Below, in pieces: positions 1-64,000 of a stretch of 64,000 bases of DNA (position 1 is the first letter of the stretch; the number at the start of each line of letters is the position of its first letter). The notes below the pieces were generated by a model. The model was not told where the DNA came from. It worked only from the letters and a program-made list of their open reading frames with translations, and ran no database searches. The translations under genes and the position numbers were made by a program. Origin of the DNA: an uncultured Clostridia bacterium (GTDB taxonomy: Bacteria > Bacillota > Clostridia > Oscillospirales > Acutalibacteraceae); NCBI GenBank assembly GCA_946187325.1, contig CAMHQC010000002.1, positions 1-64,000 of the forward strand, written 5' to 3'.

Positions 1-40
1 AATCAAGGTGTCCGGAGTTCGAATCTCCGATGGGTCACCA
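1..40 (+). tRNA. 3' part of a tRNA (window edge), probably tRNA-Lys(UUU), CCA encoded
   Basis: T-arm CGGAG-TTCGAAT-CTCCG, acceptor strand ATGGGTC, discriminator A, CCA. Upstream AATCAAGG fits the 3' side of a Lys anticodon stem; the anticodon itself is outside the window, so the isotype is inferred. Confidence 0.8.
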
Positions 41-80
41 TAGAAAGTTCAGAATTCATGCGGGTTTTGAGCTTTCTTTT
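21..80 (+). repeat. Repeat module A copy 1 (tRNA 3' end + terminator)
   Basis: CTCCGATGGGTCACCATAGAAAGTTCAGAATTCATGCGGGTTTTGAGCTTTCTT recurs at 1387-1440. Confidence 0.9.
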
Positions 81-81
81 T
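41..81 (+). terminator. intrinsic terminator after the tRNA (module A)
   Basis: AGAAAGTTCA ... TTGAGCTTTCT hairpin followed by a T-run. Confidence 0.6.
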
Positions 82-476
82 TTATTTCCTTATGTTTGAA
101 TAACCTAAAAAGTAGAATTATGGTAGAATTCCATAATTTCCACCCATTCCAAATAGACCTATTATTCCTTTTTATTAGAAACAATAAAATCTATTTCAAA
201 ATGCAGAAAAAGTCCGATTTGGGCTTTTTCTACATTTTACTTATATTGTGCTTGGAATAGTCTTTTTGTTCCACAATATCCGTAACCATGGACGGTAACA
301 TCTAAATTAAGTTCAAGATTATTTTATATGATTTTTCAAAAGCGAACTCTGATGATAGTTGGTGGGTTGCTATCTTAAAAAACAATGGTTATTCAGCACA
401 AACTTCAGGCGAAATAACTCCTTACTGGTGGAAAATAAAGTTTTCTTTTTCAGTATATAGAAAGGATTAGTTTAAT

Positions 477-926
477 ATGAAAAAAATAAAATTAATGGTA
501 TCATTTGTTATTATTATAATTTTATTATGTAGTTGTGGAATTAATAGATTTGTTTTTCAAAACTATCAATCAGGGGATATTATAAGTAATAGTATAGATG
601 GTAATATATACAAATTAAACTCTAAATTTGTCATGTTTGATGATGCGGGGGCTTTGGATGACTCTATAGTGAGAATTAATTTTCAAAATATTAAAAATTT
701 TGAAACAGCGGGAGATTACTATAATGAAGGAACAGATTATTATAAAGCTATAATAAATGAGGTATATTGCAGTGAGAGTTATATCGTTGTTACTTTAAAG
801 AATTCTGAAAAATGTGTTTTAATTGATTGTTCAAAAGATACTAAATCAGATTCAATAACAGAAGTGAAAAGCAGAAAAAGCATTCCTATTAATTATTCAA
901 AATTCACTAAGATTCAATGTGAATAA
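477..926 (+). CDS. small putative lipoprotein, function unknown
   Basis: 149-aa ORF with signal peptide and lipobox-like LLCSC. Confidence 0.7.
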   Translation: MKKIKLMVSFVIIIILLCSCGINRFVFQNYQSGDIISNSIDGNIYKLNSKFVMFDDAGALDDSIVRINFQNIKNFETAGDYYNEGTDYYKAIINEVYCSESYIVVTLKNSEKCVLIDCSKDTKSDSITEVKSRKSIPINYSKFTKIQCE

Positions 927-1113
927 AATAATAGATTGGATTGACAAATGAGATTTTTTATTCATAGTTTTTTAATTGTTTTATGATAATAGATAGTATA
1001 ACCAATAAGAATATATACCTATTATCAATGTACTAAAATGAAAAACACATTTGGTGCATTTATAAGTTAAAGTTACAATGTCATGTTATTGCAATTGTCA
1101 TAGACAGGGAAAA

Positions 1114-1324
1114 GAATCTCCGATGGGTCACCATAAAGAAAAGCAGTCCAAACGGACTGCTTTTTCTTTATACCGTCGGAGATTCGAAGCCGACCGTCGC
1201 GTCCTCGTTCGCTCTGTTCATTGGCAATTAAAGTGTTAATTGCCCTTATGAACTACGCAACTCGTCCTTTCCCCAAAAAGCTTTTTCTTTTCGGGGACCC
1301 CGTTTTTAGGGAGGAGTGTTTATG
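1114..1324 (+). repeat. Repeat module B copy 1 (tRNA 3'-end fragment + long hairpin + structured tail)
   Basis: GAATCTCCGATGGGTCACCATAAAGAAAAGCAGTCC... about 210 bp, nearly identical to 2239-2446. Confidence 0.9.
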
Positions 1325-1386
1325 AACGGTTTAGCTCCGCTACACACCGCAAGGTTCGAGATTGAAGTTTTTTAATATAAGAACTA

Positions 1387-1441
1387 CTCCGATGGGTCAC
1401 CATAGAAAGTTCAGAATTCATGCGGGTTTTGAGCTTTCTTT
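1387..1441 (+). repeat. Repeat module A copy 2
   Basis: 54-bp identity with 27-80, including 18 nt of tRNA 3' end. Confidence 0.9.
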
Positions 1442-1575
1442 ACTTTTGCTTGAATATCCAAAAAGTAGAATAATAGAAAGTTCTTTTATAAACCTATATT
1501 TTAGTGTTGATATTTATTAAGATTTATTCTATAATATAAACAAACAATAGCTATACTTTCAGGAAAGTGTCAATT

Positions 1576-2013
1576 ATGAAAATATATTTAGATAATTGCT
1601 GTTATAACCGTCCGTATGATGACCAAAGACAGCTGAGAATATCGCTTGAAACACAGGCGAAATTGAATATTCAGGATTCAATTAGAAACGGCGAGATAGA
1701 ACTTGTATCATCATTTGTACTTCTTTATGAAATATCCAGAAGCCCCAATACTACTTCAGCACGAAGCATCGAAGAATTTGTGGAAAAATACTCGGCTATA
1801 TTTGTTTCGGATAAGAATTTGGATAAAATAGAGACTCTCGCCAAAGATATACAAAGTACAGGTGTTAAGAAAATGGATTCGTGGCACGTAGCGTGCGCTA
1901 TTATAGCGGGAGCTGAGTACTTTCTGACAACAGATAAAAGGTTATTAAAATACAATACAGATTCTATCAAAATGATAAATCCAGTTGATTTCATTTCTGA
2001 AAAGGAGGAATAA
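1576..2013 (+). CDS. PIN-domain protein, putative type II toxin
   Basis: MKIYLDNCCYNRPYDDQ N-terminal acidic motif and C-terminal TTDKRLL. The ATG at 1576 is preferred over the GTG at 1567; AGGA lies upstream. Confidence 0.75.
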   Translation: MKIYLDNCCYNRPYDDQRQLRISLETQAKLNIQDSIRNGEIELVSSFVLLYEISRSPNTTSARSIEEFVEKYSAIFVSDKNLDKIETLAKDIQSTGVKKMDSWHVACAIIAGAEYFLTTDKRLLKYNTDSIKMINPVDFISEKEE

Positions 2014-2015
2014 CT

Positions 2016-2240
2016 ATGATTACAGATATAGATATTATGAATAGAGGAATCGCTTGCCTTATTCGAGAGTTGGGAATTGTTGAAGCAGAAGCCTTTATTT
2101 CGTATTTAAAGAACGATAGGTTTGACTATACCAAGTGGCGTCAGGATCAGTTTGACGATATGACGCTTGACGAGATTGGGCGCGCCGCCGCGGAGCATGC
2201 CAAAAAGCGCCCTTTTAAGGGGAACGCGGTTATACTTTAA
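2016..2240 (+). CDS. small partner protein of the PIN protein, candidate antitoxin
   Basis: Starts 2 nt after the PIN stop; 74 aa (RFDYTKWRQDQFDDMTLDEI). The stop codon abuts repeat B'. Confidence 0.6.
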   Translation: MITDIDIMNRGIACLIRELGIVEAEAFISYLKNDRFDYTKWRQDQFDDMTLDEIGRAAAEHAKKRPFKGNAVIL

Positions 2241-2446
2241 ATCTCCGATGGGTCACCATAAAGAAAAGCAGTCCAAACGGACTGCTTTTCTTTATGTCAT
2301 CGGAGATTCGAAGCCGACCGTTGCGTCCTCGTTCGCTCTGTTCATTGGCAATTAAAGTGTTAATTGCCCTTATGAACTACGCAACTCGTCCTTTCCCCAA
2401 AAAGCTTTGCTTTTCGGGGACCCCGTTTTTAGTGAGGAGCGTTTAT
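2239..2446 (+). repeat. Repeat module B copy 2
   Basis: Nearly identical to 1114-1324; arms AATCTCCGATG..ATAAAGAAAAGCAGTCC / GGACTGCTTTTCTTTAT..CATCGGAGATT form a hairpin. Confidence 0.9.
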
Positions 2447-2491
2447 CATATTATCCGGAAATCAACCTATACAGTTAAATCTCCTCTTTTC

Positions 2492-3574
2492 TTAGTATTC
2501 TTCTTCCTCGGGTATTTTTATACAGAGCTGACTGTTCTTATACTGTTTATCGTATGTCACTTCTTTAAGAACCTCTATAAACTCGGGGATTTTGATTTCG
2601 TCGTTTTCGTCGAGTAATTCTACCTCGAGATAGGCTTGTTTTTTCCAAAAAGGAAAAATATCAATCTCATAATACGTGCCGTCGTACATAAGGCAGTATC
2701 TGTCCTTGGATATAGAACCCGTAATTATATTTTCCGTTAAAAGCTTATTGTACTCGTTTTTACTAAGTCGGATTTCGACTTCCTCTCTGATTGTTTCGGT
2801 AATTTTCTTTTTAACCGTTTTGATATAAATGTAATGGCCGTTATCGCCGCGTTTTCTGAGTCTGAATCTTTTTCCGCTGTTATCTATAAGATAAGTTTGT
2901 TCAATATGGGATTTGGAACAGGGAAAAGTGCTTATATAATCTAAATCAGGGTATATAATAAGGAACTTTCTCTCGATTTCGAGCGGCTTAGGTATTCCGA
3001 GAAAAGCCTTTATTTCTTTCATTAATATTTTGTATTTTTCTTCGATTTTATCACATACCGGAATAAACCTGTAGTGAGGATTTCCGCACCACGCCCTAAG
3101 TGAACGATTATTAATTCTGAGCGCTTCATCTTCGCCTTCAACACGAGCTTCATCCTGAATATACTCGGCTTCTTTATGGGTTGATGTGCTGTCGAGGTGA
3201 AATACCGCGTCATATCTGTCGCGTAAGTCTACATCAGTCATATTAAGAGCCTTTTTGATTTTTTCGTAATCTTCGTCGTTGAGATAAACCCGGCAGTCCA
3301 TAAGCCCGCGGTCGCATATTATTATTGTTTTTTCGCCGTCTTTAGCTGTTTTTTCGGCTTCAGCTTCCTTTTTGAGCTGATTCGCGGCGATGGCTTTTTG
3401 AAACTCATACGGATTATTTCTGTTGAAACTCGCTTCGATAATTTCTCTGGCGGATTCTAAAACAGGAATTACCGTATATCCGTATTTTCTAAGCTCGGGT
3501 ACAATTTTTTTAAGAGCGGAGCTTTTTCCGCCCGCGGGCCCTCCCGATAATACAATTTTAACAATGTCTTTCAT
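2492..3574 (-). CDS. P-loop ATPase fused to CYTH-like domain
   Basis: Walker A-like GGPAGGKSSALKK near the N-terminus; C-terminal LEIERKFLI...RFRLRKRG...EEVEIRLSK...YYEIDIF typical of CYTH domains. Confidence 0.75.
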   Translation of the reverse strand: MKDIVKIVLSGGPAGGKSSALKKIVPELRKYGYTVIPVLESAREIIEASFNRNNPYEFQKAIAANQLKKEAEAEKTAKDGEKTIIICDRGLMDCRVYLNDEDYEKIKKALNMTDVDLRDRYDAVFHLDSTSTHKEAEYIQDEARVEGEDEALRINNRSLRAWCGNPHYRFIPVCDKIEEKYKILMKEIKAFLGIPKPLEIERKFLIIYPDLDYISTFPCSKSHIEQTYLIDNSGKRFRLRKRGDNGHYIYIKTVKKKITETIREEVEIRLSKNEYNKLLTENIITGSISKDRYCLMYDGTYYEIDIFPFWKKQAYLEVELLDENDEIKIPEFIEVLKEVTYDKQYKNSQLCIKIPEEEEY

Positions 3575-3669
3575 AACGTTCACCTACGTATAGTATAAAT
3601 AAGATATGTGCTATTATAATTCTATACGAGAATAATAAAGCTTTATTGTGATAAAGTTCGGCTATTTTC

Positions 3670-3698
3670 TTGACAGCGTAAATAATAGGTGATAAAAT
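3670..3698 (+). promoter_or_regulatory. sigma-A-type promoter for ilvE
   Basis: TTGACA-N17-TAAAAT. Confidence 0.7.
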
Positions 3699-3739
3699 TT
3701 ACTTTAGAATTTTATTTTTCGAAAGGAAGTCGAAGGACT

Positions 3740-4759
3740 ATGAAAAATATTGATTGGTCAAATTTAGGCTTCGGTTATATTCAGACCGAAAACCGTTATG
3801 TGTCTAATTTTAAGGACGGTAAGTGGGACGACGGCGTTATTACAACCGACGCTACAGTTCAGCTTAACGAGTGCGCGGGCGTTTTACAGTACGCTCAGAC
3901 TGTATTCGAGGGCTTAAAGGCTTATACCACTGCCGACGGAAGCGTAGTGACCTTCCGCCCCGACTTAAACGCCGAAAGACTTATCCAGTCCGCCGAAAGA
4001 TTACAGATTCCGACTGTACCTAAAGAGAAGTTTATCGACGCTGTTGAGAGGGTAGTAGCCGCTAATATCGACTATGTTCCGCCTTACGGCTCGGGAGCTA
4101 CTTTATATATTCGTCCGTATATCTTCGGAACTAATCCCGTTATCGGCGTTAAACCCGCCGACGAGTATCAGTTCAGAATTTTCGTTACACCTGTAGGCCC
4201 TTACTTTAAGGGAGGCGCTAAGCCGATTACTATTCGTGTTTGCGATTACGACAGAGCCGCTCCTCACGGCACAGGCCATATTAAAGCGGGCTTAAACTAC
4301 GCTATGAGCCTTTACCAGATTGTAGACGCTCACGAAAAGGGCTTTGACGAGAATATGTATCTCGACGCCGCTACACGTACATACGTAGAAGAAACAGGCG
4401 GAGCGAACTTCCTGTTCGTTACTAAGGACAATAAGGTTGTAACTCCTAAGTCGGATTCGATTCTTCCGTCTATTACAAGAAGAAGTCTTATGATTGTAGC
4501 CGAAAAGTACCTCGGACTTGAGGTAGAGCATCGCCCCGTAGCATTCGAGGAAGTTAAAGACTTTGCCGAGTGCGGACTTTGCGGTACAGCCGCCGTTATT
4601 TCGCCCGTAGGTAAGATTAATAATCACGGCGAAGAAATCTGCTTCCCGAGCGGTATGGACGAAATGGGCCCGATTACAAAGAAGCTCTACGATACTTTAA
4701 CAGGTATCCAGATGGGCAGAATCGAAGCTCCTGATGGTTGGATTCATAAGATTAAATAA
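3740..4759 (+). CDS. ilvE: branched-chain amino acid aminotransferase
   Basis: MKNIDWSNLGFGYIQTENRYV...YAQTVFEGLKAY...EETGGANFLFV. ATG 3740 chosen because the ORF-track start (3689) falls inside the promoter. Confidence 0.92.
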   Translation: MKNIDWSNLGFGYIQTENRYVSNFKDGKWDDGVITTDATVQLNECAGVLQYAQTVFEGLKAYTTADGSVVTFRPDLNAERLIQSAERLQIPTVPKEKFIDAVERVVAANIDYVPPYGSGATLYIRPYIFGTNPVIGVKPADEYQFRIFVTPVGPYFKGGAKPITIRVCDYDRAAPHGTGHIKAGLNYAMSLYQIVDAHEKGFDENMYLDAATRTYVEETGGANFLFVTKDNKVVTPKSDSILPSITRRSLMIVAEKYLGLEVEHRPVAFEEVKDFAECGLCGTAAVISPVGKINNHGEEICFPSGMDEMGPITKKLYDTLTGIQMGRIEAPDGWIHKIK

Positions 4760-4808
4760 TCGGATTAGAACTGATAAATAAATCGAATAATTATTCCATA
4801 TAAGTATT

Positions 4809-4837
4809 AACTCCCGAGATTAACTCGGGAGTTTTTG
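4809..4837 (+). terminator. intrinsic terminator
   Basis: AACTCCCGAG attA ACTCGGGAGTTTTT. Confidence 0.85.
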
Positions 4838-4874
4838 CGTTTTGGTTATTTTGACGCAAGCTTTAAATAATGGT

Positions 4875-4929
4875 TTTACATAGATTTTACATTGCGCATA
4901 TTGTAGAATTTACACGGATATTTTATAAT
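4875..4929 (+). promoter_or_regulatory. PhoP-box-like direct repeats and promoter upstream of the two-component system
   Basis: TTTACA at 4875-4880, 4886-4891 (11-bp period) and 4909-4914; TTGTAG-N17-TATAAT at 4901-4929. Confidence 0.55.
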
Positions 4930-4955
4930 TGATATATAAATTGGAGGAAAAGCCT

Positions 4956-5633
4956 ATGCTCATTTACATATTGGAAGATGACGACAATATCCGCGAAATA
5001 GAGAGCTATACGTTAAAGTCGAACGGCTACGAGGTTGAGGAATTTGTATCGCCGAAGTCGTTTTACAATACGCTGAATAACGAATTGCCCGACCTTATAA
5101 TACTCGATGTTATGCTGCCTGACGAGGATGGATTGAAGGTGCTTGAAAAACTAAAATCCAATTTCGTCTATTCTGAAATTCCCGTTATTATTATCTCGGC
5201 TAAGACTACAGAGCTCGACCGTGTAAAAGGGCTTGATCTCGGCGCGGACGATTATTTATGTAAGCCTTTCGGTGTAATGGAACTCGTAAGCCGTGTTAAA
5301 GCAAGGCTCAGAAACCTCGAGAAAGAGCAAAAATTCAGCTATTTCGGAATAGAGTTATCCGACAGCGAGCGCAGTGTTTTTGTTGACGGCGGAAAAGTCG
5401 AGTTGACATATAAAGAATTTGAACTGCTTAAAATGCTGATTAGTAAGCCGAAAGCAGTTTTTACACGCGAGACAATTCTCGCGGGAATTTGGGGCTATGA
5501 CGACAATCTCGGCAGAACGCTTGATATGCATATTAAAACTCTGCGCAAAAAGCTCGGGGATAAGGGTAAATATATTGTTACTGTAAGAAACGTGGGCTAT
5601 AAGCTTGAAAAGAGTGATAAAGATGAAACGTAA
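4956..5633 (+). CDS. response regulator, OmpR/PhoP-type winged helix
   Basis: Receiver domain (EDDDNIREIE, DVMLPDEDG, SAKT), C-terminal Trans_reg_C (TYKEFELL, MHIKTLRKKLGD); RBS GGAGG. Confidence 0.93.
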   Translation: MLIYILEDDDNIREIESYTLKSNGYEVEEFVSPKSFYNTLNNELPDLIILDVMLPDEDGLKVLEKLKSNFVYSEIPVIIISAKTTELDRVKGLDLGADDYLCKPFGVMELVSRVKARLRNLEKEQKFSYFGIELSDSERSVFVDGGKVELTYKEFELLKMLISKPKAVFTRETILAGIWGYDDNLGRTLDMHIKTLRKKLGDKGKYIVTVRNVGYKLEKSDKDET

Positions 5634-6936
5634 GCTTATATTAAGTATGTTTTATATGGGGCTTGTCGCCGCTTTAGTCAGCATAACCGCTACGGTATTT
5701 GTATATCAGAACACTATGCGTGACGAGGTTCGTGATAATCTTCGGGAGGAGCTTCGGCTTTTAAAAATAAGCTATCCTAAGCTTCATACATCCGATGAGC
5801 TTATGGATTTTAACGCCGATGATCTTAGAATTACCCTGATAAGCGGAAAAGGCAAAGTGCTTTTTGAAAGCGATACGGACGCAAAGCAGATGGGAAATCA
5901 TCTTGACCGTCCGGAAATACAATACGCTATTAAAAACGGCAGCGGAAGCGATTATCGCCTGTCGTCTACGCTCGGTGTTGAGGATTACTATTACGCCGAG
6001 TTGTTAAGCGACGGTAATATTCTGCGTGTGTCTACTCAGATAAGTTCTGTTTTTTCTGTGTTCGGACATTCCTTTTATATTTTAGCCGCTATAGTTTTGG
6101 GTATAGCCGTTGTTTCGGTTATTATCTCCGTACAGACTACAAAACGTATTTTGAATCCGATAAAGGCTCTGTCGAAATCTATCGACAGTCCCGCGTTATA
6201 CGAAAAAGAAACATATCCCGAACTTGTACCGCTGATTGAGGAAATTAAGTATCAGCGAAATATTCAGTCGGATATGCGCCACGAGTTTACCGCTAACGTC
6301 AGCCACGAGCTGAAAACGCCCTTGACCGCTATATCGGGCTACGCGGAAATGATTGAGAATGATATCGCCCGCGGAGATGACGTTAAGCGTTTCGCGGGAA
6401 AAATTCGAAACGAGAGTACCCGAATGTTAAGCTTGATAGGGGATATAATAAAGCTGTCGAAATTGGACGCCGAAGCCTCTGACGACGTGAGCGGTACGGT
6501 AAGTCTTCTCGAGATTGCGGAGGAATGTAAGGAAAGCCTTGCCGTCGCGTGTAACGAGAAAGATGTTATTATTACGATAAAGGGCGAGGCAGCGGTTATT
6601 AAAGGTAACCGTACCGAGATATATGAGCTGGTTTATAACCTGTTGGATAACGCCGTTAAGTATAACCGTCAGGGCGGTAATGTAGATGTGATTTTGTCTG
6701 AAAACACAATTCGGATTTCAGATACGGGAATCGGTATCCCCGAAAAGGACAGACAGAGAATCTTCGAGAGGTTTTACCGCGTGGATAAAAGCCGCAGTAA
6801 GGAGACGGGAGGTACAGGCTTAGGACTCTCTATAGTTAAGCATGTTGCCGAAAAGCATAACGCTGAAATTACCGTGAAAAGTGTTTTAAACGTGGGAACG
6901 GATATTACCGTTAGTTTTAACGGAGTGAAAGAATGA
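5623..6936 (+). CDS. sensor histidine kinase (PhoR-like)
   Basis: Two TM helices, H-box [19 protein letters not shown]-box [10 protein letters not shown]-boxes [10 protein letters not shown] / [11 protein letters not shown]. Confidence 0.93.
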
Positions 6937-7910
6937 GTATTATACTGAATGTCGTTTTATTAATTGTAGGATTCATCGGTCTAATCAAGGGCGCGGATTT
7001 CTTCGTAGACGGAAGCTCCGCTTTAGCGAGGATTTTTAAAGTTCCGGGTGTTATTATCGGGCTTACAATTGTGGCGCTGGGAACAAGCGCGCCCGAGTTG
7101 GCTGTAAGTACAGCCGCCGCCGTACAAGGCGCTAACGAAATTGCCTTGAGTAATGTTGTAGGCTCCAATATTTTCAACCTTCTCTGCGTTCTCGGAATAT
7201 GCGCTTTGATTCGTCCGATACCTGTCGATAAGTCTATAGTTAAACGTGATTTTCCTTTTTCTATTCTGATAACCGTCGGTTTGTTTGCAGCGGTTGGAAT
7301 CAGGTTGTTTTCGGGTTTCGATTTCTTTAAGAGCGGTTTACTTGAAAATATCGGAGTTATAAGCCGTCCGCTCGGAATCGTTATGCTGATTATTTTTACC
7401 GCCTATATTATTACGCTGATTGTTTTAGCTAAAAGAAGTGAAACCTCCGGGGATAACGGTAAAAATATGCCCGTTTGGAAATGTATTTTACTGATTGCCG
7501 TCGGACTGGCGTGTATTATTATTGGCGGACAGCTTGTTGTTGAAAACGCTAAAGCGATTGCCGCTTTTTTCGGTATGTCCGAAACTCTGATAGGGTTGAC
7601 AATAGTCGCCGTTGGAACCTCTTTGCCCGAGCTTGTCACTTCTGTTGTCGCGGCTCGTAAGGGAGAAAACGGACTTGCCGTCGGAAATGTTGTAGGTTCA
7701 AATATTTTTAATATACTATTTATACTCGGTGTATCCTCGACGATACATCCGATTGCGGTCAACTACGCTTCCGTTATCGACCTGTTTATTCTTATTATAG
7801 TGTCGGTAGTGACGTTTATTTTTTCCTTGACCGAAAAGATAAGCAGAGCGGAGGGCGCTGTTATGGTGCTTATGTACGCCGCTACTGTTATATTTGCGAT
7901 TGTGAGGTAG
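6933..7910 (+). CDS. calcium/sodium antiporter family (CaxA/YrbG)
   Basis: Two inverted repeats of the NCX signature [10 protein letters not shown]...GSNIFNL and [10 protein letters not shown]...GSNIFNI. Confidence 0.92.
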
Positions 7911-7915
7911 AGTAG

Positions 7916-9682
7916 ATGGATATTTTTTCAATTTTTACGCTGTGCGGAGGATTAGCGTTCTTCCTTTTCGGAATGCATGTAATGTCGCAGAGCCTCGAAA
8001 AATTAGCGGGCGGTAAGCTTGAAACAACGCTTCGCAAGATGACATCCAATCCCTTTAAAAGCCTTGGTTTAGGCGCGGGAATTACGGTTGCGGTGCAGTC
8101 GAGTTCAGCTGTTACCGTTATGCTGGTAGGCCTTGTTAATTCGGGTATTATGGCGCTTGACCAGACTGTCGGTGTTATAATGGGCTCCAATATAGGAACG
8201 ACCTTGACCGCTTGGATATTAAGTATGGCGGGTATTGAGAGCGATAATATTTTTATCTCGCTTCTAAAGCCCGAGAATTTTTCTCCGGTTATCGCATTAA
8301 TAGGTATCGCTCTGTTTATGCTCAGCAAAAAGAAAAAACGTCAGGATGTCGGTATGATTATGCTCGGTTTTTCCGTACTGATGTACGGAATGGAGCTTAT
8401 GAAAAACGCCGTCGCTCCGCTCGCTGAGATGGAGAGCTTCCAAAATCTGCTCGTCGCGTTTAACAACCCGATTGTAAGCGTTCTTTTCGGCGCTGTATTT
8501 ACAGGTGTAATTCAATCCTCCGCGGCGTCGGTCGGTATATTACAGGCGTTGTCTATGACGGGTTCTATTACTTACCGCGCGGCTATTCCGATTATTATGG
8601 GACAGAATATCGGTACATGCGTGACCGCGCTTATATCGTCTATCGGCGTAAACAGAAACGCGAAGCGGGTTACAGCGATTCATATGTCGTTTAATATTAT
8701 CGGTACGGTTATCTGCTTAGTAGTGTTTTACGGATTGGACGCGCTTTTACATTTCAGCTTTGTAAACAGGGCGATAAATCCTGTTGAGATCGCGTTTGTC
8801 CACTCTATCTTTAATATCGTTACGACTGTTATACTATTACCGTTTTCCAATCTTCTCGTTAAACTCGCTAAAAGGATTATTCCCGACGGTAAGGATAAAC
8901 AGGGGGAGGACAAGTCCGTTTGGCTCGACGAGCGTTTGCTTTCGTCTCCGCCGCTTGCCGCTTCTCAATGCAGACAGAAAGCTAAAGGTATGGCTAAAAT
9001 CTCAAAAACCGCGCTTATTGACGCGCTTTCGGTGACGCTAAATTACGATAAAAGCTTAGCGGATAAGGTAGAGGAAGCCGAGCAAAAGCTCGATACGCTC
9101 GAGGATAATCTCGCGACCTATATGCTAAAGCTGTCGCAGGAAAGCCTTACCGAAGAGGATAGCAATACTGTTTCGGAGCTGCTTCACACTATCGGAGATT
9201 TTGAACGGATCGGCGATCACGCTATCAACATCGTAACCATATCTAAGGAGATGAATGAAAGCGGACTTGAATTTTCGGAGGATGCGAAAGCTGATTTTGT
9301 CACGCTTTTTGCCGCGATAACCGAGATATCCGAGCTCGCCGTCAACGCTTATAATAAAAATGATTTGTCGCTTGCGTCTAAGGTTGAACCTCTGGAGGAG
9401 GTTATAGATAAGCTTACCGCTAAGATTAAGCATAAGCACATTGAACGTATGCAAAAGGGCTTATGCAAGCCTGAGCTTGGCGTGCATATTTCTAACCTGC
9501 TGATTTATATAGAGCGAATATCCGACCATTACTCTAACGTAGCGGTTATTATTATCCAGACCGCTCACGCAAAGTTGTATAAACACGATTATCTCAACGA
9601 GCTTAGAGCCGAACGCTCGGAGCAATTTATAGAGAATTATAACGCCTATAAGCATAAATACCGTTTGGCTGAAGATAAATAA
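7916..9682 (+). CDS. Na/Pi cotransporter family protein with C-terminal PhoU-like domain
   Basis: QSSSAVTVMLVGLVNSG and QSSAASVGILQ repeats, GSNIGTT, PhoU-like helical C-terminus. Confidence 0.92.
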   Translation: MDIFSIFTLCGGLAFFLFGMHVMSQSLEKLAGGKLETTLRKMTSNPFKSLGLGAGITVAVQSSSAVTVMLVGLVNSGIMALDQTVGVIMGSNIGTTLTAWILSMAGIESDNIFISLLKPENFSPVIALIGIALFMLSKKKKRQDVGMIMLGFSVLMYGMELMKNAVAPLAEMESFQNLLVAFNNPIVSVLFGAVFTGVIQSSAASVGILQALSMTGSITYRAAIPIIMGQNIGTCVTALISSIGVNRNAKRVTAIHMSFNIIGTVICLVVFYGLDALLHFSFVNRAINPVEIAFVHSIFNIVTTVILLPFSNLLVKLAKRIIPDGKDKQGEDKSVWLDERLLSSPPLAASQCRQKAKGMAKISKTALIDALSVTLNYDKSLADKVEEAEQKLDTLEDNLATYMLKLSQESLTEEDSNTVSELLHTIGDFERIGDHAINIVTISKEMNESGLEFSEDAKADFVTLFAAITEISELAVNAYNKNDLSLASKVEPLEEVIDKLTAKIKHKHIERMQKGLCKPELGVHISNLLIYIERISDHYSNVAVIIIQTAHAKLYKHDYLNELRAERSEQFIENYNAYKHKYRLAEDK

Positions 9683-9743
9683 CTATTTGATATGAATGTG
9701 TAAGATTATATGTTTGTAAACAATCAAATTACTAATCTGAAAA

Positions 9744-9776
9744 AACAACTCCCGTGTTTAACCCGGGAGTTGTTTT
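9744..9776 (+). terminator. intrinsic terminator
   Basis: AACAACTCCCGtgtttaaCCCGGGAGTTGTTTT. Confidence 0.8.
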
Positions 9777-9865
9777 CGCTCTATAGGATATTACTAAAAA
9801 TTCGAATAAATATTTAAGCATAACAGTGTAAAGAAAAATATCAGCTTGCCTAACTCCTATAGAGC

Positions 9866-9891
9866 AAAAAACGCTCCGAAGAGCGTTCTTT
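9866..9891 (-). terminator. terminator of tmRNA
   Basis: Minus strand GAACGCTCTTCGGAGCGTTTTTT. Confidence 0.75.
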
Positions 9892-9895
9892 GCTT

Positions 9896-10245
9896 TGGTG
9901 GAGATGAGGAGAATCGAACTCCTGTCCGAAAATCTATTCCCAAGGCTTTCTACGAGTGTAGTTATTGATTTAAATTCCCTTAGCGCAGCGCCCAATAACA
10001 AGCTATACGCTTCGGTAGTTCCTGATGTGTGACCGTGGTCGGAACATCCCTCGGTTCACATTTACCACTAAATCGATGCCCTTGCCGAAGCCGTGGTACT
10101 CAACGGCAGGACAAGCAGCTTAAATCAAGCTGCTAATGCAACTTTATAGTCGTCAGTTATTTTAAAAATTGTGGATTTTATAGCGGTTCCACACCGCTAC
10201 TCGCTTACCAAGGTTCAAAATCCCCGTCGAAACCTTTACATCCCC
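9896..10245 (-). ncRNA. ssrA: tmRNA (transfer-messenger RNA)
   Basis: Minus strand 5' GGGGATGTAAAGGTTTCGACGGGGATTTTGAACC, tag reading frame ending VALAA-TGA, 3' GGAGTTCGATTCTCCTCATCTCCACCA; next to smpB. Confidence 0.95.
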
Positions 10246-10283
10246 ATTTATTAAGTTGATAGTTATGGGATATGAACTACAAC

Positions 10284-10748
10284 TTATCTATATCTTTCCT
10301 TTAACTCGCGCTCGATAGTGCGTTTAGCGGATTTTCTCGCCATATCGTCGCGCTTATCGTAGAGCTTTTTACCTTTACAAAGTCCGATAGACAGCTTAAT
10401 ATTATTGCCTTTAAAATAAACGCTCAGCGGTATAATTGAGTATCCCTGCTGTTGAGTCTGGCCGAAAAGCTTCATAATTTCTTTCTTATGCATTAAGAGC
10501 TTTCGAACTCTCAGCGGATCTTTACACCAAACAGCGCCCTGCTCATAAACCGAAATATGAAGTCCGTTTACAAAAATTTCGCCCTTAACTATTGAACACC
10601 AGCTATCTTTAAGGTTAACTCTGCCCGCGCGGATTGACTTTACTTCCGAGCCCTTGAGTTCAATTCCCGCCTCAAAGGTTTCCTCGATAAAGTAATCGTG
10701 ATAGGCTTTTTTATTTTTAGCTACAGTTTTTATAGTATCTGAACTCAA
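10284..10748 (-). CDS. smpB: SsrA-binding protein
   Basis: [37 protein letters not shown]-terminal [18 protein letters not shown]. Apparent TTG start overlaps the recR stop. Confidence 0.95.
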
Positions 10749-11344
10749 AGCTCATTCCTGCCTTCCAACGCGCGCGCTAAAGTTACCTGGTCGGCGTACT
10801 CTAAATCTCCGCCGACGGGTATTCCGTAAGCGAGACGAGTTACCTTTATGCCCATAGGTTTCAGAAGTCTTGAGATATACATAGCCGTTGCGTCGCCCTC
10901 GACAGTAGGATTAGTCGCCATAATAACCTCCGTCACATCTCCCGAAAGCCTCGCGATAAGTTCCTTGATTTTTAAATCATCGGGGCCGATATCGTTAAGA
11001 GGGGAGATAGCTCCGTGGAGTATATGGTAAACTCCTCTGTACTCGTCGGTAGCTTCCATCGCCATAGCGTCTCTAGGAGTTTCCACTACACAGATAACGC
11101 TTTTATCACGTTTTTCATTTCTGCATACGGGACAAAGCTCGCTGTCGGTTAAATTACAGCATACCTTGCAGTAATGAATCTTTTCGTGAGCGTCGATAAT
11201 CGCTTCGGAAAATTCTCTCGCTTCTGTTTTTGGCATATTTAATACATAATATGCAAGCCTTTGGGCAGTTTTATAACCGATACCGGGCATTTTTTCGAAT
11301 TGCTCCACTAATTTTTCGAGCGGAGCTACATTATAATTAGCCAT
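10745..11344 (-). CDS. recR: recombination protein RecR
   Basis: [17 protein letters not shown], Zn finger [16 protein letters not shown], Toprim [12 protein letters not shown]. Confidence 0.95.
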
Positions 11345-11356
11345 TAATTCTACCGA

Positions 11357-11707
11357 TTAAAACAGTCCCGGAATATTAAGTCCGCCCGAAAGCGCGCTCA
11401 TAGTATCCTCTTTTTCCTGGGAAGCGGCTCTTAAAGCTTCGTTAGTAGCCGCGATGATGAGGTCTGAGAGCATTTCGGCATCCTCGGGGTCGATAACTTC
11501 GGGGTCAATCTCGATTGATTTAACCTCGAGTTTACCTGTAACTGTTACTTTAACAGCTCCGCCGCCTGAGGTTGAGCTGTACTCTTTTGCCTCGAGTTCT
11601 TCGGTAGCTGTCTCCATAGCTTCCTGCATTTTCTGCGCCTGACGGGCGAGCTGCTGCATATTGCCTGCTCCTCCGCCGCCGTATCCTTTAGGTAATCTTG
11701 CTTTCAT
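11357..11707 (-). CDS. YbaB/EbfC family nucleoid-associated protein
   Basis: Gly-rich N-terminus then NMQQLARQAQKMQEAM; start moved to MKARLPKGYGG. Confidence 0.92.
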   Translation of the reverse strand: MKARLPKGYGGGGAGNMQQLARQAQKMQEAMETATEELEAKEYSSTSGGGAVKVTVTGKLEVKSIEIDPEVIDPEDAEMLSDLIIAATNEALRAASQEKEDTMSALSGGLNIPGLF

Positions 11708-11721
11708 TTTATTCAATCCTT

Positions 11722-13473
11722 TCAATTTTCAACTTTTAAATCTATATCGCTCTCTTTAAGACTATTTATTAAATCTTTAAGAGGGTCTTTTTTATCTTCC
11801 TTAACCTCGGGCTTTCTGTAGGGGCCGAGGCTGTACGCCTTGCCTGTAATCTCCTGAACAGCTTTTTTGAGGTTAGCTCTCTGGGAGCTTTCCTTTAGAA
11901 GTCTGAACGGAATATCGCTGTCCGCGTCGATTAAAAGGTAATTTCCGCTTTCGTAAGCGTTGGTTCCGCTGAACGCCGCGGCGATTCCTTTGGAATATCT
12001 CTTTATATTCTCGACAACCTCGGGCCATTGTCTGAACGGTTTAGCGTTGTTGTAAAGCGCGTCTAAATCGACCGACGGCCTTTGAGGCTTAGGAGGTTCG
12101 GCTTTAACCGTTTCCGCCTTAGCCGTCTCATCTTCTGAAACGGAAGGAGCTTCAACTTTCGGGATATCCGTCAAAGCGGGCGGGGGAGGGAGTATATCTT
12201 TTTCGTCGGGAATACTTTCCTTTTCCGTTTTCGCTTCTTTTGGAGCTTCTTTAACTTCGACGGACTCGGGCTTTTCTTCCTTAGTTTTAATTTCGGTTTT
12301 AAGCTCGGGCGTATTAGTTACAGCGACTCCTGTTTTTAAAGCCTTTTCCAATGCCGAAACTCTCGCGACAAGCGCGTCGTTAGTTCCCTCAAGCTCGGGA
12401 GCCGACAGCTTAACAAGCGCCATTTCCAGTTCTGTCTTGTTGCTGTTGCCCTTACCCATACGCTGATAGGTGTTCTGTAAAACGTCCATAATATAGACGA
12501 TTTCGCCTAAGGTGAGATAATCAGCCTGAGTCTGAGCAATTTCAAATTCATCCGCGGACATAACGATATGATTTCGCGGATTTCTTGTACATTTAATCAT
12601 CATAAGGCTTCTGAAATGGTCGAGAAGCTCGTCGCATAAACGCGCCATATCCTTGCTCTCTCTGTGCAGACGGCTTAAAACCTCTAAAGCCTTGGCGGTG
12701 TTTTTATTAATGCAGGCTGTAGAAAGCTCGAAAAGATAATCTTTGCGGGCAAGTCCCGCGGAGTTTCTTACGATTTCAGTCGTAATATCGGTGCTCGTAC
12801 CGAGACATCTGTCCATAAGCGAAAGCGCGTCACGCATAGCTCCGTCGGCAATCGCCGCGATAAGATACGCCGCGTCGTCCTCGATAGACGCGCCCTCGTT
12901 TTCGGCTACGAATTTCAGCCTGTTTTTAATATCCTCGGGCGAGATTCTGTTAAAATCGAATCTCTGGCATCGTGAGAGGATAGTGGACGGCAGCTTGTGA
13001 ACCTCGGTAGTCGCGAGTATAAATACCACATGCTCGGGAGGTTCCTCGAGAGTTTTGAGCAGAGCGTTAAACGCCTGGTCGGTGAGCATATGAACCTCGT
13101 CGATAATATACACCCTGTACTTAGCCCTCGCGGGTCTGAATTGAGCTTCGTCAATTACGGCGCGGATATCGTCAATACCGCGGTTAGAAGCCGCGTCCAT
13201 CTCGACAACGTCAAGTATGCTTCCGTCATCTATACCCTTACAGTTCTCACATTCACAGCAAGGGTTACCGTCCTGAAGGTTAAGACAGTTAACCGCCTTG
13301 GCGAGTATTTTTGCGCAGGTGGTTTTACCTGTACCTCTCGAGCCTGTGAAAAGGTAAGCGTGGTTAAGCCGTCCGCTTTTAAGCTCGTTTTCTAAGGTTT
13401 TGGTAACCTGGGGCTGACCTGATACGTCCGAGAACTTCTGAGGTCTCCATTTGCGATATAAAACCTGATACAA
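11722..13473 (-). CDS. dnaX: DNA polymerase III subunit gamma/tau
   Basis: LYRKWRPQKFSDVSGQ, GSRGTGKTTCAKILAKAVNC, IIDEVHML. Start likely TTG at 13473, 8 nt after AAAGGAG. Confidence 0.95.
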   Translation of the reverse strand: MYQVLYRKWRPQKFSDVSGQPQVTKTLENELKSGRLNHAYLFTGSRGTGKTTCAKILAKAVNCLNLQDGNPCCECENCKGIDDGSILDVVEMDAASNRGIDDIRAVIDEAQFRPARAKYRVYIIDEVHMLTDQAFNALLKTLEEPPEHVVFILATTEVHKLPSTILSRCQRFDFNRISPEDIKNRLKFVAENEGASIEDDAAYLIAAIADGAMRDALSLMDRCLGTSTDITTEIVRNSAGLARKDYLFELSTACINKNTAKALEVLSRLHRESKDMARLCDELLDHFRSLMMIKCTRNPRNHIVMSADEFEIAQTQADYLTLGEIVYIMDVLQNTYQRMGKGNSNKTELEMALVKLSAPELEGTNDALVARVSALEKALKTGVAVTNTPELKTEIKTKEEKPESVEVKEAPKEAKTEKESIPDEKDILPPPPALTDIPKVEAPSVSEDETAKAETVKAEPPKPQRPSVDLDALYNNAKPFRQWPEVVENIKRYSKGIAAAFSGTNAYESGNYLLIDADSDIPFRLLKESSQRANLKKAVQEITGKAYSLGPYRKPEVKEDKKDPLKDLINSLKESDIDLKVEN

Positions 13474-13536
13474 AATACTCACTCCTTTAGTTTTTAATGT
13501 AAAAAAATTGCAAACCGTAAGACCGCACTTACGGCC

Positions 13537-13669
13537 ACTCGTTTAAATAAGTGAACGACAGACTTACTACATCGCATCTAAGTCATGCTTAATGCTGCTC
13601 GGTTCCCCGCCTGACATGGTTCACAGACCTCAATCGTGCAGGGCCTGCCGCTCACTTATTTAAACGAAA
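13537..13669 (-). ncRNA. ffs: SRP RNA (small bacterial type)
   Basis: Minus strand ...ACCATGTCAGG-CGG-GGAA-CCG-AGCAGCATTAAG...; end stem CGTTTAAATAAGTGAGCGGCAGG pairs with CTGTCGTTCACTTATTTAAACG; terminator at 13515-13534; upstream of dnaX. Confidence 0.88.
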
Positions 13670-13811
13670 TTCATTCGGTTCGCAACTCTTAGTTATTGTA
13701 ACACAATTCTGACAATAAATCAATAGTTTATATTGAATATTAAGTTTTTAAATTATATTGAATATAAAGTTTTTAAATGTTATACTAAAGATAATAAGGA
13801 GGCGCTTTATT

Positions 13812-14255
13812 ATGGGAATGGAAAAAATAATTGAAGTGATTGGTGTAAAGCTTGTCAGTTATTTATTTACTTCTCTTATTATGTACGGTATATTTAAAAA
13901 GACGGGAGAAGATAAATATAAAGCTTTTATTCCGTATTACAGAATATGGGTGTTTTATAAGCTTATAGATTTATCCAAGCTTTGGTTCAGCCTTTATATT
14001 ATAACGTGTGTTTTAGGATATTTCGAAAACTTTATAAACTTATTCAATATTAAAGTCTTCGGAAATTATTATTTTGTGATTATATTTATATCGTTCGTAA
14101 TAAGTGTTGTTCTAGGAATTTTTGTTTCCGACCAACTCGGCAACTCCTTCGGAAAAACAAGAGGATTTAAAATCGGTTATTTTTTCCTGCCGACAATATT
14201 CGGCTTGATTGCCGCGTTCGATAAATCAGAATACTTAGGACCGAACGGAAGATAA
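13812..14255 (+). CDS. small multi-TM membrane protein of unknown function
   Basis: MGMEKIIEVIGVKLVSYLF...; RBS AAGGAGGC upstream. Confidence 0.6.
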   Translation: MGMEKIIEVIGVKLVSYLFTSLIMYGIFKKTGEDKYKAFIPYYRIWVFYKLIDLSKLWFSLYIITCVLGYFENFINLFNIKVFGNYYFVIIFISFVISVVLGIFVSDQLGNSFGKTRGFKIGYFFLPTIFGLIAAFDKSEYLGPNGR

Positions 14256-14274
14256 AATAAAAGGAGGGGAAGGT

Positions 14275-14352
14275 ATGTCGGATACAATTTATACCATTTC
14301 AATAGTTGATAAGGAAATAACCGAAAACGGAGTGTTGATTTATGGCGGATGA
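14275..14352 (+). CDS. short leader-like ORF (25 aa) overlapping the next gene
   Basis: AAGGAGGGG then ATGTCGGATACA...GGCGGATGA; overlaps the 14342 start codon. Confidence 0.35.
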   Translation: MSDTIYTISIVDKEITENGVLIYGG

Positions 14353-14653
14353 TTTGCTTCCTGACTTACTCGGTGAAAAGGATATGAAATCCGCATGGAA
14401 GAATAAGCCTTTTAAAGTAATCGGAATAATTTTCTTATTTTTAGTAGATTTTGCTATTGCAATTATTCCCGCGGGATTATTGGGAGATATAATAGATAAA
14501 ATTAAGGTAACTAATAATTTGACATGGTTAATTAATTTATTGTATCATATTTCTTTTTTTATTGTTTTTGTTATCTGTTTTGCGTTACTTGTTTTTCTTG
14601 AATACTTAATAGTAGGTTTAATAGTTTCTATAATAAAAAAATCAAACCGATAA
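14342..14653 (+). CDS. small membrane protein, unknown function
   Basis: 103 aa, three hydrophobic segments. Confidence 0.5.
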   Translation: MADDLLPDLLGEKDMKSAWKNKPFKVIGIIFLFLVDFAIAIIPAGLLGDIIDKIKVTNNLTWLINLLYHISFFIVFVICFALLVFLEYLIVGLIVSIIKKSNR

Positions 14654-14723
14654 AACAACGGCTGTCATTCGACAGCCGTTTAATGTTATCTGTAACCTGT
14701 TACCTAAAACCTGTAACCTGTTA

Positions 14724-16294
<1,571 letters not shown>

Positions 16295-16302
16295 ATCTTA
16301 CC

Positions 16303-17931
16303 TCACAATATAGACGGTGTATCGGGATGAACCTGACATACAAGTACGAAAGGCTTATCGCTCTCGACAATCTGATGGATATATTTTTCAGCGTCCTCGT
16401 TAGAGCTAACCTCGGCGCTTTCGATTCCGTAAGCCTTAGCCAAGGCTACGATATCGGGCGACTCGTTGAGGATAGTCGCTGAGTGACGGCCGTTATAATA
16501 ATTATCCTGGAGCTCTCTTACCATACCAAGACGGTAATTTCTCATAACTATAATTTTTATATTAAGGTTGTTCTGAACTATAGTGGAGAGCTCGTTTAGG
16601 CTCATCTGAAAACTTCCGTCGCCGCATACTACAACGACATCGCGTTTTTTAAGTCCGAGCTTAGCGCCGATAGCGCAGGGGATAGAGTAGCCCATTGTAC
16701 CCATACCGCCCGTGGTGAAAAATCTGCCCTCGCGGATTCTGAAGTTGTTGGCGCACCAAATTTGGTTCTGACCTACATCGGCGCAGAGAATCGCCTTGCT
16801 CTTTAGCATAGAGCTGAGTTTACCGATTAGGGTTCTCGGCTCAACATAACCGTCGAAGGTCGAGATTTTGCTCTGGTAATGAGCCTTGAGGTCTTTAACC
16901 TCAGCGTCCCACTCGTCGTTTATTCTAAAGTCGCCTATATTTTCTATAAGCTTCTTCATAACGTGGTTCATATCGCCGACGATAGGTATATCAACCTTAA
17001 CGTTTTTGCCGATTTCGGCGGGGTCAATGTCTATATGAATAATTTTAGTGGTATTTTCACTCATCTGGTCGGGAGCGGCAATCGCTCTGTCGCCGAGCCT
17101 CGCTCCGCAAACTATCGCTAAATCGGTGGTGTGCAGTGCTTTATTGGCGCATTTACGACCGTGAGTTCCGAGCATTCCGAGGTAAAGCGGATGGTCGCTG
17201 GGCATAACGCCGATACCCATCATAGTTGAAAGCACGGGAATCTGGGTCATTTCCGCGAATTTCTGTAATTTAAGCTTAGCTCCCGAAGATAAAACTCCGC
17301 CGCCTGATACGATAATCGGGCGTTTAGCTTTTTTTATTAGCTCAACCGCTCTTTTTACCTGAACTATATGACCTTTAGTGTTGGGCTTATAGCTCTTGAT
17401 GTTGACGGTTTCGGGATACTCAAATCTTTCAATTTTGTTGAGCTGAATATCCATCGGGATATCTATAAGCACAGGACCGGGACGTCCCGTAGCCGCTATG
17501 TGAAAAGCTTCCTTAAATACACGCGGTAAATCCTCGGTTTTTGTAACTAAGTAGCTGTGCTTTGTAAAAGGCTCGCAAGCACCGGTAATATCGGCTTCCT
17601 GGAATACATCACGTCCGAGTAAATCCGAACGCACCTGACCCGTAATTGCAATCATCGGGATAGAGTCCATATAAGCTGTGGCGATACCTGTAATGAGATT
17701 AGTCGCGCCCGGGCCCGAAGTAGCTACGCACACGCCCGGCTTCATTTTAGCGCGCGCGTATCCGCTTGCGGCGTGAGCCGCGTTCTGTTCCTGGCGGACT
17801 AATACACTTTTAATATCTGAATCGTATAATGAATCGTAAAACGGACAAATGGTTGCTCCCGGATAGCCGAATATGGTATCAATACCCTCAGCCTGTAAGC
17901 ATTTTACCATTATATCTGCTCCGCTAATCAT
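16303..17931 (-). CDS. ilvB: acetolactate synthase large subunit
   Basis: ThDP enzyme, GADIMVKCLQAEGIDTIFGYPGA, ATSGPGATNL, GTMGYSIPCAIGAKLG, GDGSFQMSLNEL. Confidence 0.96.
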   Translation of the reverse strand: MISGADIMVKCLQAEGIDTIFGYPGATICPFYDSLYDSDIKSVLVRQEQNAAHAASGYARAKMKPGVCVATSGPGATNLITGIATAYMDSIPMIAITGQVRSDLLGRDVFQEADITGACEPFTKHSYLVTKTEDLPRVFKEAFHIAATGRPGPVLIDIPMDIQLNKIERFEYPETVNIKSYKPNTKGHIVQVKRAVELIKKAKRPIIVSGGGVLSSGAKLKLQKFAEMTQIPVLSTMMGIGVMPSDHPLYLGMLGTHGRKCANKALHTTDLAIVCGARLGDRAIAAPDQMSENTTKIIHIDIDPAEIGKNVKVDIPIVGDMNHVMKKLIENIGDFRINDEWDAEVKDLKAHYQSKISTFDGYVEPRTLIGKLSSMLKSKAILCADVGQNQIWCANNFRIREGRFFTTGGMGTMGYSIPCAIGAKLGLKKRDVVVVCGDGSFQMSLNELSTIVQNNLNIKIIVMRNYRLGMVRELQDNYYNGRHSATILNESPDIVALAKAYGIESAEVSSNEDAEKYIHQIVESDKPFVLVCQVHPDTPSIL

Positions 17932-18077
17932 AGGTTAATCTCCCTTAAATCATACTCTCGGATAATAATCCAACATTAAACTACATTATAATACAAATAG
18001 GTGGAAAAGTAAAGACTTTTATTGGTTAATATATTAAAACAAAAGTAATACCCGCGCCGAAATGACGCGGGTTTAAT

Positions 18078-20177
18078 CTATACTTTGGTTTTAAGAATCC
18101 TTGTCGCCCATAATACGCAGAGCATACATACTCCCGTATCCGCGACAACTCCCATCCAAATTGCCGCCATACCGAGCGAGGCGAGTATTATAACGAGTGC
18201 CTTAATACATAGAGCGAATACTATGTTTGTTTTAGCGGTATTTACTGTTTTTTTAGCGATCTTGACAGCCTTGGGCAGAGCGGTTAAGTTACCCGAAGTC
18301 AGCACGGCGTCGGCTGAAGCTATCGCCGCGTCAGAGCCGAGCCCCATCGCGAAACCGCAGTCCGCGGCTGTAATAACGGGCGCGTCGTTAATTCCGTCGC
18401 CGACGAAGCATACGCCCTTGGCGTCTGATTTAAGCTCGTTTACAATTCTGAGCTTATCCTCGGGCAGAAGTCCCGAGCGTATATCGGTTATATCCCTTAA
18501 CTCGCCTTTAAGCTTATCGGCGTTACGCTTGCTGTCGCCTGTTAGGGTTATAAGCTTTTTAAAACCGAGGTTTTTGAGCTTCGTAATAACTCCGTCCGCT
18601 TCATTACGGACCTTATCGGTAAGTATAAACGCTCCGATAACTTCTCCGTCATATATTAGATACGCGTCAGCTTCGTCTTCAGGAGTTTCTTTCAGGTTTC
18701 TTATACCGACGCACGCTACGGTTTTTCCGTCATACTCGGCGGACACTCCGCCGCCTGACTGTTCGTTATATTTTTTCATATCGGGAAGTGTTCCGCTGAA
18801 TTTACCCATTATCGCCTTAGCGATAGGGTGGGCTGAGTTTTTTTCGACAGCTGCCGCTAAAGCAAGAACTTCGCCCTCTGTATAATTCTTATAAGGAATT
18901 ATTTTGCTTACGGTAAGTATTCCCTCGGTGAGAGTTCCTGTTTTATCAAGAGCAATAACGTCCGACTTCGCAAGCGCTTCCAAGTATTTTCCGCCCTTAA
19001 ATAACGCGCCGTATTTAGAAGCCGCGCCGATTCCCGAGTAATAGGAGAGAGGAACCGAAATAACTATCGCGCACGGACAGCTCGCTACTAAGCATACAAG
19101 TCCGCGGTAAATCCATTCGGTGATATTTCCAAAAAAAATCGGCGGTATAAACGCTATGACGAGCGAGATAAGAATTACAATCGGAGTGTAAACGCTCGCA
19201 AACCTTGTGATTAGCTTTTCGCTCTTACTTTTTGTGGTTGAAGCTTCTTCAACGAGCTTTATGATACGGCTGGCGGTACTGTCCTCTAAGCGTTTAGTCG
19301 TTTTAGCTTTAATAAGGTTTTCGCCGTTTATCATACCGCTGAGAAGCTCGGAATTTTTTTCGGCGTAAACAGGCATACTTTCGCCCGTAATCGCCGAGGT
19401 ATCTACGTTGCTTTTGCCCTCGGTAATTATACAGTCTATCGGAACCTTAGCGAAAGGCTTAATAATGATTTCCGTTCCGATTTCTACATCCTCGGCGTGA
19501 ACGGTTATTTCAGAGCCGTTTTGTTCGATAACGGCTTCATCAGTCCGTATATTCGCGAGCTTTTCTATACTTCTGCGTGAGTTTTCAACCGCTTTGTCCT
19601 CAAGCATTTCGCCGATTCCGAATAGTATCGTTACCATAGCGCCCTCGACATACTGTCCCAAACAGAACGCCGCGATTACCGCTACAGTCATAAGCGTTGT
19701 TTCGTCGATATGAAGCTTGATTACCGACTTTACACCCGAGATACATACCTTGTATCCCGACATTATTATTGCCGCCGCGCTGAGTATCGCCGCGGTGATT
19801 TCACTAACCTTGAGTAAATCGAGTATCAGCGCTATTACCGCTATACCTACAGCGCAGAAAAGAAGGATTTTCGATATCTCATTTTTAGCGCGTTTATGCT
19901 CGTGATGATCGTGACAGTGGCACTCGCCGTTGTGACAGTGATGGTGTTCGCTGTGTTTATGTTCCTCAAAGCTCACCTCTACGCCGTCCTCGATAGTGTC
20001 GGTGATTTTCTGAACTATATCTATTATATTGTCGTCCTCTACGTGACGGAAGTAAAGTGATTTTGTCGCGAATACAAGGCTCACTTCCTCGAAGCCCTCG
20101 GTATTCGCAATCGCTTTTTCGACCTTAGCCGTGCAGTTAGCGCAGTCAAGACCGTTCATAATAAGTTTATATTTCAT
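18078..20177 (-). CDS. heavy-metal P-type ATPase (Zn/Cd/Pb type)
   Basis: HMA motif GLDCANC, His-rich linker HKHSEHHHCHNGECHCHDHHEH, SCPCAIV, DKTGTLTEG, GDGINDAP. Confidence 0.93.
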   Translation of the reverse strand: MKYKLIMNGLDCANCTAKVEKAIANTEGFEEVSLVFATKSLYFRHVEDDNIIDIVQKITDTIEDGVEVSFEEHKHSEHHHCHNGECHCHDHHEHKRAKNEISKILLFCAVGIAVIALILDLLKVSEITAAILSAAAIIMSGYKVCISGVKSVIKLHIDETTLMTVAVIAAFCLGQYVEGAMVTILFGIGEMLEDKAVENSRRSIEKLANIRTDEAVIEQNGSEITVHAEDVEIGTEIIIKPFAKVPIDCIITEGKSNVDTSAITGESMPVYAEKNSELLSGMINGENLIKAKTTKRLEDSTASRIIKLVEEASTTKSKSEKLITRFASVYTPIVILISLVIAFIPPIFFGNITEWIYRGLVCLVASCPCAIVISVPLSYYSGIGAASKYGALFKGGKYLEALAKSDVIALDKTGTLTEGILTVSKIIPYKNYTEGEVLALAAAVEKNSAHPIAKAIMGKFSGTLPDMKKYNEQSGGGVSAEYDGKTVACVGIRNLKETPEDEADAYLIYDGEVIGAFILTDKVRNEADGVITKLKNLGFKKLITLTGDSKRNADKLKGELRDITDIRSGLLPEDKLRIVNELKSDAKGVCFVGDGINDAPVITAADCGFAMGLGSDAAIASADAVLTSGNLTALPKAVKIAKKTVNTAKTNIVFALCIKALVIILASLGMAAIWMGVVADTGVCMLCVLWATRILKTKV

Positions 20178-20184
20178 AAAAACC

Positions 20185-20481
20185 TCACTCTAAAACGTGG
20201 TCAAGTCCCATCTCGATAACCTTTTTAACGTGGTCGTCGTCAAGGCTGTAGTAAATCTGTTTGCCGTCGCGGCGGATTTTTACAAGTTTGTTTGTGCGTA
20301 AAACTCTGAGCTGATGGGAGATAGTGCTGTGTTCCATATTGAGCAGTTCGGCTATTTCTCCGACAGAGCGTTCGCCGTCAAAAAGCGTATACATTATTCT
20401 AAGTCTGGTAGAATCGCCGAATACCTTAAACAAGTCGGCGAGTTCGAACAGTATTTCAAGCTCAGGTATTTTATCTGTCAT
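20185..20481 (-). CDS. ArsR/SmtB-family metal-responsive repressor (CzrA-like)
   Basis: DSTRLRIMYTLFDGERSVGEIAELLNMEHSTISHQLRVLRTNKLV; start at MTDKIPELE. Confidence 0.9.
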   Translation of the reverse strand: MTDKIPELEILFELADLFKVFGDSTRLRIMYTLFDGERSVGEIAELLNMEHSTISHQLRVLRTNKLVKIRRDGKQIYYSLDDDHVKKVIEMGLDHVLE

Positions 20482-20506
20482 ATATATTACCTCTTTTTTA
20501 TATTTG

Positions 20507-20532
20507 AACATATGAATATCTGTTCATATGTT
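20507..20532. promoter_or_regulatory. ArsR/SmtB-type operator
   Basis: Perfect inverted repeat AACATATGAA-N6-TTCATATGTT upstream of the czrA-like/P-ATPase operon. Confidence 0.75.
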
Positions 20533-20664
20533 AACTATAATATACCATACATATATCGCGCGTGTCAATAAAATAAAAGTAAAAAAATTAAAAAAACTTA
20601 ATTTTATTAGAAAAACTTAGAATAATCGAGAATAAGTGAGATTAAATAGTAAAACAAACTGTAA

Positions 20665-20739
20665 TTTGACTTTATTTGACTTTGACTTTCTCTGACTTTC
20701 AAACTATAATAAAACCGTCAAAGGTCAAAGAAAGTCAAA
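20665..20739. promoter_or_regulatory. ctsR promoter with multiple CtsR boxes
   Basis: TTGACT-N17-TATAAT at 20682-20710; AGGTCAAAGAAAGTCAAA at 20722-20739; reverse-orientation double heptads at 20665-20681 and 20681-20697. Confidence 0.85.
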
Positions 20740-20764
20740 TCGACCTGAGGGAGATGATTAAAAA

Positions 20765-21220
20765 ATGCGTATGAGTGATTTAGTAGCCCAGCATATACTC
20801 GCTATGCTCGACGAACAAAACGGAAACGCTGAGATACGAAGAAATGAACTCGCGAACGACCTCGGATGCGTACCGAGCCAGATTAACTACGTTATAACCT
20901 CGAGGTTCACTCCCGAGCAGGGATATATAGTAGAAAGCCGCCGCGGAGGCGGGGGATATATCCGCATAACTCGTGTTAATATGGATAAAAGCTCGGCTGT
21001 AATGCATATAGTTAACTCGATAGGTGAAACGCTTGACAAAGCTACCGCAGAGGTAATGATTAAAAATATGTATAACCAGTCAATAATAGACTTACCTACC
21101 GCGAGGCTTTTAGCTTCGGCGCTCAGCGAAAGGGTATTTAAAGAAATACCCAGAGATACTAAAGATATCTTACGCGCGAGAATTTTTAAAAATATGTTGT
21201 TAACATTAATAAGGAGCTGA
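20765..21220 (+). CDS. ctsR: transcriptional repressor of class III heat shock genes
   Basis: RMSDLVAQHILAML...CVPSQINYVITSRFTPEQGYIVESRRGGGGYIRI. Confidence 0.95.
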   Translation: MRMSDLVAQHILAMLDEQNGNAEIRRNELANDLGCVPSQINYVITSRFTPEQGYIVESRRGGGGYIRITRVNMDKSSAVMHIVNSIGETLDKATAEVMIKNMYNQSIIDLPTARLLASALSERVFKEIPRDTKDILRARIFKNMLLTLIRS

Positions 21221-21224
21221 TACT

Positions 21225-21752
21225 ATGAAATGTCAAAAATGCAATAAAAACGAGGCTAATACACACGTTAAGCGTGTTATAAACGGAGAGTTTGAGGAAT
21301 ACCACCTCTGCTCCGAGTGTGCTAAAGAGATGGGATACTCCAACGTATTCTCAGATTTTACAAACAGCTTCGCCGACGATTTTAACTCGCTGTTCGGAAG
21401 CTTTTTCGAAAACGCTCTCCCCGCGAGAACTCAGGCGACAAGATGCGAAACCTGCGGTACCTCTTATAACGATATCGCGAGAACAGGTATGATGGGATGC
21501 GCCGATTGTTACGAGGTGTTCGCCGACAGAATCCTCCCGACTATCCGCCGTATCCACGGAAACACAACCCATATGGGTAAGAACAGCCCTTCTTATAAAA
21601 AGGTTGAGGTAGAAGAAAAGCCCGAAACTAAGCCGAAAGACGAGCTTTCAGAGCTTAAAGAACAGCTCGATACCGCGATTAAAAATCAGGAATTTGAAAA
21701 AGCCGCGGTTTTAAGAGACAAAATTAAGGAAAAGGAGAACGAAAATGAGTAA
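21225..21752 (+). CDS. mcsA: McsA, UVR-domain zinc-finger protein
   Basis: CQKCNKNEANTHV, CxxC pairs, C-terminal LKEQLDTAIKNQEFEKAAVLRDKIKE. Confidence 0.94.
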   Translation: MKCQKCNKNEANTHVKRVINGEFEEYHLCSECAKEMGYSNVFSDFTNSFADDFNSLFGSFFENALPARTQATRCETCGTSYNDIARTGMMGCADCYEVFADRILPTIRRIHGNTTHMGKNSPSYKKVEVEEKPETKPKDELSELKEQLDTAIKNQEFEKAAVLRDKIKEKENENE

Positions 21753-22734
21753 TGTAGTAATGCAGACGAGAATCAGACTCGCCAGAAACCTTAAAAAATA
21801 TCCTTTTCCTCAGCGGCTAAATACCGCGGGCAAGAACGAGGTTGCCGAGGAGATTATTAAAGCCGTAAAAAACAGCAATTCTCCTTTAAGCAAAGAGCTC
21901 AATATCCTCTATGTGAAGGATTTAACCGAAGCTCAGAGAATCTCTCTAGTAGAACAGCACCTTGCGAGCCCCGAGTTTATGAGCGACAGCGCGGGCAGAG
22001 CTCTTATTTTATCCAAAGATAAGACAATGAGTATTATGATAAACGAGGAGGATCATATCAGGCTCCAGATTCTATACAAGGACTTTAATCTCGAGCAGGC
22101 TTACGATACAGCCGATAAGCTCGACACGCTTCTCGACGAGAACTTGGACTTCGCTTTCGACGAAAAGCTCGGTTATCTTACCCAGTGTCCGACCAATCTC
22201 GGAACGGGAATGAGAGCTTCCGTAATGCTTCATCTACCCGCTCTAAAGAGCAGTAAGGCTATAGGCAGAATCGCGGGCAACCTTTCTAAGCTCGGACTTA
22301 CTATCCGCGGAGCTTACGGCGAGGGCACCGAACCCGAGGGCGCTATGTATCAGCTCTCGAACCAGGTTACTCTCGGTATTTCCGAAAAGGCAGCGATTGA
22401 AAATCTGAAGAATATCGCACAGCAGCTTGTAACTCAGGAGCTTCAATCCGAAAAGCGTATGAGTGAAAACTTGGAAACTCAAGATAAAATCTTCCGTAGC
22501 TTAGGTATTCTGAAAACCGCTAAGCTCATAAGCTGTAAGGAAGCGCTCGAGCTTTTATCGAATGTCCGTTTCGGAATAAACGCGTCGTTAATTAAGGACG
22601 TAAGCCTCGAAACCGTAGACGAGCTTATAACCGAAATCCAGCCCGCGACGATGATGGTTAATAAAAACGAAAAAATACCGCCGCGCGAACGAGATATTTT
22701 AAGGGCTGAAATCTTAAATGAAAAGCTTAATTAA
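21745..22734 (+). CDS. mcsB: protein arginine kinase
   Basis: TRIRLARNLKKYPFP, NEEDHIRLQ, CPTNLGTGMRASVMLHLP. Confidence 0.95.
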   Translation: MSNVVMQTRIRLARNLKKYPFPQRLNTAGKNEVAEEIIKAVKNSNSPLSKELNILYVKDLTEAQRISLVEQHLASPEFMSDSAGRALILSKDKTMSIMINEEDHIRLQILYKDFNLEQAYDTADKLDTLLDENLDFAFDEKLGYLTQCPTNLGTGMRASVMLHLPALKSSKAIGRIAGNLSKLGLTIRGAYGEGTEPEGAMYQLSNQVTLGISEKAAIENLKNIAQQLVTQELQSEKRMSENLETQDKIFRSLGILKTAKLISCKEALELLSNVRFGINASLIKDVSLETVDELITEIQPATMMVNKNEKIPPRERDILRAEILNEKLN

Positions 22735-22771
22735 TTCTAAAATAGAATTATGATTAAAAGGAGGAATTTAT

Positions 22772-25177
22772 ATGTATGAATTCAAAAACTTCACCCAAAA
22801 AGCCAACAAAGCTTTAAACCTCGCTATGAAATCGGCGGGAGAAATGGGACATACCTACATCGGTACCGAGCATCTCCTTCTCGGACTTATTAAGGAAGGA
22901 AGCGGAGTAGCCGCTACAACCTTATCTCAGGCGGGCTTAGACGCTTCGGAGCTTGAGAACCGAATTAAAGAAACCCAGGGAACAGGCGTTCCCGTATCGC
23001 TTACGCCTAACGACTTTACCCCGAGAAGTAAGCGAGTTATGCAGAACTCAATCGTAATCGCCGCTAGGCTCGGCAGTAATTACGTCGGCACGGAGCATCT
23101 GCTTTTCAGCATTATGCAGGAAACCGACAGCTACGCCTACAACTTCTTAAACGAACTCGGAGTTAACTTAAACTCCGTACTCAATACCGCCGAGGATTAT
23201 GTCGGCAATAACTCTCCGCATAATAACGATAACCCGAACGCTAAGGGTCTCGATAAATTTGGTCGTGATTTAACCGCCGCGGCTAAAAACGGCGAGATTG
23301 ACCCTGTAATCGGCCGCGAAAAAGAAATCGAGCGTGTTATCCAGATTCTATCCCGAAGAACCAAAAACAACCCTGTGTTAATCGGTGAACCGGGCGTAGG
23401 TAAAACCGCCGTAGCGGAGGGATTGGCTCTTAAAATAGTCGAGGGTAAAGTTCCCGAGATTCTTCGCGATAAAAAAATCGTGAGCTTAGACCTTACCGGT
23501 ATGGTAGCGGGCGCTAAGTATCGCGGCGATTTTGAGGAGCGAATCAAAGAGGCGATAGACGAGGTTAAAAAATCCAAGAATATTATCCTCTTTATCGATG
23601 AACTCCACACTATTGTCGGAGCGGGCTCAGCCGAGGGAAGCACCGACGCCGCGAATATCCTTAAACCGTCGCTCGCGAGGGGTGATTTCCAGGTTATCGG
23701 CGCGACTACTATCACCGAGTACAGAAAGTATATCGAAAAAGACGCCGCTTTGGAGAGACGTTTTCAGCCTGTTAATGTGGGCGAGCCGAGCGAGGATGAA
23801 GCGGTTCAAATCCTCGAGGGGTTACGCGACCGCTACGAAGCTCACCACAAGGTAAAGATTACCGACGAGGCTATTAAAGCCGCCGTAAATCTTTCATCAC
23901 GGTATATCGCCGACAGATTCCTTCCCGATAAAGCTATCGACCTTATCGATGAGAGCGCTTCGAGAGTAAGGCTTAAAGGCTTAACAACTCCCGACAGCTT
24001 AAAAGAGCTTGAGGAAAAGGTAAAGGAGCTTGAAGCTGAAAAATCAAGCGCCGTTAATGAGCAGGAGTTTGAGCGCGCCGCCAAAATCCGTGACGAACAG
24101 AAAGCCGTTCAAAAACAGCTTGAAGCCGAAAAACAGAAATGGCAGGAATCCCAAAGCTCCGCGACAGGCGAAGTTACCGCCGAGAATATCGCCCAGATAG
24201 TTTCTCAGTGGACGGGAATTCCGGTAGTACAGCTTACCGAGGAGGAAAGCGAAAGGCTTCTCAGAATGGAAGATGTACTCCACGACAGAGTTGTCGGCCA
24301 GGACGAAGCCGTTAAAGCGGTCGCTAAGGCTATCCGTCGCGGCAGAGTAGGTCTTAAAGACCCGAAACGTCCGATAGGCTCGTTTATCTTCTTAGGCCCT
24401 ACGGGCGTAGGTAAAACCGAACTGTGTAAAGCGCTTGCGCAGGCTATGTTCGGCGACGAAAACGCTATGATTCGTCTCGATATGTCTGAGTTTATGGAGA
24501 AGCATACCGTCTCCAAATTAATCGGATCGCCTCCGGGATACGTAGGCTTTGACGAGGGCAGTCACTTTACCGAACAGGTAAGAAGAAAGCCCTACTCGGT
24601 AATCCTTTTCGACGAGATTGAAAAGGCTCACCCCGATGTGTTCAATACACTTCTCCAGATTCTCGACGACGGCCGTCTTACAGATTCCCAGGGAAGAACC
24701 GTTGACTTTAAGAATACGGTAATTATTATGACGAGTAACGTCGGCGCAAGGCTCATAACCGATAAACAGGCGAGCCTCGGCTTTACCGAGAACAAAGAAC
24801 AGGAAAACGAGAATATCAAGGATATAGTTATGGGCGAGTTAAAGAATACCTTCCGCCCCGAGTTCTTAAACCGTATCGACGATATTATCGTGTTCAATAA
24901 GCTTACCCAGTCCGAGATTAAAGAAATCGCGTCAAAAATGCTCGATAACCTTAAAAAGAGATTGGAGGCTCTCGAGATTGATATCGACTTTACCGACAAC
25001 GCGGTCACCGAAATCGCTAACGCCGGTTACGACGAGAACTACGGCGCGAGACCTCTGAGACGAGCTATCACGAGCAAAATCGAGGACGAACTTTCCGAGA
25101 GAATCCTCGACGGAACCGTGACTAAGGATAAGAAAATTACCTGCGACTATAAAGACGGTAAGTTTGTATTCGAATAA
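22772..25177 (+). CDS. clpC: ATP-dependent Clp protease ATP-binding subunit
   Basis: N-terminal Clp repeats, two Walker A motifs GEPGVGKTA and GPTGVGKTE, UVR region. Confidence 0.95.
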   Translation: MYEFKNFTQKANKALNLAMKSAGEMGHTYIGTEHLLLGLIKEGSGVAATTLSQAGLDASELENRIKETQGTGVPVSLTPNDFTPRSKRVMQNSIVIAARLGSNYVGTEHLLFSIMQETDSYAYNFLNELGVNLNSVLNTAEDYVGNNSPHNNDNPNAKGLDKFGRDLTAAAKNGEIDPVIGREKEIERVIQILSRRTKNNPVLIGEPGVGKTAVAEGLALKIVEGKVPEILRDKKIVSLDLTGMVAGAKYRGDFEERIKEAIDEVKKSKNIILFIDELHTIVGAGSAEGSTDAANILKPSLARGDFQVIGATTITEYRKYIEKDAALERRFQPVNVGEPSEDEAVQILEGLRDRYEAHHKVKITDEAIKAAVNLSSRYIADRFLPDKAIDLIDESASRVRLKGLTTPDSLKELEEKVKELEAEKSSAVNEQEFERAAKIRDEQKAVQKQLEAEKQKWQESQSSATGEVTAENIAQIVSQWTGIPVVQLTEEESERLLRMEDVLHDRVVGQDEAVKAVAKAIRRGRVGLKDPKRPIGSFIFLGPTGVGKTELCKALAQAMFGDENAMIRLDMSEFMEKHTVSKLIGSPPGYVGFDEGSHFTEQVRRKPYSVILFDEIEKAHPDVFNTLLQILDDGRLTDSQGRTVDFKNTVIIMTSNVGARLITDKQASLGFTENKEQENENIKDIVMGELKNTFRPEFLNRIDDIIVFNKLTQSEIKEIASKMLDNLKKRLEALEIDIDFTDNAVTEIANAGYDENYGARPLRRAITSKIEDELSERILDGTVTKDKKITCDYKDGKFVFE

Positions 25178-25187
25178 TTCCATAAAA

Positions 25188-25223
25188 GAAATAACCGCCC
25201 GGTTTATCCGAGCGGTTATTTAT
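25188..25223. terminator. bidirectional terminator between clpC and the convergent gene
   Basis: AATAACCGCCCGGtttatCCGAGCGGTTATTT. Confidence 0.75.
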
Positions 25224-25224
25224 G

Positions 25225-26430
25225 TTATTTCTTAACTTTTACTTTAGCGGTAACTGAAGCCGCTGCTTTTTTGTTTACCTTTTTATTCGCGACTACTTTA
25301 ATGTAGTAAGCCGAGTTTTTCTTTAGTTTCTTTTTACCGATTTTCTTAATTGTAACGGAAGTTTTCTTTGTGACCTTAGCCTTTTTAAATCCGCCCTTTG
25401 AGCTTTTCGAGATATAAACCGTGTAATCGGAAGCTCCCTTAAATTTCTTCCAGTTAGCTTTAATCGACTTTTTATTCTTGGCTTTTTTAGCGGAAATATC
25501 GAAGTTGTATCCGAAATACTTTTTATCCGACCAAGCTCCGTAGCGAACCTTATTTGTGGAAGTAAAGCTTACATAACCTCTCGTTCTGAGCGCGAAGAAC
25601 TCTCCGCCTTTTACGTAGACATCGGAACCCGCGTCACCTGACTTAACCTTTTTACCGCTTCCGTTGTACAGCTCGTACTTATAGCCGTCCGCGAACGGTA
25701 CACCGTTTACCGAGTAGTCGCATATATTTAGAGCAGTCCAAAGATTCTTTATAGTCGGAGCGTTCGGCTTTTTAGGAGTAAGCTTAAGATCTCTCGCGGA
25801 AATACCGTTTACATCCCACATATAATCTACATTTTCCTGAGCGTCAAAGGTTTCGCTTGAACGCACGGGGCTTACGTAGTAATCGTTTTTAAACTCGTTT
25901 TTGTTGTTTAAGCCTTTAACCGTACAGCTTGTTTCTTTAACCTCGGCGAGTACATTATCCGCGTCACCGACTCTTTCGATTAGCTTATACGACGTAGCGC
26001 CCTCGCTTGCGTCCCATTTAAACGATGCGGTAGTCTCGGAGCAGTCTGTCTGAATAAAATTCTCGACAGCTTTCGGAGTTGTGACAAGCTCTAACGTATC
26101 CGACCAGTCGCCGTAGTCGTTGCCCGAGTAAGCTCTTACTCTGGCGTAGTAGGTTCTGCCCGCCTTGAGCTCATACGCGTTGTAAAAGGTTTCGTAGCTG
26201 AAAAAATCAGAAACTTCTCTTACTGTAGCAAGCTCCGAGGGATTGGTTCCCATCTGGATTTCATACGTTACGTCCTTACCGAAAACAGTTTCCCATATAA
26301 ATTTTACGGATGAATCTGTTGCTTCTACCTGCTTTAATTCGGTGACTTTAGATACAGCGTTAGCTGAAAAGGGGATAGCGATTGATAAAAGTACCGCTAT
26401 CGAAAGTATAATTGAAATAGTCTTTTTCAT
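25225..26430 (-). CDS. secreted fibronectin type III-like repeat protein
   Basis: Signal peptide; repeated VTELKQVEATDSSVKFIWE / VENFIQTDCSETTASFKWDASEGATSYKL; Lys-rich C-terminus; paralogue at 39207. Confidence 0.75.
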   Translation of the reverse strand: MKKTISIILSIAVLLSIAIPFSANAVSKVTELKQVEATDSSVKFIWETVFGKDVTYEIQMGTNPSELATVREVSDFFSYETFYNAYELKAGRTYYARVRAYSGNDYGDWSDTLELVTTPKAVENFIQTDCSETTASFKWDASEGATSYKLIERVGDADNVLAEVKETSCTVKGLNNKNEFKNDYYVSPVRSSETFDAQENVDYMWDVNGISARDLKLTPKKPNAPTIKNLWTALNICDYSVNGVPFADGYKYELYNGSGKKVKSGDAGSDVYVKGGEFFALRTRGYVSFTSTNKVRYGAWSDKKYFGYNFDISAKKAKNKKSIKANWKKFKGASDYTVYISKSSKGGFKKAKVTKKTSVTIKKIGKKKLKKNSAYYIKVVANKKVNKKAAASVTAKVKVKK

Positions 26431-26582
26431 AAATTTAACCTCTCCTTAGTAAAGTGAATTTATGTTACTGTTATAATTTATCACTTAACGGAACTTATGT
26501 CAAGAAACATAGCCTCGTCACAGTTGATTTTTATGCGGATTATATGTTAAAATCATATGGATATTGAAACGGAGTAATCTTT

Positions 26583-27482
26583 ATGCTGAAAAATATGAAA
26601 GGCAATTTAATACTGCTTTTAACCGCTATGATATGGGGTACGGCGTTTGTGTTCCAAAGCGACGGTATGAATTACCTCGGGCCTTATACATTTAATATGA
26701 GCCGAACCTTGCTCGCTGCTGTGGTGCTTATCCCCGTAATTTTAGGATTTAAGCTTTTCGAAAAGAAAAGCGGACAATCTACGCCTGTCGATTACAAGAC
26801 AACTTTTACCGGCGGTTTTTTCTGCGGACTGTGTTTAGCTGTCGCGAGCTGTCTGCAACAAATCGGAATCGTATCGACTTCCGCGGGTAAGGCAGGGTTT
26901 ATCACGGCGCTTTATGTAATTATCGTGCCGATTATAAGCCTTATACTCGGTAAAAAGCAGCCTAAAAAAATATGGATATGCGTAGTCTTAGCGATAGCGG
27001 GCTTTTACCTTTTGTGTATAAAATCGGACTTCTTGCTTAACTCGGGCGACGCGTTTGTACTTGCCTGCGCTTTAGGGTTCGCGGTTCATATTATCGTTAT
27101 CGACTATTTTCTCGAAAAAGGCGCCGACGCTATGATTATGGCGTGTACGCAGTTTTGGGTTGCGGGTATATTTATGCTGATACCGAGCTTTACGCTTGAG
27201 ACGCCGGCTTGGGACGGAATATTCGCCGCTAGGTACTCGATACTGTTCACAGGTATTATGTCCAGCGCGGCGGCTTATACCTTGCAAATTATCGGCCAGC
27301 GTTATACCACACCCACGCTCGCGACGCTTATAATGAGCTTGGAGTCGGTGTTCGCCGCGCTTGCGGGATTTTTAATTCTCGGAGAAAATCTTTCTTTAAA
27401 AGAATTATTCGGCTGCGCTCTCGTATTTACCGCGGTAATACTCGCGCAGGTGGATTTTAAGAGAATTAAGAATCGAAAATGA
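26583..27482 (+). CDS. DMT/EamA family transporter
   Basis: Ten hydrophobic segments; LTAMIWGTAFVFQ...SLESVFAALAGFLILGENLS. Confidence 0.9.
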   Translation: MLKNMKGNLILLLTAMIWGTAFVFQSDGMNYLGPYTFNMSRTLLAAVVLIPVILGFKLFEKKSGQSTPVDYKTTFTGGFFCGLCLAVASCLQQIGIVSTSAGKAGFITALYVIIVPIISLILGKKQPKKIWICVVLAIAGFYLLCIKSDFLLNSGDAFVLACALGFAVHIIVIDYFLEKGADAMIMACTQFWVAGIFMLIPSFTLETPAWDGIFAARYSILFTGIMSSAAAYTLQIIGQRYTTPTLATLIMSLESVFAALAGFLILGENLSLKELFGCALVFTAVILAQVDFKRIKNRK

Positions 27483-27528
27483 AGAATTAAGAATGATTGT
27501 CGAGTAGATAAAATAAATGTAACAAACA

Positions 27529-27561
27529 TTAAAAAAGGACTGCTTATGCAGTCCTTTTTTC
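27529..27561. terminator. intrinsic terminator
   Basis: AAAAAAGGACTGCttatGCAGTCCTTTTTT. Confidence 0.85.
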
Positions 27562-27571
27562 TAAATAAGAA

Positions 27572-27865
27572 TTAAATTTTATGAGCTAAAGCTCTTGAGA
27601 GCCACGCGTCTCCGACATCCATTGCTACGAATAAACCCTGCTTTTCGCTGGATTTTACAAGCTGGCGTCTGGGCGAGAGTCCGGGGTCAGTCGCCATAAG
27701 CTGTACGGCTACTTTGTCCGCAACCTCTATTCCGTTTACCTCGCGCTTGCTTTTAATAATTAGATGGATAACGTACTCGTCGTCCATATTACCGTAATAT
27801 AGCTCATCTCCGCAGCGAACGAGAGGCTTGCCCTTATAGGTAGGGAATACCTGCTTATCTGCCAC
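27572..27865 (-). CDS. conserved hypothetical protein downstream of ireB
   Basis: 97-aa ORF in operon arrangement with ireB. Confidence 0.6.
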   Translation of the reverse strand: MADKQVFPTYKGKPLVRCGDELYYGNMDDEYVIHLIIKSKREVNGIEVADKVAVQLMATDPGLSPRRQLVKSSEKQGLFVAMDVGDAWLSRALAHKI

Positions 27866-27883
27866 AAAGCATCACACCTTTCA

Positions 27884-28132
27884 TTATGTTAAGTTAAGAT
27901 ACGATTTCACAAGTGCTTCCAATAAATCGTCTCGGTCGATACGACTGATTAAATTTCTCGCGTTATTATAAGTTGTAATATAAGTCGGATCCTCGGATAA
28001 AATATATCCGACAATCTGGTTAATAGGGTTGTAGCCCTTTTCCTCTAAAGCGCGGTACACTGTATTAAGGGTAAGCTTAATCTGATCGTCTTTATTATCG
28101 TCGAGCGAGAATACCATCGTCTTATCAATCAT
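27884..28132 (-). CDS. ireB: IreB family regulatory phosphoprotein (UPF0297)
   Basis: [41 protein letters not shown]. Confidence 0.93.
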
Positions 28133-28297
28133 GGAAACACCTCCATTTCAAAATTCTAATTCGTAATTATTTTAACACATTAAATTTACTTAGTCAAGAA
28201 TTTTTTATTATAGCTTAATTCTATTTTAGAATTATTGATTTACCGATAGTGTAATCTTTTAAGACGCGGCCGGGAATTACCCGACCGCATTTACTTT

Positions 28298-30667
28298 TTA
28301 TTTTCTTAAAGTTACACCGATATCGCCGAGTCTATTAATAATCTCGTCCATAGCTTCCTGTACCTCTGCCGAGGAGAGAGTTCTCTCGTTTGAGTAGAAT
28401 TCGAATCGGATTGTGATACTGTGGATAGTATCTGTATCGTAAGTATCTACAATTTTAATACCTCTTAAAATATCCTCTCTGATTCCTTTCCAGCAGTCCA
28501 TAAGGTTCGAGAAGAATGTTCCCGGTTTTAGCTCTACACTTAAATCGTAAGTAATCGGCGGATATTTTGAGGGCTCGTTGTACTGAATACTTGCGTTTTC
28601 GGATTTTGAGAATTTTTCTACGTCTATCTCAGTGTAAACAACGCTGCCTTTCTTGTCGATTTTCTTAGCAACAACGGGATGAACGATACCGATTTTACCG
28701 ATAACCTCGCCGTCGAGAATAATCTCGTTGAGGTTTACGGGATGTTCGTAGCTGTGTGTAGGCTCTACGCTCTTAAAGCTTAACGCCTTGTGCTTAATAT
28801 CGTCGGTTAAGGTCGCTAAAATATCTCTTAGCTTAAAGTATAAGGTCTTAATGTCCTCGGTCTTGCTGTAGAGAGTTACCGCGAGCATTTTCTTCTCAAC
28901 ACAAAGATTGTTCTCGTCTACGCCCTCGACAACTCGTCCGATTTCAAAAATACCGTAGCTTGACGAGTAGCCGATATTGCTCTTAACCTGGCACAGCTGA
29001 GTCGGTATAATTGAGCGTCTGATAGTTTCGATATTCGGGTTAGTCGCGTTAGCGAGCTTGATGTTTTCCTCTACGGGAATACCCAGCTCCTTCTGCTCGT
29101 CATAATAAGCCCAAACGTAAGAGTGAACCTCGTGAAGATTGTATTTTTTAACGAGTATATCCTTAATCTTTTCCTCGTCGCTCTTAACCTGATCCATTCT
29201 TACGGGGTAAAGGGGAGAGCGGGTTGTGTTTACATCAAAATTGTCGTAACCGTAAATACGTGTAATCTCCTCGATAATATCGGCTTTAATAGTAACGTCC
29301 TTAGTAGCTCTCCACGACGGAACGTCTACTGTGAATACATCGCCGTCCTGCTCGGCTTTAAAGCCTAAGGAGGTTAAAGTTTTAATAATACGGTCGTCTG
29401 ATATCTCGATTCCCGTGTATTTATCGACAAAAGCCTTGTCGAATGTGAGAGTTACTTTATCGTATTTATAAGCGTACTCGTCGGTAAGCGCGCTCACTAC
29501 CTCGATGTTGCTGTCGTATTCGGATAAAAGCCTTACGAAACGGGCGATAGCCGTAACAGTCATCTCGGGGTCTAAGGACTTCTCGTAGCGCATAGAAGCG
29601 TCGGTTCTGTGAGAAAGTCTTACTGTCGATTTACGGATAGAAGCCGCGTCGAATGTAGCCGACTCGAGCGTGAGGGTGGTAGTGTCTTTCACAATTTCGG
29701 AATCAAGTCCGCCCATTATACCCGCGATAGCGACAGGAGTATCGCCGTTACAAATCATAAGGGTATTTTCGTCAATATTTCTTTCTTCACCGTCTAAGGT
29801 TGTAAATTTAAAGGGCTTGTCGAATCTCTTGATTCTGATTTTTTCAACCTTTCTCGAATCGAAAGCGTGCATCGGCTGACCCATTTCGAGCATTAAGTAG
29901 TTGGTAAGGTCGGCGAGGAAGTTAATCGCTCTCATTCCGCAGTAATAAAGACGGATTCTCATATTTACGGGACTGGTGTTTCTCTGAATATTCTCTACCT
30001 GTAAGCCCGAGTATCTGTAACAAAGCGGATCCTCGATTTTTATATCAATCTTTTTAAGATCGTTGTATTTAGCTAAATCTACTATGTCGAGGGGTTTTAA
30101 CTCTCTGCCCGCTAAAGCAGCGAACTCTCTGGCGATACCGTAATGTCCCCATAAGTCAGGGCGGTTAGTAAGCGACTTGTTATCTACCTCGAAAACAATA
30201 TCGTCTATCTCGTAGATGTCCTTTAAGTCTGTGCCGTTTTTGACGTCGTCCGTTATTTCCATAATACCCGAGTTATCGTCGCTTATGCCGATTTCCGCCT
30301 CGGAACAGCACATACCGTTTGAGGTATAACCCGCGAGCTTTCTCGGAGAAATTTCAATCTCGCCGATTTTAGCGCCGAGCTTAGCGAAAGCTGTCTTTAG
30401 TCCCACTCTTACGTTAGGAGCTCCGCATACTACGTCTACTAATTCGTCCCCGCCGATATCAACCTTTAAAAGATGGAGCTTCTTGCTCTCGGGGTGATTC
30501 TCTACGGACTTAATCTCCGCGACAACTATTCCGCTTAAATCGGAACCTTTATAGAAAATCTCGTTTTCGACTTCCGCTGTGGATAAGGAGAATTTATTAA
30601 TAAGCTCTACTTTATCGAGACCGCTTAAATCAACGAAATCCGAAATCCAATTCATAGATAAAAACAT
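28298..30667 (-). CDS. pheT: phenylalanyl-tRNA synthetase beta subunit
   Basis: MFLSMNWISDFVDLS, tRNA-binding domain, B3/B4, anticodon-binding C-terminus. Confidence 0.96.
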   Translation of the reverse strand: MFLSMNWISDFVDLSGLDKVELINKFSLSTAEVENEIFYKGSDLSGIVVAEIKSVENHPESKKLHLLKVDIGGDELVDVVCGAPNVRVGLKTAFAKLGAKIGEIEISPRKLAGYTSNGMCCSEAEIGISDDNSGIMEITDDVKNGTDLKDIYEIDDIVFEVDNKSLTNRPDLWGHYGIAREFAALAGRELKPLDIVDLAKYNDLKKIDIKIEDPLCYRYSGLQVENIQRNTSPVNMRIRLYYCGMRAINFLADLTNYLMLEMGQPMHAFDSRKVEKIRIKRFDKPFKFTTLDGEERNIDENTLMICNGDTPVAIAGIMGGLDSEIVKDTTTLTLESATFDAASIRKSTVRLSHRTDASMRYEKSLDPEMTVTAIARFVRLLSEYDSNIEVVSALTDEYAYKYDKVTLTFDKAFVDKYTGIEISDDRIIKTLTSLGFKAEQDGDVFTVDVPSWRATKDVTIKADIIEEITRIYGYDNFDVNTTRSPLYPVRMDQVKSDEEKIKDILVKKYNLHEVHSYVWAYYDEQKELGIPVEENIKLANATNPNIETIRRSIIPTQLCQVKSNIGYSSSYGIFEIGRVVEGVDENNLCVEKKMLAVTLYSKTEDIKTLYFKLRDILATLTDDIKHKALSFKSVEPTHSYEHPVNLNEIILDGEVIGKIGIVHPVVAKKIDKKGSVVYTEIDVEKFSKSENASIQYNEPSKYPPITYDLSVELKPGTFFSNLMDCWKGIREDILRGIKIVDTYDTDTIHSITIRFEFYSNERTLSSAEVQEAMDEIINRLGDIGVTLRK

Positions 30668-30679
30668 ACTTAATCCTCC

Positions 30680-31732
30680 TTATTCGTCATCGGTAAACTG
30701 CGAGAGCGATTTTAAGCTGCCGCTGTTTAAATCTCTTATATCTTTAACGCCGTACTTCATCATTACCAGTCTTGTAAGTCCGAGTCCGAACGCGAAGCCT
30801 GTGTATTTTTCGGGGTCAACTCCGCCTTCTTTAAGTACCTCGGGGTGAATCATACCGCACGGGCATAGCTCAAGCCAACCGCTTCTGTTACAGCTCGGGC
30901 AACCTTCGCCGCCGCAGATAAGGCAGTTAATATCGAGCTCGAATCCGGGTTCGACGAAGGGGAAGAAGCCGGGGCGCAGTCTTACTTTAATGTCTTTTCG
31001 GAATACCTCGGAAAGCATTGTTTTCATAAAGTAGATAAGGTTAGAGATGCTTATGTCCTTATCAACCATAACGCCTTCCATCTGGAAGAATGTATTTTCA
31101 TGAGTAGCGTCGGTAGCCTCGTTTCTGAAACAACGTCCGGGGAAGATAGCCTTAATCGGAGTGCCGTTTTCAACAAGTCTTTTACCGTACTTCTTAATAA
31201 TAGCGTTCTGAGCGGCAGAGGTCTGTGATTTTAAAAGCTGACCATTCTCCAGGTAGTAAGTGTCCTGCATATCGCGCGCGGGGTGATGCTTCGGGATATT
31301 TAGCGACTCAAAGCACTCGTAGTCGGTTACAACCTCTGAATAATCCTCAACCGTAAAGCCCATAGACTTAAATATAGTTTCGCACTGTCTTTGCACTAAG
31401 GTTATCGGGTGATATGAGCCTCTTGCGAGGTTTGCCGGAGTAGTGATATCGAACTGAGGCATAGCTTTAATTTCAGCCTCAATTTCCTTTTCCTTAAGCT
31501 CCTTTGTCTTTTCCTCGATAGACTTAGCGACCTTGCCTTTAAGCTCGTTAACCCTTTTACCGAATTCCTTTCTTTCGTCATTCGAAAGGTCTTTCATACC
31601 CTTTAAAAGCCCCGTAACGCTGCCTTTTTTGCCGAGAAAAGCAACTCTCAGCTTGTCGAGGTCAACAAGGTTGGAAACTTCGGAAAGCTGTTGTTCAAGA
31701 TTTTGTTTAAGATTTGTAATCTTATCGTCCAT
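30680..31732 (-). CDS. pheS: phenylalanyl-tRNA synthetase alpha subunit
   Basis: HPARDMQDTYYL, FFQMEGVMVDKDIS, FAFGLGLTRLVMMKYGV. Confidence 0.96.
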   Translation of the reverse strand: MDDKITNLKQNLEQQLSEVSNLVDLDKLRVAFLGKKGSVTGLLKGMKDLSNDERKEFGKRVNELKGKVAKSIEEKTKELKEKEIEAEIKAMPQFDITTPANLARGSYHPITLVQRQCETIFKSMGFTVEDYSEVVTDYECFESLNIPKHHPARDMQDTYYLENGQLLKSQTSAAQNAIIKKYGKRLVENGTPIKAIFPGRCFRNEATDATHENTFFQMEGVMVDKDISISNLIYFMKTMLSEVFRKDIKVRLRPGFFPFVEPGFELDINCLICGGEGCPSCNRSGWLELCPCGMIHPEVLKEGGVDPEKYTGFAFGLGLTRLVMMKYGVKDIRDLNSGSLKSLSQFTDDE

Positions 31733-31769
31733 AATTACCTCCATATAATAAAATTATCGGCAGTATACG

Positions 31770-32022
31770 AAAAAAGCCCCTCTGATTTTTCAATCAAAGG
31801 GACGAATATAATCCGCGGTACCACCCTAGGTTTTTGCTGAATAGAGCAAACACTCTTTTGACCTGTAACGGTGTCAGCCGTTGAGACCTACTAAGGTTCA
31901 GCCTCACCACTCAGAAGGGAACTTCATTTCTTCCGCTAAGCCGCGCGCTTTCAGCCGTGACGCGCGTTCTCTTTACGAAGCTTTGAGGAAACTACTTCCT
32001 TCGTCGCCGTGTTATCTTCTCG
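31770..32022 (-). promoter_or_regulatory. T-box leader of pheST
   Basis: Minus strand AGGGTGGTACCGCGGATTATATTCGTCCCTTTGATTGAAAAATCAGAGGGGCTTTTTT; candidate specifier UUC at 31919-31921 in GAAATGAAGTTCCCTTCTGAG. Confidence 0.92.
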
Positions 32023-32136
32023 TATTTTACCATTTTAATCTGAATTATGCAATAGTTTATTGAAAAATTTTCAGTAATATGATACAATTGTTATCAGTTT
32101 TTTATATTTTCAGTTTTTCAAAAGGTGGATATGATA

Positions 32137-32688
32137 ATGAACGATATTTTTATAGAACAGCTCGTAAAGAAAAAGAGAACCATTAAGGACCGCGTAATTT
32201 TTATGGCGGTAATTCTTATGGTTATACTTATACCCGTAACTTTCGCGGCGTTGGCTCTAAAGCAGGTTATTATGGGGTACTTTTTCTGGATAGCGTTCTT
32301 TTTATTCTGTTTCGGTATATGGTTTATCTGGTTTACTCGTTCGCATCAGAACGTCGAGTTCGAGTATCAGGTTGTACAGGATACCTTAGTCGTAAGTAAA
32401 ATTATCGCTAAGCGTAAGCGAAAGGAGCTTATGAAGCTCGATGTCCGCACTATAGATAAGCTCGAAAAGGGCGATAATCCCGAGATTAAAAAGATGAGCT
32501 TTGTCAGGGTTTATGACGCTGCTGAACACAGCTTCGACGATAAAAACACTACCTACGCTGTTTATCAGCACGCCGCTTTGGGCAGATGCGCGCTCTTATT
32601 CAACCCTAACGAGAGAGTTTTAAACGGTATGAAGCCCTATCTTAAAAAGGATATTGTTCTTAAACTATTCTATAACCGAGGTAACTGA
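32137..32688 (+). CDS. conserved membrane protein of unknown function
   Basis: Two TM segments; stop overlaps the nnrD start. Confidence 0.6.
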   Translation: MNDIFIEQLVKKKRTIKDRVIFMAVILMVILIPVTFAALALKQVIMGYFFWIAFFLFCFGIWFIWFTRSHQNVEFEYQVVQDTLVVSKIIAKRKRKELMKLDVRTIDKLEKGDNPEIKKMSFVRVYDAAEHSFDDKNTTYAVYQHAALGRCALLFNPNERVLNGMKPYLKKDIVLKLFYNRGN

Positions 32689-33545
32689 TGTATCTTCCCA
32701 TAGATAAAAACTTAGTAAAGTCTACAGTAAAAAAACGTCCTGACGACAGCGACAAAACTACCGTCGGAAGCCTGCTCTCGATATGCGGCAGCTATGGTAT
32801 GGCGGGAGCGGCGATTATGTCGTCTAAAGCGGCGCTTCGTTCGGGAATAGGACTTCTTAAAATCGCCGCGGCTAAATCGGTTTATCCTATAATCGCTCAG
32901 GCTGTACCCGAGGCGGTGTTTTATCCGATAGACGATAACTTTATTTCTGATTTTGACTTTATTGAAAAATCGAAATATTGCGGAGCTGTTCTCACGGGAT
33001 GCGGACTTTCGGTAAATAATAACACAAGAGAACTTGTGAATAATATAATTAAGTTCAGCGAAATTCCAATTATCCTCGACGCCGACGCGCTCAATATTGT
33101 GTCGGAAAATCCGTCCGTACTAAGCGAGAGCGATGTTGTTAAGATATTAACCCCTCACGACAGGGAGTTCTCACGACTGATTCGCAAGGATATTGCCGAG
33201 GTTAAGGATAATAGAGAAGAGCTTGCGGTTAAATTTGCCGAAAAGTATAACGTGATTCTCGTGTTAAAAGGTCATAAAACCTTAGTCGTAAACCCGCAGG
33301 GAGAAATTTACTATAACGAAGAACTCGGTAACGCGGGTATGGCTTCGGGCGGCAGCGGCGATGTACTGGCGGGAATTATTGGTTCGCTTATCGCTCAGGG
33401 ATTTGAGCCGTTTAAATCCACGGCGAGCGCGGTCTATCTGCACGCTCTCTCGGGTGATTTTGCTAAGGAGAAATTCGGGGAGATTTCTATGCTCCCGACC
33501 GATATTATTGACTGTATTCCCGAGGCGTTTAAAAGCTTAGGGTAA
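32688..33545 (+). CDS. nnrD: ADP/ATP-dependent NAD(P)H-hydrate dehydratase
   Basis: GSYGMAGAAIMSSKAALRSGIGLL, VLKGHKTLVV, NAGMASGGSGDVLAGIIGSLIAQG. Stop codon lies inside the MITE. Confidence 0.9.
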   Translation: MYLPIDKNLVKSTVKKRPDDSDKTTVGSLLSICGSYGMAGAAIMSSKAALRSGIGLLKIAAAKSVYPIIAQAVPEAVFYPIDDNFISDFDFIEKSKYCGAVLTGCGLSVNNNTRELVNNIIKFSEIPIILDADALNIVSENPSVLSESDVVKILTPHDREFSRLIRKDIAEVKDNREELAVKFAEKYNVILVLKGHKTLVVNPQGEIYYNEELGNAGMASGGSGDVLAGIIGSLIAQGFEPFKSTASAVYLHALSGDFAKEKFGEISMLPTDIIDCIPEAFKSLG

Positions 33546-33715
33546 CAGAAGTAATCTGAACCTCGGCAAAACTCCTTTGGACTTTAAACGGTTGAAATTT
33601 TAGGCGATTTGCGGTGCGGAGAATGTTAGCAGGCTGGCGCCTGCTGACGTTCGACAAGCCGTAAAGAGTCAAAATTACTCCGTTTAAAGCGTGGTTCGGA
33701 TTGCTTCTGTTACCC
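33540..33715. mobile_element. MITE, short copy (176 bp), TA-flanked
   Basis: Termini GGGTAACAGAAGTAATCTGAACC / GGTTCGGATTGCTTCTGTTACCC, flanked by TA; matches 45445-45719 minus 99 bp. Confidence 0.85.
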
Positions 33716-33765
33716 TAGGTTATAGTTGAAAATTTTATATCATATAATTCAGCAGAGGTGAGGTT

Positions 33766-34263
33766 ATGAAAAAATTCCCCCTGCTGTTTTTTTGTTTAAT
33801 TTTAGCTTTAAGCGGATGCACGGCTCCGAGCGCTCCTATCGACAGCTTTAAGGCGAAGTTTAAAGCGGTGTCTAACGGCGTTACCTTAAAGGGTAAGATT
33901 TATTCGAGCTCAAATAACGCGGTAACTATAAATCTGTCTTATCCCGACGCTTTGAGCGGATATGTTTACAGCTTTAAAAACAACAAGCTCAATTTATCGT
34001 ATAACAATCTTTATTTAAAATCCGAGAGCGAGTATCTTCCCGAGGACGACTTTTCGAGAACTGTTTATAACGTCCTGCGAAGCCTGAAAAAAGGGGATAA
34101 TATTAAGGTTGATAAGAGTTATAATTCTTTAACAGAATTTAGAGGCGACTGCGAGAGCGGAAAGTTTACGCTCGCTTGCGATAGTATCGGTAAAATAAAA
34201 GAAATTTCTTTAAAAGAAAATAACTTTAATATAAAATTTAGTTCAATCAGTCTTATAAATTAA
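33766..34263 (+). CDS. small putative lipoprotein
   Basis: LILALSGCTAPSAP lipobox. Confidence 0.7.
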   Translation: MKKFPLLFFCLILALSGCTAPSAPIDSFKAKFKAVSNGVTLKGKIYSSSNNAVTINLSYPDALSGYVYSFKNNKLNLSYNNLYLKSESEYLPEDDFSRTVYNVLRSLKKGDNIKVDKSYNSLTEFRGDCESGKFTLACDSIGKIKEISLKENNFNIKFSSISLIN

Positions 34264-34357
34264 TCTCACCATACTCACGGTTAAAAATATTATATTAACG
34301 GTATAAAAATTTCCAAAGCGGTAAAAATATTTACAGAATGAATTTGGAGGTAAAACC

Positions 34358-34702
34358 GTGAGTATAAAACGAGGAGATATTTTTTACGCGGATCTTTCGC
34401 CTGTAATCGGTTCCGAGCAGGGCGGAGTACGACCCGTTTTAATAGTTCAGAATAATATAGGTAATAAATACAGCCCTACCGTAATCGCCGCCGCGATTAC
34501 AAGCCAGCAGTCCAAGGCGAAATTACCTACCCATATTCCGATTGTAGCCGATAACTGCGGACTGTCTAAAGACAGCGTTGTGCTTTTGGAACAGATTAGA
34601 ACGATAGATAAACAACGTTTAAAAGAGCGTATGGGAGCGGTTGACCAGAGGTCTATGAACCGAGTTGATAACGCCATCTCAATCTCTTTCGGATTACAGT
34701 AA
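34358..34702 (+). CDS. MazF/PemK (EndoA)-family endoribonuclease
   Basis: [48 protein letters not shown]. Confidence 0.93.
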
Positions 34703-34738
34703 TTACATACCCGGCAAGTTCGGGTATTTCAGCTTGTC

Positions 34739-34994
34739 GAAAAACTATGTTTGAGAAGGCGACATTGCCCTCTCCTTGAGGAGAGGGTGTCACGCTACTG
34801 CGTGACGGGTGAGGTGTAGGGAACTTGTCAAAATCTTTGATTTTGGCAACAAGTTGCCGTTATTATTGACTTTTTACGTCATTTCGTTACCCAAAACAAG
34901 TTTTGGACGAAATGCTACACCTCATCAGTCACCTTCGGTGACAGCTTCTCCTCAAGGAGAAGCCGAGTCAAAAAAGAACTTTTTCTACAGTCAG
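34739..34994. repeat. REPIN-like element, full copy
   Basis: Inverted arms 34763-34817 and 34914-34966, each with CTTGAGGAG and GTCAC..GTGAC hairpins; flanked by 25-bp direct repeats of a terminator (34705-34729 / 34995-35019, 1 mismatch). Confidence 0.75.
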
Positions 34995-35052
34995 ACATAC
35001 CCGACAAGTTCGGGTATTTTTCTTTTTACGAATAAAATCAAGGAAGTTTAAT

Positions 35053-36621
35053 ATGTCGGATAAAAAAACCACTTTATTTATAAACAAATTATTTTCGCTG
35101 AGCTTCATAATAACATTTTCGCTATTGCTGATACTTATTTTAAGCAAAGGCTATGTTAACGAGCGCGATTCCAATACCTATAACTGCACCTTAAATGAGC
35201 GTTTCTGTATTATACTCGCCTTTATTATTTTCACCGCTTCGTCTTTTGTGGTATATTTCAGCGTTAACCGCACGATTAACCGTTTTTCTCTTTTAAGACG
35301 GATAGATAAAAAGCTGTATTTTCCGCTGTTTATACTTACCGCCTGCGGTTTTATGTTTGTATTTCAGCTTGCCGCGGGATATCTTTTGGCGTGCAAGCCT
35401 GTAACAGATGTTAGTATAATTGATATGTACTCGGCGGATTTCGCGAAACACGGTAATTATAACCTCGTTAAATCAGGCTTTATGGACTACTATCTAGTTA
35501 AGTATCAAAATAACTTTCTTCTGCTGTTTATCTTATCGGCTCTGTATAGGCTCAGTTATCTTATTAACGGTTATATTCCGATTTATCTGCCGATTTTTAT
35601 AAACGCCCTCGCCATAAATATTTCGGTCATACTTACCGTATTTCTTATCGGAAAGCTTTTCGGTTGCCGCAAGGCTGTATTTACATTACTGCTGTGTTTG
35701 ATCTTCGCGCCGTTTTATACCTATGCGTCTTTTTACTATACCGACTCGCTGTCTATGCCGTTTTTAATCGGCTCGGTTTATCTGTTCGTATACGCCTTTA
35801 ACGAAAAGAATCTTATTAAAAAGATATCTTTGTTGTGCCTTTGCGGAGGACTATTATTCTTTTCGTTTAAGCTAAAGGGGAGTATCGCTGTACTGATAGC
35901 AGGAATACTCGTGTATTTGTTCGCTAAACTCAGCTTTAAACGCGCGGTTGTAATAGTATCCGCTGTACTGCTTGGTATTGGTTTAACCTCATATTTTTAC
36001 AGCTCTAAACTCAGCGGGAGTAATATAGTAACCCCCGAGCTTTCCGAAAGATACGAGTATCCGTACACTCACTGGGTAATGCTCGGGCTTAAAGGCTACG
36101 GTCATTATAACCACGCCGACAGCGAGTTTACTCACTCATTTTCTAATAAAGAATTAAAAAAGACCGCGAATGTGGAAATGATAAAACGCCGTATCGGTAA
36201 ATACGGCGTAAAGGGTATGGTTAAACATTTTGTTAAAAAAGCTGTGTGGACTTGGGAGGACGGAACTTATTATATATCCCACCATATCTCGAATCCTATC
36301 CATAAAAACAAACTCCATAACTACGTGCTCCAAAACGGAAGCAAGCATTTTATCTTCTACGAGTACAGCTGCGCTTTTCAGCTATTTATCATACTGATGA
36401 TGATAATTTCCGCGGTTAAGTCGTTTAAAAATCCCGAGCTGAATTTCTGCTCGCTTATACGGCTTATTATCTTCGGAGCGTTTATATTCTTTCTTATTTG
36501 GGAAACACGCTCGCGTTATCTCTATAATTTTACGCCGTTGTTTTTGATACTGGCTGTAGACGGACTTTTCAGCGCGGGAGGATTCTTGCGGCAAAAAAGC
36601 CGACTGTTAAGCCGGCTTTAA
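35053..36621 (+). CDS. multi-TM GT-C-like glycosyltransferase
   Basis: About a dozen hydrophobic segments, polyprenyl-sugar mannosyltransferase-like layout; family assignment is inference. Confidence 0.6.
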   Translation: MSDKKTTLFINKLFSLSFIITFSLLLILILSKGYVNERDSNTYNCTLNERFCIILAFIIFTASSFVVYFSVNRTINRFSLLRRIDKKLYFPLFILTACGFMFVFQLAAGYLLACKPVTDVSIIDMYSADFAKHGNYNLVKSGFMDYYLVKYQNNFLLLFILSALYRLSYLINGYIPIYLPIFINALAINISVILTVFLIGKLFGCRKAVFTLLLCLIFAPFYTYASFYYTDSLSMPFLIGSVYLFVYAFNEKNLIKKISLLCLCGGLLFFSFKLKGSIAVLIAGILVYLFAKLSFKRAVVIVSAVLLGIGLTSYFYSSKLSGSNIVTPELSERYEYPYTHWVMLGLKGYGHYNHADSEFTHSFSNKELKKTANVEMIKRRIGKYGVKGMVKHFVKKAVWTWEDGTYYISHHISNPIHKNKLHNYVLQNGSKHFIFYEYSCAFQLFIILMMIISAVKSFKNPELNFCSLIRLIIFGAFIFFLIWETRSRYLYNFTPLFLILAVDGLFSAGGFLRQKSRLLSRL

Positions 36622-36624
36622 TCT

Positions 36625-37803
36625 TTATTTTACAGCGTTTATAAGCTGTTCTGTTTTATCTGTTTTTTCCCAGCTTACGCCGACATCCTCTCTGCCCATA
36701 TGTCCGTAAGCGGCTACGGGGAGGTATGTTGTGTTTGTGAGGTCAAGCTCTCTTATAATAGACTGCGGACGACAGTCAAAAACTTCCTCGACAGCCTTCG
36801 AAAGCTTCTCGTCGCTTACCTTACCTGTGCCGAATGTATCTACCATAATCGAAACAGGCTTTGCCACTCCGATAGCGTACGCGAGCTGTACCTCGCACTT
36901 ATCGGCGAGCTTAGCCGCTACAATATTTTTGGCGATATATCTCGCGTAATAAGCTCCGCTTCGGTCAACCTTAGTCGGATCCTTACCGCTGAAAGCTCCG
37001 CCGCCGTGGCGCGAGAATCCGCCGTAGGTATCTACGATAATCTTTCTGCCGGTAAGTCCCGCGTCGCCGACAGGACCGCCGATAACGAATCTGCCTGTGG
37101 GGTTGATAAATGTTTTAGTGTCCTTGTAAAACTCTTTCGGGATAATCGGCTCGATTACGTGCTTGAGTATATCCTCTCTTATTTCTGTTAAAGAAATATC
37201 CTCGCTGTGCTGAGTGGAAACTACCACGGTGTCAACCCTAACAGCCTTGCCGTCTATGTACTCTACAGTAACCTGAGTTTTTCCGTCGGGGCGGAGATAG
37301 GGGAGCGTGCCGTCTTTTCTAACCTTGGTAAGCTGTTTTGAAAGCTTATGAGCGAGTGAAATCGGAAGCGGCATAAGCTCCTCGGTTTCGTTGCAGGCGT
37401 AGCCGAACATCATACCCTGGTCGCCTGCGCCGATTTGGTTATCGTCGGATTTTTCGCCGTTTTTAAGCTCAAAGCTCTCGTTAACGCCCATAGCGATGTC
37501 GGCGCTCTGAGCGTCGATAGATGTAAGCACCGCGCAGGTATTTCCGTTAAATCCGCATTCGGGGTTGTCGTAACCGATATCGTTAATTACCTTTCTCGCG
37601 ATAGCGGGAATATCAACGTAGCAGTCGGTCGAAATCTCGCCCATAACGTGAACCATACCCGTTGTGGCGGTGGTTTCGCAAGCTACGTGAGCGTTTTTAT
37701 CCTGTTTCAATATTGCGTCGAGTACGGCGTCGGAAATCTGGTCGCAGACTTTATCGGGATGTCCCTCCGTTACCGACTCTGATGTAAATAATACTTTTGA
37801 CAT
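36625..37803 (-). CDS. metK: S-adenosylmethionine synthetase
   Basis: [60 protein letters not shown]. Confidence 0.97.
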
Positions 37804-37823
37804 AGTTATCTCATAACCTTCCT

Positions 37824-39020
37824 TTAAATCTTAACTTTTAATTCCGTTTTAGAATTATTATTTAATAAAACCTCTTTAACCAGTACATACGTTAGGTAGA
37901 AATATATTCCGATATATACTATAGCCGCGTGCTGATTTGATACTACGTCATATTTGAAAAGGTACGAAGCGTAGCCTCTTAAACTGATAAGGTTACACAG
38001 TATCGCGGGGATGATATTCTTTCTGTAGCATACGGCGTAAACTATAAGCAGTATGTCGAGGAGATAGCTGTATCTCTCGTGCATTGACGACAGGAACATA
38101 ACGCACGTAAATACCGTCCATATCGCCGTCATTAAGAATTTTTTTCTGTCCTTTAAATCTACCTTTTTAAAGATAAACATTCCGAGCATAAACCCGATAA
38201 CCGCTATCGTAAACAGTATCGAGAACAGCTTAAACATATAGTAATAGTTAGCGTCCGAGCCGTTACAGATAAGCGCGTATAAGTTAGGGCAGTTCATCTG
38301 AATAAGCTTACCGTAATCTGTTTGAGCCGCGTAGATTGTAAAAATATCAATTATATTTCTTCCCAATAATACCGCGGGTAAGCACAGCGCGAAATCTACC
38401 GCGGGTATAATTAAAAAGTGGAAAATAGATAACTTTCTGTTTAGTATATAGTAGAACAGAAATACGGGTAGAATGAATACCATCTGAAGCTTAAACGCGA
38501 ACGAAATACCGAGCATAATAAAGCTCAAAGCGGTTTTGTCTTTAAATATAAAGTAAATCGCCAGGATAATAAAGGCTACGTAAATCGAGTCGCATTGCCC
38601 CCAGAACGATGAGTTTAACAGTACCGTCATCGAGAATATCGTAAGCGAATATCCGACAAGCCCCGCAACCTTGGATTTAGTGATTTCGACTATAAGCTTC
38701 ATAACCGCGCCGGCCAAAACGAAGTCAAATACTATTGATAAAGACTTATAGGCGATAAGCGAATCCCACGGGAACAGCGTCATAATAAACGTGATAATCT
38801 GGTAGGGTATATTATAGTTGCCGACTTGCCTTGAAAGACCGCCTATACCCGAGGACTTTATAACTTGCCACCAGGGCTTTAAGAAGCTCTGGTAATCTCC
38901 GCTCTCAAATCCTATACCGCAAAAGTGAATCGCGATCGCGAGTATTGTTACGGTGAAAAATATGACCGTTAGAATATGATTTTTCAAAAAGTCAAAAAAC
39001 TTTTTTTCGGTTTTAGTCAT
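37824..39020 (-). CDS. multi-TM GT-C/GT87-like mannosyltransferase
   Basis: Multiple hydrophobic segments; [20 protein letters not shown]. Confidence 0.65.
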
Positions 39021-39206
39021 TTCAGACCTCCATTATATTTATAAAGCTAAATAATAGTATATTTTTTTTGATATAAAATGTCAAGTTTACAACATATTTG
39101 CGACGGAGTTTTTATAATTATTTGGTGAAAAAATCAATTGATTTATACCACTCTAAGTGGTAAAATTTCATTGTAAGAAATAAAAATATTTTTTATGGAG
39201 GAAATT

Positions 39207-40403
39207 ATGAAAAAGTTTTTATCAATTGTACTCGCTTTAACTATTTTAGTGTCTATCGCTATTCCTGTTACAGCGGGCGCTGTAGCTAAGGTTACAGGTT
39301 TAAAGCAAACAGGTTCTTCAACCACTTCGGTCGATATCTCTTGGGATAGATTTTCGGGCGCTACTAAGTATAAGATTGAATACAGCGATACTAAAAACGG
39401 TACTTATAAAGAGGATACTTCTTATAATACCGACGGCAGCGAAGGTATATACAGCCTGTTTAGAGGTTCTACTTACTACGTAAAGGTTACTCCTTACGTT
39501 AACGGCTGGGTTAACGCTTCCGCAAGCGAGCCTTTCGAGGTTGTAACCAGTCCTGACGGGCTATCTGATTTAAAGCAGACTAAGGCTGCTAAAAGCTCTA
39601 TGACTTTAAGCTGGACAGCGGTTTCAGGCGCGACTTCTTATAATATTTATAAGGATTACGGCAACAATAACGTTAAGAAAGTAGGTACTTCTAAGACTAC
39701 CTCATATACGGTAACAGGTCTTTCTAACAAAAAGGCTCTTGATTTTAACTATATCAGAGTAGCTCCCGTGAGAAACTCCGCTACCTACGGCGCTGAGGGT
39801 TATGACAAGAGTATTTATAACTATTATTTAAGACTTACTCCTAAAAAGGGCGAAACTCCTAAGTTCAGCTATTACTGGTCTTACAGCGACAGCGTATCGT
39901 TCAAAGCTCCGTCCTTAAAGTTCCAGGACGGTTATCAGTTCCAGATTTTTAAGGCTAATAAGAAAAAGGCTTTAAAAACTCTCAATAAAACTACTTCTGT
40001 CGAGTTAAAGAAAGGCCAGTTCTATAAGGTTAGAACACGTTCCTACGCTTTAGTTAACTCTAAGAAAATCTACGGCGCTTGGTCGTCTTACAAATACTTT
40101 ACTCTTTCTTTAAAGAATATCCGTACTACATCAAAAACTCAGCGTTCTGTAAAGCTCGCGTGGTCTAAGCCCAAGGGCGGTAAGGTTAAGTACGATATTT
40201 ACGTATCTAAAGAATACAACAAGGGCCTCAAAAAGACCGTTAAGAACTTAAAGCGTAATTCCGTTAAGGTTACTAAAATCGGTAAAAAGAGCCTCAAGAA
40301 GAATACATATTACTATTTCTACGTAGTTCCTAAGGTTAAGGTCGGCAAGAAGTACAAAGCTTCACCGATTATGACATATCTTTCAACTTACACAAAGTCT
40401 TAA
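39207..40403 (+). CDS. secreted fibronectin type III-like repeat protein
   Basis: Signal peptide; VAKVTGLKQTGSSTTSVDISWDRFSGATKYKI; paralogue of the 25225-26430 gene. Confidence 0.78.
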   Translation: MKKFLSIVLALTILVSIAIPVTAGAVAKVTGLKQTGSSTTSVDISWDRFSGATKYKIEYSDTKNGTYKEDTSYNTDGSEGIYSLFRGSTYYVKVTPYVNGWVNASASEPFEVVTSPDGLSDLKQTKAAKSSMTLSWTAVSGATSYNIYKDYGNNNVKKVGTSKTTSYTVTGLSNKKALDFNYIRVAPVRNSATYGAEGYDKSIYNYYLRLTPKKGETPKFSYYWSYSDSVSFKAPSLKFQDGYQFQIFKANKKKALKTLNKTTSVELKKGQFYKVRTRSYALVNSKKIYGAWSSYKYFTLSLKNIRTTSKTQRSVKLAWSKPKGGKVKYDIYVSKEYNKGLKKTVKNLKRNSVKVTKIGKKSLKKNTYYYFYVVPKVKVGKKYKASPIMTYLSTYTKS

Positions 40404-40515
40404 ATGAAAAACCCGTTTAATACGGGTTTTTCTATATTAGAATAATGAACCGTTTTTGTCCCAAAAATTCTACATATTCGTAGAAAATAATCAAAATAGC
40501 GGCAAAAATTTTGGA

Positions 40516-40626
40516 TTGCCTAAATTATAGACATATGCTATAATGATTAGGCTGATTTAAACAGAAGTTTTGAAAGGGTAGAATGTGAGGGAAGGAAAGC
40601 GGGCTTATGCCTGCTTTTCCTATTTT
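40516..40626 (+). ncRNA. candidate small RNA / leader: promoter followed by hairpin terminator
   Basis: TTGCCT-N17-TATAAT at 40516-40544; GGAAAGCGGGC-ttat-GCCTGCTTTTCC at 40594-40620. Confidence 0.35.
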
Positions 40627-40762
40627 AGACGTATTTATCAAATAACAAACTTTGTTAATTTTTTAATTAGTTTTAAATCGGTTGATTTTATCTGTCGATT
40701 TATGTATAATAATTGTAATCTATGCCCGCGTAGATTTTTATTAAAACATAGGAGGTTATCCA

Positions 40763-41695
40763 ATGTCAGACGCAACAATCCAGACCACAGGCGGTGTTAT
40801 TCATCAGAAAGATATCGACTTTATCTATGATACCATCTGTGAGGTTTTTAACTGTAATAAGGAGCAGATTCTCGATTTAAAGCCGCTCCAAAAGGGATTA
40901 ACCAACTCGGTTTTATCCTTTGAGTTAAACGGCGGTAAGTACGTGTTCCGTTTCCCGGGGCTCGGCTCCGAGATTTTAGTTGACCGAGGCAGAGAGTCTA
41001 TGATTCAGAGCCAGGCTTACGAGGCGAGAGTTGATACAACCTTGGTGGCTATGAGCGTTTCTAAGGGTTGGAAAATTGCTAAGTACGTCGAGCATCGTGA
41101 TTTTGATTATAATAACGTCAGCGATATTTACCGCGGCGTAAGACTTTTAAATAAACTCCATCACTTCTCGGCTAAGGTTAGATGGGAGTTCGACGTTAAG
41201 GAAAAATGGGAGTCTATTAAGGCTATGATTCCCGAGGATAAATACGGCGAGAATTTCCCGGAATATCCCGGATTTAACGAAATCAGGGACAGAGTTTACG
41301 AGCTCGTAGAGCTTACTAAGCAGGACGGTATACCGAGATGTATTACTCACGGCGACGCCCGTGACGAAAACTTCCTTATCAACGATTCCGAAATCTATCT
41401 CACCGACTGGGAGTACGGCGGATATAACGACCCGGGCTTTGACGTAGGTACTTATATCTGCGGCGGAGATCATACCGACGAGGAAGTTGACAGAATCCTC
41501 TTTATCTATTTCGGTCATAAACCCACCGAAATCGAAAGACGTCACTTCTACGCTTGGATATCTATTACAGGCTTCTTCTTTATGCACTGGTGTATGTTCA
41601 AGGAAGCTTCGGGTCAGAAGGTCGGCTACTTAAAGCCCTTGTGGTACCGCTTTGCTAAGGACTACAGCAAGCGCGCGTTAGAAATGTACAAGTAA
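40763..41695 (+). CDS. choline kinase/LicA-like phosphotransferase
   Basis: CITHGDARDENFLINDSEIYLTDWEYGGYNDPGFDVGTYI; RBS AGGAGG. Confidence 0.82.
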   Translation: MSDATIQTTGGVIHQKDIDFIYDTICEVFNCNKEQILDLKPLQKGLTNSVLSFELNGGKYVFRFPGLGSEILVDRGRESMIQSQAYEARVDTTLVAMSVSKGWKIAKYVEHRDFDYNNVSDIYRGVRLLNKLHHFSAKVRWEFDVKEKWESIKAMIPEDKYGENFPEYPGFNEIRDRVYELVELTKQDGIPRCITHGDARDENFLINDSEIYLTDWEYGGYNDPGFDVGTYICGGDHTDEEVDRILFIYFGHKPTEIERRHFYAWISITGFFFMHWCMFKEASGQKVGYLKPLWYRFAKDYSKRALEMYK

Positions 41696-41709
41696 TCGGA
41701 GGTAGTAAA

Positions 41710-42408
41710 ATGACATATATAATTTTAGCAGCGGGAAAAGGCGTAAACCTACAGCCTTTAACCTTAAAAACCCCTAAGTCGCTTTATAAGCTAAACCGAA
41801 ATACAACCGTTCTACAGAGAATGGTAAGGCTTATAAGGAAAAATGATACTTCCGCCGAAATCGTTGTAGTAGCGGGCTTTATGTATGAGCAGGTTACACG
41901 TGAGCTCGAGAGAGAAAACGTAATTATCGTTCGTAATCCGTTCTATTCAACCACAGGCTCTATAGCGTCCCTCTGGTTCGCTAAAAAGTACCTGGAGCGC
42001 GATAACGTAACTATTATGAACTCCGATATCGTTGCCGAAGAAAAGCTCGTAGAGGAAGTAATTTGCAAAAATACCGACGTTCCTTATGTGCTTGTCGATT
42101 CGAGCAAAACCGAGGGTAAGTATAACGTACAGGTTAACGGCGACAGAATCTGCGTAATGAGTAAGGCTCTATCCTCATTCTACGCTCAGTACGTAAGTAT
42201 TACTAAGCTCGACGCCGTATCGGCTCGTTTCCTTATCGAAGAAATCGATAATATGGTAAACGGCGAGATGTACGACCAGCTATTCGAGGACGCTTTGGTT
42301 CAGATGATTTTCGAAAACGACTTCGATTTATATTATAAGGATATAAAGGATTATTCCTGGTCCGAAATTGATAACGTTGATGACCTCTTAAAAGCGAAAG
42401 AGGTTTAA
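41710..42408 (+). CDS. LicC-like nucleotidyltransferase
   Basis: IILAAGKGVNLQPLTLKTPKSLYKLN; FYSTTGSIASLWFAKKYL. Confidence 0.82.
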   Translation: MTYIILAAGKGVNLQPLTLKTPKSLYKLNRNTTVLQRMVRLIRKNDTSAEIVVVAGFMYEQVTRELERENVIIVRNPFYSTTGSIASLWFAKKYLERDNVTIMNSDIVAEEKLVEEVICKNTDVPYVLVDSSKTEGKYNVQVNGDRICVMSKALSSFYAQYVSITKLDAVSARFLIEEIDNMVNGEMYDQLFEDALVQMIFENDFDLYYKDIKDYSWSEIDNVDDLLKAKEV

Positions 42409-42440
42409 AATACAGTATATTTAAATATAAACAGTAGAAA

Positions 42441-42474
42441 AAGGGCTGTCACATTAAAGCGTGTGACAGCCCTC
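42441..42474. terminator. intrinsic terminator
   Basis: AGGGCTGTCACATTAAAGCGTGTGACAGCCCT. Confidence 0.75.
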
Positions 42475-42610
42475 GTTGTCATTCTGAGGAGCATAGCGGC
42501 GAAGAGGCTAAAATATTACGTGTTAGTTTTCTTAATCAGTTTTTTAAGTTCTGTCGCCTTTTTTGCTTATATAATAATTAAGAGGTATCCAAAAGGATAC
42601 CTCAGAATTA

Positions 42611-42694
42611 TGGTGCGGGCGACAGGACTTGAACCTGCACACCATTGGCACAAGAACCTAAATCTTGCGTGTCTGCCAATTCCACCACGCCCGC
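42611..42694 (-). tRNA. tRNA-Leu (anticodon UAG)
   Basis: Minus strand GCGGGCGTGGTGGAATTGGCAGACACGCAAGATTTAGGTTCTTG...GGTTCAAGTCCTGTCGCCCGCACCA; anticodon loop TTTAGGT. Confidence 0.95.
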
Positions 42695-42951
42695 GTATAT
42701 AAAAATATTTTTAGAATTATCTCAAAATGTGTCTCGTGTCTGCCAATTCCTCCAGCCCAAAATATAGTCGTCTCACTCGTTCTAAGAGCGAACTCGTGAC
42801 ACTCCTTATTTTGCGCAGCGCTTTTGCTCCCTTTATCCGCCACCGGCGGCGGTCGCAACGCTACCACGCCCGCGTATATAAAAATTTTTTTAGAATTATC
42901 TCAAAATGTGTCTCGTGACTGCCAATTCCTCCAGCCCAAAATATAGTCGTC
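42684..42951 (-). repeat. two ~89-bp repeats containing tRNA-Leu 5'-half remnants
   Basis: ACCACGCCCGCGTATATAAAAAT...CTCCAGCCCAAAATATAGTCGTC at 42684-42772 and 42863-42951. Confidence 0.8.
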
Positions 42952-43235
42952 GTCCGCGTATTCGCGTAAAATATATTATACATTAAATATTGTTTTGTGT
43001 CAAATTTTCGTCTTATATTTCTTAAAAAAAATAATCAATTAAATTTTGGTAATAATCCACAATAATTTGATAACACTTTTGTATATATAAACAATAAAAT
43101 GTTACTTGCAAAACGCTATATATTGTGTTATTATATTAATGCTCCACAAAATACGGTTGCAATTTAATTTAAATATTCGATGAATTTGTGTGTTTTATAA
43201 GTTTTGTGAATTAATTTTTGAAAGGAAGGTACGAA

Positions 43236-43532
43236 ATGGAGATTAAAGTAATCGGCGGCGAATTATCCAAGAAAGAAATCGACGCGTATGTAATGCAGAT
43301 TAAGGAGGCTAATCCCGATAAGGAGTTTAAGACCTTCGAGTTCACTGTAGACGGCGAGTATGTAGACGTTAACTACACTTATGATACGGTTCCCTTCGAG
43401 AGAATCAGAAGAATCACAGGTTACCTCGTTGGTACTCTTGACCGTTTCAACGACGCTAAGCGCGCTGAGGTTGAGGACAGAGTAAAGCACGGACTTAATT
43501 CCTGCTCATGCTCGCTCGAGGATATCGCTTGA
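43236..43532 (+). CDS. small NrdD C-terminal-like protein
   Basis: ERIRRITGYLVGTLDRFNDAKRAEVEDRVKHG resembles the C-terminal region of anaerobic ribonucleotide reductases. Confidence 0.65.
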   Translation: MEIKVIGGELSKKEIDAYVMQIKEANPDKEFKTFEFTVDGEYVDVNYTYDTVPFERIRRITGYLVGTLDRFNDAKRAEVEDRVKHGLNSCSCSLEDIA

Positions 43533-43691
43533 AGTTAAAGTAAAGTATTAAAGCTCGGATATTTATCCGGGCTTTTTGTTTTAATGAAAACTATGACGTA
43601 CCTAGAATGTGTATTTAAAATTACAATGTCGTAATTTTTCGTTTTAAGGCTGAATTTGTGTTATACTGAAACTGTATAGGAGGAATGCTGT

Positions 43692-45344
43692 ATGAAAAAA
43701 TGTAAGAAAAGCGGAACTGAAAATCATCCCGACGAGATTTTCTGCACAAATTGCGGAGAGAATCTTATGCGTAAGGAGTATCTAGATCCCGAAAATTCCG
43801 AAAAAGCCGAAGCTTCGGTACAGAAAGTCGAACAGAAAGCCGCGGTTAATATTCAAAACGGCGAAGATAATTCTACAAAAGAATTATCTGATGATACTAA
43901 GAAAAAGAAAAGTAAAAAACCGCTGATTATCGTACTCATCGTTTTAGGTGTTTTAATCGTAGCGGGAGCGTGTGCGGCCGCTTACTTCTTATTCTTTAAA
44001 ACTCCCGATAAACCCACTAACAGCGAGATTATAAAAGCCTTAAACGCCGATAAATCCGTCAGCGATGTTAAGGTAGGGGAGAACAATTATAAATTTACGG
44101 TTAAACAGCTCGATAATATTAAGGATAACTTAACCCGCGATTTATTTACCTGCAATTTAACCGTAACCCGCGAGTGCGATGTTTACGGAATATCTCCCGT
44201 AGATTATACCGTAACCTTTAAAAAGAACGGTTCCGAGTTTAAATACGACAATGCGAAAACCGATGTTAAAAAGCTTTCTTTCTATGCAGTAAGCGGTGTA
44301 GAGCAGAAAACCGCCGACGATAAGGTTCATACCTATTATAAGGAAGCTGAGTTTAAACAGCGCGATACAAAGCTCGATCAAAACGTTGACCGCCTTTATT
44401 ATACCGTTAATAATAAGGAATACGACGGAATAGTTGTTATCCGTTATGATTTTTCTAAGGAAAAAGGCTGGGTGTTTAAAAAATTCAGCGATAAAAAGCT
44501 CGAGTTTAAGAAAGGCGTTACCCATAAGGAAAAAGGTCTTTTATCTAACTCCGCTGTAAATAATATTCTGTTTTTAGGTGTAGACAGCGACACAGGCGTC
44601 GGTCGTTCGGACTGTATGATGCTTATTTCTGTTGACTCTAACACAGGTACAATTAAGCAGACTTCCTTTATGCGTGATAACTGGTTTGAAATCCCGGGTC
44701 ACGGTCAGAATAAAGTTAACGCCGCTTTCGCGTTGGGCGGCCCCGAGCTCACTATGAAAACAATCGAGAATACGTTTAGCGTCAAGATTGATAACTATGT
44801 GTGCGTTAGCTTTACGACATTTAAGGCGGTTATAAACGCCCTCGGCGGTGTGGATGTAAATATCACATCCGATGAAGCGGGCTATATAAACTGGCAGATT
44901 AACAAAAACGGTCAGGCGGGTTCGATTGGGCTCGTCAGTACCAAGGGCGGAGTAACACACCTAAACGGACAGCAGGCGTTATGGTTGTGCCGTGACCGAG
45001 GCGGAAACGGCTTTAGCGGTAACGATTTTACCCGCTCGGCTCGTCAGCGCAGAGTTATCAGAAGTCTTGTTAAAACATATAAAAACCTCACCCCCGCAAA
45101 GGTTCTTAAAACTATAAAGACGCTTAGAAATAACGTTAAAACCGATCTCTCGGGTTCGGACTTTAAATGGTACGCGGCTCATTCTCCTAAGTTCTTCGGC
45201 TATAAATTCAAGGAACGCGGAGTGCCGGGCGACGGCGAATGGCAGTCGGGAACTTCCTCGGGCGGCGCGTGGATAATTCAGCTCAACGATTTTAATAAAT
45301 TAAAGAGCGACGTTCAGCATTTTATCTACGAAGACTTAAAATAA
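43692..45344 (+). CDS. LytR-CpsA-Psr family protein with N-terminal zinc-ribbon-like segment
   Basis: CKKSGTENHPDEIFCTNCG, TM helix, LFLGVDSDTGVGRSDCMMLISVD, VNAAFALGG, LCRDRGGNGFSGNDFTRSARQRRVI. Confidence 0.87.
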   Translation: MKKCKKSGTENHPDEIFCTNCGENLMRKEYLDPENSEKAEASVQKVEQKAAVNIQNGEDNSTKELSDDTKKKKSKKPLIIVLIVLGVLIVAGACAAAYFLFFKTPDKPTNSEIIKALNADKSVSDVKVGENNYKFTVKQLDNIKDNLTRDLFTCNLTVTRECDVYGISPVDYTVTFKKNGSEFKYDNAKTDVKKLSFYAVSGVEQKTADDKVHTYYKEAEFKQRDTKLDQNVDRLYYTVNNKEYDGIVVIRYDFSKEKGWVFKKFSDKKLEFKKGVTHKEKGLLSNSAVNNILFLGVDSDTGVGRSDCMMLISVDSNTGTIKQTSFMRDNWFEIPGHGQNKVNAAFALGGPELTMKTIENTFSVKIDNYVCVSFTTFKAVINALGGVDVNITSDEAGYINWQINKNGQAGSIGLVSTKGGVTHLNGQQALWLCRDRGGNGFSGNDFTRSARQRRVIRSLVKTYKNLTPAKVLKTIKTLRNNVKTDLSGSDFKWYAAHSPKFFGYKFKERGVPGDGEWQSGTSSGGAWIIQLNDFNKLKSDVQHFIYEDLK

Positions 45345-45363
45345 TAATTTATAATAATACTAA

Positions 45364-45410
45364 AAGACCGGCTCAATAAACTGAGTCGGTCTTAGTTGTA
45401 GGTAATGTAG
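45364..45410. repeat. terminator-containing direct repeat, left copy
   Basis: AGACCGGCTCAATAAACTGAGTCGGTCTTAGTTGTAGGTAATGTAG, repeated at 46028-46074 with about 1 mismatch. Confidence 0.85.
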
Positions 45411-45444
45411 CCGAGTTATTTTTGAAATTTAACATTCGAGCCTA

Positions 45445-45719
45445 GGGTAACAGAAGTAATCTGAACCTCGGTTTTGTCGGACAGATTTCCGCCTACCCTT
45501 TGTTAAAATGCTCGGAAACCCGTCAGGGTTTCCTGTGCTTTTGCCGCGGCTAGACGAAAATCTGCCTCGGCAAAACTCCTTTGGACTTTAAACGGTTGAA
45601 ATTTTAGGCGATTTGCGGTGCGGAGAATGTTAGCAGGCTGGCGCCTGCTGACGTTCGACAAGCCGTAAAGAGTCAAAATCACTCCGTTTAAAGCGTGGTT
45701 CGGATTGCTTCTGTTACCC
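45445..45719. mobile_element. MITE, long copy (275 bp), TA-flanked
   Basis: Same 23-bp TIRs as 33540-33715, TA on both sides, with 99 extra internal bp. Confidence 0.87.
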
Positions 45720-45729
45720 TAATATAAAA

Positions 45730-45819
45730 TGAACAGTTATGAACAGTTAAATTTTTTTATCTGTTCATAAAAAAGTCAGTATTTATCAGGCTTTATAGTA
45801 CATTTGAACAGATGAACAG
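45730..45819. repeat. TGAACAG iteron-like cluster
   Basis: TGAACAG at 45730, 45740, 45805 and 45813; inverted CTGTTCA at 45761; followed by an A/T-only tract. Confidence 0.55.
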
Positions 45820-45975
45820 TAAATATATATATATTATAATTTTTATAATAAAATATATATTTTTATTTTTTAAATTAATATTATATATAGCTGAACACAT
45901 CCATCTGTAACAGAAGGCAGTTTTCAGCGGTTACTTACCTCAACATAGCAGGGGATTGGGATGGCGGTGAGAATT

Positions 45976-46027
45976 AAAAAACTATGTTTGAGAAGCCGAG
46001 TCAAAAAAGAACTTTTTCTACAGTCAG
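45976..46027. repeat. internally deleted copy of the REPIN-like element
   Basis: AAAAACTATGTTTGAGAAGCCGAGTCAAAAAAGAACTTTTTCTACAGTCAGA, equal to 34739-34994 minus 204 bp between GAGAAG repeats. Confidence 0.8.
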
Positions 46028-46074
46028 AGACCGGCTCAATAAACAGAGTCGGTCTTAGTTGTAGGTAATGTAGT
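46028..46074. repeat. terminator-containing direct repeat, right copy
   Basis: See 45364-45410. Confidence 0.85.
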
Positions 46075-46118
46075 TAGCTATTCTCGAAATGTGACATTAG
46101 TTATATTTCAATAATGAA

Positions 46119-46682
46119 TTACAGGTATAATATATAAAACGCGCCGCTGAACACGGATAATAGAATTGAAGTAATTATCTTAAATCTTTTCGATACTTTA
46201 GCCTTTCTCATTACAAAAAAGTATATTAAACAGAAAAATCCGAAAGTGATAAATGCACATAATATCATAAATATTATGTCCGTAATAGTTAATCCGGTGT
46301 TAAGGACAAAGTATAAGCTTTCGTGAATATCAATAGAGAACAATTTGGTTTTATTCATATTATATTCATAATAATAAAAAAACAAACTGATACATAAGAA
46401 AACTAAACCTTTTAACATCTCAACACAAAAGCCAAACCCGGTATATAAACCAACCATAGTAAAAATTCTTTTGCATTTTAATTCGTTTTTTGATAATGCT
46501 TTGGCTATAAATAATACCGTAAGTCCTAATATAAGATGCCATAATACTATTATCAGCCACGACATAGGGAGAAATAGAACTTCAAGATAGTCATTTAAAT
46601 AATTATCATGTATCAATAAAAACACCTGCTTTATGTACAAAGTTTTTAATATGAATTTGTGGGATTTCACCTTGATAAACAA
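46119..46682 (-). CDS. multi-TM membrane protein of unknown function
   Basis: 187 aa with several hydrophobic segments; exact start uncertain. Confidence 0.5.
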   Translation of the reverse strand: MFIKVKSHKFILKTLYIKQVFLLIHDNYLNDYLEVLFLPMSWLIIVLWHLILGLTVLFIAKALSKNELKCKRIFTMVGLYTGFGFCVEMLKGLVFLCISLFFYYYEYNMNKTKLFSIDIHESLYFVLNTGLTITDIIFMILCAFITFGFFCLIYFFVMRKAKVSKRFKIITSILLSVFSGAFYILYL

Positions 46683-46714
46683 TATGAGCAGCTCATCTGA
46701 GCTGCTCTAAATTT

Positions 46715-47275
46715 TTACTTGTTATTTTTAATTAATTCTTCGATTAATTTATTCTCTTTAGCGTGTTTACCGTGATCGCCGGGAGTTCTGAGAGTTATGC
46801 CGTAAGTTCTCGCCTGTTTAGCGTAGTCCTTAATAAGATGCTTTTTAATAATTTTTTTCTTGCTAAAGGTTTCGTACTTTTCTACGATAAGCTGTTTGAT
46901 ACCCTTGGCATCGACCATTCTCGCGCCTGTAGCGGAAATACATACGAAGTATTTGCCCTTGTCGGTAGTTACCGTAGCGTAAGCCCTGTAGGTGCTGTCG
47001 GTTTCGTGATAAACGTCTAAGTCGTCTATCGAGGTTGATTTACCCTCGTAAAACTCGTTGAGCTCGTTTACTTGATTATTAAAGGTGAAGATGTATTTCT
47101 TAGCTTCGGGAAGGAATAAATCATTCAAGCCTTCGCCTGAGTTATCGAGCGACTTTACCGTATCGTAAAAAAGCTTTTCGATATTCGAGCTGTTATTTCC
47201 GTAAGATACCGCTAAAGAAACTATTATCGCGAGTACAACGCATACAGCAATTATCGCGGTAAGTACCTTATTCAT
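46715..47275 (-). CDS. secreted or membrane-anchored protein of unknown function
   Basis: N-terminal hydrophobic segment and soluble domain. Confidence 0.6.
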   Translation of the reverse strand: MNKVLTAIIAVCVVLAIIVSLAVSYGNNSSNIEKLFYDTVKSLDNSGEGLNDLFLPEAKKYIFTFNNQVNELNEFYEGKSTSIDDLDVYHETDSTYRAYATVTTDKGKYFVCISATGARMVDAKGIKQLIVEKYETFSKKKIIKKHLIKDYAKQARTYGITLRTPGDHGKHAKENKLIEELIKNNK

Positions 47276-47347
47276 ACTAAATCATTTCCTCTCAAATTAG
47301 AAATTTGCCTTATTTATTATATAACTTAGTAAAAATTTGTCAATACC

Positions 47348-49015
47348 TTATTTTCTGAGAAGTAATCCCTGAGCCAAGTCCTCTTTAGCTTGAGCTTTTA
47401 CCTTAAAGTGCTGTTTTTTACCTGTAGCGGTTCTCGGAACATCGTCCACAAGTCTGAAATATCTCGGTACTTGGTATTTAGATAGGTTAGGGGAGTTCTT
47501 ACAGTAATCTAAAATCTCAGCCACTGTAACGTCCTTATCCTCGGGAATAATATAAGCGACTACCGCTTCGCCTCGTGTTTTATCGGGAACCGAGGTTACT
47601 ATACATTCCTTAACCTTGTCGAACATATTTATAGCTTCTTCAATACGCGCGGGGTAGATATTTTCGCCCTTACTGATAATCATATCGTCCTTGCGTCCCG
47701 CAACGGTTACGAAATTGTTTTTGTCCCAGGTTCCGATATCGCCTGTGTACATCCAGCCCTTGTAGAACTTTTCTTTAGTAACCTTCTCGTTGTTTACATA
47801 ACAGTAGGTGGTCTTAGCCGGACATTTTATAATAATCTCGCCCTCAGCGGTGTTGTCGGTTTCTACTAACTCGTCGGGCTCGGCTTTTCTGTCCTCGTAA
47901 ACCTTTACGATTCTAACCTCGTCGTCGGTACAGCTTTTGCCGGCGGTTCCTGACATTTCGGGTAAATCCTGAGGTCTTAAAAATGTGTTCCAGAATGATT
48001 CCGTAGTGCCGTAGCCGTTGAAGATGTTCGGCGTAAGCACTTCCTGGAAACGAATACAATCCTGCTTCTCAAGCGGACTTCCCATTGTTATAATGCCTTT
48101 AAGCGAGCTTATATCCTTGGGGTGCTTTTCCTGACGGGTAGCGAGCAGTCCGAGTACGGACGGAACGCCGATAAGGAAAGTAACCTTGTGTTTCTGAACG
48201 TAGTCGAGAGTAGTTTTCGGGTGGAAATCTCTCATAATAACGAGCTGAGCTCCCGCGTAAAGCGTCGGCGTAATACCGCCCGAGTGAATACCGCCTCTGT
48301 GGAACCAAGGAGTCATATTCATTGTTTTGTCGTACGGAGAAAGCGGAAAGTGCATCATTACATCGTGAGCCGAAAGAACCTCGTTGATGTTGTTGAGCGG
48401 AACGCCCTTGGGAGTACCCGTAGTACCCGAGGTCTGAAGTCTTAAAACCTCGTCGTAAATATGAGGCTTAAAGTCAATCGGAGGATCGTTCTCGCTTTGT
48501 GAGTTAACGTAGTCCTCGTATTTAATATGTCCCTCGGGGGCTTGGTCGTATTTCTTTAAGTAATCCGCCATAATCACAATTTCGGGTTTGTGTTTTGCGA
48601 GCTCTAATGCCTTAACAGCGGTTTTAGTGATAGCGCTGTCGTAAACATATACCTTGGGCTTGTTGTGGTCGATAATCTCGGCAGTTTCCCCGGGAGAAAG
48701 GTTGAAGTTAGCGGGGTTAGAGATGGCGCCGAGCTTCTGCGGAGCAATATGGCAGAATATAAAGTAAGGCGAGTTGTAAAGCTGATAGAAAACTATATCG
48801 CTCTTTTTAACGCCGTCCTTTTTCATAGCGTTAGCGAACTTGTTACACTCGGCGTTAAGCTCCTTATAGCTCCATTTGTTTTGAGTAAGCGGATCAAAAA
48901 CCGCGGTTTTATCAGAAAATCTGAGTACATTTCTTAAAAAGCCGTTGAGCCAGGTGTATTCTGATTCAAATGTTTCTTTGAACATTGTGATGTCGTATGT
49001 AAAGTTGTTATCCAT
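47348..49015 (-). CDS. AMP-dependent acyl-adenylate/acyl-CoA synthetase
   Basis: LQTSGTTGTPKGVPL, GYGTTESFW, GWMYTGDIG, ARIEEAINMFDKVKE, PRTATGKKQH. Confidence 0.92.
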   Translation of the reverse strand: MDNNFTYDITMFKETFESEYTWLNGFLRNVLRFSDKTAVFDPLTQNKWSYKELNAECNKFANAMKKDGVKKSDIVFYQLYNSPYFIFCHIAPQKLGAISNPANFNLSPGETAEIIDHNKPKVYVYDSAITKTAVKALELAKHKPEIVIMADYLKKYDQAPEGHIKYEDYVNSQSENDPPIDFKPHIYDEVLRLQTSGTTGTPKGVPLNNINEVLSAHDVMMHFPLSPYDKTMNMTPWFHRGGIHSGGITPTLYAGAQLVIMRDFHPKTTLDYVQKHKVTFLIGVPSVLGLLATRQEKHPKDISSLKGIITMGSPLEKQDCIRFQEVLTPNIFNGYGTTESFWNTFLRPQDLPEMSGTAGKSCTDDEVRIVKVYEDRKAEPDELVETDNTAEGEIIIKCPAKTTYCYVNNEKVTKEKFYKGWMYTGDIGTWDKNNFVTVAGRKDDMIISKGENIYPARIEEAINMFDKVKECIVTSVPDKTRGEAVVAYIIPEDKDVTVAEILDYCKNSPNLSKYQVPRYFRLVDDVPRTATGKKQHFKVKAQAKEDLAQGLLLRK

Positions 49016-49039
49016 AATTACTCCTTTGTTTAAGAGAAT

Positions 49040-50263
49040 TTATCCCTCGTACTTGCCGACGATAACGCTCGAGTTCTGACCGCCGAAGCCGAAGGCGTTG
49101 GACATAGCGTATTTAATATCAGCCTTTCTTGCTTCGTTGGCGATAAAGTCGATATCGCAGTCGGGGATAGGGTTGTCTAAATTAATTGTCGGGGGAAGTA
49201 TTCCTGTTTCAATCGCTTTAATACAGGAGATTACCTCCGTGATACCGCCCGCGCCCATCATATGACCTGTAGAGCCCTTGGTTGAGCTTACGAGCGGAGT
49301 TTTATCTTTAAATACTTCCATTACGGCGTGAGTTTCAACCTCGTCGCCCTTGGGGGTGGAAGTTCCGTGAGCGTTAATATATCCGATATCCTCGGGCTTA
49401 AGTCCGCCTTCTTCTAACGCCTGACGCATACAAGCGATAGCGCCCTTTCCCTCGGGATGAGGCGCTGTTACGTGGTAAGCGTCCGAGGTGTTGCCGCAAG
49501 CTATAAGCTCGCCTAAAATCTTAGCTCCTCTGGCTTTAGCGTGTTCCTCGGTTTCGAGTACGAGCGCGCCGCCGCCTTCGCCGATTACAAATCCGTCTCT
49601 CGCTTCGTCAAACGGACGTGAGGCTTTCTGAGGATTGTCGTTGTTACGGGAAAGAGCCTTAGCGTTTGCGAGACTGTAAATAAAAATCGGACAGTGAGCC
49701 GACTCCGCTCCAACCGCGAGCATAACGTCAGCCTTGCCTGCTTTTAAAAGCATAGAGGCCTGATAAATGGCGTCGCCGCCTGACGAACAAGCCGTTGATA
49801 CGGTAAAGCTCGGGCCCTGGATATTGTGGGCGATGGCGATGTTAGCCGCCGCGATATTGCCGAGAATTTTCGGAATAAATCTCGGACCGACTTTCTTATG
49901 GGAAGCTCCCGTTAAAGCCTCCTGGGTAAACGCGATAGTTGAAATACCGCTCATAGCGGTTCCCATAATAATACCTGTTCTGGCGGGCTCAATCTCAAGC
50001 TCGGACTGTTTAAGCGCTTCCTCAGCCGCTATATAAGCGTACTGCATAAAAGCGTCGGTTTTTCTGACAACGTCCTTGGGAAGATAATCCGCGGGGTTAA
50101 AGTCCTTAACCTCGCCCGCGATCTGTACCGCCAGTTCGCTCGTATCGAAGCTCTGGATTTTATCTATACCCGATTTACCCTCGATTAAACTGTTATAAAA
50201 ATTATCTACGCCGATTCCTACGGGAGTAATCGCTCCCATACCCGTGATAACTATTTTACCCAT
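49040..50263 (-). CDS. fabF: beta-ketoacyl-ACP synthase II
   Basis: VITGMGAITPVG, STACSSGGDAIYQA, INAHGTSTPKGD, STKGSTGHMMGAGG, NAFGFGGQNSS. Confidence 0.94.
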   Translation of the reverse strand: MGKIVITGMGAITPVGIGVDNFYNSLIEGKSGIDKIQSFDTSELAVQIAGEVKDFNPADYLPKDVVRKTDAFMQYAYIAAEEALKQSELEIEPARTGIIMGTAMSGISTIAFTQEALTGASHKKVGPRFIPKILGNIAAANIAIAHNIQGPSFTVSTACSSGGDAIYQASMLLKAGKADVMLAVGAESAHCPIFIYSLANAKALSRNNDNPQKASRPFDEARDGFVIGEGGGALVLETEEHAKARGAKILGELIACGNTSDAYHVTAPHPEGKGAIACMRQALEEGGLKPEDIGYINAHGTSTPKGDEVETHAVMEVFKDKTPLVSSTKGSTGHMMGAGGITEVISCIKAIETGILPPTINLDNPIPDCDIDFIANEARKADIKYAMSNAFGFGGQNSSVIVGKYEG

Positions 50264-50412
50264 AATCTGCCTCCTGCTAATTATTTGTATTTTGCATATT
50301 CTTATGCTATAATTGAATTATAACAAAATTTACCTGTTAATTCTACTTTTTTTTAATGCAAAAAACCGCTTGTAAACTGCTGTTCTATTCAGTTTAAGCA
50401 TAAGGAGATACC

Positions 50413-51321
50413 ATGGATCATATTCAGCTAAAGTGCTTTATTTCGGTGGCGAGAACTTTAAGCTTCTCGGAAGCCGCCCGCAGAAATTACGTCAGCCAGT
50501 CAACCGTGAGCCGATATATCAAAGATCTCGAAAAAGAGTTCGGGGTAAAGCTTTTCGAGCGGACCAGACGAGATGTCGCGCTTACTAACGAGGGCAAGCT
50601 TATTTTGCCTTACGCCCAGGAGATTATCGACACTCTGAATAAGGCTGTATCAGCGGTAAGCCGTCTCCATAACGGAAGCGGCGGAAGACTCAGGCTCGCC
50701 TATGACTGCACCTCGATTGATTATCCGACAAAGTGTCTCAGAAGCTTTACAAAAAGATATCCTGATATCGCGGTCGAGATGGTTAAGCTGTCGGGTTCGG
50801 AAATCGAGTCCGAGATGAACTCGGGCGATTATGATTTTTATTTTATGCTCAGGGATATGCTCCCCGATAACGATAATATCGACAGCATTATTACCCATAA
50901 GGACACGCTTAATCTCCTTCTTCCGAAAAACTACAAGCTCAGCGGTAAGGAGGTTAACGGTATCAACCTTAAAAACCAGCGGTTCGCCTTATTGTCCGAG
51001 TTCGAAAGCCCTATACTCTATATGGAAATTATGGATATTTTCCGTACTTTCCATTTCGCTCCCGATTCGATAATAGAGTTTAGCGACGTACGCTCGGTCT
51101 ATATGGCTGTAGCAGCGGGAATGGGTGTTTCGGTGTTGCCGAAAGGCTTAATTGACAATTGCGGTATTCCCGATGTAAAAGGGCTTGATTTCAGCGGAAT
51201 TGAAACCGATTTAACCTATGTGCTCGCGTGGCGCAGAAATAACTCCAATCCCGCCGCCCATCTTTTCTTGGATACGGTTAACCGCGAGAACGTCGAGGAC
51301 GACGAGGAGTACGTTATTTAG
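50413..51321 (+). CDS. LysR-family transcriptional regulator
   Basis: N-terminal HTH LKCFISVARTLSFSEAARRNYVSQSTVSRYIKDLEKEFGVKLFERTRR. Confidence 0.93.
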   Translation: MDHIQLKCFISVARTLSFSEAARRNYVSQSTVSRYIKDLEKEFGVKLFERTRRDVALTNEGKLILPYAQEIIDTLNKAVSAVSRLHNGSGGRLRLAYDCTSIDYPTKCLRSFTKRYPDIAVEMVKLSGSEIESEMNSGDYDFYFMLRDMLPDNDNIDSIITHKDTLNLLLPKNYKLSGKEVNGINLKNQRFALLSEFESPILYMEIMDIFRTFHFAPDSIIEFSDVRSVYMAVAAGMGVSVLPKGLIDNCGIPDVKGLDFSGIETDLTYVLAWRRNNSNPAAHLFLDTVNRENVEDDEEYVI

Positions 51322-51322
51322 C

Positions 51323-51751
51323 TCAGGATTTTACGAGCGAAATAAGCTTTTTGTGTTCCTCGGGGAAATCCTTTCTGAACGAGAGATAGGGGAGATACTG
51401 TTCATTTCCGTTTTCCTTAGCGAAAAAGTGCGAGCTTTCGCCTGTGTAACACAGCGCTTCGGTATCTTCGTTATAAATTTTGTAAGCGAACGTCATCTTA
51501 ATTCCCTTATACTCCTTGAGTTCAACCTCTACCCTGAACGGATCGTCGAACCTCAGATAATCGAGAAAGTTTTCACAGGCGCTCGCCGCGGGGATAATAC
51601 ATCCTCGGCTTTCGAGCTGTTTGTAGTCCATAATGTTTTCGTTACACCACTGAAGTCTCGCTTCTTCTATTATCTTTAGATAGTTAGAGTGATGAACTAC
51701 TCCCATTCGGTCGGTTTCGTAGTATTTAACGCGTCGTTTGTAAGAGAACAT
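51323..51751 (-). CDS. acyl-CoA thioesterase, 4HBT hotdog fold (YbgC-like)
   Basis: YYETDRMGVVHHSNYLKIIEEARLQW. Confidence 0.9.
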   Translation of the reverse strand: MFSYKRRVKYYETDRMGVVHHSNYLKIIEEARLQWCNENIMDYKQLESRGCIIPAASACENFLDYLRFDDPFRVEVELKEYKGIKMTFAYKIYNEDTEALCYTGESSHFFAKENGNEQYLPYLSFRKDFPEEHKKLISLVKS

Positions 51752-51901
51752 TTCTTTGCTCCTTATTTCAATATTTATCAATTGACACCATTATTATAAA
51801 CAGACGTATTGTTTTTTACAATACCTCTCTCAATGCAAAAACGCACAAAAATAAATCAGCTTATGCAATTTCTGCATAAGCTGATTTTGCTAACTGTATT
51901 T

Positions 51902-52972
51902 TTATAGAATTGTTCCTCCGCCGACTACAGTATCGCCGTCGTATAAAACTACCGCCTGACCTTTGGAGATAGCGCGCTGAGGCTCGTCGAATACTATATG
52001 TATTCTGTCGTCGTCCGTTTGAACTACGACCGCGGGCTGTTCCTTTTGGTTGTATCTGACCTTAGCTTTTACTCTTATAGGCTCGGTGATTTTATCGCGG
52101 GTTATGAGGTTTAAATTATCGGCGTCAAGCTCGCTCGAGAATAAATCCTCGTTGCTTCCGAGAATTACCTTGTTATTAACTAAATCCTTTTCGCAAACAT
52201 ACATAGGGGCGGGGAGAGCTAAACCTAAGCCCTTGCGCTGACCGATAGTGTAACGTATAATTCCCTTATGCTCGCCTAAAACGTTGCCGTTTCTGTCTAC
52301 GAAGTCGCCTTTTTCATATTTTTTACCGGTATACTGTTCTATAAACTCGGCGTATTTGCCGTTAGGAACAAAACAGATATCCTGACTGTCGTGTTTTTTA
52401 GCGTTGATAAAGCCGTTTTCTTCGGCGATTTTACGCACTTCGGTTTTATTCATACTTCCTAACGGGAACAGAGTGTGTTTGAGCTGTTCCTGTGTTAGAG
52501 AATATAGTACATAGCTCTGGTCTTTGCTGTTGTCTACGGCTTTTTTGAGGATATATCTTCTGAGGCTTTCGTCATATTCAATCCTCGCGTAATGACCTGT
52601 TACGACATAGTCCATATTAAGCTCTTTCATCCTGAGCATAAGGCGGTCGAACTTAATATATCTGTTACAATCTATACATGGATTGGGCGTAGAGCCGTTT
52701 TCGTAAGCCTTGATAAAGCGTGAAATTACCTGCTCGTTAAAGCTGTCGCGGAAGTTGAAAACGTAATAGGGAATACCGAGCTTGTTGCAAACCGCCCGAG
52801 CGTCAGCGATATCGTCCTCGGAACAGCAGGTGTTGGTGTTTCTCTCGCCGATATCGTCGTTGTCGTACAGCTTCATTGTAATTCCCGTACAATCGTAGCC
52901 TTTTTCTTTAATTAAAAGAGAGGCGACTGAACTATCCACGCCGCCACTCATTGCTATTAATGCTTTTTCCAT
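51902..52972 (-). CDS. mnmA: tRNA-specific 2-thiouridylase
   Basis: ALIAMSGGVDSSVAS, NPCIDCNRYIKF, DSQDICFVPNGKY, GQRKGLGLA. Confidence 0.96.
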   Translation of the reverse strand: MEKALIAMSGGVDSSVASLLIKEKGYDCTGITMKLYDNDDIGERNTNTCCSEDDIADARAVCNKLGIPYYVFNFRDSFNEQVISRFIKAYENGSTPNPCIDCNRYIKFDRLMLRMKELNMDYVVTGHYARIEYDESLRRYILKKAVDNSKDQSYVLYSLTQEQLKHTLFPLGSMNKTEVRKIAEENGFINAKKHDSQDICFVPNGKYAEFIEQYTGKKYEKGDFVDRNGNVLGEHKGIIRYTIGQRKGLGLALPAPMYVCEKDLVNNKVILGSNEDLFSSELDADNLNLITRDKITEPIRVKAKVRYNQKEQPAVVVQTDDDRIHIVFDEPQRAISKGQAVVLYDGDTVVGGGTIL

Positions 52973-52973
52973 A

Positions 52974-53888
52974 TTAACCAAGTCTTATCATCTCGTCTAT
53001 ACATTTCTTAGCGTCTTTAATTGTTTTATCGTCGAGGATAATTTCCTCACCCGCGGTACCGTTTAAGCAGTTGTATAAATCCACTAAGGTAGTAGCTTTC
53101 ATATTAGGACAGATTAGCTTTAATGTTAGGTAATGGAAGTTTTTATCTGGGCACATATACTGTAAATGCTCCGCGATACTGATTTCCGTACCGATTATAA
53201 ACTCCTTTTTATCGGACTTAACCGCGTAGTTCATAATACCCGAGGTGGAACCTACGTAATCCGCCATAGCCGTTACCTCGGGAGTACATTCGGGGTGAAC
53301 TAATACCTCTGCCTCGGGATAAAGCTCCTTAGCCTTTTTAACGTCATCGGTGTTTACGCAGGCGTGAATCGGACATCCGCCCGAGAGAAGTTTAAAGTTC
53401 TTTTCGGGAATCTGTTTAGCCACATACGCTCCGAGGTTGCAGTCGGGGATAAAGAGAATGTTGTCGTTGTCTATTTTTTTACAGATTTCTACCGCCGACG
53501 AAGATGTTACGCATACGTCACAAATTGTTTTAAGCTCAGCCGTAGTGTTGATATAGGCTACTACGGTGTAGTCGGGGAACTGCTTTTTAACCTCGCTGAT
53601 TAAAGCCCTGTCCATCTGATCAGCCATCTGGCATCCCGCGTGAGGATTGGGCATATATACGTGTTTTTCGGGAGAGAGTATCTTACAGGTTTCAGCCATA
53701 AACCTTACTCCGCTCATAACGATTTTTTTATTCTCAACCTTACTCGCGTCTACCGAGAGTTTGTACGAGTCGCCAGTAAAATCGGCTACCTCGAGAATTT
53801 CTCTCGCCTGATAGCTGTGCGCGAGAATACAAATATCTTTCTCTTTTTTAAGTCTTATAATTTCGTTTTGAAGCTCGGAAATTGTCAT
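52974..53888 (-). CDS. nadA: quinolinate synthase
   Basis: ILAHSYQAREILEVADFTGDS, VHPECTPEVTAMADYVGSTSGI. Confidence 0.95.
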   Translation of the reverse strand: MTISELQNEIIRLKKEKDICILAHSYQAREILEVADFTGDSYKLSVDASKVENKKIVMSGVRFMAETCKILSPEKHVYMPNPHAGCQMADQMDRALISEVKKQFPDYTVVAYINTTAELKTICDVCVTSSSAVEICKKIDNDNILFIPDCNLGAYVAKQIPEKNFKLLSGGCPIHACVNTDDVKKAKELYPEAEVLVHPECTPEVTAMADYVGSTSGIMNYAVKSDKKEFIIGTEISIAEHLQYMCPDKNFHYLTLKLICPNMKATTLVDLYNCLNGTAGEEIILDDKTIKDAKKCIDEMIRLG

Positions 53889-54097
53889 AATCTCACCCCG
53901 AATAAAATTTTATATTATTATACATTTTTTATAATTCTACGTCAAGCGTAAGAATCTATATTAAAAACAAGCCCTGTTTTTATAAAAATAGTGACTTATT
54001 TTGTTAAAAATCGCTTATTTTACTATTTACTTTTTAAATTTTGTGTGTTATAATTCAGTAGTATAGATATGATATGACTTCTATGGAGGTAGAAACT

Positions 54098-54583
54098 ATG
54101 AAAAAAACTTTATCTATTATAGTTGCGGTTTTATTGGTTGCGCTTTCGGTAATGCCCGCGTTCGCTAAGAATCCCAGTCCGACCGCAAGTAAAGAATATA
54201 AAATTGTAGTTCACAACAACGAAGGCGGTTCGGGTTCTTATACAACTAAGATTGATAAAGACGGTAAACACGCTACTATCGTTGCTCATCCTAAGAACGG
54301 CTACAGATTTGTTAAGTGGATTATTAATGGTAAATACGAAATTACTAAGGGCGACCTTAACAGCAAGAAGCTCACTATTCTGTTAAAGGGCAACGTTGAG
54401 GCTACTCCTTACTTCGTTAAGAACGGTCAGAAGTCCGCCGGTTCCAAATCGGTTATCGTAAATGATTCTCCGACTTCACCGAAAACAGGCGATAATTCGT
54501 TAGTTTACATTATCACCCTGTCTTCTTTAGCGCTCGCGGCTTTTGTTGCTTTAGGCGTTAAGTTAGCGGCTTCCAAGAAATAA
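54098..54583 (+). CDS. small secreted cell-wall-sorted protein with InlB-B-repeat-like domain
   Basis: Signal peptide; GYRFVKWIINGK; C-terminal SPKTGDN + hydrophobic helix + ASKK tail. Confidence 0.72.
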   Translation: MKKTLSIIVAVLLVALSVMPAFAKNPSPTASKEYKIVVHNNEGGSGSYTTKIDKDGKHATIVAHPKNGYRFVKWIINGKYEITKGDLNSKKLTILLKGNVEATPYFVKNGQKSAGSKSVIVNDSPTSPKTGDNSLVYIITLSSLALAAFVALGVKLAASKK

Positions 54584-54710
54584 TTATTCTAAATACCAAA
54601 AGGCTTCTTCGGAAGCCTTTTTCTTTCGCTTAAATTTCGGTTTTAAATAATCTTGACAGCGTTTAACATACATATTATAATATAATAAAGTAATTATCGG
54701 GATTTTTTAT

Positions 54711-55493
54711 ATGAAAAGTAAAAAGACAAGCATATTTATAGTTTTAATAATAATTTTTCTGTTAATTGTACTCGGGTTTTTAGGGTACTTTATTTATGTA
54801 ATGTATAACGAGAATGTTTCCGACAAAAATATTTCTCAACAGCTCAGCTCGTCTGTAATATCAGATACAAAGAATACTAAATCCGAGAATAATAAAACGC
54901 CTAAAAATCCGATCGATTTCAAATCTCTAAAAAAAACCAATAAAGAGATTTTCGCGTGGATAAAAGTCCCCGATACTAATATCAATTATCCGATTCTCCA
55001 AAGTGAAAAGGCGGATGATTTTTATCTGCATCGGGATATTTACGGGAACAATAAATACGCCGGCTCGCTTTATATAGAGTATTGTAACGATACTGAGCTT
55101 ACCGACAGGGTAACAGTAGTTTACGGCCACAATATGATTGACGGCTCGATGTTCGCTAATCTTCACAAATTCGAGGATACCTCGTTTTTTGGTAAGCACA
55201 GGTATTTTTATGTTTATACGCCCGAAAGAAAGCTCACCTACGAGGTGGTTTCGGCGCATAACTATTCCACTAAGCATATTATGAATTCCTATAATTTTGC
55301 GGAGAAAAAGGTTTTTAAGGACTACTTAGAGTATATTCAAAATCCGCGAACAACCGTAAGGAATGTGAGAACTAAGCTTGACCACAAGCTTACTACCGAT
55401 GATAGAATTTTAACGTTAAGCACCTGCCTTAACGCGGGTGACGGAAGGTATCTTTTACAGGGGGTATTGGTAAAGGATGAGTTTACAAGGTAG
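54711..55493 (+). CDS. class B sortase
   Basis: DTNINYPILQSEKADDFYLHRDIYG, VVYGHNMIDGSMFANLHKFED, LTLSTCLNAGDGRYLLQGVLV. Confidence 0.92.
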   Translation: MKSKKTSIFIVLIIIFLLIVLGFLGYFIYVMYNENVSDKNISQQLSSSVISDTKNTKSENNKTPKNPIDFKSLKKTNKEIFAWIKVPDTNINYPILQSEKADDFYLHRDIYGNNKYAGSLYIEYCNDTELTDRVTVVYGHNMIDGSMFANLHKFEDTSFFGKHRYFYVYTPERKLTYEVVSAHNYSTKHIMNSYNFAEKKVFKDYLEYIQNPRTTVRNVRTKLDHKLTTDDRILTLSTCLNAGDGRYLLQGVLVKDEFTR

Positions 55494-56883
55494 AGAGGGT
55501 AACCATAATAATAATCCTCTGGATAAAGATGAGTCTAACGCGTTTTTAGATTTCCAAAATTCAGATTTTGAGAAAATAACAGGATTAAAACCCGAGCAAG
55601 TCGCTAAATCGGACGATTCCGAAATCATCGACGCTGAACGCGCCCATAAGCTCCAGGAAGCTATCGATCAGGAAAACTCCTCAGCGTATGAGGACTTAGA
55701 CGACTTCGTTTACAGACAGAATAAAAAGCGCGCGCGTACTTCGGGAAAACGCCATCATCACCGCCACAGAAGTCCGTCGAAGCTTTCGCCGGGACATAAA
55801 GGCTCGAAAATCAGAAAAAATCATAAGCATAAGCACCATTTTCATAAGCACCACCGCCGCAGGATGAAACGCTGGCAGAAGATTGCCGTCGGCATAATAG
55901 CCGCTCTTTTAGCGCTTATAGTTGTGGCGATATCTTTACTGGTACTTATGATTAACTCCGGTAAAAACTCGCTTCTCGATAAAGAGGGCTTGAACATCGA
56001 CGCTCCCAAGAACGCTAAAACTGTGGATAACGGCGAGTATATTATCTATAAGGGCAATAAGTATAAGTACAACGACAATATTACAAGCATACTCTGTATG
56101 GGTATTGATAAGGATACGCTTAATAAGGTTGACGGGGAAGTCGGAGCCGGCGGCGACGCCGACTCGATATTCATTATCGCTCTCGATTTATCCACAGGTA
56201 AGAGCAAGCTTATTAACATCTCCCGTGATACTATGACCGATATCGGTATTTATTCTACCGACGGAAGCTATATCGGCGAGCGAAAAGCTCAGCTCGCTCT
56301 GGCGTATGCTTACGGTAACGGTAAGGAGACAAGCTGTCATAATGAATTAGTTGCTGTAAGACAGCTTCTCTACAATATTCCGATTAATTCCTATCTTGCG
56401 CTTGAAATGCAGGGAATAGGCGAGATTAACGACGCTATGGGCGGAGTAAAGGTAGTTTCTCCCGAAACTATAGGCGAGTTTAAAAAGGGCAAATCTTATA
56501 CGCTCAGGGGCAGTATGGCTCAGTCGTTTGTAAGAAGCCGAAGCCACGCTACCGTACAGGGCAACTCGCTTCGTATGGAACGCCAGAAATCCTATATTGA
56601 AAGCTTCTCGTCGAGCTTGTTTAATAAAACTAAATCCGACATAATGTCTCCGCTTAATATTTATAACGTCGCGTCTAAGTATATTTGTACCGATATCGAC
56701 GCTAATAAGGTGTCGTATTTCTCGTATACCGCGGTTCGCGGAGGATATAACGGTTTTGAGATTAAAACCGTACCAGGTAAAACTAAAGCCGGTAAAAAGT
56801 ACGCCGAGTTCTATGTTGACGAGGATAAATGCTTCGAGATGTTCTTAGACGTCTATTACACCAAAGTCGGTAAAGTTGAATAA
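55477..56883 (+). CDS. LytR-CpsA-Psr family protein with His/Lys-rich cytoplasmic N-terminus
   Basis: ILCMGIDKDTLNKVDGEVGAGGDADSIFIIALDLSTGKSKLINISRDT; basic His-rich segment before the TM helix. Confidence 0.88.
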   Translation: MSLQGREGNHNNNPLDKDESNAFLDFQNSDFEKITGLKPEQVAKSDDSEIIDAERAHKLQEAIDQENSSAYEDLDDFVYRQNKKRARTSGKRHHHRHRSPSKLSPGHKGSKIRKNHKHKHHFHKHHRRRMKRWQKIAVGIIAALLALIVVAISLLVLMINSGKNSLLDKEGLNIDAPKNAKTVDNGEYIIYKGNKYKYNDNITSILCMGIDKDTLNKVDGEVGAGGDADSIFIIALDLSTGKSKLINISRDTMTDIGIYSTDGSYIGERKAQLALAYAYGNGKETSCHNELVAVRQLLYNIPINSYLALEMQGIGEINDAMGGVKVVSPETIGEFKKGKSYTLRGSMAQSFVRSRSHATVQGNSLRMERQKSYIESFSSSLFNKTKSDIMSPLNIYNVASKYICTDIDANKVSYFSYTAVRGGYNGFEIKTVPGKTKAGKKYAEFYVDEDKCFEMFLDVYYTKVGKVE

Positions 56884-57071
56884 TTATATAAGTTAAATAA
56901 GGCGGCTCAAATTGAAATTGAGCCGCCTTGTCGCGATTTTACATCTATAACTTAGAGCCGGTTCAAAACAAGCTTGAGCCGGCTCTTTAACCTTTTTAGA
57001 ATTTATAATTGATTGAGTGATTATTTGTATACAAAGATTTATAATTGTAATCTTTGCGCCCGGACTGCGAT

Positions 57072-57812
57072 TTACTGATAATCAGCTACATTAGCCCAGC
57101 GCATCAAGAGCTCCTGCTCCTCGGGAATACCCTTGACCGACTGAGAAGCCGCTACAATAGGCATCCAAAGCTGAACGAGCTGTTTAGCCGTGTCGGTTTT
57201 TGAGCAGTAGGTTTCTAAATACTTTTCAGCTAATTCTTCTTTGTGGTTTAAGGTGAGCATAAGGTAAGTTCTCGCGGCGTCGGCTGCTCCGTTACCCTGG
57301 GTTACGTGAGCCCAGTCGATAACGTAAGCGTCGCCTACGGGCGTGATAATTACGTTACTCGGCACAAAGTCGCCGTGACAAACCTTGTTATGCTTTTTCA
57401 TACTGTTTACTCTTGTGTGAAGCTCATAGCGTGTAGTCGCGTCGAGATTAGTCGAGCTGATTTTTCTCTGCATTTTATCTCTTAAATCGGTTAAAAGGGG
57501 AGAGCGCTTCGATAAAATCTCAATCTGGATATCGACGAACTTGTTTATAAACTCGTCGGTTTTATCGGGATTTTCCTCGATAAGCTGAGCTAATGTCTTG
57601 CCCTCGATAAAGTCGCTGACGATAGCCCATTTGCCGTCGATTTTCTTAATCTCGTGAATTTTCGGCATATTGATTCCGATTTCCTCAACGCGCGCCTGAT
57701 TTAAAGCCTCGTTTAAAACCGCCGCCTTTGAAAATTCCTTGTCGAAAACTTTAATCGCTAAGTTGCCGTCGCGGTAAATTTTCTTTCCTTTTGTCTCGTA
57801 AATAATGTCCAT
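57072..57812 (-). CDS. APH-like phosphotransferase
   Basis: VCHGDFVPSNVIITPVGDAYVIDWAHVTQGNGAADAARTYLML. Confidence 0.85.
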   Translation of the reverse strand: MDIIYETKGKKIYRDGNLAIKVFDKEFSKAAVLNEALNQARVEEIGINMPKIHEIKKIDGKWAIVSDFIEGKTLAQLIEENPDKTDEFINKFVDIQIEILSKRSPLLTDLRDKMQRKISSTNLDATTRYELHTRVNSMKKHNKVCHGDFVPSNVIITPVGDAYVIDWAHVTQGNGAADAARTYLMLTLNHKEELAEKYLETYCSKTDTAKQLVQLWMPIVAASQSVKGIPEEQELLMRWANVADYQ

Positions 57813-57825
57813 AGCTAAGCCTCCT

Positions 57826-60444
57826 TTAACCCTTGTAATCCTTGCCGTAGTATGCCTTTAAGTACATTTCCTTTATCTCGCTCATAAGCGGATATCTCGG
57901 GTTGGCGCCTGTGCACTGGTCATCGAACGCCTGCTCGGTCATATCGTCGAGAGTGTCAAGGAAGTACTTTTCGTCTACTCCGTAATCGCGGATTGTTTCT
58001 TTTATTCCGATACGAGCCTTGAGCTCGTTAATTGCTTTAATAAGGTTTTCTACGCTTTCGTCGTCGTCCTTACCGCCGAAGCCTAAGTATTCGGCAACCT
58101 CAGCGTATCTGCGCTTGGTATGCGGATAAGCGTACTGAGAGAATGTTCCCATCTTAGTCGGTACCTCAGCCGAGTTGAATCGAATTACGTACTCGAGCAT
58201 AAGCGCGTTAGCGATACCGTGAGCGATATGGTGGAAAGCTCCGAGCTTATGAGCCATCGAGTGACATACTCCGAGGAACGCGTTGGCGAACGCCATACCC
58301 GCCATAGTAGCCGCGTGAGCTACCTTCTCACGAGCGACAGGCTCGTTCATACCGTTGTCGTAGCAAGCGGGGAGATACTCGAATATAAGCTTTAACGATT
58401 TAAGCGCTAAGCCGTCCGTAAAGTCTGTGGCAAGCATAGCCGCGTAAGCCTCCAGCGCGTGAGATACCGCGTCGATACCCGAAGCGGCTGTAAGTCCCTT
58501 GGGGCCGCTCATCATTAAGTCAGCGTCTACAATCGCCATATCGGGCATTAACTCGTAGTCGGCGAGAGGATACTTAGTGCCGTCGCTTTCGTCGGTAATA
58601 ACCGCGAACGGAGTGACCTCTGAGCCTGTACCCGAGGAAGTCGGAACGGCGATAAACATAGCCTTTTCGCCCATTTTCGGGAACTTGTAAATTCTCTTTC
58701 TGATATCCGAGAAACGCATAGCCATATCGGCGAAGTCAGCCTCGGGATGTTCGTAAAGAACCCACATAATCTTACCGGCGTCCATAGCCGAGCCGCCGCC
58801 GAGCGCGATAATTACGTCGGGCTTAAACGCCGTCATAGCCTTAGCGCCTTCCTTAGCGGAAGCGAGCGTCGGGTCGGGCTGAACGTCGAAGAAAGTAGTG
58901 TGTGTAATTCCCATTTTATCGAGTTCATCGGTTATACATTTAGTATAGCCGTTGTTGTATAAGAATTGGTCGGTTACGATAAACGCCTTTTTCTTATCGA
59001 GATCTTCTTTGAGTTCTTTTAAGGCTACAGGTAAACAGCCTTTCTTTATATAAACCTTTTCGGGCGCTTTAAACCAAAGCATATTTTCTCTCCTCTCGGC
59101 GACAGTTTTAATGTTGAGTAAATGTTTACAACCTACGTTTTCACTTACAGAGTTGCCGCCCCATGAGCCGCAACCGAGCGTAAGCGACGGGTCTAAGTCG
59201 AAGTTGTAAAGATCGCCGATACCGCCGTGCGAGGACGGAGTATTAACGAGGATTCTGCAGGTTTTCATTCTTGCCGCGAATTCGTCGAGCTTATCTTTCT
59301 CGTTAACCGCGTCTAAGTAAATCGAGGAGGTGTGGCCGTAACCGCCGTCGGCGATAAGCCTTTCGGCTTTATTTAACGCGTCCTCGAAGTTTTTCGATTT
59401 ATACATAGCGAGTACAGGGGAGAGCTTCTCGTGAGCGAATTCTTCGGAAAGATCTACTGATTCAACCTCGCCTATAAGAATTTTTGTAGCTTCGGGAACC
59501 TTAACTCCCGCCAGCTTAGCGATAGTGTATGCCGACTGACCTACTATTTTAGCGTTAAGAGCGCCGTTTATAATGATAGTCTTACGAACCTTGTCGATTT
59601 CGTCGGCTTTAAGGATGTGGCAACCTCTGTCCTTAAACTCCTTCTTAACCTTAGCGTAAATGCTCTTGTCTACGATAACGCTCTGCTCGGAAGCGCAAAT
59701 CATACCGTTGTCGAAAGTCTTAGAGTGAATAACCGAGTTAACGGCTAGGAGAATATCGGCTGTAGAGTCGATAATCGCCGGAGTATTACCCGCGCCTACG
59801 CCGAGAGCGGGTTTACCTGACGAGTAAGCCGCCTTCACCATTCCGGGACCGCCTGTAGCGAGTATAGTATCCGCCTCGCTCATAACGAGGTTAGTCATCT
59901 CAAGCGACGGAATGTCAATCCAAGAAATTATATTTTCTGGAGCGCCCGCTTCTACCGCGGCTTCTAAAACTACCTTAGCCGCCTCAATTGTGCTTTTCTT
60001 AGCCCGCGGGTGAGGGGAGATAATAATACCGTTTCTTGTTTTAAGAGCGATTAAACATTTAAAAATTGCGGTAGATGTGGGGTTAGTGGTCGGAATAACC
60101 GCCGCGATAACGCCTATCGGCTCAACGATTCTCTTAGTTCCCATCGAGGGATTTTCGTCGATAACACCGCAGGTTTTAGCGTTGCGGTATCTATTATAGA
60201 TTTCCTCCGAAGCAAAGTGGTTTTTAATAATTTTGTCCTCGACAATTCCCATACCCGTTTCTTCTACGGCGAGTTTAGCGAGCGGAATCCTCTGTTTATT
60301 AGCTGCCGTAGCGGCGGCGAGGAAAATTTTATCCACCTGTTCCTGAGTGAATTTAGCGTACTGAGCCTGAGCCTCTTTAACTCTCTTTAAAGCTTTCTCA
60401 AGCGACGGTACACCGTCTACAATCGGATATTTTTTAGTACTCAT
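57826..60444 (-). CDS. adhE: bifunctional acetaldehyde-CoA/alcohol dehydrogenase
   Basis: N-terminal aldehyde dehydrogenase and C-terminal Fe-ADH (AFLGVCHSMAHKLGAFHHIAHGIANAL). Confidence 0.96.
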   Translation of the reverse strand: MSTKKYPIVDGVPSLEKALKRVKEAQAQYAKFTQEQVDKIFLAAATAANKQRIPLAKLAVEETGMGIVEDKIIKNHFASEEIYNRYRNAKTCGVIDENPSMGTKRIVEPIGVIAAVIPTTNPTSTAIFKCLIALKTRNGIIISPHPRAKKSTIEAAKVVLEAAVEAGAPENIISWIDIPSLEMTNLVMSEADTILATGGPGMVKAAYSSGKPALGVGAGNTPAIIDSTADILLAVNSVIHSKTFDNGMICASEQSVIVDKSIYAKVKKEFKDRGCHILKADEIDKVRKTIIINGALNAKIVGQSAYTIAKLAGVKVPEATKILIGEVESVDLSEEFAHEKLSPVLAMYKSKNFEDALNKAERLIADGGYGHTSSIYLDAVNEKDKLDEFAARMKTCRILVNTPSSHGGIGDLYNFDLDPSLTLGCGSWGGNSVSENVGCKHLLNIKTVAERRENMLWFKAPEKVYIKKGCLPVALKELKEDLDKKKAFIVTDQFLYNNGYTKCITDELDKMGITHTTFFDVQPDPTLASAKEGAKAMTAFKPDVIIALGGGSAMDAGKIMWVLYEHPEADFADMAMRFSDIRKRIYKFPKMGEKAMFIAVPTSSGTGSEVTPFAVITDESDGTKYPLADYELMPDMAIVDADLMMSGPKGLTAASGIDAVSHALEAYAAMLATDFTDGLALKSLKLIFEYLPACYDNGMNEPVAREKVAHAATMAGMAFANAFLGVCHSMAHKLGAFHHIAHGIANALMLEYVIRFNSAEVPTKMGTFSQYAYPHTKRRYAEVAEYLGFGGKDDDESVENLIKAINELKARIGIKETIRDYGVDEKYFLDTLDDMTEQAFDDQCTGANPRYPLMSEIKEMYLKAYYGKDYKG

Positions 60445-60459
60445 ATTGACCTCCGTACT

Positions 60460-61170
60460 TTATTTTACTTTATATTCAATATTCTTTTCTTTAGCGAATT
60501 CAATTGCTTTCGAGTTTTTCGGCGCGGTGATTATTACGTCGATAGAGCGGTTAAAAGCTGTGTCAGCGATTTTAGTATCCGCTGAATTAAACTTAACGCT
60601 CTTTAAGTATTTGCACTCGGCGAAAGCGTATTCGTCAATCTTCTTGACCGATTTCGGAATATTAATCTTATTAAGCCCCGACGCGTCGAAGCTGTACATT
60701 CCGAGAGTTTTAAGCTTTTTGGGAAGCTTAATCTCCTTTAGCTTGATACAGCCCGCGAACGCGTTAGTGCCGATAGATTTAACACTGTCGGGTAAAACGA
60801 CTTTTTCTAAATCTCTAGAGAAAGCGAACGCGTAATCGTCGATTTTAGTTACCGTATCGGGAACGGTAACGCTCTTGATTTTAGCCATCTTAAAAGAGCT
60901 TCTGCCGACTGTCGTAACCTTTTTGCCCTTATATTTCGACGGAATCTTTATATCGGTTTTACTGCCTTTAAACGTCGAAATAGTGAGCTTACCGTCTTTA
61001 TCGGTATTATAGCCTATACCGCTTTCGTCCTTATACTCGGGTTCGGTGGCTTTGATTGTGGAGATACTTTTTGTATTACCGCCCGAACAACCCGATAATA
61101 AAGCCGAAAACAGCATTATCGCCGCTAAAGAAGCGGTCAGCTTCTTGCTAAAATTATTCATTTTTATCAT
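60460..61170 (-). CDS. BspA-like leucine-rich-repeat (LRR_5) lipoprotein
   Basis: Lipobox LLSGCSG; repeats VTKIDDYAFAFSRDLEKVVLPDSVKSIGTNAFAGCIKLKEIKLP. Confidence 0.87.
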   Translation of the reverse strand: MIKMNNFSKKLTASLAAIMLFSALLSGCSGGNTKSISTIKATEPEYKDESGIGYNTDKDGKLTISTFKGSKTDIKIPSKYKGKKVTTVGRSSFKMAKIKSVTVPDTVTKIDDYAFAFSRDLEKVVLPDSVKSIGTNAFAGCIKLKEIKLPKKLKTLGMYSFDASGLNKINIPKSVKKIDEYAFAECKYLKSVKFNSADTKIADTAFNRSIDVIITAPKNSKAIEFAKEKNIEYKVK

Positions 61171-61321
61171 CCTTCAACCTTTAGAATATCATATTGTTAA
61201 AAATATGTCAATCTAATTCTTATATACACTATGTATTATATAAAAACTATGCCGCTTTATAATTACTTATAGGAATAAATAAGAAAACTGCCCCGAAATC
61301 GAGACAGTTTTTAGAAGGCTG

Positions 61322-61828
61322 TTAAATTAAAAGTCCTAACAGCGCCAATATAACCGCGAAAACCGCTCCCGCGGTTACGTCACTTATATAGTGTACACCC
61401 GCTATCACCCTTGACGCGCACATTATAACGCCGATAATAAGTAAAATTATTCCGACTGCCGTGCTGAACGTAAAGCTAGCCATCGCGATTGAAAATATAC
61501 TCGCGCTGTGACGGCTCGGGAAGCTTTTTCCGACAGTATCTTTAGAGAACAGCGGAGTAATGTCCATCGCCTCGTACGGTCTGGGCTTGTTGATTATTAT
61601 TCTCAAAGCCGTAACGCTTAGAAATGTCACGGCGGGTATTACCAGCGTATTTACGAAATCCTCAACATTACCAAATTTTACCATACAGTAAAATGTATTC
61701 AATAAAAGCAGGGGATAGAGCAGGTAAATTATTATCGGCAGATATTTATATATAATTCTTAAAAAGAAAAATGCTTTATCATTAGAGCGGAAATATCCGT
61801 GTATTTTATTTAGTCTTTCTTCTGTCAT
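61322..61828 (-). CDS. PAP2-superfamily phosphatase
   Basis: KPRPYEAM, SFPSRHSASIFSIA, SRVIAGVHYISDV. Confidence 0.9.
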   Translation of the reverse strand: MTEERLNKIHGYFRSNDKAFFFLRIIYKYLPIIIYLLYPLLLLNTFYCMVKFGNVEDFVNTLVIPAVTFLSVTALRIIINKPRPYEAMDITPLFSKDTVGKSFPSRHSASIFSIAMASFTFSTAVGIILLIIGVIMCASRVIAGVHYISDVTAGAVFAVILALLGLLI

Positions 61829-61864
61829 ATGACCACCGAGGTCATTTTAACATATTATTACTTT

Positions 61865-63697
61865 TTATTCAATAACTACGCCGTATTTCTCGAACCAGTA
61901 ATCGAGTTCTATAATATACGCTAAAATCTGCGGAGCCTTCATAAGCTGTCCGTACCAGGGCGAGCTTATGCTGTCGGGGTTGTTTATTATATTCTCAATT
62001 CCGCTTTTGCTGAGAAGTTCGTTTAGCTCTGTTTTTTTATTTAAAATATTCTTAACCTTTTTTGAACATATATCCATATACTCGGGGTTGTGGGTTTTAG
62101 GGTAAGGGCTTTTCTTGCGCCATACTATATCGAGCGGTAGAATATCCTCGAACGCCTTACGCACAATACCTTTTTCACGTCCGTTAAATGCCTTAATCTC
62201 CCACGGCATATTGTACGCGTACTCGACGATTCTGTAGTCGCAAAACGGAACTCTCACCTCAAGCCCGCTGTACATACTGCATCTGTCCTTTCTCTCAAGC
62301 AAGCACTGCATAAACCAGTAGTAATTCAGCATAAACATTTCTCTCATCCTCGCGGAAAGCTCGCTGTCTGTGCTGAGTTTATCGGTCTGATTTATGGTAT
62401 CGAGGTATTTTTGCCTAACGTATTCTTCGCCCTTAGGGAGTATGTTTTCCTTTAATATACTGCTCCTGATTTCCTGCGACCGCGACCACGGAAAACAATC
62501 CTCGAAAAGTATGTCACGGTTATGATACCACGGGTATCCGCCGAAAAGTTCGTCCGCGCATTCGCCCGAAAGCGCAACCGTGTAGTTGTTTTTTATCTCT
62601 TTACAGAATAAAAGCAGCGACGAGTCTACGTCCACGTAACCGGGTAAATCCCTCGCCTCAACGCTCGGGTATAACGCTTCGGCAAGTTTTTTGTTATCGA
62701 GTATAACTTCGTTATGAAACGTGTCGGCGTTTTCAACCATAAGCTTTATATATTCCACGTCCGAAGTCGGCTGAAACGAGCTTTTTTGAAAATATTTTTT
62801 ATTATCCTCGTATTCTACCGAGTAGGTGACGGCGTTATCCATCTTTTTCCGCCTGTAAAACTCGCTCGCGGTTTTTGTAATTATACTGCTGTCGAGTCCT
62901 CCCGATAAGAAAAAGCAAAGCGGAACGTCGCTTGTAAGCTGTTTTTCTATCGCGTCGGTGAGTAAGTACCGTACTTTTTCGACAGCCTGTTCCTTTGTGT
63001 CGGTAAATTCTTCGGCTTTTAGTTTAAAGTAAGTCGTCTTTGTGAGTTTACCGCCGTAGTATTCGGCGTATTGCCCGGGTAATAATTCGTTAACGTTTTT
63101 AAATACTCCCGTACCCGCGGTTCTCGCGGGGCCTAAGAAGAATATTTCGTATAAGCCCCGCTCGTCGATAACGGGCTTAACCTTACCGCTCTTTAATAGC
63201 GCCTTTATCTCCGAGCCGAACACAATTCCGTCCTTAAACTCGCTGTAAAAAAGCGGTTTAACGCCGACCTTATCTCTGCACAAAAACAGCTTCTTGTTAT
63301 ACATTTCGTAAACCGCGAAAGCGAAAATACCGTTGAGCATATTTGCGCATTTCGAGCCGTATTCGATGTACATTTTAAGTACAACCTCAGTATCGCTGTG
63401 ACCTTTGAATTCATATCCTTTTTTAATGAGCTTTTGTCGAAGCTCTTCGGTATTATAAAGCTCGCCGTTATACACTATAACGTATTTTTCCGCCTTTTTA
63501 CCGCATATCATCGGCTGTTTGCCGTTTTCTTTATCTATTACAACAAGTCTGCGGTGAATCAGCGCGACGTTGTGGTCGATAAATATTCCGTTTTCATCGG
63601 GACCTCTCCTGGATAAACTTTTCGACATATCGGACAAAAGCTTTATCTTATCCGACAAGTCCTCGTATTTGCTGAATAAACCCGCTATTCCGCACAT
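61865..63697 (-). CDS. asnB: asparagine synthase (glutamine-hydrolysing)
   Basis: MCGIAGLFSKYEDL, SRRGPDENGIF, FFLSGGLDSSIITK. Confidence 0.95.
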   Translation of the reverse strand: MCGIAGLFSKYEDLSDKIKLLSDMSKSLSRRGPDENGIFIDHNVALIHRRLVVIDKENGKQPMICGKKAEKYVIVYNGELYNTEELRQKLIKKGYEFKGHSDTEVVLKMYIEYGSKCANMLNGIFAFAVYEMYNKKLFLCRDKVGVKPLFYSEFKDGIVFGSEIKALLKSGKVKPVIDERGLYEIFFLGPARTAGTGVFKNVNELLPGQYAEYYGGKLTKTTYFKLKAEEFTDTKEQAVEKVRYLLTDAIEKQLTSDVPLCFFLSGGLDSSIITKTASEFYRRKKMDNAVTYSVEYEDNKKYFQKSSFQPTSDVEYIKLMVENADTFHNEVILDNKKLAEALYPSVEARDLPGYVDVDSSLLLFCKEIKNNYTVALSGECADELFGGYPWYHNRDILFEDCFPWSRSQEIRSSILKENILPKGEEYVRQKYLDTINQTDKLSTDSELSARMREMFMLNYYWFMQCLLERKDRCSMYSGLEVRVPFCDYRIVEYAYNMPWEIKAFNGREKGIVRKAFEDILPLDIVWRKKSPYPKTHNPEYMDICSKKVKNILNKKTELNELLSKSGIENIINNPDSISSPWYGQLMKAPQILAYIIELDYWFEKYGVVIE

Positions 63698-63700
63698 AAT

Positions 63701-64000
63701 CTATTCCTCCTGAATACTGAATATAAAACAAATCCCCGTAAGAACCAAAAGACAGCTTCCTGTAACGGAAGTGCTTAAACCTAGCGAAAAACCGCCTTTA
63801 ACGCTCGAAAATACAGGAATTGTAATATCAAATATTTTGATTAAAACGGTCGTTATAACTGAAGTGATAACGCCTTGCATAATTCTATATAAGAAATATA
63901 ATAGCTTGTTAATTTTAATATTCCCGAGCGCCTGAAATACCTGAAAATGTACGCACAATCCGCCGAAGCCTACCGCGAACGCTATCGCGGGCAGATTAGC
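63701..64000 (-). CDS. C-terminal part of a YlbJ-like sporulation membrane protein (runs off window)
   Basis: Frame is open to the window edge: ANLPAIAFAVGFGGLCVHFQVFQALGNIKINKLLYFLYRIMQG. Confidence 0.6.
   Translation of the reverse strand, partial: ANLPAIAFAVGFGGLCVHFQVFQALGNIKINKLLYFLYRIMQGVITSVITTVLIKIFDITIPVFSSVKGGFSLGLSTSVTGSCLLVLTGICFIFSIQEE

What the first reader, a model, noticed from the sequence alone, without database searches (positions are those of the whole stretch)
1..2446. tRNA-anchored tandem cassettes: two units with matching ends and different cargo
Seen: the tRNA 3' end (CTCCGATGGGTCACCAT) occurs four times (21-43, 1114-1134, 1387-1403, 2239-2260). It is followed alternately by module A (41-80; 1404-1440) and module B (1134-1324; 2260-2446). 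The layout is [att+A]-cargo1-[att+B] then [att+A]-cargo2-[att+B]. Cargo 1 is a small lipoprotein gene; cargo 2 is a PIN-domain toxin-like gene plus partner. Ends are conserved and cargo is not. Established: tRNA 3' ends are classic integrase attachment sites. Inference: this is a non-autonomous cassette array that grows at a tRNA gene and recombines in trans, since no recombinase is visible here.
Basis: partly seen in the sequence, partly recalled or inferred. Interest (0 to 1): 0.82.

Follow-up and report, generated by a model that had tools for sequence, protein, structure and literature searches.

The report
tRNA-linked repeats with two inserted elements
Behind a lysine tRNA gene of a Ruminococcus relative sits a repeated, structured RNA-like unit that copies the tRNA's own tail, a kind known from E. 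coli but, as far as I could find, not described in this bacterial group, and two small gene-carrying insertions sit exactly at the copied tails.

Summary
In detail: CTCCGATGGGTCACCA, the tRNA-Lys(TTT) 3' end, occurs four times exactly (25, 1118, 1387, 2243; chance 0), with modules A and B alternating. The cassette reading is only half right. Module B is not a cassette end. It is a tRNA-linked repeat (TLR): terminator, inverted copy of that tRNA's T-stem/acceptor, a covarying core, then a direct copy of the tRNA 3' end. The same unit follows 11 tRNA genes in this genome, with arms matching their own tRNA. A covariance model built without the window finds it in 52 of 135 sampled genera of the family. 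E. coli TLRs (tyrTV, lys, arg, serX) share the anatomy and a GA-stem-GAG motif, but Rfam RtT does not match. Module A is the tRNA-proximal edge of something else: insertions E1 (AT-rich; lipoprotein, decayed HTH gene) and E2 (PIN protein plus partner). A-like DNA also follows tRNA-Pro in three relatives, once with an integrase. In relative G047 the same locus is tRNA-TLR-tail-CYTH gene, without E1 or E2. So two integrase-less insertions sit in the tail of the tRNA and in the tail copy of a TLR. General 'cassette array' behaviour is not supported: no other TLR array carried genes.

The parts
1..40 (+). 3' part of tRNA-Lys(TTT), cut by the contig end; its last 16 nt (25-40) are the repeated tail
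   Evidence: 100% match to the complete tRNA-Lys genes of relatives; contig start at base 1
41..249 (+). module A, first copy: terminator-like hairpin plus AT-rich edge with repeated GTAGAATT words; left end of insertion E1
   Evidence: 72-79% identical to DNA directly behind tRNA-Pro(GGG) in G059, G033 and G015
41..1133 (+). insertion E1 (26.9% GC against 42.2% for the window), bounded by tRNA tails 25-40 and 1115-1133
   Evidence: absent from the syntenic locus of G047; GC
477..926 (+). cargo 1: small lipoprotein-like gene, 149 aa
   Evidence: the ORF listing; sub-threshold DUF6567 match only; relatives of it lie away from tRNAs in G098 and G071
1038..1070 (+). stump of an HTH-type regulator gene (MKNTFGAFIS, then stop)
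   Evidence: 44 nt at 95% identity to the start of an intact helix-turn-helix-like ORF in G015:C6
1115..1133 (+). tRNA tail copy 2 (19 nt), right edge of E1 and 5' edge of TLR1
1134..1402 (+). TLR1, complete tRNA-linked repeat: terminator hairpin, inverted tRNA arm, core, closing tail
   Evidence: model R1 match 1171-1324, E 2.3e-5 in 65.6 kb, not in the training set; folds with a 9-bp closing stem between the inverted arm and the tail
1173..1188 (+). inverted copy of the tRNA-Lys T-loop/T-stem/acceptor start in TLR1
   Evidence: inverted repeat I12 with 18-33, 94% complementary
1387..1402 (+). tRNA tail copy 3, closes TLR1 and is the left edge of E2
1403..1474 (+). module A, second copy, left end of insertion E2
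   Evidence: 55 nt identical (with the tail) to 25-79, 85.6% over 97 nt
1403..2258 (+). insertion E2, bounded by tails 1387-1402 and 2240-2258
   Evidence: absent from the syntenic locus of G047
1576..2013 (+). cargo 2a: PIN-domain protein, 145 aa
   Evidence: Pfam PF01850 E 1.2e-4, just under the curated cut-off
2016..2240 (+). cargo 2b: 74-aa partner; its stop codon abuts the tail copy
   Evidence: ORF; 81% DNA match over 80 nt in G019; no Pfam family
2240..2258 (+). tRNA tail copy 4 (19 nt)
2259..2447 (+). TLR2, 3'-truncated tRNA-linked repeat (no closing tail)
   Evidence: model R1 match 2295-2447, E 2.9e-4 in 65.6 kb; single-strand fold z = -8.9 for 2235-2460; last part 97% identical to the repeat behind tRNA-Ser(GGA) on C10
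2492..3583 (-). flanking AAA/CYTH gene that marks the syntenic locus in G047
   Evidence: Pfam PF13521 and PF01928; tblastn 63% identity to G047:C26:369-1442 next to its tRNA-Lys array

Best explanation
The locus is a composite. (1) Base layer: tRNA-Lys followed by a tandem pair of tRNA-linked repeats (TLR1 complete, TLR2 cut short). Each TLR is a structured unit, probably transcribed with the tRNA. Its 5' arm is an inverted copy, and its 3' end a direct copy, of the upstream tRNA's tail, so the two can pair into a pseudo-acceptor stem with a free ...CCA end around a conserved core. The most likely working is that tRNA 3'-processing enzymes recognise the copied tail and cut or trim the unit as they do the tRNA, releasing a small RNA (inferred; processing at the copied tail has been proposed for E. 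coli TLRs). (2) Second layer: two integrase-less insertions of one family (shared left end A), E1 and E2, sit in two of these tails, the tRNA's own and the TLR1 copy. They were most likely placed by a tRNA-tail-specific recombinase acting in trans, or are remains of larger elements that lost theirs. Shown: repeat anatomy, tRNA-specific arms, covariation, syntenic locus without E1/E2, module A behind tRNA-Pro in relatives. Inferred: transcription, processing, integrase origin and order of events.
For: Four exact tails, chance 0. TLR units at at least 13 tRNA species, 40 units extracted. Arms match their own tRNA: mean longest match 6.4 against 3.7 nt for other tRNAs, 0 of 2000 permutations as high. 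Core covariation: 98.9% of cells paired, 72 two-sided changes, 0 of 500 shuffles, slid controls 35-53%. The model finds both window units although they were not in training; 15 of 18 own-genome hits are at 11 tRNA genes; 93 of 300 family genomes in 52 of 135 genera match, with tail copies read directly in six other genera. E. coli TLRs have the same layout, and 11 of 11 have the GA-stem-GAG motif against 0.16 expected; TLRs are described in PMC8144298. Syntenic G047 locus: tRNA-TLR-tail-CYTH gene, no E1/E2. Module A at tRNA-Pro in three genomes, one with a tyrosine integrase a few genes on.
Against: No recombinase lies in or next to E1/E2; five tyrosine recombinases exist elsewhere in the genome with no link to the locus. 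Only the left ends of E1 and E2 are alike; their right ends share nothing beyond the tail. G047 could in principle have lost E1/E2. The window begins at a contig end of a fragmented assembly and the tRNA's 5' half is missing from it, so the array could be longer or partly misassembled. No transcription data. R1 does not match E. coli rtT and Rfam RtT does not match these units.
Confidence: 0.76

Rival explanations
1. One reading: a non-autonomous cassette array in which [tail+A]-cargo-[tail+B] is the mobile unit, with both ends conserved and cargo exchanged, growing at the tRNA by recombination in trans.
For: A and B alternate; cargo differs; tails are exact.
Against: B occurs alone behind 11 tRNA genes of this genome and in many relatives, without A and without cargo; A occurs without B behind tRNA-Pro; the syntenic locus has B but not A or cargo.
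Confidence: 0.07
2. Within the composite reading: E1 and E2 are the decayed remains of larger integrative elements (CIME-like) that once carried their own integrase, not small elements that moved as they are.
For: E1 has an HTH gene stump and a 26.9% GC content; A-like ends in G033 and G015 lead into long elements, one with a tyrosine integrase and an excisionase-like ORF.
Against: E2 is compact with two intact ORFs ending exactly at the tail; two independent deletions leaving perfect ends are needed.
Confidence: 0.5
3. The whole arrangement arose by tandem duplication of one [tail-A-cargo-TLR] block followed by replacement of one cargo.
For: 55 identical nt in the A copies and 50 identical nt at the start of the B copies.
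Against: Cargo segments share nothing beyond about 97 nt; over the shared stretch TLR2 is closer to the tRNA-Ser(GGA) repeat (97%) than TLR1 is (91%).
Confidence: 0.15
4. TLRs are not functional RNAs but selfish or attachment-site-like DNA: hairpin sites on which tRNA-tail recombinases act, with the covariation reflecting a single-stranded DNA fold.
For: Tail plus terminator plus inverted arm folds far better than shuffles as DNA (z -8.9); E2 sits in a TLR tail; an orphan tRNA-Tyr-type TLR adjoins a serine recombinase on C17.
Against: No recombinase accompanies most arrays; units are placed 3' of tRNAs in the sense direction, and some E. coli TLRs are transcribed and processed (PMC8144298).
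Confidence: 0.2

Closest known systems
E. coli tRNA-linked repeats (TLR; tyrTV rtT/RttR repeats of 178 bp, Egan and Landy 1978; Rudd 1999), as described in PMC8144298
   Same: directly behind tRNA (or rRNA) genes, tandem, about 100-180 nt, 3' end copies the upstream tRNA's tail, inverted arm able to pair with it (argV GGGAGGAT/ATCCTCCC, serX GGGGGGAT/ATCCCCCC), GA-stem-GAG motif
   Different: no detectable match with Rfam RtT or by model R1; the GA-stem-GAG motif sits at varying places in E. coli; Ruminococcus units have a longer inverted arm reaching the T-loop and an added core hairpin; tail copy 16 nt in TLR1, 18-19 nt in E. coli
CIMEs / integrative elements accreted at tRNA 3' ends
   Same: E1 and E2 lie between direct repeats of a tRNA 3' end, have a shared left end and no recombinase
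   Different: very small (1.09 and 0.86 kb), right ends not shared, no complete partner element identified in this genome
Integron gene cassettes
   Same: short segments with small ORFs between repeated recombination-site-like sequences
   Different: no integron integrase at the locus, repeats are tRNA tails plus TLRs, arrays in relatives carry no ORFs
Inovirus-like prophage at tRNA-Lys in relative G040
   Same: uses the tRNA-Lys 3' end as attachment site (two identical tails 7.3 kb apart, tRNA-Gln duplicated too)
   Different: has its own tyrosine integrase, Rep_trans and Zot genes; no module A

Membership tests
tRNA-linked repeats (TLR) | lies immediately downstream of a tRNA or rRNA gene | tested here: met
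   TLR1/TLR2 behind tRNA-Lys; 15 of 18 own-genome hits at 11 tRNA genes, 3 orphans
tRNA-linked repeats (TLR) | 3' end identical to the upstream gene's 3' end (18-19 bp in E. coli) | tested here: met
   16 nt for TLR1, similar in 40 units; TLR2 lacks it (truncated)
tRNA-linked repeats (TLR) | tandem, one to several per locus | tested here: met
   1-3 copies at about 140-235 nt spacing
tRNA-linked repeats (TLR) | transcribed with the tRNA and processed | not testable with these tools
   no expression data
Rfam RtT (RF00391) | match to the RtT covariance model | tested here: not met
   no RtT match for Ruminococcus units at E up to 10 while E. coli copies score 133-138 bits
CIME / integrative element at a tRNA | flanked by attL and attR direct repeats in the tRNA 3' end | tested here: met
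   tails at 25-40/1115-1133 and 1387-1402/2240-2258, site without inserts in G047
CIME / integrative element at a tRNA | derived from or mobilised by a related element with a recombinase | tested here: inconclusive
   A-like end with a tyrosine integrase a few genes away in G015; none linked in the own genome
CIME / integrative element at a tRNA | excises in the presence of the integrase | not testable with these tools
   bench test needed
Integron | integron integrase next to attI with the cassette array | tested here: not met
   no tyrosine recombinase at the locus; other TLR arrays carry no cargo; what lies upstream of the contig start is unknown

The most novel reading that the evidence does not exclude
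TLRs are an unrecognised RNA element class spread over many Clostridia genera, whose arms are rewritten to match whatever tRNA they sit behind (a copied 'address' in both orientations), and whose tail copies act as spare attachment sites that take insertions in place of the tRNA.
Probability: 0.2. Interest if true: 0.85.

Novelty: new variant of a known kind. Interest (0 to 1): 0.6.

Why it matters
TLRs have been known in E. coli since 1978 without an agreed function. A large second set in Clostridia, with tRNA-specific arms and a covariation-supported core, makes their structure and role testable by comparison and gives a model (R1) to find them. If the tail copies really take insertions, this would be a case of a host repeat multiplying integration sites at a tRNA gene, which I found described nowhere in the papers at hand.

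Tried and rejected
Integron-like cassettes: rejected, no integrase and no cargo in other arrays. attP-only mini-circles as an explanation of the 180-nt units: rejected once the same units turned up behind many tRNAs with arms matching each of them. A peptide encoded in the units (GGAGG...ATG): rejected, the frame is not kept between units. Rfam search of the window: nothing relevant. Module A in IMG/VR by a 21-nt word: none; in GTDB genomes one record, an uncultured Ruminococcus from red deer. R1 on E. coli rtT: no hit. Literature: 'tRNA-linked repeat' appears in two held papers, the research paper on E. coli and an editorial; subscription papers, including Rudd 1999, could not be read.

Full report
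Observation. The tRNA-Lys(TTT) 3' end CTCCGATGGGTCACCA occurs four times exactly in the first 2.3 kb of the window and nowhere else in the 1.95-Mb genome. The window begins inside the tRNA because contig C2 begins there; the 5' half of the tRNA is not in the assembly. Modules A and B are as described, with corrected borders: B of the first unit runs from 1134 to the tail at 1402; the second B stops at about 2447 without a tail.

Module B is a repeat of the tRNA, not a cassette end. In relatives of the same genus the complete tRNA-Lys is followed by tandem units of about 180 nt, each ending in the same tail, with no genes inside. The tail follows the host: where the tRNA reads GATGGATCACCA (G033, G015) so does the copy. 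The same unit follows Ser(GGA), Ser(GCT), Ser(CGA), Gln, Arg(CCG), Gly(TCC), two Pro and two Met genes in the window's own genome, and Tyr, Leu, Thr and further Pro, Ser and Arg genes in relatives. Usual order in a unit: terminator hairpin, an inverted copy of the local tRNA's acceptor strand, T-stem and T-loop (..ATTCGAA), G[GC]CGA-XY-GT, a variable hairpin, A-ZW-GAG, then a less conserved stretch and the direct tail copy with CCA.

The arms belong to the local tRNA: the 14 variable arm bases match the antisense of their own tRNA by 6.4 nt on average against 3.7 for other tRNAs, and none of 2000 permutations reached the observed sum. The match is not perfect everywhere; some units (for example Arg(CCG) in the own genome) have poor arms. 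The core is a conserved fold: on 25 units 98.9% of cells pair, 72 cells change on both sides, none of 500 shuffles comes near and slid controls drop to 35-53%. The model R1 made from these units finds both window units, which it had not seen. Across 399 phylum genomes it is nearly silent outside the family, but inside the family 93 of 300 genomes in 52 of 135 genera match. In six other genera (g305, g291, g401, g315, g286, g2) units with tRNA, terminator, inverted arm and tail copy were read directly.

Closest known kind. E. coli carries tRNA-linked repeats: 22 at ten loci, with 18-19 bp at the 3' end identical to the upstream tRNA or rRNA, function unknown for most, the three in rRNA operons transcribed, processed and bound by CsrA (PMC8144298). 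I read the loci tyrTV, lysT-Q, argQ-V and serX in MG1655. They show the tail copy, an inverted arm able to pair with it (argV GGGAGGAT/ATCCTCCC, serX GGGGGGAT/ATCCCCCC) and, in 11 of 11 units, GA-stem-loop-stem-GAG with varied stems (GC/GC, AC/GT, GAC/GTC, GCC/GGC) against 0.16 expected. The motif was framed from the Ruminococcus units and the rtT unit and written down after the E. coli units had been seen, so this is support, not a blind test. Sequence models do not cross over, so common descent is possible but not shown. I therefore call these TLRs by anatomy and a new family by sequence.

Module A and the cargo. DNA 72-79% identical to module A lies directly behind tRNA-Pro(GGG) in three relatives. 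In G033 and G015 it leads into an element; the G015 one has a tyrosine integrase (PF00589) and an excisionase-like ORF within 4.5 kb. In the window A opens two segments: E1 (41-1133; 26.9% GC, a lipoprotein gene, the stump of an HTH gene) and E2 (1403-2258; PIN protein and a 74-aa partner). The G047 locus with the same AAA/CYTH and aminotransferase neighbours reads tRNA-Lys, TLR, tail, terminator, CYTH gene, with neither E1 nor E2. Taking E1 and E2 out of the window gives that arrangement. Hence E1 sits in the tail of the tRNA and E2 in the tail copy of TLR1. That an element went into a TLR tail is the new point of the locus; that an integrase did it is inference, since no recombinase is linked to the locus. 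Whether E1/E2 are small elements or remains of larger ones is open; E1 looks decayed.

Mechanism. Most likely TLRs are read through from the tRNA promoter; arm and tail copy pair to give a pseudo-acceptor stem with a CCA end, and 3'-end enzymes trim them like tRNA. The arm stands between two identical targets, the tRNA tail and its copy; the copy may keep the arm from disturbing the tRNA. This is inference and testable by 3' end mapping.

Verdict. Observation confirmed; interpretation partly supported; the TLR layer is the more general discovery. Limits: fragmented assembly, arrays prone to misassembly, no expression data, literature limited to open papers.

Noticed in passing
window 1267-1303 and 2391-2426: A palindromic repeat (CTTTCCCCAAAAAGC...TTTTCGGGGACCCC) fills the variable hairpin of TLR1/TLR2 and recurs at many scattered places in relatives of the genus: apparently a separate interspersed repeat family.
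   Followed up: partly
L129 (G040:C28:137000-146000): 7.3-kb inovirus-like prophage (tyrosine integrase, Rep_trans, Zot) in the tRNA-Lys 3' end of a relative, with a stretch including a tRNA-Gln duplicated at its far end.
   Followed up: partly
L166 4661-6800 (G000:C17): A serine recombinase ORF runs into orphan tRNA-Tyr-type TLRs with no tRNA nearby, beside DNA methyltransferase-like genes: an element may have displaced or captured a TLR array.
   Followed up: partly
L165 6700-7000 (G000:C6:37.5-37.8 kb): Two orphan Arg-type TLRs behind a 3' fragment of a tRNA-Arg, 6.3 kb from an intact tRNA-Arg(CCT) with a similar tail; possibly displaced by an insertion.
   Followed up: partly
L098 (E. coli MG1655 tyrT-tyrV spacer): Rfam RtT hits also cover the spacer between tyrT and tyrV, so the second tRNA gene itself follows a TLR.
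   Followed up: no
contig ends of G000:C2, G047:C12/C26, G098:C23, G080:C6, G083:C6, G051:C201, G037:C4: Several assemblies break at the tRNA-Lys tail, which fits repeat arrays or strain variation at this site; the excess over chance was not computed.
   Followed up: no
L127 12811-14079 (G033:C5): Group II intron-type reverse transcriptase ORF in the region behind tRNA-Pro of G033, next to type I restriction genes (by eye).
   Followed up: no
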